From Nitrospirota bacterium (GTDB lineage Bacteria > Nitrospirota > Thermodesulfovibrionia > Thermodesulfovibrionales > JdFR-86): a stretch of 47,654 nt of DNA. The stretch is taken from NCBI GenBank assembly GCA_016207905.1, contig JACQZC010000028.1:1-47654 (forward strand), in the 5' to 3' direction. The stretch's first letter is position 1. Each line of letters begins with the position of its first letter. Below the pieces are notes generated by a model, which was not told the DNA's origin, did no database searches, and saw only the letters and a program-made list of their open reading frames with translations. Shown one piece after another: positions 1 to 47,654 of the stretch. Both the position numbers and the translations under genes were made by a program.

Positions 1-929
1 AGAGATGCGGTTCTATGTCCCTCGTGGCACTGAAGGCACAGGAATGGCTGGCTTGCTGTAAGGAGATGCCGATGTTGACTGCCATGAGGTCTGTGGCAGG
101 AAGAGCAGTCATCTGTGTTGTCAGCATGCTCAAATACGAAAGGTCCTTCTTTGTCAGCGTGGCACTGTGTGCAGGTTGCCTTTACAGTTTCTTTTCTCAG
201 GTTCTTTTCCCCAAGCGTTCCATGCGGCTCATGACAATCTGTGCACAGAACCTTTTTTTCAAGCACAGGGTGATGGCTCGGAAGGGAAAACTCTAACTTT
301 ATAGCCTCGTGACATTTTGTACACATCTGAAATGTCTCCCTCGGCTTTACTATGAGGTCAGGACCTTCATGAATCTTGTGGCAGTCAGAGCATGAGACAT
401 CATTTATTGCATGTAAGCTCGTATTCCAGTTATGTAGATTGAATGTAGCATTTGCAGTATGGCATTTAAGGCATATGAGGCTCATTGCAGGTGCAGGAAT
501 TGGCTCCTGCTTAATAAGAGTCTTTTCAAGTCCTGTAAGTGGTATAAATGTCTCATACTTACACGCTGTCTCTATGCCTTTTTCTTTATCCGCCGTAACT
601 GTTTCTTCTGTGATACCTTCTACTGCGAGTGAGCCTGGGCCATGGCAGGACTCACAGTCAACGAGGGGAAGCCCTGATTTTGCTGAAAGCTGTGCACCCA
701 TTGTGCCTGCCTCAAAATCCCTTTTTATCTTGTCATGTGTGTGGCATGCCTTAAGACAGTTGTTTGTGCCTATGTAGTTGGCGTCGAATCTTCCAACTAT
801 CATTTTTTCGTATTCTTTTATGGGCATTATGGGCTTAGATATTCTGAGGCTCTCGCACCCCGAAATAGCAATAAACAGAACGAAAGAGGCAAAGGAAGCA
901 ATAACGAAAAACTTTTTAAAAGAAACCAT
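1..929 (-). CDS. Multiheme c-type cytochrome lipoprotein, DmsE-like (3' end outside window)
   Basis: Reading the minus strand from the ATG at 929, preceded by a near-perfect ribosome site (TAGGAGGT), gives an open frame to the left edge, about 309 codons. The N-terminus is a lipoprotein signal ending in a lipobox (I-S-G-C, near residue 24), so the protein should be lipid-anchored outside the cytoplasm. Nine heme-attachment motifs are visible: CLKACH, CESCH, CLKCH, CSDCH, CTKCH, CTDCH, CTQCH, CSSCH and CLQCH. Spacing and sequence resemble the DmsE/MtrA-type decaheme cytochromes that carry electrons across the periplasm, so a tenth heme probably lies beyond the edge. The first motif is CX3CH rather than CX2CH. 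Partner and final acceptor cannot be told because the downstream genes are not in the window. The family call is by motif pattern; the multiheme nature is certain. Confidence 0.9.
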   Translation of the reverse strand, partial: MVSFKKFFVIASFASFVLFIAISGCESLRISKPIMPIKEYEKMIVGRFDANYIGTNNCLKACHTHDKIKRDFEAGTMGAQLSAKSGLPLVDCESCHGPGSLAVEGITEETVTADKEKGIETACKYETFIPLTGLEKTLIKQEPIPAPAMSLICLKCHTANATFNLHNWNTSLHAINDVSCSDCHKIHEGPDLIVKPRETFQMCTKCHEAIKLEFSLPSHHPVLEKKVLCTDCHEPHGTLGEKNLRKETVKATCTQCHADKEGPFVFEHADNTDDCSSCHRPHGSQHRHLLTASQPFLCLQCHEGHRTAS

Positions 930-960
930 CTTACCTCCTAAAAAAAAGCAAGTATGTGAT

Positions 961-990
961 AAAATATCAAATTAAAATGGGGAATGTCAA
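961..990 (-). promoter_or_regulatory. Candidate sigma-70 promoter for the multiheme cytochrome
   Basis: Minus strand: TTGACA (990-985), an 18-base spacer, then TATTTT (966-961), about 30 bases upstream of the cytochrome start at 929. The -35 is perfect and the -10 matches 4 of 6. Inferred from sequence only. Confidence 0.5.
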
Positions 991-1100
991 GGGTAATTAT
1001 TTTCCATGTCAAACTCATGAATAAGTTCAGATACATATGAGACTGAAATGTTGTATATAAATTATTTTTATTTCCCACCCACTCGCCCCCTGTCTTAAGG

Positions 1101-1121
1101 TATGGGGGCAAAGCCCCCATA
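1101..1121. repeat. GC-rich hairpin, dispersed-repeat type B
   Basis: A 9-bp perfect inverted repeat: TATGGGGGC (1101-1109), loop AAA, GCCCCCATA (1113-1121). A looser relative with the same order (AGGTAT, GGGGC, TTT, GCCC) lies at 10529-10556. There is no U-run beside it, so it does not look like an intrinsic terminator. It sits next to a type A hairpin in the roughly 300-base gene-free stretch between the cytochrome and the signalling operon. That stretch otherwise holds only the cytochrome promoter and a further imperfect palindrome at 1175-1205. Confidence 0.6.
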
Positions 1122-1133
1122 CCCCCTATTATT

Positions 1134-1158
1134 GTCATTCCGACTTGTTCGGAATCCA
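1134..1158 (-). repeat. Dispersed hairpin repeat type A, copy 1
   Basis: Read on the minus strand: flank TGG, stem ATTCCGA, loop ACAAG, stem TCGGAAT, flank GAC. Stem bases are 1137-1143 and 1149-1155, the loop 1144-1148. The flanks and loop are the same as in the copies at 13964-13987 and 24625-24649, while the inner stem pairs differ. Confidence 0.75.
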
Positions 1159-1230
1159 TCTTTCTTTTAAGAAGGATTCCCGACGCGCTTCGCTTGCGGG
1201 GAAACCCTTCCCCAGAAGTCTCTATCAGAT

Positions 1231-2082
1231 ATGCTCTTTGAGCTTGGAGCAGTTAAAAAGGATATTATAGAAAGGGTATCTAAAAAGAGAATAGAGAGGC
1301 TCATATACCAGATTTTGCTCTGGCAGGACGGAGAGTTTCAGTTCGAGCTGGACGACCTCGATATAGACGGAAAGGTCGATGTTACCGACCATGGATGGGA
1401 GATGTCAAAGGGACTCTCGCCTGAATATCTTCTGATGGAGGGAGCAAGGGTTTATGACGAGACCACACACGGAGTTTTTATCCCTGAGGAAGAGTTCTCT
1501 GCCGAAACATCCGATGACGAATGGGACAGGGAATGGGCAGGCAGAGAGGAGGACAGGAGAAAGGACATATCCTCTTTGAAGGCACTCACACAGGAACTGA
1601 GATTTCCAAATTCAACCTCTGAGATAACCCTCCTCATACTCAGGTTTGCAAGCGATATATTTCAGAGGGGAGTGCTTTTTACGGTTGGAGAGCGGGATAT
1701 ACGGGGGCTTGGGCAATTCGGTCTCGATATGGAGGAGGCAGACAAAAAGATAAGACATATAATCTTTCCTTATAACAAAAGTCCCTTCCTTTCGGGCATT
1801 ATAAGGGAAGGCCGTTCGTATAAAGGGGCTATAGAAAAAGACCTTGTTGTGGAATTAATATTTACTGAGCTGGGAGAGGAATGGCCTCAAAAAGCTGCAT
1901 TCTTTCCGATTATTGCGAATGAAAAGGTGGTGGCACTGCTTTATTGCGATAACCAGTCTTCGGGTGAAGAGTTAGCAGAGGCAGAAGGGCTTGAGATATT
2001 CGTAAGCCAGGCAGGTCTTGCGCTGGAAAAGGCAATTCTTCATCGCAGGCTCAAAGAGCTTGAGAAACAGGAGCAAAAATGA
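1231..2082 (+). CDS. DUF4388 (PATAN-like) plus GAF-like signalling protein, probably 5'-truncated
   Basis: 283 residues. The first ~45 residues (from MLFELGAVKK, through LIYQILLWQDGEFQFEL) match the second half of a DUF4388/PATAN domain, where a helix pair precedes 'LLxWxxGxFxFE'. The first half of that domain is absent. Residues ~125-275 look like a GAF-type sensor fold (ending LEIFVSQAGLALEKAIL). No ribosome site precedes the ATG. Translating upstream in frame gives plausible domain residues (KSLSD) for only a few codons, after which the sequence becomes a dispersed palindromic repeat with a stop at 1168. I read this as a gene whose 5' end was replaced by repeat DNA. It overlaps cheY by 4 bases, so it belongs to the CheY/CheA operon and probably once fed signals into it. 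Confidence 0.65.
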   Translation: MLFELGAVKKDIIERVSKKRIERLIYQILLWQDGEFQFELDDLDIDGKVDVTDHGWEMSKGLSPEYLLMEGARVYDETTHGVFIPEEEFSAETSDDEWDREWAGREEDRRKDISSLKALTQELRFPNSTSEITLLILRFASDIFQRGVLFTVGERDIRGLGQFGLDMEEADKKIRHIIFPYNKSPFLSGIIREGRSYKGAIEKDLVVELIFTELGEEWPQKAAFFPIIANEKVVALLYCDNQSSGEELAEAEGLEIFVSQAGLALEKAILHRRLKELEKQEQK

Positions 2083-2447
2083 AAAACATCCTCATCGTTG
2101 AAGATTCCACAACAACCAGAGCGATGATAAGGAGCCTTCTCGAGGATACAGGAGATTTCGACATGGTAGAGGCCGCAACAGGCTTCGATGCCCTTAAAAA
2201 ACTTCCGACGAAAAACTTCGACCTCATTATAACCGATATAAATATGCCTGACATAAATGGCCTCGAGTTTATAAGCTTCGTAAAGAGCGACCCGAGATAT
2301 GCCAACATTCCACTACTGATAGTCAGCACAGAGAAAAGCGAGGAGGATAAAAAACGCGGCATGGCATTGGGTGCAAATGCATATATCACAAAGCCATTTA
2401 AGGCAAAGGAGCTTCAGGATATGGTAAAGGACCTTCTAAAGTCATGA
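2079..2447 (+). CDS. CheY-like single-domain response regulator
   Basis: 122 residues, one complete receiver domain. The acidic pair follows strand 1 (ILIVEDS), the phosphoacceptor Asp is in LIITDINMPD (about residue 52), Ser/Thr is in LLIVSTE and the conserved Lys is in YITKPF. There is no output domain, so it should act by protein contact, as CheY does at a motor or as a phosphate sink. It overlaps the gene before it (ATGA) and the CheA gene after it (ATGA), indicating translational coupling, and CheA is the obvious phosphodonor. The target is unknown because no flagellar or pilus gene is in the window. Confidence 0.92.
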   Translation: MKNILIVEDSTTTRAMIRSLLEDTGDFDMVEAATGFDALKKLPTKNFDLIITDINMPDINGLEFISFVKSDPRYANIPLLIVSTEKSEEDKKRGMALGANAYITKPFKAKELQDMVKDLLKS

Positions 2448-4417
2448 AAGGCTCGGAAAAAGAATTTATAGTGGAGTCCGAGGAAATCCTCGAAGATGCA
2501 GGCAGACTTCTTCTTGAGATTCAGGACACACATAAAACAGGCATTGACCCCGATACTGTAAATGCCCTGTTCAGAAGCCTGCACACCCTGAAGGGGCTGT
2601 CAGGCCTGTTCGGATACAGTAGTGTCACTGAAATCAGCCACGCACTGGAGTCCATACTCGATGAGATAAGACTCGGAAAATTAGAAATTACCGAAGATTC
2701 CATTAGATTCCTTTTCAAATATATCGATACCTTGAAATACATAATCTCCGAGCTAAGACAAGACAGGCAGATAGATGTAGAGGCATACCTAAAAGATATC
2801 TCCGACTTTAGAGTATCCATCACATCCGTGTCCTCATCCCAAAGTCTTGAGGGCGTTATCGATAGCTCAATCCTTAAGGTTCTATCAGAGTACGAGGAGC
2901 ACAGGCTTAAGACAAATGTTAAAGAGGGCAAGGGGATTTATCTTGTGAGAGCTGTTTTCAGCCTCGATGATTTCGATAAATCACTGGAGAACTTAACAAA
3001 GGTCATAAAGTCCATAGGAGAGCTTATCTCTACCCTTCCAACATCCCAGAATCTGCCTCCAAATTCCATAGGGTTTAATCTCTTATTGGGAACCCTCCTG
3101 CCTGCCGAGGAAGTTAAAAAGACAGTAAAGTTCGATATGACCGAGCTTTTAGCTCAGAAGATTTCTCAACCTCAGGCTCCGCTCATAAAAGAGACATCCG
3201 TTAAAACAGTATCCTCGACAGTAAGGGTGGATATAGAGAAGCTCGATAGAATCTTAAACACAATCGGAGAGCTCACCCTCGCAAAGGGCGCAGTGGCAAG
3301 AATCAGCAATGAGATGGCTGAAAATTACGGCTATACCCCTGTTGTCATAGACATCCACAAGGTGTCTCAAACCCTCGAAAGAAGGCTCGTTGAACTTCAG
3401 GACCAGGTGCTCGAGATAAGGATGGTGCCTATAGGACAGATATTTGGTAGGCTTTCGCAGGTCATAAGGAGATACTCAAAGGATGTGGGAAAGCAGATAG
3501 AGCTTCTCATGTATGGCGAGGATACGGAATTGGATAAATCCCTTGCCGAAGAGATAATAGACCCGCTTGTGCATATTGTGCGAAACGCAATAGACCATGG
3601 CATAGAGCCTCCTTCGGAAAGGCTAAGTAAGGGCAAAAAGGAAATAGCAACTGTCTCCTTAAAGGCATTTCAGAGGGGAAACCATGTCGTTATCGAGGTA
3701 AAAGACGATGGTGCAGGAATAGATGCCGAAAAGGTCAGAAAAAAGGCTTTAGAGAAAGGATTGATAGAGGAGGGCATGAAGCTTCAAAAAAAGGAATTGA
3801 TAGAGCTCATATTCATGCCGGGCTTTAGCACAAAAGAAATCGTAAGCGAGGTCTCGGGAAGAGGCATAGGACTCGATATAGTCAGAGATAAACTGTCCAG
3901 TTTTGGAGGCTTTGCAGATGTTGACACAGAAAAAGGCATAGGCACGACATTTACGCTTACCATGCCTATAACGCTTGCAATAATCAAATCCCTTATCGTA
4001 AGGGTAGGCAGGGAGAGGGTTGCCATACCGCTGACATCGATAACAGAAACATTTATTGTGGAGCATAGTTTAATCCAGAACATCGAGGCAAGGGAGGTCT
4101 ATAACCTGAGAGGTGCCATGCTTCCCTTGATAAGCCTTAAGAGAATGTTTAGAGTTAATGACATTGCATCCAAGGAAGGAGAAAAAAAGTCCTTTGCAGT
4201 CGTTGTTGGTTTTGGCGAAAGAAGGACAGGGCTTTTAGTAGATGAGCTTATGGGACAGCAGGAGATAGTTATAAAAAGCCTTGGAGATTACCTGAAAGGG
4301 CTAAAGGGGTTTGCAGGCGCAGCCGAGATAGGTAAGCACGAGGTCATATTAGTTATCGATGTAGAGGGTGTAATAGAGGAATCCTTACTGAAACAAAAAA
4401 GTGGTATCCATGTATAA
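2444..4417 (+). CDS. cheA: CheA-family hybrid histidine kinase
   Basis: 657 residues in CheA order. The Hpt domain has the phosphorylated His in LFRSLHTLKGLSG (His47). A P2-like alpha/beta segment lies at ~165-230, a dimerisation helix pair at ~255-330 (TIGELTLAKGA), the ATPase with N box VRNAIDHG and G boxes DDGAGID and GRGIGLDIV at ~375-510, and a CheW-like domain at ~515-650. It transfers phosphate to CheY-type regulators; the adjacent cheY is the likely acceptor. No cheW, cheR, cheB or chemoreceptor gene is nearby, so it may serve a pilus or polarity pathway rather than classic chemotaxis. The stop overlaps the start region of the following ATPase gene. Confidence 0.93.
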   Translation: MKGSEKEFIVESEEILEDAGRLLLEIQDTHKTGIDPDTVNALFRSLHTLKGLSGLFGYSSVTEISHALESILDEIRLGKLEITEDSIRFLFKYIDTLKYIISELRQDRQIDVEAYLKDISDFRVSITSVSSSQSLEGVIDSSILKVLSEYEEHRLKTNVKEGKGIYLVRAVFSLDDFDKSLENLTKVIKSIGELISTLPTSQNLPPNSIGFNLLLGTLLPAEEVKKTVKFDMTELLAQKISQPQAPLIKETSVKTVSSTVRVDIEKLDRILNTIGELTLAKGAVARISNEMAENYGYTPVVIDIHKVSQTLERRLVELQDQVLEIRMVPIGQIFGRLSQVIRRYSKDVGKQIELLMYGEDTELDKSLAEEIIDPLVHIVRNAIDHGIEPPSERLSKGKKEIATVSLKAFQRGNHVVIEVKDDGAGIDAEKVRKKALEKGLIEEGMKLQKKELIELIFMPGFSTKEIVSEVSGRGIGLDIVRDKLSSFGGFADVDTEKGIGTTFTLTMPITLAIIKSLIVRVGRERVAIPLTSITETFIVEHSLIQNIEAREVYNLRGAMLPLISLKRMFRVNDIASKEGEKKSFAVVVGFGERRTGLLVDELMGQQEIVIKSLGDYLKGLKGFAGAAEIGKHEVILVIDVEGVIEESLLKQKSGIHV

Positions 4418-5225
4418 GGAATTCTATAACCTACATTTGAAACCTTTCAGCAAAACACCTGACCCGAATTTCCTTTTCTTAAGCCGGACTCACGAAGAGG
4501 CACTGGCAAGACTGCAATATGCAGTGGAGGAAAAAGAACTTATTCTCTTAACAGGAGAGATTGGCTGTGGAAAAACCACCCTTACCAGGGCACTCATAGA
4601 CTCACTTGGAGAAAAACATAGGATAATACTTATTCTTAATCCGAGATTGACTCCATCTCAGTTTCTTAGGGTTATTGCAAAGAGATTCGAAATCGATGTG
4701 CCAACGAATTTCAAAGACAGTCTGCTCGATGCCATATACGAAAAGGTTTATGCGGATTACGAGGCAGGAATCACTCCTGTTATAATCATAGACGAATCAC
4801 AGCTTGTCCCTGACAAGCAGACCTTCGAGGAGATAAGACTCCTTACGAATTTCCAGCTGGATGATACCAATCTTCTGAGCCTCATCCTCGTAGGACAGCC
4901 TGACCTTAGGAGAAAGCTCAATTATAAGACATACCAGCCGCTCAGACAAAGGATAGGGCTTTTCTATCATGTAGGGCCGCTTGCAGAAGACGAGATAAAA
5001 GGATACCTGAAGCACAGGGTCTCTGTTGCAGGCAGAGCCGACACCCTGTTTACAGAGGATGCTATTTCTGCCATCTACAGGTATTCAGGCGGCATACCGA
5101 GAATGATAAACAGTATAGCAAATGCCGCACTCATCGAGGGCTATGGTATGGGCTGTCATCTGATAGATATTTCACTCATAGAGTCAGCAGGAAGAGAGAT
5201 GGGATTAGACCAGAGGAATAATTAA
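4410..5225 (+). CDS. ExeA/GspA-type AAA ATPase
   Basis: 272 residues from the ATG at 4410, chosen because family members begin MY-x-x-FY; a GTG at 4401 is the only earlier option. Opening motif: FYNLHLKPFSKTPDPNFLFLS. Walker A: GEIGCGKTT (residues 49-57). Walker B: VIIIDESQ. Sensor region: LVGQPDLR, then RIGLFYHVGPL and the C-terminal SGGIPRMINSIANAAL. These are typical of the AAA ATPases that help assemble type II secretion or pilus machinery. There is no C-terminal peptidoglycan-binding segment or membrane helix, so it is the short, soluble version. It is the last gene of the operon and meets mglA tail to tail with one base between them. Confidence 0.85.
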   Translation: MYKEFYNLHLKPFSKTPDPNFLFLSRTHEEALARLQYAVEEKELILLTGEIGCGKTTLTRALIDSLGEKHRIILILNPRLTPSQFLRVIAKRFEIDVPTNFKDSLLDAIYEKVYADYEAGITPVIIIDESQLVPDKQTFEEIRLLTNFQLDDTNLLSLILVGQPDLRRKLNYKTYQPLRQRIGLFYHVGPLAEDEIKGYLKHRVSVAGRADTLFTEDAISAIYRYSGGIPRMINSIANAALIEGYGMGCHLIDISLIESAGREMGLDQRNN

Positions 5226-5226
5226 T

Positions 5227-6444
5227 TCAGAAAATCCCCCATTTCTTTTTGACCTTTGCCCCTAAGATAGAGGCATGTATCTCTTTAATGGCATTCGATA
5301 ATTCTGTCTGTTTTGCCTTCAGCTCCTTTATTTCCCTTGACAGCTCTAAGAAGGAGTTTTCTACTAAGGAGGAAAGTCTCGAAAAGCTCTTCAGGCTTAG
5401 CTCGGCTCTTGAGTCCTGAGCATCTTTCGATAACCTTTCGATTGCATCCTTTATGGAGCTAACAGTGGTTTGCAGGTCAAAAAAACCTTCTTTCAGTCCC
5501 TCTAATTCGGGGTAACCACTTACCACTGCCTCCTCTGGAATACTTGCCCTTAATATTTCTTGCTCTATCTCGGGAATTTCTTCCTTCAATCGAGGAGCTA
5601 TCTCCTCTTTTATTTCAGGAGCCATCACCTCTGTTGTCTCGGAGATGAGCAGTTCCCTGATGTCGGAAATTACCTTCTCGTTTATTTGAGGAGTAGGCTC
5701 TTTTATCTCGAGAGCCTGCTCCCGAAGTTCGATTATCTGCTCTTCTTCTAAGGTTTCCACTTCCTCGGGGAGTTCTTCTGTAATGGGGACCTCTACAGGT
5801 GCTTGGAGAACTGCCTCTGAAGGTGCAGTCTCCTCTTCCATTGGAGCTATCGATATTCTGTGCTTTTTCGAGATATCTTTCATCAGCTCCTTAGTTATCA
5901 ATTGAAATGTCTCCTCGACCCCAGTGCCATCTATAGCAGATGCAGACACATATGAATAGTCCTTTGTGTTGAGGTCCCTATTGAGCTCTTCTATGGAGAA
6001 GATATTATTCAGGTCTCTTTTGTTGTATTGGAGGACAACCGGTATATCGTCGGGGTCTATGTTGTTTGAGGTGAGGTTTTCCCTCATATCGAGAAGGCTT
6101 TCTATATTTTGTTCCCGCATGTCTTTTTGAGAGTCAGCGACGAACACAACTGCATCGGCACCCTTAAGCACGAGTTTTCTCGTTGCATTATATCTTACCT
6201 GTCCTGGCACTGTATAGAGCTGAAACCTTATGCAGAAATCCTTTATCTTTCCAAGTGTAATAGGCATGAAGTCAAAAAACAGTGTTCTGTCCGATTCTGT
6301 TGCTAAGGATATGAGCTTGCTTTTTCCTTCCTTATCTAAGATTGGATGAAGATACTGGAGGTTAGTGGTCTTTCCACTGAGGCCCGGGCCATAATAGACC
6401 ACCTTTAGAGTTATCTCTTTTGAGGCGTAATTAAAAAGAGCCAT
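5227..6444 (-). CDS. mglA: MglA-like small GTPase with long acidic coiled-coil tail
   Basis: 405 residues. Residues 1-~195 are a full MglA domain: P-loop GPGLSGKTTN (19-28), the switch region with LYTVPGQVRYN, and the base-specificity motif NKRDL. MglA GTPases set cell polarity in gliding and twitching bacteria and recruit machinery to one pole when GTP-bound. Standard MglA is about 195 residues; here ~210 more follow. They are a Glu/Pro/Ile-rich, probably disordered stretch (~205-310) and then a helical, coiled-coil-like end (~315-400) finishing KKKWGIF. It is last in the minus-strand run secA - cyclase - mglA. No mglB partner is seen in the window. The GTPase call is firm; the function of the tail is unknown. 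Confidence 0.88.
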   Translation of the reverse strand: MALFNYASKEITLKVVYYGPGLSGKTTNLQYLHPILDKEGKSKLISLATESDRTLFFDFMPITLGKIKDFCIRFQLYTVPGQVRYNATRKLVLKGADAVVFVADSQKDMREQNIESLLDMRENLTSNNIDPDDIPVVLQYNKRDLNNIFSIEELNRDLNTKDYSYVSASAIDGTGVEETFQLITKELMKDISKKHRISIAPMEEETAPSEAVLQAPVEVPITEELPEEVETLEEEQIIELREQALEIKEPTPQINEKVISDIRELLISETTEVMAPEIKEEIAPRLKEEIPEIEQEILRASIPEEAVVSGYPELEGLKEGFFDLQTTVSSIKDAIERLSKDAQDSRAELSLKSFSRLSSLVENSFLELSREIKELKAKQTELSNAIKEIHASILGAKVKKKWGIF

Positions 6445-6445
6445 T

Positions 6446-7825
6446 TCAGACTATAGCAAACACACCGTTTCTCGTAGTGTGTTTGACTCTGTACATTGCC
6501 TCGTCAGCTACCCTCAGAAGGTCCTCTTTTGTCTTTGCAGATTCAGGGTATGCGGCTACCCCAAAGCTCGAGGTTACCTTGAGGCTATAGCCTTCTCTCC
6601 TTAAGAATGTATTTTGCTCTATTGCCTTTCTGATTCTCTCTGCAATTATAACCGCATCCGCGGCATTGGTCTGTGGTAGGACAATGACGAACTCATCGCC
6701 GCCATATCTTGCAACTATGTCTATGGTACGAAGCTGGTTTATGAGTATCTGACCCATCTCCACTAAGACCTTGCTTCCAACGAGATGGCCGTAGTTGTCA
6801 TTGATGAGCTTAAAGTAATCTATATCCATGAATATCAGAGACAGGGGCGAATGGTATCTATTGCTCCTTATGACCTCTGTCTCTATGGTTCTGTTCAGGT
6901 ATCTCGTATTAAAGAGCTTTGTAAGGTCATCCGTTACCACAAGCTCTTCCATCTTCTGGTAAAGGGATGTCCTTTCGAGAGCAAGTGCGGTCTGACTCGT
7001 AAGCCTCAAAAGGAGATTAAGGTCATCGTCGTTAAACGGCTCGCCGGTCTTTTTATTTATGACCTCAAGCACAGCAATGGTCTTTCCCTTGCTTTTGATT
7101 GGCACACACATGAGGGATTTAGTATTGAAATGTGTTTCCCTGTCTATCTTCGAGCAGAACCTTTTGTCCGTTGAGACATCAGGCACAACCACAGGAATGC
7201 CTTCTTTTGCGACCCACCCTGCAATGCCCTCTCCGGGCTTTAACCTGAACTTCTTTATTGTCTTTTTTGCCCTGCCCTCTGTCTTTTCAAATACGAGGTC
7301 CCCTGTCTCCTCATCCACCATAAGGATTGACCATGCCTCTGCCTTTGTCAGGTCTTTTAGCTTTTTCATTATCAAGACTAATATCTTATTCGTCTCGATG
7401 GATGATGTAAGGACTTTATTTATTTCCTCAAAAAACGAAAGCTCCTTTGTAACGATATTGAGCTTGGATTTAAGGTCAAGGTTTTTTTTATATAGCTCTT
7501 TTTCTCTTAGTATGCGGTTTACATGGTATATGAGTTCCTCCGCAGAAGGTTTATGCACCGCAAAAGAAAAGGGCTTTTTAAGCCAAGGAAGTAGGCTCTT
7601 TTTTGAATTCTCAAATGATACGACCAGTTTCGGGATGTCTGCGGATGACCTGATGATGTCGCTAACACCTTTAGAGGCATTATCGATTACTAAGATGTCT
7701 GCTTTATCGAGCCCAGCTATGACCTTCTTCTGACCTAATGTAAAACTTCGTACCTCATAGCCTCTCGATAAAAAAAGCTCTTTATGGCTATCGAGGTTTT
7801 TACCTATTAAAAAAATCTTAGGCAT
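6446..7825 (-). CDS. GAF-GGDEF diguanylate cyclase with receiver-like N-terminus
   Basis: 459 residues. Residues 1-~110 have a receiver-like alternation of strands and helices but lack the usual acidic pair near the start, so this is probably a pseudo-receiver. A GAF sensor domain spans ~135-290 (GEGIAGWVAKEG, CVPIKSKGKTIAVLEVINK). The catalytic domain spans ~300-459 with the active-site motif YGGDEF, preceded five residues earlier by the inhibitory-site motif RTID, so cyclic di-GMP production should be feedback-inhibited. It makes c-di-GMP from two GTP. It sits one base from secA and one base from mglA, so it is probably co-transcribed with both. Cyclase next to MglA fits control of surface motility or attachment. 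Confidence 0.93.
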   Translation of the reverse strand: MPKIFLIGKNLDSHKELFLSRGYEVRSFTLGQKKVIAGLDKADILVIDNASKGVSDIIRSSADIPKLVVSFENSKKSLLPWLKKPFSFAVHKPSAEELIYHVNRILREKELYKKNLDLKSKLNIVTKELSFFEEINKVLTSSIETNKILVLIMKKLKDLTKAEAWSILMVDEETGDLVFEKTEGRAKKTIKKFRLKPGEGIAGWVAKEGIPVVVPDVSTDKRFCSKIDRETHFNTKSLMCVPIKSKGKTIAVLEVINKKTGEPFNDDDLNLLLRLTSQTALALERTSLYQKMEELVVTDDLTKLFNTRYLNRTIETEVIRSNRYHSPLSLIFMDIDYFKLINDNYGHLVGSKVLVEMGQILINQLRTIDIVARYGGDEFVIVLPQTNAADAVIIAERIRKAIEQNTFLRREGYSLKVTSSFGVAAYPESAKTKEDLLRVADEAMYRVKHTTRNGVFAIV

Positions 7826-10447
7826 TTACACACCACAGCATTTCTTGTATTTTTTCCCGCTTCCGCATGGACACGGCTCGTTTCTGCCTGTTTTTTTACC
7901 TCTTACTACTGGCTCTACACTACCCATATCTTCGCCCTTATTATAGCTTAATCTATGTTTATTTGCAGTCTTTTTTAAATCTGCCTGTACGCTGACCTGA
8001 ATCTTAAACAGCCTACTTAGGGCTTCCACAGAGAGTCTCTCTGTCATGTCGGCAAACATGGAGAATGCCTCTTTTTTGTACTCTGTAAGCGGGTCCCTCT
8101 GTCCATATCCCCTCAGTCCAATGCCCTCTTTTAGATGGTCCATTGCAAGAAGGTGGTCTTTCCACTGAGAGTCAACTATCTGAAGCAGGAGCACCTTTTC
8201 GAGGTGCCGCATCATCTCAGAGCCTACCTCTTTTTCCTTGTTCTCGTAGGCAGTCTTTACTTCATTAATAAGGAACTCCCTTAAAGGCTCGGTTTCTTTA
8301 GTCAGGCTCTCAAAAGGCACTGATATGGAGAATATGCCGTATAAGGCATCCTTGAGTCCGTTAATGTTCCATTGCTCTATGTGTTTTCCTTCGGGGCAGT
8401 AAATAAATAGGAGTTCATCTATAGCATCCTCTGCCATCTCGAAAAGCCTTTCCCTAAGGTTTTCTCCTCCCTGAAGGATTTCACGCCTGAATGCATATAT
8501 CTCTGTTCTTTGTTTGTTCATCACATCGTCGTATTCAATGAGATGCTTTCTTATATCAAAGTTATGTGCCTCGACCTTTTTCTGAGCATTCTCCACTGCC
8601 TTAGAAACCATCCTGTTTTCAATGGGTATGTCTTCTTCCATACCGAGCCTGTCCATCAGTCCCTTAATCCTGTCAGAGCCGAATATTCTCATGAGGTCAT
8701 CTTCGAGGGATAGGTAAAACCTCGATGAGCCCGGATCCCCTTGTCTTCCTGAGCGCCCACGAAGCTGATTATCTATTCTTCTTGCCTCATGTCTTTCTGT
8801 GCCCAATATATGAAGTCCGCCTGCACTTATGACCCTTTCCCTGTCTTTTAAGCATATCTCTTTTGCACGCTCGGATGCCTGTTTTTGCTCCTCTAAAGGC
8901 TCTTTTTCGTCTGCAAGGAGTTCCTTTGTCAATCCTGCTGGATTGCCTCCGAGGATTATATCCGTGCCTCTGCCTGCCATGTTTGTGGCTATCGTAACTG
9001 CTTCACTTTTTCCTGCCTGTGCAATAATCTCTGCCTCTTTTTCATGGTATTTTGCATTGAGCACAGAGTGGGGGATGCCGATTTTTTTAAGCATCCTGCT
9101 TAGAACCTCTGATTTCTCGATAGATATAGTGCCAACCAAGACAGGCTGTCCTTTCTTATGCCTGCCTTGTATTTCATTTACGATGGCAGAGAACTTATTT
9201 TTTTCGGTTTTATAAATAAAATCCGATGCATCCGTTCTTATCATAGGCATATGGGTCGGAACGACTATGACATCGAGGTTATATATCTTGGCAAACTCCT
9301 CTGCCTCTGTGTCAGCAGTGCCTGTCATGCCTGAAAGCTTTCTATACATCCTGAAGTAATTCTGAAATGTTATTGTAGCGAGTGTCTGGTTTTCGGACTC
9401 TATCTTTACAGCCTCTTTTGCCTCTATTGCCTGATGAAGGCCATCCGACCATCTTCTGCCAGGCATAAGCCTTCCTGTGAATTCGTCCACTATTAGGACC
9501 TCTCCGTCTTTCAGGACATAGTCCACATCCCTCTTGAAAAGGTTATGAGCCTTTAGTGCCTGAAGCACATGATGAACAAGCTCTATATTCGATGGGTCAT
9601 AGAGGTTTCCTGCACCAAGCAGTTGTTCAGTCTTTATATTGCCTTCCTCTGTGAGTATTGCTGTTTTTGCCTTTTCATCTATTGTGTAATCCGTGCCTTT
9701 TATGAGTTTAGGCACAATCTGATTTATCCTATAGTACTTACCAGTGGATTCCTCGGAAGGCCCTGATATGATAAGTGGGGTTCTTGCCTCATCGATGAGT
9801 ATGCTGTCAACCTCATCCACGATTGCATAGTTAAGCTCTCTTTGGACATAGTGGGAGATATCGTACTTCATGTTGTCCCTGAGGTAGTCAAAGCCAAACT
9901 CGTTGTTTGTGCCGTATGTTATATCCGAGTTATAAGACATCTGTCTTTGCTCATCGGTCATGCCATGGACAATAACGCCTACACTCATACCGAGGAAGTT
10001 ATAGATTGGTCCCATCCAATGTGCATCCCTTCTTGCAAGGTAATCGTTCACTGTGACTACATGGACACCCTTGCCTTCAAGGGCATTGAGGTAAACAGGC
10101 AGGGTGGCAACGAGGGTTTTTCCTTCGCCTGTTTTCATCTCTGAGATCTTACCTTCGTGAAGCACGATTCCACCTAAGAGCTGGGCATCAAAATGCCTCA
10201 TCTCAAGTGTTCTCTTTGAGACCTCCCTTACAACGGCAAATGCCTCTGGCAAGATGTCATCGAGGCTTTCTCCTCCTCCTTCATCGAGCCTTTTTCTAAA
10301 CTCATCTGTCTTAGCCCTAAGCTCTGCATCGGAAAGAGAGGCTATCTTTGGCTCAAGAGAGGTTATCTCTTCTACAAGAGGCCAGAGCCTCTTAATCTCC
10401 CTTTCGTTTTTTGTGCCAAAGATCTTTCTTAAAAGTATTTGAACCAT
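7826..10447 (-). CDS. secA: Protein translocase ATPase SecA
   Basis: 873 residues, normal length. N-terminal helicase core with Walker [12 protein letters not shown] (~103-113), [10 protein letters not shown] and the DEAD-like box [16 protein letters not shown]. The preprotein-binding insertion is followed by the second ATPase half with [10 protein letters not shown] and [10 protein letters not shown], the helical scaffold, and a C-terminal zinc motif C-P-C-G-S-G-x8-C-C. SecA drives Sec-dependent export at the inner membrane through SecYEG. Start ATG at 10447. It heads a minus-strand run with the cyclase and mglA at zero or one base spacing. The gene-free stretch upstream (10448-10613) holds two hairpin repeats. 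Confidence 0.98.
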
Positions 10448-10528
10448 ATATCTTATAATAAATTACCTATGAGATTATTGCAATGGAGCGAATTGCCTCA
10501 TCAAAAATCTTGACGAAAAGGGATACTC

Positions 10529-10586
10529 AGGTATTGGGGCTTTGCCCTAAACCCTACTTCTTTTCTTAAATGCATAAGAAAAGAAG
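10529..10586. repeat. Repeat block: type B hairpin plus 12-bp AT-rich perfect hairpin
   Basis: 10529-10556 resembles the 1098-1127 repeat (GGGGC, TTT, GCCC core). Directly after it is a perfect 12-bp inverted repeat, CTTCTTTTCTTA (10557-10568) and TAAGAAAAGAAG (10575-10586), around a 6-base loop AATGCA. It lies between secA and the DUF2283 gene, which are both on the minus strand. It could be transcribed as a strong stem, but it is not followed by a U-run on either strand. Confidence 0.6.
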
Positions 10587-10613
10587 CAACTGAGATTTAA
10601 CAAAAGGGCTTCC

Positions 10614-10838
10614 TTAAGCAGTTACTGGCTTTTCTACCATTACTTTTTCAAATGCCTGAATAATAAGCTGTTTGGTGTCTGCTTTTTCTGAAGCTGAAAG
10701 AACTTCAATTCCAACAACATTGCCGTCTTTATCATAGTCCATGATTATATCTTCGGTTATCTCATCAGTATTAGCGATATCGGTTTCTTTTAGCCTGATA
10801 TAAATCGCATCTGCTTCATGGGAATAATGTATTCTCAT
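10614..10838 (-). CDS. DUF2283 family protein
   Basis: 74 residues. The pattern MRIHYSHEADAIYIRL, then an acidic stretch, then DYDKDGNVVGIEVLSAS is typical of DUF2283, small beta-rich proteins of unknown function. It starts on the last base of the DUF4258 gene upstream (shared position 10838), so the two are translated as a pair. Such pairs are commonly found in accessory regions and have been suggested to be toxin-antitoxin-like; nothing in this sequence proves that. If it is one, this would be the second, antitoxin-like member. Confidence 0.8.
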   Translation of the reverse strand: MRIHYSHEADAIYIRLKETDIANTDEITEDIIMDYDKDGNVVGIEVLSASEKADTKQLIIQAFEKVMVEKPVTA

Positions 10839-11071
10839 TAGTCTCCTCCTATATATTTCTTAACCTTGTCGGTTAAGTATACCGTGATAAGGCTTTCACC
10901 CTCTGTTACTACTCTAATAAGCTTATCACCCATTATCTTTTGATATATTTTACGGTTTTTCTTTCCAGTTACCACCTTATCAGGATTGTTAATAGCTTTT
11001 TCAACTAACTCTTTTGAAATTTTTCTCTCAATCAGTTGTATTTCTATATGGTCTGTCCACCTCCATTCCAT
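10838..11071 (-). CDS. DUF4258 family protein
   Basis: 77 residues. WTDHIEIQLIERKIS, then a segment with IYQKIMGDKLIRVVTE and ITVYLTDKVKKYIG, matches DUF4258, a compact fold with a His near the N-terminus and a C-terminal 'vvTvY' strand. The fold is related to small RNase-like toxins, but catalytic function here is inference only. It overlaps the DUF2283 gene downstream by one base. The 134 bases upstream (11072-11205) contain no gene I can support. Confidence 0.78.
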   Translation of the reverse strand: MEWRWTDHIEIQLIERKISKELVEKAINNPDKVVTGKKNRKIYQKIMGDKLIRVVTEGESLITVYLTDKVKKYIGGD

Positions 11072-11205
11072 AATAAATTATAGCATATTGATGTGTATAG
11101 ATTTTCTTTTCATGTCAGGAAAGATGTGGGAAGGTTTTCTATGTTCTTTTTAGGGGTAATGCCATTATCTTTAAGGAATTGCAATGGTTTGCATGGTCTT
11201 ATATA

Positions 11206-12414
11206 TCACCAGTCAATTCCCTGTGACCTTAAAAACTCCTGAGCAGGCTCATAACCTAATCTTGCGGCTATTTTATAGTCATTAATAGCTCTCTGATAAT
11301 CGCCTAAAAGACTATAAGCAAGCCCCCGATTGTAATAAGCCTTGGCATATTCAGGGTTTAACTCAATTGCCTTGTTAAAGTCCTTTATTGCCTCTTGATA
11401 ATTGCCTACAAGACTATACGCAGAGCCCCGCATGGTATAAGCTACCGCATCTTCAGGGTTTAGCTCAATTGCCTTGGTATAGTCATTAATTGCCTTGTTA
11501 TAGTCATTGATAGCCCTCTGAGAATCGCCTAATTTAGCATAAACAAGCCCCCGACTGTAATAAGCTACCGCATCTTCAGGGTTTAGCTCAATTACCTTGT
11601 TATAGTCTTTTATTGCCTCTTGATAATTGCCTAATTTTCCATAAGCAAGCCCCCGATTGTAATAAGCAGAAGCATAATCGGGCTTTATTTTTATTGCCTG
11701 CTTATATGCCTCAATAGCTTCTTTATACATGCCTGATTCGGTATAAACAACACCAAGATTAGTATATGCAACGCCTAGATTAAGACAAGCATATGCATCA
11801 GCAGGCTTTAACCGAATTGCTTGTTTGTATGCATTTATTGCATCTTTATTCATACCTAATCCATGCAAGACAACACCAAGATTAAAATGAGCATCAGCAA
11901 AATCAGGCTTTATCTGGATAGCCTGCATGAGTGCCTCTGTTTTTTCTTCATCCATACCTAACTGACCATATGCATTACCAAGATTAAAATAAGCTTCTTC
12001 ATCATCAGGTTTAAACTGAATGGCCTGTTTATATGCTTCTATGGCTTCTTTATATCTTCCTAACTCGGCGTAAGCGAGACCAAGAAAAACATAGCCCACT
12101 TCGGAGGTAGGGGCAATTTTTACCATTTGGTTGAATACCTTAACTGCTTCTCTATGCATGCCGTATTTACTGTATGCAACGCCAAGATTAAGATGAGCAT
12201 CAGCACTATCTGGATTTTTCTCAACCTCAGCCTCAGCCTTCTCAAGCTCATCTATAGGCTCAAGGCTTGAAGTCGTGGGTTCTGGCATTGATATTTCAGG
12301 AACAGGTTTTGTTTCATTTAATCCTCTGGCAATTAATCCCTTCTTTTTCTGAGGGTCAAACTTTACAAGGGAATCGGTTTTTTTAATTAATGGGTTTTTA
12401 TTTTCTTTTTCCAT
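11206..12414 (-). CDS. Tetratricopeptide repeat protein (nine TPR units)
   Basis: 402 residues. An ~80-residue charged N-terminal segment without a signal peptide is followed by about nine TPR units (pattern AxAxxNLGxAYxxxGxxxEAIxxYxxAIxLxPxx) and a short tail ending RSQGIDW. Two units carry insertions: one has a 7-residue repeat of the 'YTNLGVVYTESG' type, and another repeats the AIND-Y-K-A helix, suggesting internal slippage. TPR stacks bind peptides or assemble complexes, probably in the cytosol here. It shares one base with the J-domain gene upstream, so the two are co-translated. A chaperone-adaptor role is plausible given that neighbour but unproven. Confidence 0.9.
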   Translation of the reverse strand: MEKENKNPLIKKTDSLVKFDPQKKKGLIARGLNETKPVPEISMPEPTTSSLEPIDELEKAEAEVEKNPDSADAHLNLGVAYSKYGMHREAVKVFNQMVKIAPTSEVGYVFLGLAYAELGRYKEAIEAYKQAIQFKPDDEEAYFNLGNAYGQLGMDEEKTEALMQAIQIKPDFADAHFNLGVVLHGLGMNKDAINAYKQAIRLKPADAYACLNLGVAYTNLGVVYTESGMYKEAIEAYKQAIKIKPDYASAYYNRGLAYGKLGNYQEAIKDYNKVIELNPEDAVAYYSRGLVYAKLGDSQRAINDYNKAINDYTKAIELNPEDAVAYTMRGSAYSLVGNYQEAIKDFNKAIELNPEYAKAYYNRGLAYSLLGDYQRAINDYKIAARLGYEPAQEFLRSQGIDW

Positions 12415-13769
12415 TAAGCCAAATCCTTTGCAAGATTTTTGAATTCCTGTTTTACTTTCCTGAGGTCTTCTTCCTTTTGCTTTATTTCAGCCATTAACTT
12501 ATCTTCCATTTCTTTTAATAAGTCTCTGTCCTGTGCGGAAGCCTCATCCGCTCTTTGTTTAAACTTATAAGTATCACTTCCCTTTATTGATAAAAGCTCT
12601 TCCTCAAGTCTTGAGATAATCTCATCAAGCTTTTCACTTTCATTTTGCAATCTTTGGAATTCTTCTTCTAAGGTCTCTCTGAAAAATGTTCTTTCAGGAG
12701 CTTTTAATCTCATGGCTAATTCTTCCATCTTCTCTAAGTCTTTATCATTATAAGCCTGATTTATCTCTGCCATTATTTTATGGAATCTCTCTTTTTCTTC
12801 TGGAGTTTGTGCCATGTCAGGATGATATTTTTTAGCAAGCTCTCTGTATAAAGATTTTAGCCTTTTTTCAGACTCTTCATCCAGTTCTGGCTTTTCTTTG
12901 ACAGCCTCGTATTCTTCTGTATACCGCTCTGCCTCTTCTTTTTCCTCTCTGATTTGCTCATAGTCACTTCTGAAATGCTCTTTTATCGTCTTTTCCAAAT
13001 CAACAAGATTTTTAACTTTCCCTGTTTTCAGTAGCTCAATCCTTTTAAGATACTCCTTTATTGATAGCTCCAACCCATCAAGGTTTACATACAGAATACC
13101 AATTTGACTATGGTATTTTGCCTCAAAGAATGCAAGCTCTCTTTTCAAACTGACAACCTCTTCTGATAGCTCAGATATAATGTCTCTTTTAAAAGTTATT
13201 TCTTCCTTTGTTTCAGCTATTGATGCTTCTGTTGATTCCTCAAGTGCTAATTCTTCAGTTTCAGGTGGGTCTGGCGGGTCAGGGATAGAAGTAAACTCTT
13301 TTTGCAGATCTTCTTTATATTCTGTATCATCAAATACAGTATCATCAGAGACATACGTTCTTCTTTTAAGTTTCTCTGCTTTTTCTGCAGCCATAAAGGC
13401 ACGAAGCATAAGCCATTCAGGACCTAAAAAAAGAATAAAAGCAATAAATACAAATGTAACTGTGCCTAATAAAGATTCGATAAAACTATACTTAATCCAC
13501 CCAGCGATAAAAATAAATACAGCTATAAATGGCCAAAATGCCATGTAAAACCCAATAGTCAAATATAATACAATCGGAATAAGAATAGCTTTTAACCATT
13601 CACCTTGAAACACTAACCATATACCTACAATAAGAGGACCGAGTTGAAGTGCTATGCTCCATAACAAAGCAATTCCTGCATATAAATAGGCTTTAGCATT
13701 ATTTGTTTTATGAAGGAGTTCTCCGGTTGAGTGGAATATAGACCAATGGCGTGTCTTGATGCCTCTCAC
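12414..13769 (-). CDS. Membrane-anchored J-domain protein
   Basis: 451 residues. Three or four hydrophobic segments lie within residues ~25-130, followed by an acidic, Pro-rich linker, a coiled coil (~190-300), a J-domain core with the HPD motif (RELAKKYHPDMA, near residue 314) and ~120 further residues of charged coiled coil. The HPD tripeptide stimulates DnaK ATPase, so the protein should recruit DnaK to the membrane. It is unlike standard DnaJ, lacking a Gly/Phe region and zinc fingers. It is transcribed with the TPR gene, which begins on its last base. Substrates are unknown. Confidence 0.85.
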   Translation of the reverse strand: MRGIKTRHWSIFHSTGELLHKTNNAKAYLYAGIALLWSIALQLGPLIVGIWLVFQGEWLKAILIPIVLYLTIGFYMAFWPFIAVFIFIAGWIKYSFIESLLGTVTFVFIAFILFLGPEWLMLRAFMAAEKAEKLKRRTYVSDDTVFDDTEYKEDLQKEFTSIPDPPDPPETEELALEESTEASIAETKEEITFKRDIISELSEEVVSLKRELAFFEAKYHSQIGILYVNLDGLELSIKEYLKRIELLKTGKVKNLVDLEKTIKEHFRSDYEQIREEKEEAERYTEEYEAVKEKPELDEESEKRLKSLYRELAKKYHPDMAQTPEEKERFHKIMAEINQAYNDKDLEKMEELAMRLKAPERTFFRETLEEEFQRLQNESEKLDEIISRLEEELLSIKGSDTYKFKQRADEASAQDRDLLKEMEDKLMAEIKQKEEDLRKVKQEFKNLAKDLA

Positions 13770-13925
13770 TTTTTAATCACCTTACCACAATTTTTCTTAG
13801 CCTTTTAGTCTTCTCTTCCATTCCACCAAGTCAATAAACCCATAACCCCTTAATCCTAACACAACCCCCCTCTCTCTTTAAAGGGAAAAGGCAGCTGATA
13901 GAGCAGGAAAGCAGAAGTAACTGAG

Positions 13926-13949
13926 ATTCTGGAATAAGTTCAGAATGAC
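13926..13949 (+). repeat. Dispersed hairpin repeat type A, copy 2
   Basis: Stem ATTCTGGA (13926-13933), loop ATAAG, stem TTCAGAAT (13939-13946; one G-T pair), flank GAC. The loop differs from the other copies by one base (ATAAG instead of ACAAG). It lies 17 bases before copy 3. Confidence 0.65.
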
Positions 13950-13963
13950 ATTTTAAAGCGGAT

Positions 13964-14034
13964 GGATTCTGGACAAGCCAGAATGACGGATGTGGAAATG
14001 GAAATAGTGAAGCATTTCAGGTGAAGGATTTCAG
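13964..14034 (+). repeat. Dispersed hairpin repeat type A, copy 3, with extended tail
   Basis: Flank TGG, stem ATTCTGG (13966-13972), loop ACAAG, stem CCAGAAT (13978-13984), flank GAC, then about 47 more bases (GGAAATGG, CATTTCAGGTGAA and so on). The whole 71-base unit aligns without gaps to the reverse complement of 24579-24649, with about 10 differences by hand count; four of these are paired changes within the stem. Confidence 0.75.
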
Positions 14035-14097
14035 GTGAAGGATTTCATCTTGACTGCTTCCAAAAGACAATGCTATAGTGCGACAGGGTAGAGGGGT

Positions 14098-14125
14098 CCC
14101 CGAAAAATCGCAAGATTTTTCGGGG
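14098..14125. repeat. Perfect 12-bp hairpin with GCAA tetraloop
   Basis: CCCCGAAAAATC (14098-14109), loop GCAA, GATTTTTCGGGG (14114-14125). The loop is a GNRA tetraloop if transcribed. No U-run follows on either strand, so it is not a classical terminator. Confidence 0.65.
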
Positions 14126-14270
14126 CAGAGATGAAAAAGGCGGCAATTTGAACAAAATGAAAAAGATTGAACACTCTGACGATAAAAATGAAGATAATTC
14201 AAGCACTTAGGGAATTCAACTTGAACCTATAAAAAAAGGAGATGGCAACGAATGTAATGACAACAAAGGA

Positions 14271-14324
14271 CTGGATTCCCCGAACAAGCATGCCCTCTGA
14301 CTTGTTCAGAGGGTCGGGGAATGA
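14271..14324 (+). repeat. Composite (nested) type A hairpin, copy 4
   Basis: Outer stem ATTCCCCGA (14274-14282) and TCGGGGAAT (14313-14321), with the usual flanks TGG and GAC. Inside are the usual ACAAG and a second stem CCCTCTGA (14292-14299), loop CTTGT, TCAGAGGG (14305-14312). CTTGT is the reverse complement of ACAAG, so the inner hairpin looks like an inverted second element inserted in the loop of the first. Confidence 0.7.
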
Positions 14325-14348
14325 CAAAAGGTGTGAGGCAACGAATGG

Positions 14349-15575
14349 ATGGGTGACATGGGGATTCGGAATAAGAGGCAGATAATAAGCTGGTGTTTTT
14401 ATGACTTTGCAAACTCCAGTTATTCGGCTGTTATCTCAGCAGTGGTATTCCCTGTATTTTATGCAAATTACATTGTTGGCTATGGAGGGGATTTATGGTG
14501 GGGTAGGGCGGTCTCTTTGAGCATGGCGGCTGTTGCACTCAGCTCTCCTTTTATTGGCGGGATTTCGGATTTTGGGGGGATGAGAAAGAGGTTCCTTTTC
14601 ATCTATACACTTATAGCAGTGATTTCGGTTTCAATGTTTTCGGTCATTGAAAAGGGCATGGTAGTCGAGGGGTTTTTGCTCATTGTCATTGCCAACATAG
14701 GCATGGAAGGCGGTGTGGTTTTCTATAACTCCTTTCTTACAGACATAGCTCCTAAGGGGTATCAGGGTAGGGTGTCTTCATGGGGCTATGCAGTTGGCTA
14801 TGCAGGCTCTGTCATTTCCCTTGTCCTTGCCCTCCCACTTCTAAGAAAAGGGCTTTATGCCGAAATCTGGCTCTTGGTGGCTTTATTTTTTTTAGTCTTT
14901 TCAATCCCTACTTTCCTTTATCTTCCTCCTGACAGAAAGCAAGGCAGGCTTATCCCTTCTGCATCAAAGGGCATGAAGTCTTCATGGAGGACATTAAAAA
15001 ACATATGGGAAAACAGGGAATCGAGAAAGTTTCTCATAGCATATCTTATTTACGAAGACGGTGTGAATACGGTTATCGTGTTTTCAAGTATTTTTGCGGC
15101 AAGCACATTTGGTTTTAATGCCGTTGAGCTGATAGGGCTTTATCTTGTCGTTCAGGTAACAGCACTTTTAGGTGCATTCCTTATGGCAAAGCCAATTGAT
15201 TTATGGGGGCCAAAAAAAGTGGTCTCTTTATCGTTAATCCTCTGGAGTGCTGTGGCAGTGTCAGCCTATTTTGCAGACTCAAAACAGGAATTCTATCTTG
15301 TAGCCTCGATTGCAGGCTTAGGGCTTGGAACCGTTCAGGCAAGCTCAAGGGCATTCTTTGCCCAGTTCATTCCTCAGGGACATGAATCAGAGTACTTTGG
15401 CGTTTACTCTATGGTTGGAAAGTCCTCTGCAATTATTGGACCATACTCATTTGGCTATATATCCACTTTTACAGGAAGCCAGAGACTTGCGGCATTATTT
15501 ATCGCAGTGTTTTTCCTTGCAGGATTAATGCTCATCCGTATGGTCAAAGATGGATTGCCTAATGTGGCTAAGTGA
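14349..15575 (+). CDS. MFS transporter, UMF1/Atg22-like
   Basis: 408 residues with about 11-12 hydrophobic segments. The opening ISWCFYDFANSSYSAVI and the later GGISDFGGMRKRFL and ASSRAFFAQFIPQGHESEYFGVY are typical of the UMF1 (Atg22-like) branch of the major facilitator superfamily, inner-membrane permeases that mostly lack an assigned substrate; amino-acid efflux has been proposed for Atg22. The start is ATG 14349 or ATG 14358; only a weak GGATGG precedes the latter. The gene begins 25 bases after the composite hairpin repeat. It is the only plus-strand gene in this part and converges on the receiver-SPOR gene. Substrate unknown. Confidence 0.88.
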   Translation: MGDMGIRNKRQIISWCFYDFANSSYSAVISAVVFPVFYANYIVGYGGDLWWGRAVSLSMAAVALSSPFIGGISDFGGMRKRFLFIYTLIAVISVSMFSVIEKGMVVEGFLLIVIANIGMEGGVVFYNSFLTDIAPKGYQGRVSSWGYAVGYAGSVISLVLALPLLRKGLYAEIWLLVALFFLVFSIPTFLYLPPDRKQGRLIPSASKGMKSSWRTLKNIWENRESRKFLIAYLIYEDGVNTVIVFSSIFAASTFGFNAVELIGLYLVVQVTALLGAFLMAKPIDLWGPKKVVSLSLILWSAVAVSAYFADSKQEFYLVASIAGLGLGTVQASSRAFFAQFIPQGHESEYFGVYSMVGKSSAIIGPYSFGYISTFTGSQRLAALFIAVFFLAGLMLIRMVKDGLPNVAK

Positions 15576-15586
15576 TAAGAGCTTTT

Positions 15587-16859
15587 TTATTCGGTGGCAA
15601 AAAAGACAACGGCTTGAATCTTCTTTGTATCCATTATAGCCTGTGCCTTGCTCAATGCGGATTTTTTGCTATATGATTCAGAAGAAAGTACCCTATAAAT
15701 GGTCTTGCCGTCTTTTGAAGTTCCTTTAGAGACGAATGTCTCCTCAGCCTTTGCCTTTAGGTCCAAGACAAGGGAATGTCTCCTCAGCCTTTGCCTTTAG
15801 GTCCAAGACAAGGGCATTTGCGTTTTTCTCGCTTGAAAACGCACCAAACTGAACATAATAAGCTGGTTTTTTAGGAACTTGCCCTTTAAGTTCTATCTGA
15901 GGTGCCTCTATATCTGCCAGTATAACCTCGGGCTCGATTGTAATATGGGGTTTTTTCAAAGGCTTTGATGCAGTATCAGCAGTACTCAGCACTTCAGCAG
16001 GTCTTCTACCTATGTCAACCTGGGGTTTTCTTTGGAGATACCAATAAACCGCAAAACCTAAAACCGCAACAACGAGCACTGCTATCGCAGGCACTCTGAT
16101 ATTACGACTCTTAGAAGAGACTTTCAGTCTTTTTTTCTTTTTAGTACTCTCCTTTTTTCCCAAGACTGGTTCGGATATAGGCGTGAAGACCTCTGCTGTT
16201 TCCTCGGTCTCGGATGGAAAAAACTCATCAGGCTCTTTAATGGGCTTAACAGGCTCTGTTTTGGGCTTTTGTGGAGGAGTGGGTTTTTCTATAATCAGCT
16301 TTTCTTCCTCAGGCATTGCAGATGGCTCTTTTTCGGTCTCCTCGAACATATCTTTTTTTATGATGGGTTCTTTGACCCTGAAGTCCTCGAAGGCTTCTTC
16401 TTGTGGCTCTTCCACCTGTGGTAAATCCCATGTAGTTGACACTACAGGCTCTTCAGGCTCAAAAGGAGGAACCTCTTTTTCTTCAGGCATGGCTAAAGGA
16501 GCAATAATCGAGTTGACCTTTGAGGCAATATCATCCGAAGTGAAAGGTTTTTTTAGAAAATCGACAATGCCATAAAGACTTTTGTATCTTGGGTCGAATT
16601 TACTTTCCCTTATGGTCAAAAGCACAATTGGAGTATCCTTTAAGGCAGGAATATTACGAATAGACTTGCATATCTCAAGCCCTGTGCCTGGGGTTGCAAG
16701 GTTTAGGAATATCAGCAGGGGAGTGACTTTTTTTGCCATTGTAATCGAGGCATCTCCGCTCGATGCGGAAAACACAAGATAGCCTTCCGGCTCTAAAGTT
16801 TTTGAGATTAGCGATGAAGACGCTGTATCATTGTCTATGACGAGAACCGTTTTTTTCAT
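15587..16859 (-). pseudogene. Receiver-like / transmembrane / SPOR fusion, frameshifted by a 40-bp tandem duplication
   Basis: From ATG 16859 the open frame runs 371 residues to 15744. Residues 1-~118 form a receiver-like domain (VIDNDTA at the start, LKKPF near 102) in which the phosphoacceptor Asp is Asn (LIFLNLATPG). Residues ~120-235 are Glu/Pro-rich, a Lys-rich stop precedes one membrane helix (~256-275), and a SPOR domain begins at ~332 (YYVQFGAFSSEKNA). The SPOR domain breaks off at residue ~362. A 40-bp unit is present twice in tandem (15734-15773 and 15774-15813); removing one copy restores the frame into the rest of the domain (ETFVSKGTSKDGK onward, then YRVLSSESYSKKSAL) and a stop at 15587. 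SPOR domains bind glycan strands stripped by amidases. An amidase gene and a MamK-like actin gene lie directly upstream on the same strand. Confidence 0.85.
15734..15813. repeat. 40-bp perfect tandem duplication
   Basis: Two adjacent identical 40-base units, 15734-15773 and 15774-15813, each beginning GAATGTCTCC and ending CAAGACAAGG. Since 40 is not a multiple of three, the second unit shifts the reading frame of the SPOR gene. Confidence 0.97.
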
Positions 16860-16887
16860 AGCGTTACCATTTTAACATATTTCTTTT

Positions 16888-17916
16888 TTAAAGTTGCTCC
16901 CAATATTTCGTTGGCATATCCATTGCAAGTTTTAGTGCTCCGTTTGAGCCTGCATACATAGGGTCTTCAACACATATTACCTTACACTCGCCAAATATAC
17001 CTTTAAGAGATACCTCTAAAGACTGGTTAATGCTCCGAATCTGACTTCCGCCTCCTGCAATGATAATGTTGTTCTTTATCTTTGCCTGAAACTCAGGGTC
17101 AAACCTTGCAACCATAAGAGAGACCGTCTCTATAATAGGCGGAAGAATGCTCTCGCAGGCTCTCTTTAGCTCGTTTGTTATGTCATGCATAATAGGCTTT
17201 CCCTCGACTGGCAATTCAACCTGAACAATGCTGGTCGCATTGCCTACGAAGGAGTGTTTTTCTTTGTATTGTCTAACCATGTTTACATTGAACTTTGAGC
17301 CGGGGTATTTCTCGGAAAGATAGCTGAAAAGCTGTTCGTCGATATAGTCGCCTGCAGTAAACAGGGTCTTTTGGTCTTCCTCTGTTGGCATGGCGCCATG
17401 CATAATGCAGAGGTCCACTGTTCCTGCTCCAATGTCTATTATCATTGCGTTATTGAGAAGGTCTAACCCATAAGCAACTGCAAAGGGCTCTGTAACGACC
17501 ATCAGGGAGCTCACATAGCCTGAAACCGCTTTTCTGATGGCAAGCTTGTTGACCTTAAGTGTGTCAGCAGGCACTCCAACTATTGCATAAATCTTTTGCT
17601 CTTTCGAGGGCTTTGCAATCTGTATAAGATGTCCGATTAGCTCTCTAACAGCCTCTTCGTTTCTCTCGATGCCCTCCTTTATGACGCCCCGCTCAAGAGG
17701 CCTGTAAAGCTCGAGAGATAGCCTGTTTTCAAGGGCATCGGAGCCAAAAAGTATGCTCTTTCCTACAACCTTTGCCGATATAAAGTCCCTTGGCCATCCG
17801 ACATAGCTCTGAACCCATTCCCTCTTGCCATTGCTTGCCGAGACAGAGCTTCTCGATGTGCCAAGGTCTATTCCAACATACAGGATGTTATTGCCTGTTT
17901 CCTCTTTTTGCTTCAT
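16888..17916 (-). CDS. mamK: MamK-like bacterial actin
   Basis: 342 residues, close to MamK length. The actin ATPase motifs are in order: phosphate-1 YVGIDLGTSRSSV (~14-26), connect-1 IGVPADTLKVNK, phosphate-2 MIIDIGAGTVDLCI (~158-171), and adenosine motif IIIAGGGSQI near residue 288. Features shared with MamK rather than MreB or ParM, from memory of the family, are VGWPRDFI after strand 3, the PLERGVIKE block, TAGDYIDEQL and the closing PTKYWEQL. MamK forms cytoplasmic filaments that line up magnetosomes in magnetotactic bacteria; related genes also occur in non-magnetotactic genomes. No other mam gene is in the window. Its start lies inside the amidase gene (29-base overlap) and the receiver-SPOR gene follows 28 bases after its stop, which suggests a cell-wall or division role here. 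Confidence 0.82.
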   Translation of the reverse strand: MKQKEETGNNILYVGIDLGTSRSSVSASNGKREWVQSYVGWPRDFISAKVVGKSILFGSDALENRLSLELYRPLERGVIKEGIERNEEAVRELIGHLIQIAKPSKEQKIYAIVGVPADTLKVNKLAIRKAVSGYVSSLMVVTEPFAVAYGLDLLNNAMIIDIGAGTVDLCIMHGAMPTEEDQKTLFTAGDYIDEQLFSYLSEKYPGSKFNVNMVRQYKEKHSFVGNATSIVQVELPVEGKPIMHDITNELKRACESILPPIIETVSLMVARFDPEFQAKIKNNIIIAGGGSQIRSINQSLEVSLKGIFGECKVICVEDPMYAGSNGALKLAMDMPTKYWEQL

Positions 17917-18931
17917 ATGTTGTTTCTCCTTTTTTCATATAATTTAGTATTCCATATTCAAGGTATCTGGCTATGTCGTTTCTGTAATTGTCTGTATGCA
18001 GTTTCAGCTCCTCCTGCTTGTTGCTAAGGCATGAGACCTCTGTTAGCACTCCTGGCATCTCTATGCCAAGGAGCACCATAAAGGGCGCCCTCTTTATGCC
18101 ATAATTAAAGACCCTACTACCCTGACCTCTGATATTAAAATAAAGACTGTCCTGAATGAAAGATGCAAATTTTCTGGACTCCTCCTGCTTCAATGTATCA
18201 CCTATCTTTTCAATGACCTCCTTGAACTCGCTTAGCCTGTAATGGGAGTCTGCATTTTCCTTTGCGGCAAGCTGAAGAGTTTCGTCATCTGCCGAGGGGC
18301 CAAAATAGTAGGTTTCAATCATGTTTATAGGTTTTGAAGGCAGATAATTGACATGTATAGAGATGAAAAGGTCAGCCATATTGGAGTTTGCAATCTCTAT
18401 CCTTTTTGTAAGGGGAATCGTCTCGTCTCTGTTTCTTGTAAGAAGGATATTGAAGTCTCCATGAAGCTCAAGCCTTGCTTTAAGCTTTAAGGCTATGTCT
18501 AAGGCAATGTCCTTTTCCATAATTCCGAGACCGCCTCTTGTGCCCGGGTCAGAGCCGCCATGTCCGGGGTCTATGACAATCGTCTTTACGCCAAGACCAA
18601 ACATCTGCTTTACAGGTATCTCCTTTTTCTCAAGCATGGAAAGATACTCAGACGGAATGACTCTTTCTTCTGCTGAGGAATGAGGTTCACTGTTTTTTAT
18701 AGGAGAAACACTGATTGTTTGAGTTTCATTGGAAAAGTAAAAAGTCGAATTCAGAAAATCCGCATTGCCTATAACCACTAATATCATGATATAGAGGAAT
18801 AGGAAGTGCCCTCTCAGGAAAATGGGCATTTTCCATGATACAGTCGGGTTTTTTCCGACAATCCTTAGGTTATCCTCATATACTGCCTTGAGGATTGTGT
18901 GCCTGCCTTTTCTCAGTCTTGTAAAAAGCAT
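17888..18931 (-). CDS. N-acetylmuramoyl-L-alanine amidase (Amidase_3), membrane-anchored
   Basis: 347 residues. A single hydrophobic segment (~38-60) acts as signal anchor after a ~37-residue charged N-terminus. The catalytic domain (~112-335) has the zinc motifs of the AmiC/CwlM type: VIDPGHGGSDPG (first His), an early Glu in MEKDIALDIA, SIHVNYLPS (second His) and the late Glu in GVLTEVSCLSN. It cleaves the bond between N-acetylmuramic acid and the stem peptide in the periplasm, leaving the bare glycan that SPOR domains bind. The last 29 bases overlap the start of the MamK-like gene. No separate AMIN domain is evident. The exact start is uncertain because no strong ribosome site precedes it. 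Confidence 0.9.
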   Translation of the reverse strand: MLFTRLRKGRHTILKAVYEDNLRIVGKNPTVSWKMPIFLRGHFLFLYIMILVVIGNADFLNSTFYFSNETQTISVSPIKNSEPHSSAEERVIPSEYLSMLEKKEIPVKQMFGLGVKTIVIDPGHGGSDPGTRGGLGIMEKDIALDIALKLKARLELHGDFNILLTRNRDETIPLTKRIEIANSNMADLFISIHVNYLPSKPINMIETYYFGPSADDETLQLAAKENADSHYRLSEFKEVIEKIGDTLKQEESRKFASFIQDSLYFNIRGQGSRVFNYGIKRAPFMVLLGIEMPGVLTEVSCLSNKQEELKLHTDNYRNDIARYLEYGILNYMKKGETTYEAKRGNRQ

Positions 18932-19121
18932 TCTCTATTATCTAAAAAACCTCTTAAAGTATCAAGAGGAAAATTATCTTAAAACAATAGAATTATTCCA
19001 TAAAGGCATTGGGGAATTCAAGGGGGCGAGGGGAGATTATTGAATTATCTCAAATTCATATGTGTTGAACCCATACAGGGGGGTTGGACAGAGAAATCCG
19101 AAAAATGTTAATTTCTATACT

Positions 19122-20441
19122 ATGAAGAAGTTTTCCATAACCACATTTGGCTGTCAGATGAATGTGCATGATTCAGAAAAAATCGCAGGGCTTCTCTGCA
19201 AACAGGGAATGAGCCAGACCGAAGACAAAAAAGATGCAGACCTCATAGTATTTAACACCTGTTCCATAAGGCAAAAGGCTGAGCAGAAATTCCTAAGCGA
19301 GCTTGGAAAAACTAAATCCCTTAAAAGAGGAATGCCTACCCTTAAGATTGCAGTTACAGGCTGTATAGCCCAGCAAATGGGTGAGAAACTATTCAAAAAG
19401 GCACCGTATGTGGATTATGTGCTTGGCACTCAGAATATTCATCTAATCAGTGACCTCATAAAGGGAAATACCTGTAAATCCGCACTCAATGACAATCCAT
19501 TTATTTCAGAGCAGAAACTACCTACTCTTAGAAAGGAAAAATTCAGGGCATGGGTCTCCATAATGTATGGCTGTAATAATTTCTGTAGTTACTGCGTAGT
19601 CCCATATACAAGGGGCAGGGAGACTTGTAGAAGCACTGAAAACATACTTAAAGAGATAAAAGAGCTTGTAGGGGAAGGCGTGAAAGAGGTAACCCTTCTT
19701 GGACAGAATGTAAACTCATATAGCTCTGATACGGATTTCCCCGGACTTCTCGAGAAAATAAATGCAATCCCCGGGCTTGAGAGGCTCAGGTTTGTTACAT
19801 CACATCCAAAGGACCTCTCGGATAAGCTTATAACTTCGATGGAAAGCCTCGATAAGGTCTGCGAGCACATACATTTACCCTTACAATCAGGCTCAACAAG
19901 AATCCTTAGCCTTATGAACAGGGGATATTCATATGAGGAGTATAAGATAAAGGTGGATAAGCTAAGGCAGGCTATTCCTGATATAGCAATAACATCCGAT
20001 ATAATTGCAGGGTTTCCTCATGAGACAGACAAAGACCATGAAGATACGATTAATGCTCTTAGAGAAATCGAATTCGACGGGATATTTGCCTTTAAGTTCT
20101 CTCTAAGGCCTGGCACAAAAGCCTCTTTAATGGAAAGACATATCCCTGAGCACATAAAGGCAGAAAGGCTTTCCGAGATACTTAAACTTCAGGATGAAAT
20201 CACGCTTATGAAAAATAAAGAGCTTGAGGGTAGGGCGGTAGATGTTCTCATAGAAGGCATTAGCAAAACGAATCCAGCCTTGCAAACAGGAAGGACGAGG
20301 GGAAATAAGATAGTGAACTTTAGTGTTATAGATAAAGAAAGAAAATTTCTTCTTAAAGAGGGGTCATTGACCCAAGTTAAGATAATAAGGGCGAGGAGGC
20401 ATTCACTTGAGGGGGATGGAGTCCTTAAAGGTTCAACCTGA
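19122..20441 (+). CDS. miaB: tRNA-2-methylthio-N6-dimethylallyladenosine synthase MiaB
   Basis: 439 residues from ATG 19122; an in-frame start at 19062 would add 20 residues without family similarity. The N-terminal cluster domain has Cys in TFGCQMNVHDSE, FNTCSIR and VTGCIAQ; the radical-SAM domain has CNNFCSYC; a TRAM domain is at the C-terminus (VLIEGISKTN). QMN after the first Cys distinguishes MiaB from MtaB and RimO. It adds the methylthio group at A37 of tRNAs reading UNN codons, using S-adenosylmethionine and iron-sulfur clusters. Its last 17 bases overlap the end of hicA on the other strand. Confidence 0.96.
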   Translation: MKKFSITTFGCQMNVHDSEKIAGLLCKQGMSQTEDKKDADLIVFNTCSIRQKAEQKFLSELGKTKSLKRGMPTLKIAVTGCIAQQMGEKLFKKAPYVDYVLGTQNIHLISDLIKGNTCKSALNDNPFISEQKLPTLRKEKFRAWVSIMYGCNNFCSYCVVPYTRGRETCRSTENILKEIKELVGEGVKEVTLLGQNVNSYSSDTDFPGLLEKINAIPGLERLRFVTSHPKDLSDKLITSMESLDKVCEHIHLPLQSGSTRILSLMNRGYSYEEYKIKVDKLRQAIPDIAITSDIIAGFPHETDKDHEDTINALREIEFDGIFAFKFSLRPGTKASLMERHIPEHIKAERLSEILKLQDEITLMKNKELEGRAVDVLIEGISKTNPALQTGRTRGNKIVNFSVIDKERKFLLKEGSLTQVKIIRARRHSLEGDGVLKGST

Positions 20442-20664
20442 TTCTTATAAAGTCCTCTATGCTTAACCCCGCGCCTTCGAGGATTCTTCTGAATGTCTTG
20501 GGCCTTATGATTTCTCCTGAATGATAAGAAACTATCGTCTGTCTTCCCGAAAGGGGATGTCTCCATTTCTGATGACTTCCGGACTGGTCTACTTTTTCAA
20601 ATCCAAGGGACTTTAAAACCCTTATTATTTCATCGGCGGTTACACGGGGCTGTTTTTGTCCCAT
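20425..20664 (-). CDS. hicA: HicA-type mRNA interferase toxin
   Basis: 79 residues. RVTADEIIRVLKSLGFEKV, then QSGSHQKWRHP and TIVSYHSGEIIRPKTFRRIL, is the HicA double-stranded-RNA-binding-like fold; the His in G-S-H (residue 31) is the catalytic residue in the family. HicA cleaves mRNA when not bound by HicB. Its start shares one base with the end of hicB, giving the order antitoxin then toxin. The 3' end overlaps the 3' end of miaB by 17 bases tail to tail, a sign of a compact insertion point between miaB and mtaB. Confidence 0.92.
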   Translation of the reverse strand: MGQKQPRVTADEIIRVLKSLGFEKVDQSGSHQKWRHPLSGRQTIVSYHSGEIIRPKTFRRILEGAGLSIEDFIRIRLNL

Positions 20665-20858
20665 CAGACAGCGACCTCAAAAACCTTTGCATCCTTTGAG
20701 AGTCCTTCCTTTGTGGGCCTCAAGTAGAGCTCGAGGGCTTCCATGATGTTTTTGCGGGCTTCTTCTTCAGTCTTTCCATATGTCACACAGCCGGGCAGTT
20801 CGGGACAGTATGCAACAAATACATCCTCATCGGGTTCAATTACCACTCTGATATTCAT
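20664..20858 (-). CDS. hicB: HicB-type antitoxin
   Basis: 64 residues. The family signature is clear: IEPDEDVFVAYCPELPGCVTYGKTEEEARKNIMEAL. It has the RNase-H-like HicB fold but no added DNA-binding domain (length is too short), so autoregulation would need HicA or another factor. It neutralises the HicA toxin encoded immediately downstream. GGGGTG lies just upstream of its ATG at 20858. Confidence 0.92.
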   Translation of the reverse strand: MNIRVVIEPDEDVFVAYCPELPGCVTYGKTEEEARKNIMEALELYLRPTKEGLSKDAKVFEVAV

Positions 20859-21010
20859 AATTCACCCCCTTTTTTCTTTCTGCATTTTCTAATTCTAACA
20901 TAAACGGGCTTGGCGTTTGTCTCTTAAGTTTTTCCCAGAGGGGATATTTGGAATATAAGGCGATTTTCATGCTTGAGAAATTTCAGGTCTAAGTTTTAGT
21001 ATAATATCAA

Positions 21011-22273
21011 ATGAATGGCATGCCGATGAGAGTCTCTCTTTTAACCTTAGGCTGTAAAGTAAATCAGGCTGAGACCTCACTTATGGAAGGGATACTTAGA
21101 GGCTCAGGGTTTAAGGTTGTGGGGCTTGATGAGAAACCTGAGCTATGCATTATCAATACCTGCACAGTTACCTCAAAAAGCGATTACCAATCCAGACAGC
21201 TTATAAGAAGGGCATATAAGGTAGGTGCTAAGGTCATCGTAACAGGCTGTTACTCAGAGCTTAATATGGAGAATGTAAAAAATATGCCTGAAGTAAAGGA
21301 AGTGGTATTAAATAAAGATAAATTTAATTATATCAGCATGTTAATAGGAAATAATGGAAGTATTACATTAAATTATTCAGGAGCTCGCACAAGGTTTTTC
21401 CTAAAGGTTCAGGATGGTTGTAACTCATGCTGTAGCTATTGCGTAATACCAAAGGCAAGGGGTAGCTCAAGGAGTGTAGAAATGGATAAGGTAATAGGTG
21501 AGGTTAAAAGGGCTGTCTGCTTTGGGTACAAGGAGATTGTTCTTACAGGGATTCATCTTGGTGTATATGGAGAGGACTTAAAGCCAAAAATTAACTTATC
21601 AGGACTTATCGAATCCATCCTTAATGAGACCACAATTGAAAGGCTCAGGCTAAGCTCTATCGAGATAACAGAGATAGATGACAATCTTATAAGGCTTTTT
21701 CTTCAAAAAGACAAGAGGCTTTGCAGGCACCTTCATATACCTTTACAAAGTGGCGATAACAGGATACTAAGCCTGATGAACAGAGATTATACTATAGAGT
21801 ATTATCAGGCTCGGCTCAGACACATAAGCAGTTACCTGCCTGATAGTGCATTTGGCACTGACATAATTGTAGGATTTCCCGGAGAGGGCAATGAAGAGTT
21901 TATGAATACCATTAGGGTCTCGGAAAACCTTCCTTTTTCATATATTCATGTGTTTCCTTTCTCTCTGAGAAAAGGAACTAAGGCATGTGAAATGCCTGAT
22001 ATTATTACGGATTTAGAAAAGAAAAATCGTTGCACCCAGTTAAGAGGGCTTTCTGAAAGGAAAAAACAGGACTATATGCTTGGGCATATCGGCAAAACCC
22101 TTGATGTTCTTATAGAAAAAAGGTATGCCGATGGATTTAGTCGTGGAACTACAAGTAATTACCTGAAAGTAGAGGTATCATCCGTGACACTCAAAAGAGG
22201 AAGCGTTGTGCCTGTAAGAGTTACTGGGGCAGGCAAAGGAGTGCTTTTAGGTAATCCCTTAAATTGTTCTTAA
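21011..22273 (+). CDS. mtaB: tRNA t6A37 methylthiotransferase MtaB
   Basis: 420 residues. Cys motifs in order: TLGCKVNQAETS, INTCTVTSKSDYQSRQ, VTGCYSE, then the radical-SAM motif in DGCNSCCSYCVIPKARG. The K-V-N-Q after the first Cys points to MtaB rather than MiaB. It methylthiolates N6-threonylcarbamoyladenosine at position 37 of tRNAs decoding ANN codons. The start may be 21011 or ATG 21026 (MRVSLLTLG). A TATAAT at 21000-21005 ends only 5 bases before 21011, so transcripts would be leaderless unless translation begins at 21026. The gene stands alone; 22274-22444 has no gene but an AT-rich hairpin. Confidence 0.92.
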   Translation: MNGMPMRVSLLTLGCKVNQAETSLMEGILRGSGFKVVGLDEKPELCIINTCTVTSKSDYQSRQLIRRAYKVGAKVIVTGCYSELNMENVKNMPEVKEVVLNKDKFNYISMLIGNNGSITLNYSGARTRFFLKVQDGCNSCCSYCVIPKARGSSRSVEMDKVIGEVKRAVCFGYKEIVLTGIHLGVYGEDLKPKINLSGLIESILNETTIERLRLSSIEITEIDDNLIRLFLQKDKRLCRHLHIPLQSGDNRILSLMNRDYTIEYYQARLRHISSYLPDSAFGTDIIVGFPGEGNEEFMNTIRVSENLPFSYIHVFPFSLRKGTKACEMPDIITDLEKKNRCTQLRGLSERKKQDYMLGHIGKTLDVLIEKRYADGFSRGTTSNYLKVEVSSVTLKRGSVVPVRVTGAGKGVLLGNPLNCS

Positions 22274-22380
22274 TATATTGAATTAAAAGCCAATTTAGCC
22301 TGCTCAAAGTTTGTTCATGTTGTGACAAATCAAGTGCCTGCAATGAATGAAAAGAGCTTTAGACAGGTTTAGTAACAAGT

Positions 22381-22401
22381 TATTAACAGAGGTTGTTAAT
22401 A
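22381..22401. repeat. AT-rich 8-bp inverted repeat between convergent genes
   Basis: TATTAACA (22381-22388), GAGGT, TGTTAATA (22394-22401), in the 171-base gap between the converging mtaB and nucleotidyltransferase genes. It could slow or stop transcription or bind a protein; no U-run follows. Low certainty about role. Confidence 0.35.
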
Positions 22402-22444
22402 GAGAATGTCTGATAAGATATATTATGTCAAGTCAGAATAACTG

Positions 22445-23638
22445 CTAAAGTCTTTTAAGCTCTCTAAGGGCATCTTTCTTTGTGCGTATAACCCCTGAAA
22501 ATTCAAGCATTTTTAGCTCTTTAATAACCTTTCCTAATTCAGGGCTCGGTTTAATGCCTGTTTCCGCCATTATCTTTACTGTCGAAAGTATCCCTTTTTT
22601 CATTATTCTAAGGAAGCGGTTAGCATCAGGAATAAAACCAGTTTTCCCTGTTAGTATCAAAAGGTCAATCAAAGGGGCTACTGCCTCCTGAGAAAAGCTA
22701 CCTCCGGCAAAAGGGCTAACAAGCTCACGCGGTAAGGTAGCAGGTAACCTACCCTTGAACTTACCCATTAGCTCCCCTACAATATCAAGCCTCTTTCTGA
22801 GACTTGTGCTTAAGCTTAGGAGGTCCCTCTTAGAGCTATATAAAAGCCCTTCGAGCCTCAAAAGCCCAATATAAGTAAGACCCTGTGGAAACCCCACTGC
22901 CATATCAGGTGCATGAACTTTAGGAACCCTCTTAAGGTTTTCTTCTATCTTAGAAATAGTATTAATATTACGCTCTAAGGCATTATAAGATAAGGATATA
23001 ATCTCAGTTAACACTCCATCTTCTAATGCCATTCTTAATGCCCTTATAGGACATTTCCCATTAAGCAAAGCTAAAAACTCTAAAGTAATCCTTTCATGTG
23101 CAGGATACCTTATATCTCCTGATAGTTCCTTCAAGGTCTGCCTTGTTTTTTTAGCAATCCTAAAACAGAATTCAGATGAAAAACGATAAGCTCTTAAGAG
23201 CCTTAAAGGGTCATCCTTAAAGTTTTGCTTTAAGATTTTCCTGATAATGCCTTTCTTAAGGTCTTTTATGCCGTCAAATGGGTCTAAGAGACCCATTTCT
23301 GGGGACCATGCAAGGCTATTAAATGTAAAGTCCCTTGTTTTAAGGTCATCTGTTATATCACCTCTAAGTCTTGAAAAATCCAGTGTAACTCTGTTTTTAA
23401 GGACTATTCTAAGCATGTGCTCTTTTTTAAGCTCTATGAGCTTCCCATTTAGCTTATCTCTAATGGAACTGACTGTTTTTTTAAGATTTTTCTTTATGAC
23501 GAAATCTATATCATTTGAATGAACACCCTGACTTATGAGGTCTCTGAGAAAGCCTCCAACAAGGTATATGTCTTTAGTTCCGGCAAATACTTTTTTTATA
23601 AGCAGGTTTTTATAGAGGTCTTTTTTCTGGAGGCTCAT
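22445..23638 (-). CDS. CCA tRNA nucleotidyltransferase / poly(A) polymerase family
   Basis: 397 residues. Nucleotidyltransferase head: IYLVGGFLRDLI (binding loop), then NDIDFVI with the catalytic acidic pair, then RDFTFNSLAW and LLDPFDGIKDL, and the RNA-binding neck KDDPLRLLRAYRFSSEFCF. This class II family adds CCA to tRNA 3' ends, only the A or CC part, or poly(A); these cannot be separated by eye. No HD phosphohydrolase signature is evident in the C-terminal ~200 residues. The ATG at 23638 shares its first base with the folD stop, so the two genes are co-translated. Confidence 0.88.
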   Translation of the reverse strand: MSLQKKDLYKNLLIKKVFAGTKDIYLVGGFLRDLISQGVHSNDIDFVIKKNLKKTVSSIRDKLNGKLIELKKEHMLRIVLKNRVTLDFSRLRGDITDDLKTRDFTFNSLAWSPEMGLLDPFDGIKDLKKGIIRKILKQNFKDDPLRLLRAYRFSSEFCFRIAKKTRQTLKELSGDIRYPAHERITLEFLALLNGKCPIRALRMALEDGVLTEIISLSYNALERNINTISKIEENLKRVPKVHAPDMAVGFPQGLTYIGLLRLEGLLYSSKRDLLSLSTSLRKRLDIVGELMGKFKGRLPATLPRELVSPFAGGSFSQEAVAPLIDLLILTGKTGFIPDANRFLRIMKKGILSTVKIMAETGIKPSPELGKVIKELKMLEFSGVIRTKKDALRELKRL

Positions 23639-24537
23639 TACCTGATGCCAAACATCCTTTTTGTAGAAAGGACTGTGTTTAAAAGCAGTATTGCTATAGT
23701 AACAGGACCTACCCCGCCTGGGACAGGTGTTATATAAGATGCCTTAGGAGAAACACTTTCGAACTCAACATCACCAACGAGTGTTCCATCAGGAAGACTG
23801 TTTATGCCAATGTCCACCACTATAACGCCTTCTTTAACCATATCTCCGGTTATAAGAGCAGGTCTTCCAACTGCAACGCAGAGTATATCGGCAGTTTTGG
23901 TCTTATCAATAAGGTTTTTAGTTTCCCTGTGACATACTGTAACAGTTGCTCCTTTTGCGAGCATCATAAGAGCTAAGGATTTACCAACAGTCAGGCTCTT
24001 GCCTACAACTGTAACATCTTTTCCCTTAAGCGAGATTCCATAATGCTCGATGAGCCTTATTACGCCATAAGGCGTGCACGGAAGGAACGAGGGGGTTACA
24101 GAGCCTTCCTCCACCCCTCCAAAAAGCTGATATGTCGATTCCTCTGCAGCAAGCCGTCCTATGGATATAGCACCAAGTCCATCTACATCCTTTTCAGGTG
24201 TGATTGTATTTAAAACTGCCCTTGGGTTAATGTATTTTGGCAGAGGCAGAAACACTAAAATACCACTTACCCTTTCGTCTTTATTCATCCTTTTAATCAA
24301 GTCCAGCACCTCGTTAAGAGATGCATCTTCAGGGAGACGATGCGTATGGTCTTTGATGCCGAGCTTCCTACACAGGCTTGTCGTAGTTAAAAGATACTGC
24401 TCGGATGCAGTGTTTGAGCCAACAATCACCATTGCAAGTCCAGCTGAAATCCCATGTGCCTTAAGCCTGTCTATCTCGGAACGTATATCTTTGTATATAA
24501 GGGATGCAACAACCGAGCCCTTCATTAGTTCAGGCAT
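23638..24537 (-). CDS. folD: Bifunctional methylene-THF dehydrogenase / methenyl-THF cyclohydrolase FolD
   Basis: 299 residues, normal length. Motifs: VGSNTASEQYL (substrate region), LVFLPLPKYIN, PEKDVDGLGAI, PCTPYGVIRLIEHY, GKDVTVVGKSLTVGKSLALMML (nucleotide binding) and YITPVPGGVGPVTIAILL at the end. The usual 'QLPLP' is FLPLP here and the usual 'GRS.iVG.P' is GKSLTVGKS, mild departures near the cofactor site. It interconverts methylene-, methenyl- and formyl-THF in the cytosol. It is transcribed away from the formate operon that encodes formate dehydrogenase and formyl-THF ligase, so the C1 genes are divergent neighbours separated by 269 bases. Confidence 0.95.
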   Translation of the reverse strand: MPELMKGSVVASLIYKDIRSEIDRLKAHGISAGLAMVIVGSNTASEQYLLTTTSLCRKLGIKDHTHRLPEDASLNEVLDLIKRMNKDERVSGILVFLPLPKYINPRAVLNTITPEKDVDGLGAISIGRLAAEESTYQLFGGVEEGSVTPSFLPCTPYGVIRLIEHYGISLKGKDVTVVGKSLTVGKSLALMMLAKGATVTVCHRETKNLIDKTKTADILCVAVGRPALITGDMVKEGVIVVDIGINSLPDGTLVGDVEFESVSPKASYITPVPGGVGPVTIAILLLNTVLSTKRMFGIR

Positions 24538-24578
24538 AATCCTCCTCGTTAGAGAAAAATAAAGTTAATTATAACACA

Positions 24579-24649
24579 TGAAATGTTTCACCTGAAATGT
24601 TTCACTGTTCCCATTTCCACATTCGTCATTCCTGCTTGTCAGGAATCCA
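24579..24649 (-). repeat. Dispersed hairpin repeat type A, copy 5, with extended tail
   Basis: Read on the minus strand: TGG, stem ATTCCTG, loop ACAAG, stem CAGGAAT, GAC, then the same ~47-base tail as at 13964-14034. Stem bases are 24628-24634 and 24640-24646. Compared with 13966-13984, two inner base pairs differ on both sides, keeping the stem paired. It lies between folD and the formate operon. Confidence 0.75.
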
Positions 24650-24700
24650 GTCTTTTTCTGTCATTGCCTATGACATTGACCCCCTTTAGAAAATTTCAGT

Positions 24701-24719
24701 TTATCTAACAATTAGATAA
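24701..24719. promoter_or_regulatory. Candidate operator: 8-bp palindrome upstream of the formate operon
   Basis: TTATCTAA, CAA, TTAGATAA (24701-24708 and 24712-24719). It is a perfect inverted repeat ending 17 bases before the candidate -35 box of the operon promoter, a common place for an activator site. The regulator is unknown. Confidence 0.4.
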
Positions 24720-24736
24720 ATTAATGAGCAATATCG

Positions 24737-24766
24737 TTGAAAATCCAATAATTTACAGTTTATAAT
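24737..24766 (+). promoter_or_regulatory. Candidate sigma-70 promoter of the formate operon
   Basis: TTGAAA (24737-24742), an 18-base spacer, TATAAT (24761-24766). Transcription would start near 24773, giving a leader of about 35 bases that carries the ribosome site AAGGAG at 24794-24799 before GTG 24807. Confidence 0.6.
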
Positions 24767-24806
24767 TAAAACCTTACTCAGAGACCTCTAAAAAAGGAGA
24801 AGCACG

Positions 24807-25271
24807 GTGGTTAAGGACATGGAGGCATTAGAAAGGATATACGCCAATCATAAGGATGAAGGCAATATCATTGCTATTCTTCAGGCTCTTCAGGAGGCAT
24901 TCGGTTATATCCCCGAGGAGGCTGTTAACTGGCTCGCAGACAGGCTCTGGATTCCAAGAAGCAATTTTTTTGGCATTGCCACATTCTATGCCCAGTTCTA
25001 TCTCAGCCCGAGAGGCAAAAACATTATTACTGCCTGTAGTGGAACTGCATGCCATGTCAAAGGCAGTGAAAGATTAATCAATACCATAGGCAGAGAGCTA
25101 AACCTTTTAGAAGGGAAAAACATAACAGAAGACAATATGTTTACGCTCGAGAAGGTCAACTGTGTTGGTGCATGCAGTATTGCTCCTGTTGTGATTATCA
25201 ATAAAAAGGTTCATGGAAAAGCAAGTGCGGATAAAATCATAAAAGAGATAAAGGGACTGCAAAAGAAATGA
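24807..25271 (+). CDS. NuoE-like [2Fe-2S] subunit of NAD(P)-linked formate dehydrogenase
   Basis: 154 residues from a GTG start with AAGGAG seven bases upstream. Thioredoxin-like [2Fe-2S] fold: helical N-terminus ending FFGIATFYAQFYL, then ligands Cys77, Cys82 (CSGTACHVKG), Cys119 and Cys123 (CVGACSIAP). NuoE/HoxE/HydC-type subunits pass electrons near the flavin subunit. As the first gene of an operon with NuoF-like and NuoG/FdhA-like subunits, it should be the gamma subunit of a cytoplasmic formate dehydrogenase, possibly electron-bifurcating. The stop overlaps the start of the next gene (ATGA). Confidence 0.92.
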   Translation: MVKDMEALERIYANHKDEGNIIAILQALQEAFGYIPEEAVNWLADRLWIPRSNFFGIATFYAQFYLSPRGKNIITACSGTACHVKGSERLINTIGRELNLLEGKNITEDNMFTLEKVNCVGACSIAPVVIINKKVHGKASADKIIKEIKGLQKK

Positions 25272-26888
25272 GAAATAAAGACATGCTCATAAAGGTCTGC
25301 ATGGGCACAGGTAGCATTGCCGCAGGTGGAGCCGATGTGATGAGGACATTCAAGAAAAGTCTCGATAAAGCGGGCATTAAGGCAACTGTCGAGCCTCGTT
25401 GCAGTATCCACAAGGTTGGCTGTCGGGGACTTTGTGCTAAAGATGTGTTAGTTGACATAATTAAAGGTGATGAAAAGACAACATACCAGTTCATAACCCC
25501 TGACAAGGTAGAACGGATTGTCATAGAGCATATCGTTAGTGGCACGGCTGTTAGAGAATGGCTTGTTCAAGAGGACTACTATAATTTCCATAAAAAACAG
25601 GTAAAGGTCGTGCTTTCCAATTGCGGTGTCATTGACCCGGAGGATATAGATGCGTATAAAGCAACAGGTGGGTATGAGGCTTTAGAGAATGTTCTTAAGA
25701 CTAAAGCACCTGAAGAGGTTATAGAGACAATCAAGAAATCAGGTCTTCGTGGAAGAGGTGGGGCAGGGTTTCCAACTGGTCTTAAATGGGAGCTCTGTAG
25801 AAAGGCTCTATCGGAAGAGAAATACATTATCTGTAATGCCGACGAAGGCGACCCCGGGGCATTTATGGACAGGTCTGTTATAGAGGGAAACCCTCATGCT
25901 GTGCTTGAAGGAATGCTCATCGGTGCATACTGTATTGGCTCTAAAGGTGGTTATGTCTATATAAGGGCAGAATACCCGCTTGCAGTTGAAAGGCTTAAGA
26001 TTGCCATTAAACAGGCAAGAGAAAACAACATTTTAGGGAAAAACATTCTGGGTAAAGGCTTTAGTTTCGATATAAAGATAAAGCTTGGTGCAGGTGCATT
26101 TGTCTGTGGCGAGGAGACTGCTCTTATAGCCTCAATAGAAGGCCAAAGGGGAATGCCCCGTGCAAAGCCACCCTTCCCTGTTTATTCAGGGCTCTGGGGA
26201 AAACCCACTGTTATAAACAATGTGGAGACACTGGCAAACATCCCTTACATAATAAGAAAAGGTGCGGATTGGTTTTCCTCTTATGGCACAGAGATCTGGT
26301 GGCTGTATCCCGGCAAGTATGGTGGATATCAAGGTTGACTATGAATCCCTTGCACTTGTTGGCTCTATAGTTGGCTCAGGAGGTATGATTGTTCTCGATG
26401 AGGACAACTGCATGGTGAACATGGCAAAATACTTTCTTACATTCACACAGGCAGAATCATGCGGAAAATGCGTTCCATGTAGAATCGGCACAAAACGCCT
26501 TCTTGAGATTCTTGAAAAGGTAACAAGGGGTGAGGGGACAGAGAAAGACCTCTTACTGCTTGAAAAATTGGGCAATGATATAAAAGCCGCATCCCTTTGC
26601 GGTCTTGGACAGACTGCTCCAAACCCTGTGCTAAGCACCCTGAAATACTTTAAAGACGAATACGAGGCACACCTTCAAGGCAGATGCCCTGCAAAGGTTT
26701 GCAAAGACCTCCTCACTTATTATATCCTTGAGGAATTCTGTAAAGGCTGTGGAGCATGTATGAAGGTATGTCCTACAAAGGCAATAACAGGCGAGAAGAA
26801 AAAGCCCCATAAGATAGACCCCTCGGTATGCATAAGGTGCGGGGCATGTTTTGATGTATGCAAATTCAAATCAGTGGCAAAGAAATAA
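25268..26888 (+). pseudogene. NuoF-like flavin subunit of formate dehydrogenase, interrupted by internal deletion and frameshift
   Basis: Two overlapping frames together encode one NuoF/HydB-type protein. Frame one (25268-26338): N-terminal thioredoxin-like region (residues ~5-95), FMN/NADH domain with GRGGAGFPTGLKWE, CNADEGDPGAF and CGEETALIASIEGQRG, ending after SSYGTE. Frame two resumes near 26291 with SGGCIPA, then VDYESLALVGSIVGSGG, the [4Fe-4S] motif ESCGKCVPCRIGT, and two ferredoxin clusters (CKGCGACMKVC, CIRCGACFDVC) to 26888. In relatives about 50-55 residues, the SLBB domain, lie between GTE and SGGCIP; here they are gone and the frame shifts at the join. As written the protein would be non-functional, yet the flanking subunit genes are intact, so a mis-assembly is possible. 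Confidence 0.85.
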
Positions 26889-26890
26889 AT

Positions 26891-29554
26891 ATGATAAAGC
26901 TTACAATAGACGGAAAGACTCTAACAGTGTTAGAGGGCACAACCGTGCTTGAGGCAAGCAGGATGACTGATATCACAATACCAACCCTGTGTCATCATCC
27001 AAAGCTTACTCCATTTGGAGGCTGTCGGCTCTGTATAGTGGAGATAAAGGGCATTCCGAGGCCTGTAACATCATGCACAACGCCTGTCGCAGAAGGAATA
27101 GAGGTTATAACCTCAACCCCTAAGCTTGATGACCTGAGAAAGACCCTGCTTGAGCTTATACTCTCGGACCACCCTAATGACTGCATGATATGCGAAAAAG
27201 CAGGAGACTGCACACTTCAGGAGCTTGCATACTTTTACGGCATAAAGGAAAACAGATTTAAAGGACAAAGACGGCTCTACGAAAAAAAAGATGGAAATCC
27301 ATTTATAGAAAGGGATATGGAGAAATGCATTCTATGCGGAAGATGCGTAAAGGCATGCGATGAGATTCAGGGAGTTTCTGCTATAGATTTTGCATATCGT
27401 GGATTTAAATCGAAGATAAGTCCTCCTTACGAGCATGCCCTTGACTGCGAGTTCTGCGGTCAGTGTGTGGCAGTGTGTCCAACAGGCGCTCTTACTGGAA
27501 AGATGTGGGCACTCAGGGGAAGGCATAAAGACATAAAAGAGGTAGACACTGTATGTGGCTATTGCGGCACAGGCTGTAACATAACACTTCATGTAAGAAG
27601 AAATGAAGTGATTCGGGTAACCTCAAAAGAAGACAGATGGAACGAGGGCTGGCTATGCGTTAAAGGCAGGTTTGGCTACTCCTTCATAACAAGCCCAGAC
27701 AGGCTTAAAAAGCCCCTTATAAAACAAAACGGCACATTCAAAGAAGTCTCATGGGATGAGGCACTCGGCTATTCGGCAGAAAGACTTAAGGAGATAAAAG
27801 GTAAGTATGGCTCGGATTCGATAGCAGGGCTTTCCTCTGCAAGATGCACTACAGAGGAAAACTATCTTTTCCAGAAATTCATGAGAGCAGTCATCGGCAC
27901 GAATAATGTTGACCACTGTGCCCGTCTCTGACATGCCCCTACCGTAGCCAGTCTGGCTACAATCTTTGGCTCAGGGGCAATGACTAACTCCATAAGAGAA
28001 ATAGAAGGCATGGAGGTCATCTTCATAATCGGCTCTAACACAAAGGAGACACATCCTGTCATTGCAAACAGGATGCTTAAGGCAGTAAGATTAGGAGCAA
28101 AACTTATCGTAGCAGACCCAAGAAAGGTCCCGCTTGTAAGATTCTCCGAGATATTCCTCAGGCTTAAAGCAGGCACGGATGTAGCCCTCGCAAACGGCAT
28201 TGCACATGTAATATTAAAAGAAGGCATTTATGACGAGAGTTTTATCAGGGAAAGAACGGATGGATTCGATGAATGGAGAAAAACTATAGAGGCATTCACT
28301 CCAGAGAATGCCTCGATGATAACAGGCGTGCCAAAGAAAGATATAATCAGGGCAGGCATGCTTTATGGGGCATCGAGAAAAGCAGGGATCTTCTACACTA
28401 TGGGAGTTACACAGCACACTCATGGAACCGATAATGTGAATGCAATTGCCAATCTTGCCCTTCTTACTGGAAACATAGGAAGGGAGCATACAGGTATAAA
28501 CCCCTTGAGGGGACAAAACAATGTTCAAGGTGCATGCGATGCAGGATGCTTGCCGAATGTTTATCCCGGGTATCAAAGGGTTGACCTGCCTCCTGTAAAA
28601 AGGAAATTCGAGAATGCATGGGGCTCTACGCTTTCAGCAGTCGAAGGGCTGAAATCTACTGAGATGATAGAGGCATCTTTTGAGGGAAAACTCAAGGCAC
28701 TTTATATAATGGGCGAAAATCCTCTTCTTACGGACCCCAATTCAGCACACACACTTAAGGCACTCAAAAACCTTGAATTCCTTTTAGTTCAGGACATATT
28801 CCTTACAGAGACAGCCTCGATTGCAGATGTGGTTTTACCTGCAGTGTGTTTTGCCGAAAAGACCGGGACATTCATAAACACAGAAAGGAATGTTCAGCTC
28901 GTAAGAAAAGCAGTAGAGCCGCCAGGGGATGCAAAAGAAGACTCGTGGATAATCTCCGAGATTTCAAACATGCTGGGTTATTCCATGAGATATACATCAT
29001 CCGAAGAGGTTTTTGAGGAGCTTGGCAGTCTCTGGCCTGCTCTTCAGGGCATATCATATGGAAGGATTCGGGTAGATGGTGTTTTCTGGCCATGCCCAAC
29101 AAAAGACCATCCGGGAACTCCTTACCTTTACAAAGCAGGGTTTCCACGGGGCAAGGTCTCATTCACCCCAGTTGACTATAAAGCATCGGCAGAGGTGGCT
29201 GATGAGGAATATCCATTTGTCCTTACAACAGGCAGAAACCTCTTTCAGTATCATGGAGGCTCTATGACACGGAGGGTTCGGCATATAGAGACTCATGCAG
29301 GTGAGCCTTATGCGGAGATAAACGAGGAGGATGCCTTAAGGCTTGGCATCAAAGATGGCGAGACGATAAAGGTCTTATCGAGAAGAGGACATATAAAGAT
29401 AAAGGCAAGGATAACAGGCAGGGTCTCTGTAGGAACGCTATTCATCCCTATGCACTATAGGGAAGCCGCTGCAAATGTGCTCACCAACGATGCAGTTGAC
29501 CCTCATGCAAAAACACCTGAATTCAAGGTCTGTGCAGTTAATATAGAAAAATAA
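26891..29554 (+). CDS. fdhA: Formate dehydrogenase catalytic subunit FdhA, selenoprotein (in-frame UGA = Sec347)
   Basis: 887 residues from ATG 26891, reading through TGA at 27929-27931 as selenocysteine. NuoG-like N-terminus: [2Fe-2S] ligands Cys34, 45, 48 and 62; HPNDCMICEKAGDC cluster; two [4Fe-4S] sites (CILCGRCVKAC, CEFCGQCVAVC). The molybdopterin domain follows, with [4Fe-4S] motif CGYCGTGCN (from residue 222). Around the UGA the protein reads DHCARL-U-HAPTVASLATIFGSGAM, where relatives have Cys or Sec followed by His; this residue binds Mo or W. The C-terminus holds the cofactor-binding fold (GEPYAEINEEDALRLGI to VDPHAKTPEFKVCAV). It interconverts formate and CO2 with NAD(P)H and/or ferredoxin through the NuoE/F partners. 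An earlier in-frame ATG (26858) lies inside the preceding gene and is less likely. Confidence 0.95.
27929..27979 (+). promoter_or_regulatory. Selenocysteine UGA and bacterial SECIS-like hairpin
   Basis: UGA at 27929-27931. Stem GTAGCCA (27944-27950), loop GTC, stem TGGCTAC (27954-27960). Counting the U of UGA as 1, the apex bases are G23 and U24, and position 17 is U: the same positions and bases that SelB recognises in E. coli fdhF. A second complementary pair, TGCCCCT (27934-27940) and AGGGGCA (27973-27979), could close a lower stem. Confidence 0.85.
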
Positions 29555-29574
29555 ATTATTTAAAGGAGAAACTT

Positions 29575-30030
29575 ATGGTTAGTAAAACCGAACTGAGGAA
29601 ACAATTACTTTTTGAAGACTTCGCTGAGTCCGAGCTTGAAAAACTGACATCCATCGTAAAAGAGCTTTCATTAAAAAAAGAGGGGTTACTATTCAAAGAA
29701 GGCGATGACACAAAGGGTATTTATATGGTTCGCTCTGGAAAGATAGAGATTAACAAGGTAACTCCTGATGGATGGAAGCAGACACTGGCTGTCCTGATGC
29801 CAGGGAATTTCTTTGGAGAGCTTTCAATACTTGAAAAGAGAAAGCATGAAGCAAATGCAGTGGCACTGGAAAATACAGAGCTGTTTAAGCTCCAGAAAGA
29901 TGACTTTGAAAAAATAGAAAAAGAAGATGCTTATCTGGCATCGCAGATAATAAAAAAGATTGCTTTGATTATGAGCAAGAATCTAAGGCGTATGAACGAG
30001 AAATTCTTAAGCGCCTTGATAAATTACTGA
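29575..30030 (+). CDS. Stand-alone cyclic-nucleotide-binding domain protein
   Basis: 151 residues, one CRP-type beta-roll domain: LLFKEGDDTKGIYMVRSGKIEI, then MPGNFFGELSILEKRKHEANAVALENTELFKL, followed by a C-terminal helix. The phosphate-binding cassette FFGELSILEKRKHEA resembles cAMP-binding CRP but lacks the usual R-S/T pair, so the ligand may differ. No helix-turn-helix follows, so it is not a transcription factor of the CRP type; it may be a sensor acting on a partner protein. AAAGGAG precedes the ATG. It lies between fdhA and fhs in the same operon, suggesting it modulates formate metabolism. Confidence 0.85.
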   Translation: MVSKTELRKQLLFEDFAESELEKLTSIVKELSLKKEGLLFKEGDDTKGIYMVRSGKIEINKVTPDGWKQTLAVLMPGNFFGELSILEKRKHEANAVALENTELFKLQKDDFEKIEKEDAYLASQIIKKIALIMSKNLRRMNEKFLSALINY

Positions 30031-30048
30031 AAAGGAGGATTTTTTTCT

Positions 30049-31812
30049 ATGCCTATTGACCCTACGAAACATGCAGACTGGCAGGTAGCAGAAGACGCCG
30101 AAAAGACGATGAAGACTGTTTATCGGTTAGGAGAGGAATTAGGACTTGAAAAACAAGAACTGCTTCCACACGGACATTATGTTGCAAAGGTTGATTTCAA
30201 AAGCATCCTTAGCAGGCTTAAAAACAAGCCCGATGGTAAATACATAGATGTAACAGCCATCACCCCTACCCCCCTTGGAGAAGGCAAATCCACTACTACG
30301 ATGGGACTTACTCAAGGTCTTGGAAGGAGAGGCAAGAAGGTCGTATCCGCAATAAGACAGCCCTCTGGCGGACCAACGATGAACATCAAGGGCTCAGCCG
30401 CAGGAGGCGGACTTTCCCAATGCATTCCCCTTACGCCATTTTCATTAGGGCTGACAGGAGACATAAACGCCATTATGAATGCCCATAACCTTGCACTCGT
30501 TGCCCTTACATCGAGACTACAGCATGAGTTCAACTACACAGACGAACAGCTATCGAAAAGGGGTCTTAAGAGGCTTAACATCGACCCTCGAAATGTCGAG
30601 ATGAAGTGGATTATGGATTTCTGTGCTCAGTCACTGAGAAAGATACTAATAGGCATTGGCGAGAAGATGGATGGCTTCATGATGGAGTCAGGCTTTGCCA
30701 TTGCAGTGTCCTCAGAGGTCATGGCTATACTTGCAGTCTCTACAGACCTCAAGGACATGCGTGAAAAGATGGGCAGGATTGTGGTTGCATATGATAAGCA
30801 CGGCAAGCCTGTTACAACAGAAGACCTTAATGTGGCAGGTGCAATGACTGCATGGATGGTCGAGGCACTCAATCCAAATCTCTTACAGACAATCGAGGGA
30901 CAGCCTGTTTTTGTCCATGCAGGGCCATTTGCAAATATAGCAATAGGCCAATCATCCATAATAGCAGATAGGATTGGGCTTAAGCTCGGAGACTATCATG
31001 TCACCGAGTCAGGCTTTGGAGCGGATATTGGGTTTGAGAAGTTCTGGAACCTCAAGTGCAGGTTCTCAGGCTTAAAGCCCCATGCCGCAGTGATTGTTGC
31101 AACTATAAGGGCACTTAAATGTCATGGTGGAGCACCGATTCCTGTGCCGGGAAGACCAATGCCAGAGGAATATAAGACAGAAAATGTAGGCTGGGTTGAA
31201 AAAGGCACTGAAAACCTCATCCATCATATAAAAACTGTTAAGAAGGCAGGCATTAACCCTGTTGTGTGCATAAATGCCTTTTTTACTGACACCGAAGCAG
31301 AGATAAAGGTTGTGAGTAGGCTTGCAGAGTCAGCAGGCGCAAGGGTTGCTGTCTCCAAGCATTGGCAGTTTGGCGGAGAAGGTGCTCTTGACCTTGCAGA
31401 TGCAGTTATAGATGCCTGTAACGAGCCGAATGATTTCAGGTTCCTCTATGAACTCAGTATGCCTCTTAGAAAAAGAATCGAGACTATTGCAAAAGAGGTC
31501 TACGGTGCAGATACTGTTGAGTACTCTCCCGATGCCCTACAGAAAGCAAAGAGGATGGAGGATGACACCGAGATAGCAAAGCTGGGCATATGTATGGTCA
31601 AGACCCATCTGAGTCTTTCGGATAATCCCAACATCAAGGGAGTGCCAAAGAACTGGAAGCTTTTCGTAAGGGACATACTTACATATAAGGGAGCTGGTTT
31701 CGTAGTGCCTGTGGCAGGTGCAATTAAGCTTATGCCTGGCACAAGCTCTGACCCTGCATATAGAAGGGTTGATGTGGATGTGGAAACAGGCAAGGTCAAA
31801 GGGCTGTTCTAA
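30049..31812 (+). CDS. fhs: Formate--tetrahydrofolate ligase
   Basis: 587 residues; the family is usually ~555-590. P-loop TPLGEGKST (74-82), then [80 protein letters not shown] and the C-terminal [16 protein letters not shown]. It makes formyl-THF from formate, THF and ATP, the second step of the methyl branch of the Wood-Ljungdahl pathway. AAGGAGG lies upstream of ATG 30049. Sharing an operon with formate dehydrogenase indicates that formate is its substrate in vivo. Confidence 0.98.
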
Positions 31813-31819
31813 CTGCCTT

Positions 31820-32422
31820 ATGATAAAGGCAGTTATCTTTGACTTTGGAGGGGTTCTTGCAGAGGAAGGCTTTAGAGAAGGGCTTAAGGCTATTGCAAGA
31901 AGTAATGGACTCGACCCAGATGTATTCTTTAAAACAGGAGAGGATCTCATATACGAAACAGGTTATGTAACAGGCATGGCAAGAGAATCCGATTACTGGA
32001 AGGCAGTAAGGAAAAAAACAGGCATCAGTGGAAAAGACAATGACCTCAGAGAAGAAATCCTGAGAAGGTTTACATTAAGACAATGGTTGATAAGGCATGT
32101 CAAAGGGCTAAGGGCATCAGGCATGGTTACAGCTATCCTAAGCGACCAGACCAACTGGCTCGAGGAGATTGCCAACGAAACCAATCTGTACGATGGATTT
32201 GATTATGTGTTTAATTCATTCAGAATCAAAAAAGGCAAAAAAGACCCATCTGTTTTCAAGGATGTCTGTAATGCTATGGGACTGAATCCTTCTGAGGTCA
32301 TCTTTGTAGATGACAACCCTGAAAACATAAAGAGGGCATCTTCCGAGGGTCTGAATGTCATACATTTCAAGGATAAAGATGACTTTTTAAAAGGGATACG
32401 GAGATTTATCCACTTTCAATAA
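31820..32422 (+). CDS. HAD-superfamily hydrolase (subfamily IA)
   Basis: 200 residues from ATG 31820, 8 bases after the fhs stop; an earlier in-frame start would lie inside fhs. HAD motifs: FDFGGVLAEEG (motif I; the second Asp of DxD is Gly, so this looks like a haloacid dehalogenase-like or degenerate phosphatase variant), AILSDQTN (motif II), KKGKKDPSVF (Lys of motif III) and IFVDDNPENIKRA (motif IV). A cap domain lies at residues ~20-90. Substrate unknown. It is the last gene of the formate operon and overlaps the end of cobO on the other strand by 7 bases. Confidence 0.88.
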   Translation: MIKAVIFDFGGVLAEEGFREGLKAIARSNGLDPDVFFKTGEDLIYETGYVTGMARESDYWKAVRKKTGISGKDNDLREEILRRFTLRQWLIRHVKGLRASGMVTAILSDQTNWLEEIANETNLYDGFDYVFNSFRIKKGKKDPSVFKDVCNAMGLNPSEVIFVDDNPENIKRASSEGLNVIHFKDKDDFLKGIRRFIHFQ

Positions 32423-32955
32423 TCTATCCCCTTTTCAGGCTTTATTCCCTTGTCAAAGGCATGCCTTATTTCCTTCATCTCAGTCACAGTATGAGCCCTT
32501 TTTATCACATCGGGGTGTGCATCTCTTCCTGTAAGAATAAGATGCATTGAAGGAGGTTTATCGTTAATTAGCTCAAGCAACTGAGAAAGGTCAACAAGCC
32601 CTAACTGAAGGGCATTATTTATCTCATCCAGTATGAGAATATCGAAATTTTCTGAAAGCATCTTTTCTCTTGCAAGTTTTATTGCAGACTGTGCAGAAAG
32701 CCTGTGTTTTTCATGTGCCTTTGGATTATAAAATCCCTTTCCCATAAGATGGAATTCTACATTAAGCTTTTTAAGTGCAGGCATCTCTCCTGAAGACTTG
32801 CCTTTTATAAAATAGATTATACATACCTTCATGCCATGCCCTACTGCCCTCAAAGCCATGCCTAATGCTGAGGTCGTCTTTCCTTTGCCATCTCCTGTAA
32901 GGACAATAATGATGCCTGTTTTTCTCATGGACTTAGATGTGCTCATATGTGTCAT
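32416..32955 (-). CDS. cobO: Cob(I)yrinic acid a,c-diamide adenosyltransferase (CobO/BtuR type)
   Basis: 179 residues if the first ATG is used; later in-frame ATGs at 32946 and 32928 are equally possible because no clear ribosome site precedes any. P-loop GDGKGKTTSALGMALRAVGHG (21-41), KVCIIYFIKG, DILILDEINNALQLGLV (Walker B-like) and HLILTGRDAHPDVIKRAHTVTEM are diagnostic. It adenosylates the cobalt of corrinoids using ATP. Corrinoids are needed by the Wood-Ljungdahl carbonyl branch and methyl transfer, which fits the neighbouring operon. It converges on the HAD gene with 7 bases of overlap. Confidence 0.93.
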   Translation of the reverse strand: MTHMSTSKSMRKTGIIIVLTGDGKGKTTSALGMALRAVGHGMKVCIIYFIKGKSSGEMPALKKLNVEFHLMGKGFYNPKAHEKHRLSAQSAIKLAREKMLSENFDILILDEINNALQLGLVDLSQLLELINDKPPSMHLILTGRDAHPDVIKRAHTVTEMKEIRHAFDKGIKPEKGIDY

Positions 32956-33077
32956 TGAAGCCTATCTGGCTTCCATTGCCATAATCTTTTAATTGCCAAT
33001 AAGGAGGGGATGTGATAATGAGATGGACAGATTCGTCTTTGAGCTCTTTCATCTTTCGGCTATCACCGAGGATTATT

Positions 33078-34082
33078 TTATGAAGGGTTTTCATGACAAT
33101 TATTATACAGCAGTGGCAACTGCGCTTTCTCTTTTATTTTTAACTTCCGCCCTGCATAAAAAGAAGCCATCCTCTTACTTTGATATTCTATTGACCTTTC
33201 GTCTAAGTTTTTTAAATCGTGTTTTGGGAAAAATTCTATCTTTTGCCTCCCGACATAATTATAGCTACTACTTACATTATTTGGTGCTTCTATAAGGCGC
33301 TCTATTATAGGTAGACTTTTAAGAGCAAGTTTCTCTTTATCATCATCTTTTGAAAAATGGTCTATGCAGTTACGAACGCATCCCAAAAGCAAGTCTATAA
33401 ACTGGATAAAATTTGAATACTGGTTTGAAGAATCTTTATGGTCAGAGTTAATGAAATTAATTTCTTTTGTTTTGAAGGTAATTTTCCCATCCTGCTCATC
33501 TATAGAAAATATTGAATGCCATGGAAAATAAGAATGGGTCTCTAATGCTTTGTTTTCATCATGGTAAATGCTATCAATAAAAATTTTTACATATCTATTA
33601 AAGTAAGTTTTAACAGGCTTTAATATTGCAGTTCGGAAAAATCTGTTGTATATGATATTTTGTCCCCCATTGCCGAATTTGGACTTATCCAGTTTTGTTA
33701 AATCTATGCCCAATATATGAAAATAGATTTTATCTCTATCTCTTAAAAAATAATCTAACCATCTATCTGCAACAAAATACTTGTCTTTCGATTTACTAAT
33801 ATCGCTAAAACGAACCTCTGTATCGTTTTTGCTATGGTATCGGCATAGCGGGTTACATTTTCCCCATATTTTATCTTTTTGGGGGTTGCCGCAACGGCTA
33901 TTTAGTAAATCATCCAAAAGAATTTGTTCTTTAGGTTCTGGAACTACTAATATCCCTAAATAAATCCATTCACCTATTACAACTGATTCATCACAGAACA
34001 ACTTTAGAGTAATAGACTCTGGTTTTTCCGGCTCTTTAAGTCCGAATAAGTCAGAAGAACAAGCTATAGGTGTTGTGTAAAT
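33078..34082 (-). CDS. DUF3800-like protein, normal start codon missing
   Basis: The coding frame matches DUF3800 in layout: an early acidic motif LKLFCDESVV, a strand pair WIYLGILVVPE, a central IKIFIDSIY and a late helix NQYSNFIQFIDLLLGCVRN. The family has an RNase H-like core and is common beside mobile and defence genes; function unknown. The frame is open from a stop at 34097 but has no ATG or GTG before the family core; the first usable standard codon is TTG at 34001, one residue before FCDES, which would cut off the first strand. ATT at 34082 (reading I-Y-T-T-P) sits where an ATG would be expected. The gene may use a rare start or have lost its start. The 122 bases between it and cobO hold no gene. 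Confidence 0.65.
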   Translation of the reverse strand: MYTTPIACSSDLFGLKEPEKPESITLKLFCDESVVIGEWIYLGILVVPEPKEQILLDDLLNSRCGNPQKDKIWGKCNPLCRYHSKNDTEVRFSDISKSKDKYFVADRWLDYFLRDRDKIYFHILGIDLTKLDKSKFGNGGQNIIYNRFFRTAILKPVKTYFNRYVKIFIDSIYHDENKALETHSYFPWHSIFSIDEQDGKITFKTKEINFINSDHKDSSNQYSNFIQFIDLLLGCVRNCIDHFSKDDDKEKLALKSLPIIERLIEAPNNVSSSYNYVGRQKIEFFPKHDLKNLDERSIEYQSKRMASFYAGRKLKIKEKAQLPLLYNNCHENPS

Positions 34083-34218
34083 GATATGAAACCTCTAAAA
34101 TTTAGGTTAGCTTCTTTTTGCAATAAGGTTACTTTAGATGCTTGTTGGTTTCCGCTGTTTTTATTACCTGCCACCCACCACCCCTATGAGGTGTTACATG
34201 AACCTCGCTTTTTACCAT
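34064..34218 (-). pseudogene. DUF2188-like remnant, one-base frameshift
   Basis: From ATG 34218, preceded by AAGGAGGGTGAT, the frame reads VKSEVHVTPHRGGGWQV and stops after 29 residues (34129). Adding one A to the A5 run just after GGWQV would continue as K-N-S-G-N-Q-Q-A-S-K-V-T-L-L-Q-K-E-A, the typical middle of DUF2188, then run to a stop at 34064 without the usual C-terminal 'vHg.dG.i' part. So the gene is both shifted and shortened. It lies directly upstream of the DUF3800-like gene and overlaps its 5' end. Confidence 0.7.
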
Positions 34219-34245
34219 ATCACCCTCCTTATTAAATTTCTCCTT

Positions 34246-34274
34246 ATTCAACCACAATATCTCGTATTTGTCAA
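34246..34274 (-). promoter_or_regulatory. Candidate promoter for DUF2188/DUF3800
   Basis: Minus strand: TTGACA (34274-34269), a 17-base spacer, TTGAAT (34251-34246). The -35 is perfect and the -10 weak. It lies about 28 bases upstream of the DUF2188 start. Confidence 0.45.
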
Positions 34275-34378
34275 GCTAAAAATGTTATATATAATACTAC
34301 ATATAGAAGCAAGGGGCTTCAGGGAAACCTTTATCCATAACCTCATCTTCAGCATAAGAAGATATATTACCCTCCTTG

Positions 34379-34424
34379 CCTTCTCAAGCCTGCTCTCCAA
34401 AAGCTCACAGACTGCCCGGTAGAC
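34379..34424 (-). repeat. 46-bp direct repeat, left copy
   Basis: Matches 34848-34893 at 43 of 46 positions in the same orientation. Read on the minus strand both copies encode V-Y-R-A-V-C-E-L-L-x-x-R-L-E-K, so they look like fragments of one gene. The left copy is preceded in frame by LTQNELNE. The pair brackets the DUF433/DUF5615 genes. Confidence 0.8.
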
Positions 34425-34485
34425 CTCGTTCAGTTCGTTCTGTGTCAGGACTAAAATGTTAAAGACGCTACAACCCTGATATAAA

Positions 34486-34572
34486 TTACTCATTCTCTTT
34501 ACTACTGATTGGCAAGGGACGAATGCGAATACGGGTTTGTGGTGAGAGAGCATTGTCTATGAGAAATCTCAT
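34486..34572 (-). pseudogene. Collapsed DUF5615 (PIN-like toxin) gene: both ends kept, middle lost
   Basis: 28 codons starting in an ATGA overlap with the DUF433 stop. It begins MRFLIDNALSP, the conserved N-terminus of DUF5615 PIN-like proteins, and passes straight to TRIRIRPLPIS, which matches the family's C-terminal strand. Family members are ~110-120 residues, so some 80 residues are missing in frame. The catalytic acidic residues after the first Asp would be absent, so it should be inactive. The gene order DUF433-DUF5615 is the normal toxin-antitoxin layout. Confidence 0.75.
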
Positions 34573-34799
34573 GCAGATGTTAATAACGGTATTTCACGCT
34601 CCCGCACAGCCTCGGAGGCGTATTTCAGTGCTTCCTGAACATCTTCGTGCTCCAAATCCGGGAACATCTTGAGAATTTCTTCTTCCAGCATGCCTTCTGC
34701 AACCATGCCGACAATAGTTGCTATAGGTATACGGAGCCCACGAATGCATGGAGCACCACCCATCTGGTCTGGATTGACTGTAATTCTGGTAAATCTCAT
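34569..34799 (-). CDS. DUF433 family antitoxin-like protein
   Basis: 76 residues. RITVNPDQMGGAPCIRGLRIPIATIVGMVAEGMLEEEILKMFPDLEHEDVQEALKYA is the complete DUF433 pattern, a small helix-turn-helix-like protein that usually pairs with a DUF5615 PIN-like toxin encoded next to it. GAGGAGG precedes the ATG. Here the partner gene that follows is reduced to its two ends, so the antitoxin appears to be an orphan. Confidence 0.9.
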   Translation of the reverse strand: MRFTRITVNPDQMGGAPCIRGLRIPIATIVGMVAEGMLEEEILKMFPDLEHEDVQEALKYASEAVREREIPLLTSA

Positions 34800-34847
34800 C
34801 TTATACCTCCTCAGATATTATACCAAAAGCACCCTCACAACCACTTT

Positions 34848-34893
34848 CCTTCTCAAGCCTACCATCCAAAAGCTCACAGACTGCCCGGTAGAC
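34848..34893 (-). repeat. 46-bp direct repeat, right copy
   Basis: Partner of 34379-34424. On the minus strand it reads V-Y-R-A-V-C-E-L-L-D-G-R-L-E-K, then ESGCEGAFG and a stop just before the DUF433 start. It begins 9 bases after the nth stop codon. It may be the 3' remnant of an unidentified small gene. Confidence 0.8.
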
Positions 34894-34901
34894 TGTAAGA
34901 A

Positions 34902-35528
34902 TTATATATCCTTTGATGGACATATGTCATAAAGCACGCATTCCTCATGCCTTGGCTTTCTTGCCTGACAGACCTTTCTTCCATGAAATATGAGAAGGCT
35001 CGAAATAGCACCCCACTCTGCCTTTGGGGTTATTGCCATCAGGTCTTTCTCTATCTTTATAGGGTCTTCATTTTCCGTAAGCCCGAGCCTGAATGAAAGC
35101 CTTTTGACATGGGTGTCAACTGCAATGCCCTCGTTTATGCCGTAGGCACTACTTAGCACAATATTGGCTGTCTTTCTTGCAACACCTGGAAGTGTTATGA
35201 GTTCTGCCATGGTCTTTGGAACCTCGCCCTTAAAATCCTTTATAAGTTTCAAAGCACAGTTCTTAATATTCTTAGCCTTTGTCCTATAGAAGTTTATAGA
35301 GCTTATATCTTTTTCAATCTCTCCAATAGAGGCATTTGCATAATCCTTTACCGAGCTATATTTTTTGAATAATTTTTCGGTCACACGATTTACATGAACA
35401 TCGGTTGTCTGGGCAGAAAGAATAGTTGCGACAAGTAGCTCAAATGGGTTTTTGAATGTGAGCACTGTGCCAATGGGGTATTGTTTTTTAAGGAGATTGA
35501 TTATCTCTAAAGTCATTTCTTTAAGCAT
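34902..35528 (-). CDS. nth: Endonuclease III (Nth) with His in place of one cluster Cys
   Basis: 208 residues from ATG 35528, chosen because AAAGGA lies 9 bases upstream; an upstream TTG at 35549 is less likely. Helix-hairpin-helix LITLPGVARKTANIVL holds the catalytic Lys, and AVDTHVKRLSFRLG the catalytic Asp. The C-terminal iron-sulfur motif normally reads C-x6-C-x2-C-x5-C; here it is C-QARKPR-H-EE-C-VLYDI-C, so the second ligand is His (codon CAT). It excises oxidised pyrimidines and nicks abasic DNA. The cluster is structural and may be altered. The gene starts 35 bases after the end of the mfd remnant on the same strand. Confidence 0.94.
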   Translation of the reverse strand: MLKEMTLEIINLLKKQYPIGTVLTFKNPFELLVATILSAQTTDVHVNRVTEKLFKKYSSVKDYANASIGEIEKDISSINFYRTKAKNIKNCALKLIKDFKGEVPKTMAELITLPGVARKTANIVLSSAYGINEGIAVDTHVKRLSFRLGLTENEDPIKIEKDLMAITPKAEWGAISSLLIFHGRKVCQARKPRHEECVLYDICPSKDI

Positions 35529-35562
35529 GCACCTAATTTCCTTTAACAATAATTATAGCTTC

Positions 35563-38458
35563 TCAAGAAATTATATCAAGTCCCTGCTCTATCTCGCTAC
35601 ATACATCTTCATCTATGGAAATCTCGAATCCATTCTCAAAGAACCTTACCCTGTCTTTAAATCTTTCAAGTATTCTCTGAACAGGAACTTCAGCCTCTTT
35701 TGAAAAAACAAACCTGAGTTTTCTATCTGTCTGTCTGATGGAGGTAATAAGAAGACCCTCTGCCTTCAGCCTGAACGACCTTTTCTTTCTTCTCGATGCC
35801 CTTAAGCTCGGATACTGCTTCTTCGAGCATCTCTATGTACATGTCAAAGCCAACTGCCATAATATATCCTGACTGCTCAGGACCAAGGAGATTCCCTGCG
35901 CCTCTTATCTCAAGGTCTTTCATTGCAAGCCTCAACCCTGCACCTAAATAGCTTAGCTCCTGAACTGCTTGAAGCCTTTTCCTTGCATCCTCATGGATAA
36001 CATTCCATCCAGGAATAAGAAAATAGGCAAATGCCTTTTGATAGCTTCTTCCAACACGGCCCTTTAGCTGATAAAGGTCTGCAAGACCCATCTTGTCTGC
36101 CATATTTATGATTATTGTATTTGCGGTTGGTATATCCAATCCCGAGCCTATGATTGCAGAGGAGACAAGCATATCCACACTGCGATTCAGAAACTCAAAC
36201 ATAATCTTTTCGAGCTCTCTCGAAGTCTTCTGTCCGTGTGCAACGGCAATCCTTAAGTCAGGCATGAGATTCCTCAGATACCCTGCGACCTTCATTATGT
36301 CTTGAACCCTGTTATGAACGAAAAACACCTGTCCTTGTCTTTGTATCTCCTTACTTATAGCCTCTTTTATGATATTGTCTGAAAACACAGAAACAACACA
36401 CCTCACAGAAAGCCTTTCCTCTGGAGGGGTCTCTATGATGCTCATACCCCTTATGCCCGAAAGAGCCATCTGAAGGGTCCTTGGTATTGGGGTTGCAGAA
36501 AGCGTAAGTATATCCACGCCTTTTTTAAGCTCCTTAATCCTTTCCTTCTGTGCTACGCCAAATCTGTGCTCCTCATCGATAATAAGGAGCCCAATGTCCT
36601 GAAATACTATATTTTTTGCAAGCAGGGCATGTGTGCCAATAACTATATCTACCTCGCCTTGGCCAATTGCCTTTATGGTTTTTTGCAGTTCCCTTTTAGA
36701 TTTAAACCTGCTTAGATAATCGATTCTTACTGGGAATGCAGAGAACCTGTCTTTGAATGTTCTCAGGTGCTGTTCGCAAAGAAGCGTTGTAGGCACAATA
36801 ACAGACACCTGTTTTCCGTCATAAATAGCCCTAAAAGCCGCCCTCATGGCGACCTCGGTCTTTCCATAGCCAACATCTCCTGTAAGAAGCCTGTCCATCG
36901 GCTTTCTGGATGCCATATCCTTTTTAATCTCCTCTATAGTTCTTATCTGGTCAGGGGTTTCCTTATATAGAAAGAAGCTATCGAATTCCCTGTGAAGCTC
37001 TGTGTCCTCGCTAAAACTAAAGCCCTCTGAGACCTCTCTTTCTGCATAAAGCCTGAGGAGTCGCTGAGCCATCTCTTTTATCTTCTCTTTAACCTTTTCC
37101 TTTGTCCTTAACCATTTCTTACTTCCCAGTCTGTCGAGCTTAGGAATAGCCCCTTCTTTTGAGTGATACTTATGAACCTTATCTATTGCCTGTAAAGGAA
37201 GATAAAGCCTGTCTCCACCTTCATATTCGATGCTCATCAGGTCATATTCAGAGCCCTCCACAGTCTGCCTTAAAAGACCCAGAAACCTTCCAATGCCATG
37301 CAGGTTATGAACAACATAATCTCCTTCGTTAAGGTCCGATAGGGATGCAATTAGGCTTGAAGTGCGGGAGCTCTTCATTGGCCTGAATGGAGGCTTTTTG
37401 AATATCTCGCTTTCGGTAAGTATATAAAGCCCTTTCATAAAGAGCCCTGCCGAAAGCTCGCCATTTAATATCGAGATTCGACCTTCATAGGATACCTGCT
37501 CTTTTATATCCAAAAGAGGCGCAATGAGTCCGCCTTCTTTTAAGATTTCCCCTACTCTTTCAGCCTGCCACACCGAAGAAGAAACGATTATTACCTTATT
37601 TTCTTTCATTAGTCTTTCAACGGATGTGGCAAGCTCCTCTATGCCCTTTCTTTCCTCAGGCAGTATGCCACACCCCTTTATAGAAAGAAGCCTTGCATCT
37701 ACGCCCTCGTCCCTGATTGCATATTTTGAAAGGACATGCCCCTCTCCTATTTCCTCTTGGGCAGATTCCGCAAAGAAGACCTCGTATCCCTTTATCAACT
37801 CCATTATATTTACTCCTGCCTTTGGCTCATTTGCAGGCAGGATGGCACAGTCCATTATGCTGGATATTGATTTCTGGGTCTCTGTGTCAAACACCCTCAT
37901 GTTTTCTATGACATCGCCAAAGAATTCCACCCTGACAGGGTTTTCCTCTGTAGATGGAAATATGTCAAAAATCCACTGCCTTACACTGAACTGCCCTTTC
38001 TCTGTAACAAGACTAACATGCTCATAACCTAAAACCCTAAGTCTCTCTGTAAGGCGCAATCTATCGAGTTCCATAGAGGTTTTAAGGTAAAGGACATCTT
38101 CCTTGAGGGAGGATGGTAACCATAAATTCGAAAGTGCATCTTTGCTTGTAATAACAGATGCCTTTTTAGCTTCGACAGAGAGTTTATATACAACCTCAGC
38201 CCTTTTGCCCGATGCTGTGGAAGTATCAGGCTCTGGAAGAAACACACAACCAGTGTCATCGGTATGGAGAAGTCTTTTATAAAACAGTATGTCCCTGAGT
38301 AGCCTTTCGGCTAACTCCTCGTCCTCTTCAATCATAATGAATGGCTCTTTAAGCAGTGAAAGAAAAATCGCAATGGATGAGCCACCGAGATTATAGATAC
38401 GCTTTGGATAAGGTATGAGAGGGGATATGAAACTCTTGATATGCTGAGGAAGGCTCAT
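35563..38458 (-). pseudogene. mfd: Transcription-repair coupling factor Mfd, C-terminal part deleted and frameshifted
   Basis: The main frame (38458-35723, 911 residues) contains the UvrB-homology region, the RNA-polymerase-interacting domain (LNEGDYVVHNLHGIGRFLGL), and the translocase: Walker A LTGDVGYGKTEVAMRAAF, LIIDEEHRFGV, LSATPIPRTL and GRVGRSYQKAFAYFL. It stays normal through YIEMLEEAVSELKG, then runs into an unrelated end (SSYYLHQTDR). In the next frame, from about 35795, sequence like the usual Mfd C-terminus continues (FRLKAEGLLITSIRQTDRK, then FVFSKEAEVPVQRILERF) to a stop at 35563. The part normally between them (containing a 'YIPD...RL..YKR' motif, roughly 80-90 residues) is missing. 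Mfd removes stalled RNA polymerase and recruits UvrA. Confidence 0.85.
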
Positions 38459-38462
38459 AAGG

Positions 38463-38930
38463 CTAAAAGGTATTTTTTAATGCCTGTATCTTTTCGATTA
38501 TCCCTGTTGTAGAGGCACCTTCTATATAAGGAAGGCTCACGGTCTGACTGACAAGGTCTGAGCCCACAACCTCCTCCTTCTTCCAGTCGCCACCCTTGAC
38601 AAGCACATCGGGTCTAAGGAGTTTTATCAGCTCATAAGGAGTATCCTCCTCAAAGACAGTGACATAATCCACCATCTCTAAAGCCGAAACAACCTCTATG
38701 CGCTCTACCTGAGGAGTAACAGGCCTTCCGGGCTTTATCCTCGAGACCGATTTGTCGGAGTTTACCGCTACTATAAGAACATCTCCTAATTTTTTTGCCT
38801 CCCTGAGATACCTTATATGTCCAATATGAATAATATCGAAACAGCCGTTTGTAAAGACCACCTTTTTGCCCCTTGACTTTGCATCCATAAGAGATGATTT
38901 GAGCTCGTCGTGATTCAGCACCCTACCCAC
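38463..38930 (-). CDS. rfaE2: D-glycero-beta-D-manno-heptose 1-phosphate adenylyltransferase (RfaE2/HldE C-terminal type)
   Basis: 155 residues. Cytidylyltransferase-like fold: KVVFTNGCFDIIHIGHIRYLREAKKLGD (with HxGH), VAVNSDKSVSRIKPGRPVTP, RIEVVSALEMVDYVTVFEEDTP, LVKGGDWKKEEVVGSDLV and the closing STTGIIEKI. The motif set is that of the separate adenylyltransferase, not the fused HldE. It makes ADP-heptose for LPS inner core, which implies a diderm cell. It shares one base with the nudix gene upstream; mfd follows 4 bases after its stop. Confidence 0.94.
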   Translation of the reverse strand: MGRVLNHDELKSSLMDAKSRGKKVVFTNGCFDIIHIGHIRYLREAKKLGDVLIVAVNSDKSVSRIKPGRPVTPQVERIEVVSALEMVDYVTVFEEDTPYELIKLLRPDVLVKGGDWKKEEVVGSDLVSQTVSLPYIEGASTTGIIEKIQALKNTF

Positions 38931-39394
38931 TATATAGCCCCTTTGGCAGAGGGCACTGCCCTCTCGAGAATCATCTTTTTTGCCTTCTCCATCGTCTCCC
39001 TATCTCCTTTATAGGAAAGCATGTTAATAGCCTCATCTATTGGAAACCATCTGGACTTATCAACCTCACGGTCATGGTCTTCTGTTGTGCCACTTATGTA
39101 GCTCATAAGATAATAATGAACTGTCTTTTTACACCTTGCGTTTTCTTCTCTCATAAAATACCAGTAAGATATATCGCCTATCTTGTCGATAAGCCTTCCG
39201 TTTAAGCCTGTCTCCTCTTTTACCTCTCTCATGGCAGTGCTTTCAGGGGTCTCTCCTTTGTCAATAATGCCTTTTGGCAGACTCCAGATATTACCTCCCT
39301 TTATGGCAATAAGGGCAACCTCTATACTTCCATCTGCCTCTTTAAATACGACTCCACCTGATGAGACCTGTATCTTCAACCTCGAGGGCTTCAT
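38930..39394 (-). CDS. Nudix hydrolase
   Basis: 154 residues. Nudix box GIIDKGETPESTAMREVKEETGL (42-64) is complete (GX5EX7REUXEEXGU). N-terminal SSGGVVFKEADGSIEVALIA and the later YWYFMREENARCKKTVHYYL resemble Ap4A/diphosphoinositol-type Nudix enzymes of the MutT family. The substrate, a nucleoside diphosphate linked to another group, cannot be set from sequence. It overlaps rseP by 4 bases and rfaE2 by 1, so it lies inside the envelope and isoprenoid gene run. Confidence 0.93.
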   Translation of the reverse strand: MKPSRLKIQVSSGGVVFKEADGSIEVALIAIKGGNIWSLPKGIIDKGETPESTAMREVKEETGLNGRLIDKIGDISYWYFMREENARCKKTVHYYLMSYISGTTEDHDREVDKSRWFPIDEAINMLSYKGDRETMEKAKKMILERAVPSAKGAI

Positions 39395-40461
39395 GGAAGG
39401 CCCTTTCCTTCAAAAAGCCTCATTATGTCGTTGTAAAGGGCAAATGCCATAAGTGTGATAATAACAGCAAGCCCTATCCTCTGGGCAATGAGCATTGTGC
39501 GCTCATCGAGAGGCTTTCTTCTTATAGCCTCTATGCCCAAAAACATTATATGTCCGCCATCGAGCACTGGAATAGGAAGCAGATTAAGGATTCCTAAGTT
39601 TACGCTTATTATAGCCATGAAGGTAAAGAAATTCAGCACTCCCCTCGATGCCTGCTCTCCTGCCATCTGCACTATGAGTATAGGTCCTCCGATTGTCTCG
39701 GCAGGTATGACCCTCTGCAAAAGCTTTATAACCGATATGATTGTAAGTGCAGTGACCTCATATGTCTTAATAAACCCGTTTTTGACTGCATCGGGGACAC
39801 CGAAACGCTTTATAAATGTATTTCCCAACGGCTTTATGCCAATGAGCCCAATTTCATTTTCCTCGCCAAATATATTTTTAACTACCTTTCTTTCAGGCAC
39901 TATTTTTAATGAGATAATGTCTTGTCCTCTTTTTATCTTAAGGTCAAGACCTTTCTCTGGGCTTCCGTGTATTATGCCTGTCATCTCATCCCACTCGGTT
40001 ATATTTTCTGCATTTATCCCTATGACCCTGTCGCCTTTTTGAATTCCTGCATGGCTTGCTGGAGAATCCTCGATGACCTCTCCGACATCAGGATAAAGAA
40101 TAGGGATGCCGTTTGCAAATATAAAAATAAAAATGACTACTGCAAATAACATATTGAAAAGAGGCCCTGAAAACAATATCCAGAACCTTTTTCTGACAGG
40201 CTGAAGGTTATATGCAAATGCCTTTTCCTCTTCCTTTAGTGTAACGCCCTGTTCTTCCCCAAGCATCTTCACATATCCGCCGAGTGGAAATGCCGATATG
40301 AGATACTCCGTATCTCCAACCTTTCTTCCGATAACCTTTGGCCCAAAGCCTAAGGAAAACTTCAAAACCCTTACACCCATGAGCTTTGCAAAGAGAAAGT
40401 GTCCAAGCTCATGCACGAATATCAGGATTCCTAATAAGACGATTGCCAGAAGAAATGTCAT
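39391..40461 (-). CDS. rseP: Site-2 intramembrane metalloprotease RseP
   Basis: 356 residues. The zinc motif HELGH (17-21) is in the first membrane helix, followed by FLFAKLMGVRVLKFSLGFGP; a single PDZ domain is centred on ~110-190 (DVGEVIEDSPASHAGIQKGDRVIGIN); the C-terminal NLLPIPVLDGGHIMFLGIEAIR supplies the third zinc ligand (Asp). It cuts membrane-anchored anti-sigma factors and signal peptides. It shares a base with dxr upstream, the classic dxr-rseP order. Confidence 0.96.
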   Translation of the reverse strand: MTFLLAIVLLGILIFVHELGHFLFAKLMGVRVLKFSLGFGPKVIGRKVGDTEYLISAFPLGGYVKMLGEEQGVTLKEEEKAFAYNLQPVRKRFWILFSGPLFNMLFAVVIFIFIFANGIPILYPDVGEVIEDSPASHAGIQKGDRVIGINAENITEWDEMTGIIHGSPEKGLDLKIKRGQDIISLKIVPERKVVKNIFGEENEIGLIGIKPLGNTFIKRFGVPDAVKNGFIKTYEVTALTIISVIKLLQRVIPAETIGGPILIVQMAGEQASRGVLNFFTFMAIISVNLGILNLLPIPVLDGGHIMFLGIEAIRRKPLDERTMLIAQRIGLAVIITLMAFALYNDIMRLFEGKGLP

Positions 40462-41627
40462 TATGTCTTCCTAAACACCCTTTCTTTAGAGCCGATAAGG
40501 TCTCCTGAGAGTTTTCTTGCCCAATTGTCAGCCTCTATGACAGATTCGATGCCTGTTATGTCTTTCTTTGTATGCGACCTGATTGTATCTTTTATTATAG
40601 CAGGAATATCGTTAAACCCGATTCTTCTTTTAAGAAAAGCCTCAACTGCCACCTCGTTTGCGGCATTAAGCACAGCAGGAACTGTTCCGCCCATCCTGAG
40701 TGCTTTGTATGCATAAGAAAGGCATGGGAAACCTTCTGGGTCAGGTGACATAAAAGTTAGTTTTCCCACATCCGAAAGGTCAAGAGGAGGTATTACATCA
40801 TTGAGTCTTTCGGGATACGAAAGGGCATAGGCAATAGGTGCTTTCATATCAGGCAGAGACATCTGAGCTATATTACATCCGTCATTTAGCTCTACGATAG
40901 AGTGTATTATGCTTTCGGGATGGATGAGGACCTTTATCTTAGAAGGCTCTATGCCAAAAAGATAATGTGCCTCCATGACCTCAAAGCCTTTATTCATGAG
41001 TGTTGCGGAATCCACTGTGATTTTTCTGCCCATCTTCCAGCTTGGATGCCTGAGTGCATCCTCTACTGTTACATTTATAAGCTCGTTTTTTTGCATGCCT
41101 ATGAAAGGCCCGCCTGATGCAGTAAGGACGATTCTCCTTACATCCTTAATGTTTTTTCCTTCGAGGCACTGGAGAATCGCACTGTGCTCGCTGTCAACAG
41201 GAAGAATCCTTACATTTCTTTTTTTTGCCTCTGCCATAACAATCTCACCTGCTGAAACGAGGGATTCTTTATTGGCAAGCCCTATGGTCTTACCTGCCCT
41301 TATAGCAGAAAGGGTTGGGACCAACCCGGCAAAGCCAACAATGGCAGAAAGGACAAAATCCGATTTTTTGTATCCAGCTACTCTTTTGATTCCCTCGGTT
41401 CCTTCAAAGACTGAGACCAAGGTTTGCCTTTTTATCGCATCAGCTGATTTGCCATCTAAGACGGCAACTATCTCGGGCTTAAACTCTTTTATCTGATTAA
41501 GAAGCAACCTGTGGTTACATCCTGCTGTAAGTCCTACGACCCTAAAGCTATCCCTATGCCTTCGGATGACATTAAGGGCACTTCTTCCTATAGAGCCTGT
41601 TGAGCCTAATATAGTTATTCGTTTCAT
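40461..41627 (-). CDS. dxr: 1-deoxy-D-xylulose 5-phosphate reductoisomerase
   Basis: 388 residues from ATG 41627; an upstream in-frame ATG at 41660 adds 11 residues before the nucleotide-binding strand and is unlikely. NADPH site: ITILGSTGSIGRSAL. Active-site motifs: LANKESLVSAGE, PVDSEHSAILQCL, TASGGPF, HPSWKMGRKITVDSATLMNKGFEVMEAHYLF and HPESIIHSIVE. It performs the second step of the non-mevalonate isoprenoid pathway in the cytosol. The stop overlaps the rseP start by one base. Confidence 0.97.
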   Translation of the reverse strand: MKRITILGSTGSIGRSALNVIRRHRDSFRVVGLTAGCNHRLLLNQIKEFKPEIVAVLDGKSADAIKRQTLVSVFEGTEGIKRVAGYKKSDFVLSAIVGFAGLVPTLSAIRAGKTIGLANKESLVSAGEIVMAEAKKRNVRILPVDSEHSAILQCLEGKNIKDVRRIVLTASGGPFIGMQKNELINVTVEDALRHPSWKMGRKITVDSATLMNKGFEVMEAHYLFGIEPSKIKVLIHPESIIHSIVELNDGCNIAQMSLPDMKAPIAYALSYPERLNDVIPPLDLSDVGKLTFMSPDPEGFPCLSYAYKALRMGGTVPAVLNAANEVAVEAFLKRRIGFNDIPAIIKDTIRSHTKKDITGIESVIEADNWARKLSGDLIGSKERVFRKT

Positions 41628-41704
41628 GGAAAATGCAATTGATATTATAACGCATTTCACCCTCTTATGACATCAAGGGCTTCCATATTTCATGTAAGTT
41701 GAGC

Positions 41705-42100
41705 CTATGAAGGCTTCCTCGATGAGCCAAAAACGACTCCTACAGACGATATAATCGCAAGGATGCCTCCAAGCAGTCTTAACATAGGCACTGTTCCGTA
41801 GTTACAGGGCATAGAAGGGCTTTTACAGTAGCCAATAGCCTCTGGTATGAGGATAACCGATAAGGCACTGATAAACGATACAAACATTAGCCATCTCAGG
41901 GTCTCAGTGGATTTCGAGAAAAATACTCCGATGGCTATGGAAAGGATTATGCCTCCAAGAAACATCTCTGAAACGCCCATATATGTGCAAGCCATTCTTG
42001 ACTTCCCAGTAAACTCGCATACCGGAAGGATATACTTTGGCGTAAGAAGGACAGATCCGCCTACTATAAAAAGCACTGTGCCAAACACCCTGTTTTTCAT
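41705..42100 (-). CDS. DUF4418-like small membrane protein
   Basis: 131 residues with four predicted membrane helices. Conserved Cys positions (PVCEFTGKSRMACTYMGVSEM and YCKSPSMPCNYGTVPML) follow the DUF4418 pattern, a family of unknown function. The Cys pairs fall at the same membrane face in helix-loop positions 1 and 3, suggesting disulfides or metal binding on the outer side. It overlaps nadB by 4 bases. The gap to dxr (41628-41704) contains no gene. Confidence 0.75.
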   Translation of the reverse strand: MKNRVFGTVLFIVGGSVLLTPKYILPVCEFTGKSRMACTYMGVSEMFLGGIILSIAIGVFFSKSTETLRWLMFVSFISALSVILIPEAIGYCKSPSMPCNYGTVPMLRLLGGILAIISSVGVVFGSSRKPS

Positions 42101-43638
42101 AATTTTTCGTCTTTTTTGGGTGTAATGTGTTTCTGCCAGTTCTTACCCTTATTTGGAAAATCGCTTCTATAGTGTGCTCCTACAGAGCCTTCCCTTAGAA
42201 GTGCGGCATCTGTTATAAGGTTAGCCACCTCGAGCATGTTTTTAAGCTCAAGCTCACGCCTTGTAAGAAACTGCTTATCGAGTATATAAGACCACTCCGA
42301 GAGTTTTTTCTTTGCAGTAGTTAGAGAATCCTTGCACCTTATAATGCCAACCTTTTCCCACATGAGTTTTCTTAGCTCTCCTCTAATCACATCGTGTGCA
42401 GGGATTGAGTGAAATATAAAATCTCTGACCTTTGCCTTTGGCGTTCTTATGCCTAAAAACCCTCTTAAGACTGCCTCACCTGCCCTTTTTCCATAGACAA
42501 GTCCCTCGAGCAGGCTATTGCTTGCAAGCCTGTTTGCTCCATGAACACCTGTGCATGCTGCCTCGCCTGCGGCAAAAAGCCCTTTTATGTTCGTTCTTCC
42601 ATAGATATTGGTCTTAACCCCACCCATCACATAATGTGCCGCAGGACACACCGGGATTAGGTCATTTGTTATATTGCAGTCAAACTGAAGGCATGTGCTA
42701 TAGATTCTCGGAAACCTCTTTTTTATAAAGCCTGCCTTTAGGTGTGTGAGGTCAAGGTATACATGAGTGCTTTTGGTTTTAAACATTTCTGTAATTATTG
42801 CCCTTGAGACAACATCCCTCGGTGCAAGTTCTGCCATTGGATGGTATCTCTTCATAAAAAGTTTTCCTTTTATGTTTCTAAGGAGACCGCCCTCTCCTCT
42901 CATTGCCTCACTAAGAAGGAAATGCGGTGCAGATGGAAGATAAAGGCTTGTTGGATGAAACTGTATAAACTCCATGTCCTCGAGCCTTGCCCCTGCCCTA
43001 TAGGCTATTGCCATGCCATCTCCTGTTGCAACCTGAGGGTTCGTGGTTATAGAGAAGATCTGTCCTCCTCCGCCTGTAGCAAGAATCGTAGCCCTTGAAA
43101 ACACTGCTAAGACCTCTCTGTCCCTCAAGACATATGCACCAATGCATGTGCCATCATGCATAATCAGGTCAACTGCCATTGAAAACGCAGACCTTTTTAT
43201 AGATGTAAAAGACCTGACCTTATTAAGAAGAACCCTTGTAAGTTCCTTACCAGTTGCATCTCCGTGGGCATGAAGGATTCTTTTTCTTGTGTGTGCCGCC
43301 TCAAGAGTGAATGCAAGCCTTGAGCCTTCTTTATCGAACTTAGCACCCCATGAGATAAGCTCAAGGATTCTTTGAGGACCCTCCTCAACTAAAATCCTTA
43401 CTGCTTCTTTTCTACAAAGCCCATCACCTGCTTTAAGTGTGTCCCTGTAATGAATTCCTACCTCGTCTTCATCGCTTAAGGCAACTGCAATACCGCCCTG
43501 TGCATAACCAGTTGTGCTTTCCGATGGGATGTCCTTTGTGACAACGAGGACCTCTCCATGAGGGGCAAGCTTTATTGCGGCACTCAGACCTGCCACACCG
43601 CTTCCGATTATTAGAAAATCCGTGTATTCCTTATTCAT
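42097..43638 (-). CDS. nadB: L-aspartate oxidase
   Basis: 513 residues. FAD-binding IIGSGVAGLSAAI (10-22), ESTTGYAQGGIAVAL, HAHGDATGKELTRVL, MEFIQFHPTSLY, LAPRDVVSRAI, the cap with HYVMGGVKTNIYGRTNIKGLFAAGEAACTGVHGANRLASNSLLEGLVYG, and the helical C-terminus. It oxidises L-aspartate to iminoaspartate, the first step of de novo NAD synthesis, using O2 or fumarate. nadA and nadC are not in the window. It overlaps the HAD gene upstream by 4 bases and the DUF4418 gene downstream by 4. Confidence 0.97.
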   Translation of the reverse strand: MNKEYTDFLIIGSGVAGLSAAIKLAPHGEVLVVTKDIPSESTTGYAQGGIAVALSDEDEVGIHYRDTLKAGDGLCRKEAVRILVEEGPQRILELISWGAKFDKEGSRLAFTLEAAHTRKRILHAHGDATGKELTRVLLNKVRSFTSIKRSAFSMAVDLIMHDGTCIGAYVLRDREVLAVFSRATILATGGGGQIFSITTNPQVATGDGMAIAYRAGARLEDMEFIQFHPTSLYLPSAPHFLLSEAMRGEGGLLRNIKGKLFMKRYHPMAELAPRDVVSRAIITEMFKTKSTHVYLDLTHLKAGFIKKRFPRIYSTCLQFDCNITNDLIPVCPAAHYVMGGVKTNIYGRTNIKGLFAAGEAACTGVHGANRLASNSLLEGLVYGKRAGEAVLRGFLGIRTPKAKVRDFIFHSIPAHDVIRGELRKLMWEKVGIIRCKDSLTTAKKKLSEWSYILDKQFLTRRELELKNMLEVANLITDAALLREGSVGAHYRSDFPNKGKNWQKHITPKKDEKL

Positions 43639-44297
43639 AACCCTTCCATAAGTTCCTTAAAATCCGATATGAAAGGGAATTCTGCAGAAGGTTTTTTCCT
43701 TTCCTTTGAATTTGCTCCTGTCTTAAGGAGGATGTATTTTATGCCGTATCTTTTTGCAGTTCTGAGAATCTCCTCTGTGTCATCTATAAAAAGGCTCCTT
43801 CCCTTGTCAAATCCAAGCAAAGCCTCTGCCTTTTCCCAGAACTCAATGCTTTCTTTTGGGTATCCGAGGTCAAATGAGGCAACCACTGAATCGAAATACC
43901 TTCCTATACCTGTTTTTTTGAATTTAATATCAATTGACTTGTAATGGGCATTTGTGACAAGAAAAACCTTTTTTCTATGCCTTTTTAATGTCATTAGGAA
44001 GTCTTCCACATGGGGATGAACCTCAACAAGGTGTTTTATCTGCTCCTTCAGTGCAGGTATGTCAAGCTCAAGCTCCCCTGACCAGAAATCAATATCAGTC
44101 CAGTTAAGAGTGCCCTCATGCCTTTTATACTTTACGAGCAGTTCTTTTTTTGCCTTTCCAAAGGTGATATTGTTTTTCTCTGCATATTTTTCAGGCACAA
44201 GGTGCTCCCAGAAGTAATCATCAAAATACTTGTCAAGGAGTGTGCCGTCCATGTCGAGAAGGATGTATTTTATGTCTTTAAAAGAGATGTGTTTCAT
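43635..44297 (-). CDS. HAD phosphatase, YrfG-like (GMP/IMP nucleotidase type)
   Basis: 220 residues from ATG 44297 (MKHISFKDIKYILL); an in-frame ATG at 44345 would add 16 residues with no family match. Motif I LLDMDGTLLDKYFDDYFW, motif II FLVTNAH, motif III Lys in LGYPKESIEFW, motif IV SLFIDDTEEILRTA. The N-terminal 'D(Y/F)FWEHLVPE' pattern is that of YrfG-type enzymes, reported as 5'-nucleotidases for GMP and IMP in E. coli. It overlaps nadB by 4 bases, which may place it in NAD or purine metabolism. Confidence 0.88.
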   Translation of the reverse strand: MKHISFKDIKYILLDMDGTLLDKYFDDYFWEHLVPEKYAEKNNITFGKAKKELLVKYKRHEGTLNWTDIDFWSGELELDIPALKEQIKHLVEVHPHVEDFLMTLKRHRKKVFLVTNAHYKSIDIKFKKTGIGRYFDSVVASFDLGYPKESIEFWEKAEALLGFDKGRSLFIDDTEEILRTAKRYGIKYILLKTGANSKERKKPSAEFPFISDFKELMEGL

Positions 44298-44380
44298 CCT
44301 GCTAAATAGTTTAACAGTTTTAAGAAAAGATTGGTGAACCGCCAAAAGATTTGAATTTTTTAGAAAAAACTAAGGAAGGC

Positions 44381-45736
44381 TTAATATTCCTCGGTAGTCC
44401 ACATATCCCTTGAGAACCTTACTGTCTGGTTTCTGCCACCGTCTTTTGCCATATAAAGGGCAATGTCTGAGAACTTTATCGACTGCCAGAAATTTGGGGT
44501 ATCTTTCGGGAATTCCGAAATACCTATGCTGATGGTTTTCTGTATAAAGCCTCGGGGCATTTTTACCCTTGTAGCTTCAATCTTTTTCCTGATTTTCTCG
44601 GCAATATCCATCGAATCTCCGTCTTTTATATCCTGAAGAACAGCTAAGAACTCCTCGCCTCCGAATCTCACAACAATATCGGATGCCCTCACAGAGTCCT
44701 TTATGATGTTTGCTGTTTCTTTCAATACTATATCGCCCACATCATGGCCATAGGTGTCATTGACCTCCTTGAAGAAGTCTAAATCGCACATAAGAAGCCC
44801 CAGACCCTCGCCTCTTCTTCGAACAGTTGCCACAAGGGTCTCTGAGTATTCCTCGATGAATCTCCTGTTATAAAGCCCTGTCATCGAGTCCTTGAGGGAG
44901 GACTCCTTAAGTGTATCCATTAGTCTTTTTGCCTCAAGCACAGGCAAAGCTTCTTTTATATACTTATGTGCCTTTAAAACCCTCTTTTCCATTTCATTGG
45001 GAGAGGAGTTGAACTCAAATACAAACTGCGTGATACCTCCTGTGCTGTCTCCTATTATCATGGGCACACAGACATACTGTCTATCCGATGACTTAAGAAA
45101 CTGCCTGCATATATCAGGGTAACTAAATGAAGAGACAATATCGCCTGTCTTTTTTGCCCTACAGAGATTACAGTTTACGAGAATGTCCTTGTTGCAGATG
45201 TCTTCTATCTCTTTTGAGGACACATTCATGGGTCTCATCAGGTTTTTGCTGTTTGAGACCTCGTATATCTGGAAAGAGTCAAGACCTAAAGAGTGGAAGG
45301 CATTTCCGAGCCTAATGTAGATGTCTTGTGGAGTGTCGTCTTCTTCTATGACCTTTTTAAAGGAATTCATGTCATGGATTGTATCTAAGAGCTTATTGAA
45401 GCGAGTCGAAAGCATGCCGATTTCATCGTTTGTGGTAATAACTATCTTTTTAGTCAGGTCAATATCGCCCCCTATAAAGGTTTCTATCTGGTCTATCATT
45501 GCATTTATGGGCTTTGTAAGGGACCTCGAAATCCAGAATGCAAATAGCAAAAGTAGGAGTATGGCTATAACTGCCACTAAAAGTATCAGTTCTCTTGAGA
45601 CAGGGTCATCTGTGGCAATAAAACCGATTGCCGCAATAAGCACAAACCACAAGGCAACCCCAGAAGAAAAAAGCAGGAACTTCTTTTTGATTGGCATGTT
45701 GGAGAATGTAATAAAGTTGATCAATCGTGTGAGCAT
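44381..45736 (-). CDS. Membrane HAMP-GGDEF diguanylate cyclase
   Basis: 451 residues from ATG 45736 (MLTRLINF), preceded by AAAGGTGA; an upstream in-frame ATG at 45802 lacks such a site. Two membrane helices (~20-65) with almost no periplasmic loop, a HAMP domain (SRSLTKPINAMIDQI to TRFNKLLDTI), a GAF-like middle with a C-x2-C pair (NCNLCRAK) and another Cys in DICNKD, then GGDEF with motif RFGGEEF and inhibitory site RASD five residues before it. It makes c-di-GMP. The Cys-rich middle could bind a metal or sense redox state. It is a single gene; atpE lies upstream on the same strand, separated by a hairpin terminator. Confidence 0.92.
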   Translation of the reverse strand: MLTRLINFITFSNMPIKKKFLLFSSGVALWFVLIAAIGFIATDDPVSRELILLVAVIAILLLLLFAFWISRSLTKPINAMIDQIETFIGGDIDLTKKIVITTNDEIGMLSTRFNKLLDTIHDMNSFKKVIEEDDTPQDIYIRLGNAFHSLGLDSFQIYEVSNSKNLMRPMNVSSKEIEDICNKDILVNCNLCRAKKTGDIVSSFSYPDICRQFLKSSDRQYVCVPMIIGDSTGGITQFVFEFNSSPNEMEKRVLKAHKYIKEALPVLEAKRLMDTLKESSLKDSMTGLYNRRFIEEYSETLVATVRRRGEGLGLLMCDLDFFKEVNDTYGHDVGDIVLKETANIIKDSVRASDIVVRFGGEEFLAVLQDIKDGDSMDIAEKIRKKIEATRVKMPRGFIQKTISIGISEFPKDTPNFWQSIKFSDIALYMAKDGGRNQTVRFSRDMWTTEEY

Positions 45737-45834
45737 GTCTGTGTCACCTTTAGCATTCTTCCCCCTAAAGTTGTAGTTATTATAACAATCCGATTTAGAC
45801 ATTGTAAATAAAAATTTTTATCGGTTTGATTGCT

Positions 45835-45861
45835 AAAGGGGCAGGCATAGCCTGCCCCTTT
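45835..45861 (-). terminator. Hairpin terminator downstream of atpE
   Basis: Perfect 12-bp stem AAAGGGGCAGGC (45835-45846), loop ATA, GCCTGCCCCTTT (45850-45861), starting 8 bases after the atpE stop. The stem is very stable and ends in TTT on both strands, though the U-run is short. It is the only convincing terminator-type structure in the window. Confidence 0.75.
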
Positions 45862-45868
45862 AAGAGTA

Positions 45869-46249
45869 TTATTTTAGGATTTTGAAAGGATCCACGAAGA
45901 AAACAATCAAAACCACGACGAGGGCGTAAATAGCAAGCGACTCAATCATCGCCAAACCGATGATGAGCGTTGTCGTGATTTTACCGGATGCCCCTGGGTT
46001 TCTGGCAACTCCCTCACATGCCCTGCTTAAGCCGAGTCCCTGAGCAATGGCAGCTCCAAAGGCAGCAACGCCTATTGCTATTCCACAGCCAAGAACAGCC
46101 ATGGCAAAGTAATTTAGCTTGGCATCGGATACCGGAGCGGCCACTGCTTCTGCTGGAGCCGTTGTTCCTGCTGCCTCGGCAAAAACAAACGGCACAAGCA
46201 TCATGCACAAAACCATGCTCAGAAGTGTAGCTGAAACGATTTTTCTCAT
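45869..46249 (-). CDS. atpE: ATP synthase subunit c, with signal peptide and Na+-type ligand residues
   Basis: 126 residues, longer than the usual ~80, because of a cleavable-looking signal peptide (MRKIVSATLLSMVLCMMLVPFVFA) and an Ala-rich linker before the two-helix hairpin (~47-120). Helix 1 holds AAFGAAIAQGLGLSR (Gln70); helix 2 holds GLAMIESLAIYALV (Glu103, Ser104, Tyr108). Glu is the ion-carrying residue; Gln, Ser and Tyr at these spacings match the Na+-binding c-rings such as Ilyobacter. The loop R-N-P matches the F1 contact. It forms the membrane rotor. It follows atpB on the same strand at 24 bases. The genes for the other subunits are not here. Confidence 0.95.
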   Translation of the reverse strand: MRKIVSATLLSMVLCMMLVPFVFAEAAGTTAPAEAVAAPVSDAKLNYFAMAVLGCGIAIGVAAFGAAIAQGLGLSRACEGVARNPGASGKITTTLIIGLAMIESLAIYALVVVLIVFFVDPFKILK

Positions 46250-46273
46250 GCAGTTTCCTCCTTTCTTATTAGA

Positions 46274-46957
46274 TTAATGTGCCTCTTCTACAGCGCCTGC
46301 AAGATAAAGCGTTGTAAGGAGTGTGAACACAAATGCCTGAACGACACTAACAAGCACGCCCAGACCTAATATAATCATTGGAGCTATAATAGGTGCAATC
46401 ATTGCCAGAACGAAAAGTATTATATGCTTTGCAACCATGTTTCCAAAAAGCCTCACAGAAAGCGTAAGAGGCCTTGCCAGATGCCCGATGCCCTCTATGA
46501 AGAACATCAATATCATAAGAGGTAATGCCATGATAGAGCGAATAGGACCTAAGAAATGCTTGAAATAGGAAAAGCCATGAGCCCTGAGACCAAAAAAGTG
46601 GGTTGCCAGAAACACCGGTATTGCCATAGATGCCGTCATATTTATATTACTCGTTGGGGATGCAAACCCTGGAATCAGACCCATGAAATTGCATACGAGA
46701 ATATACATAAACAGCGTCCCTATCAAGGGGAAAAGCGGTTTTCCCCAGTGATGCCCGATATTGTCCTCTGCAAGCTTAAGCATTCCCTCTGCCACTGTTT
46801 CAACCACATTCTGAGTGCCCCTCGGCACAAGTCTGAGCGCCCCCCTTATGGCAAGCGAAACACCTATGAGGATTATGGATGCAAGAAACGCATACGAAAC
46901 ATAAGGCGGAACCTTATGCTGGTCTATTATTAAATCCATCAATACAGGTTCTGTCAT
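46274..46957 (-). CDS. atpB: ATP synthase subunit a
   Basis: 227 residues from ATG 46957 with GGAGGT upstream; an in-frame ATG at 47020 would add 21 residues. Five or six membrane helices. Signature ARPLTLSVRLFGNMVAKHI holds the essential Arg, and the C-terminal helix ends VFTLLTTLYLAGAVEEAH. It forms the stator ion channel next to the c-ring. Gene order atpB-atpE without atpF onward means the F0 genes are split from the rest, as in several Nitrospirota and related groups. The promoter lies at 46988-47016. Confidence 0.96.
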   Translation of the reverse strand: MTEPVLMDLIIDQHKVPPYVSYAFLASIILIGVSLAIRGALRLVPRGTQNVVETVAEGMLKLAEDNIGHHWGKPLFPLIGTLFMYILVCNFMGLIPGFASPTSNINMTASMAIPVFLATHFFGLRAHGFSYFKHFLGPIRSIMALPLMILMFFIEGIGHLARPLTLSVRLFGNMVAKHIILFVLAMIAPIIAPMIILGLGVLVSVVQAFVFTLLTTLYLAGAVEEAH

Positions 46958-46987
46958 AAAATTACCTCCGCAGAAGAAAATTAGTCT

Positions 46988-47016
46988 ATCATACTTAAGG
47001 TGTCCCTTAAAGTCAA
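46988..47016 (-). promoter_or_regulatory. Candidate sigma-70 promoter for atpBE
   Basis: Minus strand: TTGACT (47016-47011), a 17-base spacer, TATGAT (46993-46988). The spacer contains the inverted repeat TTAAGG/CCTTAA, a possible regulator site. Transcription would start near 46981, leaving a ~24-base leader with GGAGGT. Confidence 0.7.
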
Positions 47017-47048
47017 GCACTATTTATTAACATGTCTTAATTTTTTAG

Positions 47049-47077
47049 TTGACACTTTAGTGCGGTTTGAGTATAAA
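47049..47077 (+). promoter_or_regulatory. Candidate sigma-70 promoter for nuoA, very short leader
   Basis: TTGACA (47049-47054), a 17-base spacer, TATAAA (47072-47077). The predicted start (~47084) is about 5 bases before the nuoA ATG and there is no ribosome site, so the message would be essentially leaderless. Confidence 0.65.
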
Positions 47078-47088
47078 TAATATCCGTT

Positions 47089-47451
47089 ATGTTTGTTGCA
47101 AAAGAATATTTACCGATTCTCGTATTTATGCTCATTGCAGTTGCCTTTGGACTTGGGGCATTGCTCGTAGGCAGTATCTTCAGACCAAGAAGGCCCTACC
47201 CTGAAAAACTCATGCCCTATGAATCAGGCAACCCTCCTGTTGGAGAGCCGAGATACAGGTTCTCTGTGAAGTTCTATATAATTGCAATGCTTTTTGTCGT
47301 ATTCGATGTCGAAGCAGTATTCCTTTATCCATGGGCAATAGTGTTTGGCAAGATAGGGCTTTATGCATTTATAGAGATGATGATTTTTATAGGCATCCTC
47401 CTCGTTGGATATATCTATGCATGGAGAAAGGATGCATTTAAGTGGGATTAG
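47089..47451 (+). CDS. nuoA: NADH-quinone oxidoreductase subunit A
   Basis: 120 residues, three membrane helices. Motifs: RRPYPEKLMPYESGNPPVGEPRYRFSVKFYIIAMLFVVFDVEAVFLYPWA and the third helix IGLYAFIEMMIFIGILLVGYIYAW. The acidic residues in FDVEAVF are the conserved ones of helix 2. NuoA belongs to the membrane arm of complex I. Normally nuoB follows at once; here the next frame encodes a secreted protein, so this nuoA seems detached from the rest of the operon. Divergent from atpBE across a 131-base gap holding both promoters. Confidence 0.95.
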   Translation: MFVAKEYLPILVFMLIAVAFGLGALLVGSIFRPRRPYPEKLMPYESGNPPVGEPRYRFSVKFYIIAMLFVVFDVEAVFLYPWAIVFGKIGLYAFIEMMIFIGILLVGYIYAWRKDAFKWD

Positions 47452-47458
47452 AAGAAAG

Positions 47459-47654
47459 ATGCTTTATTTAAAGAGGTATTTATTCCTTGCATTCGTGCTT
47501 TCTGTCCTTATGTCACCAAACTTACTTTTTGCAGAAGAGCTTTTAAATACCTGTAATTCCAATCCTGCATCCTATCTTCAGGTAGCATCAGGAGGAGGAA
47601 GTAATACCTGTTCTTTATCCATCTCAGGTCCCGATGAGGTTACAAGACAAGGAA
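47459..47654 (+). CDS. Secreted protein of unknown function (3' end outside window)
   Basis: 65 codons from ATG 47459 to the edge, 7 bases after the nuoA stop, with AGAAAG upstream. The first ~25 residues form a signal peptide (MLYLKRYLFLAFVLSVLMSPNLLFA, cleavage likely after FA). The mature start is EELLNTCNSNPASYLQVASGGG, then NTCSLSISGPDEVTRQG, with two Cys and a Ser/Gly-rich, possibly surface-exposed character. It is not nuoB. No family recognised. Confidence 0.6.
   Translation, partial: MLYLKRYLFLAFVLSVLMSPNLLFAEELLNTCNSNPASYLQVASGGGSNTCSLSISGPDEVTRQG

Follow-up and report, generated by a model that had tools for sequence, protein, structure and literature searches.

The stretch of DNA analysed here, referred to as the window, comprises 47,654 nucleotides of contig JACQZC010000028.1 from the Nitrospirota genome assembly GCA_016207905.1. 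Three genes on its minus strand form one operon and are read in the order amidase, actin and receiver-TM-SPOR protein (Table 1). A preliminary description of the sequence had proposed this gene content, and Pfam and NCBIfam domain matches to ORFs on the same strand confirm it. The same gene trio is present at the locus of the nearest relative (L065). The window actin reaches 430 bits with the NCBIfam MamK model, the cut-off of which is 400 bits, and it also matches MreB_Mbl (1.8e-22). No mam genes were detected among the ORFs around the operon and the window genome gave no MamP match, in line with the earlier statement that no other mam gene is present here. Next to the operon (19062-22273) lie two closely spaced genes which, judged from their translations, encode MiaB/MtaB-like methylthiotransferases.

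Table 1. Features of the operon, with positions in the window.
Feature	Position	Strand	Basis
Amidase gene, 347 aa, predicted bitopic AmiA/B/C-like N-acetylmuramoyl-L-alanine amidase	17888..18931	-	Pfam Amidase_3, E 1.9e-41
Conserved motif in the predicted cytoplasmic tail of the amidase, a candidate helix for actin docking (KGRHTILKAVYEDNLRIVGK; consensus across the family ILRGVYExNLR)	18851..18910	-	ortholog alignment
Amidase transmembrane helix, residues 38-60	18752..18820	-	predicted helix; family hydropathy and positive-inside bias
Predicted periplasmic amidase domain; insertion (residues 216-242) at the position of the regulatory helix of AmiA/B/C	17921..18583	-	structure model, alignments
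Amidase/actin reading-frame overlap, 29 nt	17888..17916	-	overlap kept across the family, commonest 32 nt
MamK-family actin gene, 342 aa, amidase-linked clade	16888..17916	-	NCBIfam MamK, 430 bits
Receiver-TM-SPOR gene, 371 aa as far as the frameshift	15744..16859	-	Response_reg 2.2e-14, partial SPOR 6.4e-5
Degenerate receiver domain, with Asn53 in place of the phospho-acceptor Asp	16485..16859	-	acceptor column of 32 sequences
Exact 40-bp tandem duplication shifting the SPOR frame	15734..15814	-	Tandem Repeats Finder, 2.0 copies, 100% match
Out-of-frame SPOR remainder	15587..15733	-	translation in the other frame stays SPOR-like to a stop

Conservation of the amidase-actin pair

The distribution of the operon within the phylum was assessed by scanning 296 Nitrospirota genomes with the NCBIfam MamK model. 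Matches were obtained in 38 genomes, which divide cleanly by gene neighbourhood into 14 with a magnetosome-type locus and 24, including the window genome, with the amidase-actin pair. Identity between the window actin and the other actins of the pair is 63-78%. An independent scan of the same 296 genomes with a profile of the operon amidase matched exactly the 24 actin genomes, with scores of 421-502 bits as compared to 281 bits for the next best protein. No genome contained both magnetosome MamK and the operon, an absence of overlap that is about what chance predicts for 14 and 24 out of 296 genomes, and mutual exclusion is not claimed.

A wider scan of 84,980 species yielded 109 relatives, of which 80 were kept. 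These relatives are mostly metagenome bins, and a few of their taxon labels look wrong. The carriers are labelled as Nitrospirota, Desulfobulbaceae and other "Deltaproteobacteria" (including strain NaphS2), Gammaproteobacteria including Chromatiales, Azoarcus, Nitrosomonadales and Aminicenantes. The amidase gene is located directly upstream of the actin gene in all 80 kept relatives, while the remaining flanking genes vary between loci. When all loci are counted, 85 of the 86 distinct clade actins have an amidase within the distance limits upstream, and the remaining one (L107) falls outside these limits solely because the start of its actin ORF was placed too far upstream. With the farthest-upstream start codons, the spacing between the two genes is mostly -4 to -98 nt (commonest -32), with a single case of +19. 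The actins of L107 and L101, labelled Rokuibacteriota and Syntrophaceae, respectively, are nested within the Nitrospirota clade; these records are probably mislabelled or contaminated bins, or reflect a recent transfer.

The gene order is thus kept far beyond chance, and the search for it in other genomes did not give the lack of conservation that the preliminary description had named as speaking against its proposal. The three-gene set described there is conserved as an operon, but its core is smaller. A receiver-SPOR gene was seen in Nitrospirota only, and even there it is recognisable after the pair in just 17 of the 24 carrier genomes. The universal unit therefore consists of two genes, amidase and actin, and not of three.

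Amidase tail and third protein

Amidase_3 was matched in 30 of 30 amidase orthologs and is the only domain of the protein that Pfam recognised. The best structural match of the amidase in Foldseek was E. coli AmiA (8c2o, E 2.2e-18, TMt 0.83). The catalytic and zinc residues D121, H124, E139, H193 and E298 are invariant among the 30 orthologs. The protein thus has the fold, zinc ligands and catalytic Glu of the AmiA/B/C amidases, but neither their signal peptide nor the AMIN-type domain of AmiB/C. The two helices of the insertion (residues 216-226 and 233-242), modelled at lower to moderate confidence, were placed by alignment to AmiC (4bin) and a Bartonella amidase (3ne8). In AmiA/B/C, the helix at this position is autoinhibitory until an activator releases it.

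In place of a signal peptide, the N-terminus carries a charged tail with a predicted helix at residues 2-24, followed by the transmembrane helix. The family mean net charge is +4.6 before this helix and -0.4 after it. The operon amidase is thus predicted to be a bitopic membrane protein, unlike the ordinary secreted AmiC that the genome also has. Within the tail motif, N21 is invariant and L14 is conserved in at least 90% of the 30 orthologs. The strict motif pattern was found in 78 of 86 operon amidases as compared to 4 of 1957 other ORFs; seven of the eight operon amidases outside the pattern are near variants and one is truncated. In a comparison of nine carrier genomes, all nine operon amidases had the tail and none of the AmiC-type or other amidases did, apart from a single match by chance when the pattern was loosened. 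The AmiC-type paralogs of carrier genomes begin with a signal-peptide-like sequence. Three or four Amidase_3 genes are present in each of the nine carriers, and two in each of three checked genomes lacking a clade actin. A search of eight genomes with the tail for other tail-bearing clients retrieved only operon amidases; in the three most distant genomes, the query was too short to recover even those amidases that are known.

Since a predicted cytoplasmic tail is conserved across phyla on a periplasmic enzyme that is always encoded together with an actin, we consider it a candidate actin-docking site, and docking of the operon actin appears to be its best explanation. The conserved tail could instead serve membrane insertion or a different partner.

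The third protein of the window matches the SPOR profile only at positions 3-30 of 76, because the 40-bp duplication shifts the reading frame and the ORF stops at 15744. This duplication is either a real mutation or an error of the assembly, which is a draft of 98 contigs. As the SPOR frame is broken, the third protein may be non-functional in the window genome. Among its relatives, 31 of 32 scanned sequences have an intact SPOR domain and the remaining one (L079) is cut by the contig end. In the structure model of the ortholog L078, the receiver (residues 1-127) and the SPOR domain (336-408) are of high confidence, the transmembrane helix spans residues 232-253 and the linkers are disordered. 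The orthologs thus have the bitopic layout with a C-terminal SPOR domain of FtsN-type proteins, while the window copy is frameshifted.

The phospho-acceptor column of the receiver contains N in 18 of the 32 sequences, K and S in four each, R in three, E in two and D in one. Since the acceptor Asp is lost in 31 of 32 sequences, the domain looks like a pseudo-receiver that is more likely to act as an adaptor than as a switch, and a role as phosphorylation switch was rejected for the family. The SPOR protein with a receiver-like domain named in the preliminary description was recovered by the Response_reg and SPOR matches, but with a frameshifted SPOR domain in the window assembly and a degenerate receiver. 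In one Nitrospirota family (f11; L106:7018-7773, also L048), the third slot is occupied by a receiver-PilZ protein instead of the receiver-TM-SPOR protein, which suggests a c-di-GMP input.

The window genome also encodes FtsA, MreB (with its gene located elsewhere), an AmiC-type amidase and two further SPOR proteins. The operon is therefore an extra system in addition to this standard set. Replacement of FtsA, MreB or AmiC by the operon was rejected, as all of them are present in the genome.

Proposed coupling of filament and amidase

We regard it as somewhat probable that the operon encodes a dedicated module for filament-guided wall cutting. The MamK-type actin would polymerise in the cytoplasm, and the amidase, bitopic in the inner membrane, would dock on the filament via its conserved cytoplasmic helix, so that the filament concentrates and positions the amidase domains in the periplasm. 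Because a candidate AmiA/B/C-like regulatory insertion is present, the amidase is probably gated, its activity depending on clustering or on the binding of an activator. It would then strip peptides off the glycan at the place set by the filament, which could be the septum, a pole or the lateral wall. In Nitrospirota, the third bitopic protein might add a feedback: its SPOR domain is expected to bind denuded glycan, and the non-phosphorylatable receiver-like domain could be an adaptor to a cytoplasmic partner, probably the filament. On this view it is the hydrolase that would be suspended from the filament, with the SPOR protein as an optional second tie. Operation would resemble that of FtsN, which joins FtsA to denuded glycan, and would proceed alongside normal FtsA, MreB and AmiC. 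The coupling of cytoplasmic filaments to the wall proposed in the preliminary description fits this anatomy. The most direct candidate link is the amidase itself, by way of a conserved, predicted cytoplasmic tail and a transmembrane helix, neither of which had been remarked on there.

The SPOR protein could instead be the true link between actin and wall, with the amidase tail merely a signal anchor. FtsN has the same layout, a short cytoplasmic domain, a transmembrane helix and a SPOR domain, and binds both FtsA and the glycan that amidases have denuded, which gives a self-enhancing loop (PMC9426451), and receiver, transmembrane helix and SPOR domain are common to the Nitrospirota orthologs. 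Such a septal loop is unlikely to account for the operon, because the amidase-actin pair persists in phyla without the receiver-SPOR gene, and a plain signal anchor would hardly keep specific residues such as the invariant N21 across phyla. Slightly less likely again is that the filament guides local wall opening at a pole or for an envelope-spanning machine such as a pilus, flagellum or secretion system, and not division. The normal division and elongation proteins beside the operon and the receiver-PilZ protein of one lineage would fit this, but no recurring machine genes were recognised in the flanks, which vary by locus. The translational overlap alone could also mean that the two genes are coupled only in expression, in a cell-wall operon of the ordinary kind whose actin serves another task and does not contact the amidase. 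The exclusive pairing across phyla while the flanks change, as well as the unusual cytoplasmic tail of the amidase, make such mere co-regulation quite improbable.

Relation to MamK and other wall-directed systems

Among the clade actins, D161 shows no variation and E143 almost none. In MamK and other actins, ATPase activity and filament dynamics are lost when the equivalent residues are exchanged (PMC5059902). Eleven positions, among them W34, W41 and F45, separate the amidase-linked actins from magnetosome-type MamK. In a tree that also included BeeR, MreB and magnetosome-type MamK from three phyla, the amidase-linked actins are monophyletic (support 100/100), and the group nearest to them is the Nitrospirota-type magnetosome MamK (98/89). 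The clade may branch either within MamK or beside it: a topology with all MamK in one clade gave an AU p of 0.21, and the outgroup branches are long. MamP was found in none of 21 carrier genomes tested, as compared to 7 of 7 magnetosome-type genomes. The magnetochrome domain PF18509 had no match in the window genome, but none in the controls either, and was not used. The operon-type amidase was found beside none of the magnetosome-type MamK loci; one of these (L039) encodes MamM above cut-off as well as MamP-, MamB- and MamQ-like proteins.

The window actin thus passes the curated sequence cut-off for MamK, but it is neither located in or with a magnetosome cluster nor grouped inside a magnetosome clade. 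The tree places it outside these clades, contrary to the firm position within them, together with mam genes elsewhere in the genome, that the preliminary description had named as a possible refutation. That the actin is a remnant or displaced magnetosome gene, as its MamK score and nearest tree neighbours might suggest, is highly improbable and largely refuted by the MamP distribution and the separate clade, and an amidase of this kind adjoins no magnetosome-type MamK. Since the amidase-linked actins score above its cut-off, the current NCBIfam MamK model NF040964 can lead to a magnetosome gene being called in a genome lacking MamP.

Further MamK-like actins were noted. One deep clade (L203, L204:12301, L205) comes from genomes sampled from the Pseudomonadota (phylum of G297); large ORFs (788-893 aa) are located in the vicinity of its members, and two of its genomes (G411, G451) each have another MamK-type actin. 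Divergent MamK-like actin genes standing close together (L209, L210, L211) occur in three genomes of a sample from the Desulfobulbaceae phylum (phylum of G298). Genome G152 carries two magnetosome-type MamK genes (L045, L046) on contigs different from that of MamP.

In the open-access literature, we found no paper linking MamK with an amidase in this sense, the sole co-mention being an insect study, nor did searches on SPOR, actin and amidase bring up a system of this kind. To our knowledge, wall-acting bacterial actins work via scaffold proteins or synthases. In this operon, the partner of the actin is instead a hydrolase, itself predicted to extend into the cytoplasm. If its tail binds the filament, two proteins would be enough to convert filament position into wall cutting. 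The pairing suggests an undescribed way of aiming wall cutting with an internal filament. MamK-type actins would thereby gain a role outside magnetosomes, and the origin of magnetosome MamK becomes a testable question. More tentatively, and with a chance we place below even, several phyla may share a further bacterial actin system, in which the filament docks a transmembrane amidase by a cytoplasmic helix and its geometry is passed on to wall cutting, and MamK, a close relative, may have been recruited from such a wall-directed actin.

When compared with known systems, the window actin shares its family and ATPase residues with MamK of AMB-1 (5LJV), the structures of which it matches with about 300 bits (E ~1e-88). 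The amidase-linked actins differ from MamK in their own clade, their amidase partner, the absence of MamP and in W34, W41 and F45, which are typical of that clade only. BeeR (8r2n) is the next nearest solved actin (158 bits to the window actin), but the window actin reaches only 225 bits, far under the BeeR cut-off of 530. Staphylococcus aureus LytH-ActH consists of a membrane-anchored amidase activated by a partner; LytH-ActH shares the Amidase_3 fold, and 7tj4 is among the structural matches of the operon amidase. Any activator of the operon amidase would be a different one, and we know of no actin partner of LytH-ActH. In the MreB-RodZ elongasome, a membrane-linked actin guides wall enzymes, whereas the enzyme of the operon is a hydrolase, the gene of which adjoins that of the actin. 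The septal loop of FtsA, FtsN and AmiA/B/C likewise combines an actin homolog, a bitopic SPOR protein and an amidase making denuded glycan (PMC9426451). In contrast to this loop, the operon encodes a MamK-type actin, a receiver-like cytoplasmic domain and a predicted membrane-anchored amidase with a cytoplasmic tail, all in a single operon and in addition to the standard set. It may thus be a new variant among wall-directed actin systems, and possibly a separate kind if contact between tail and filament is proved.
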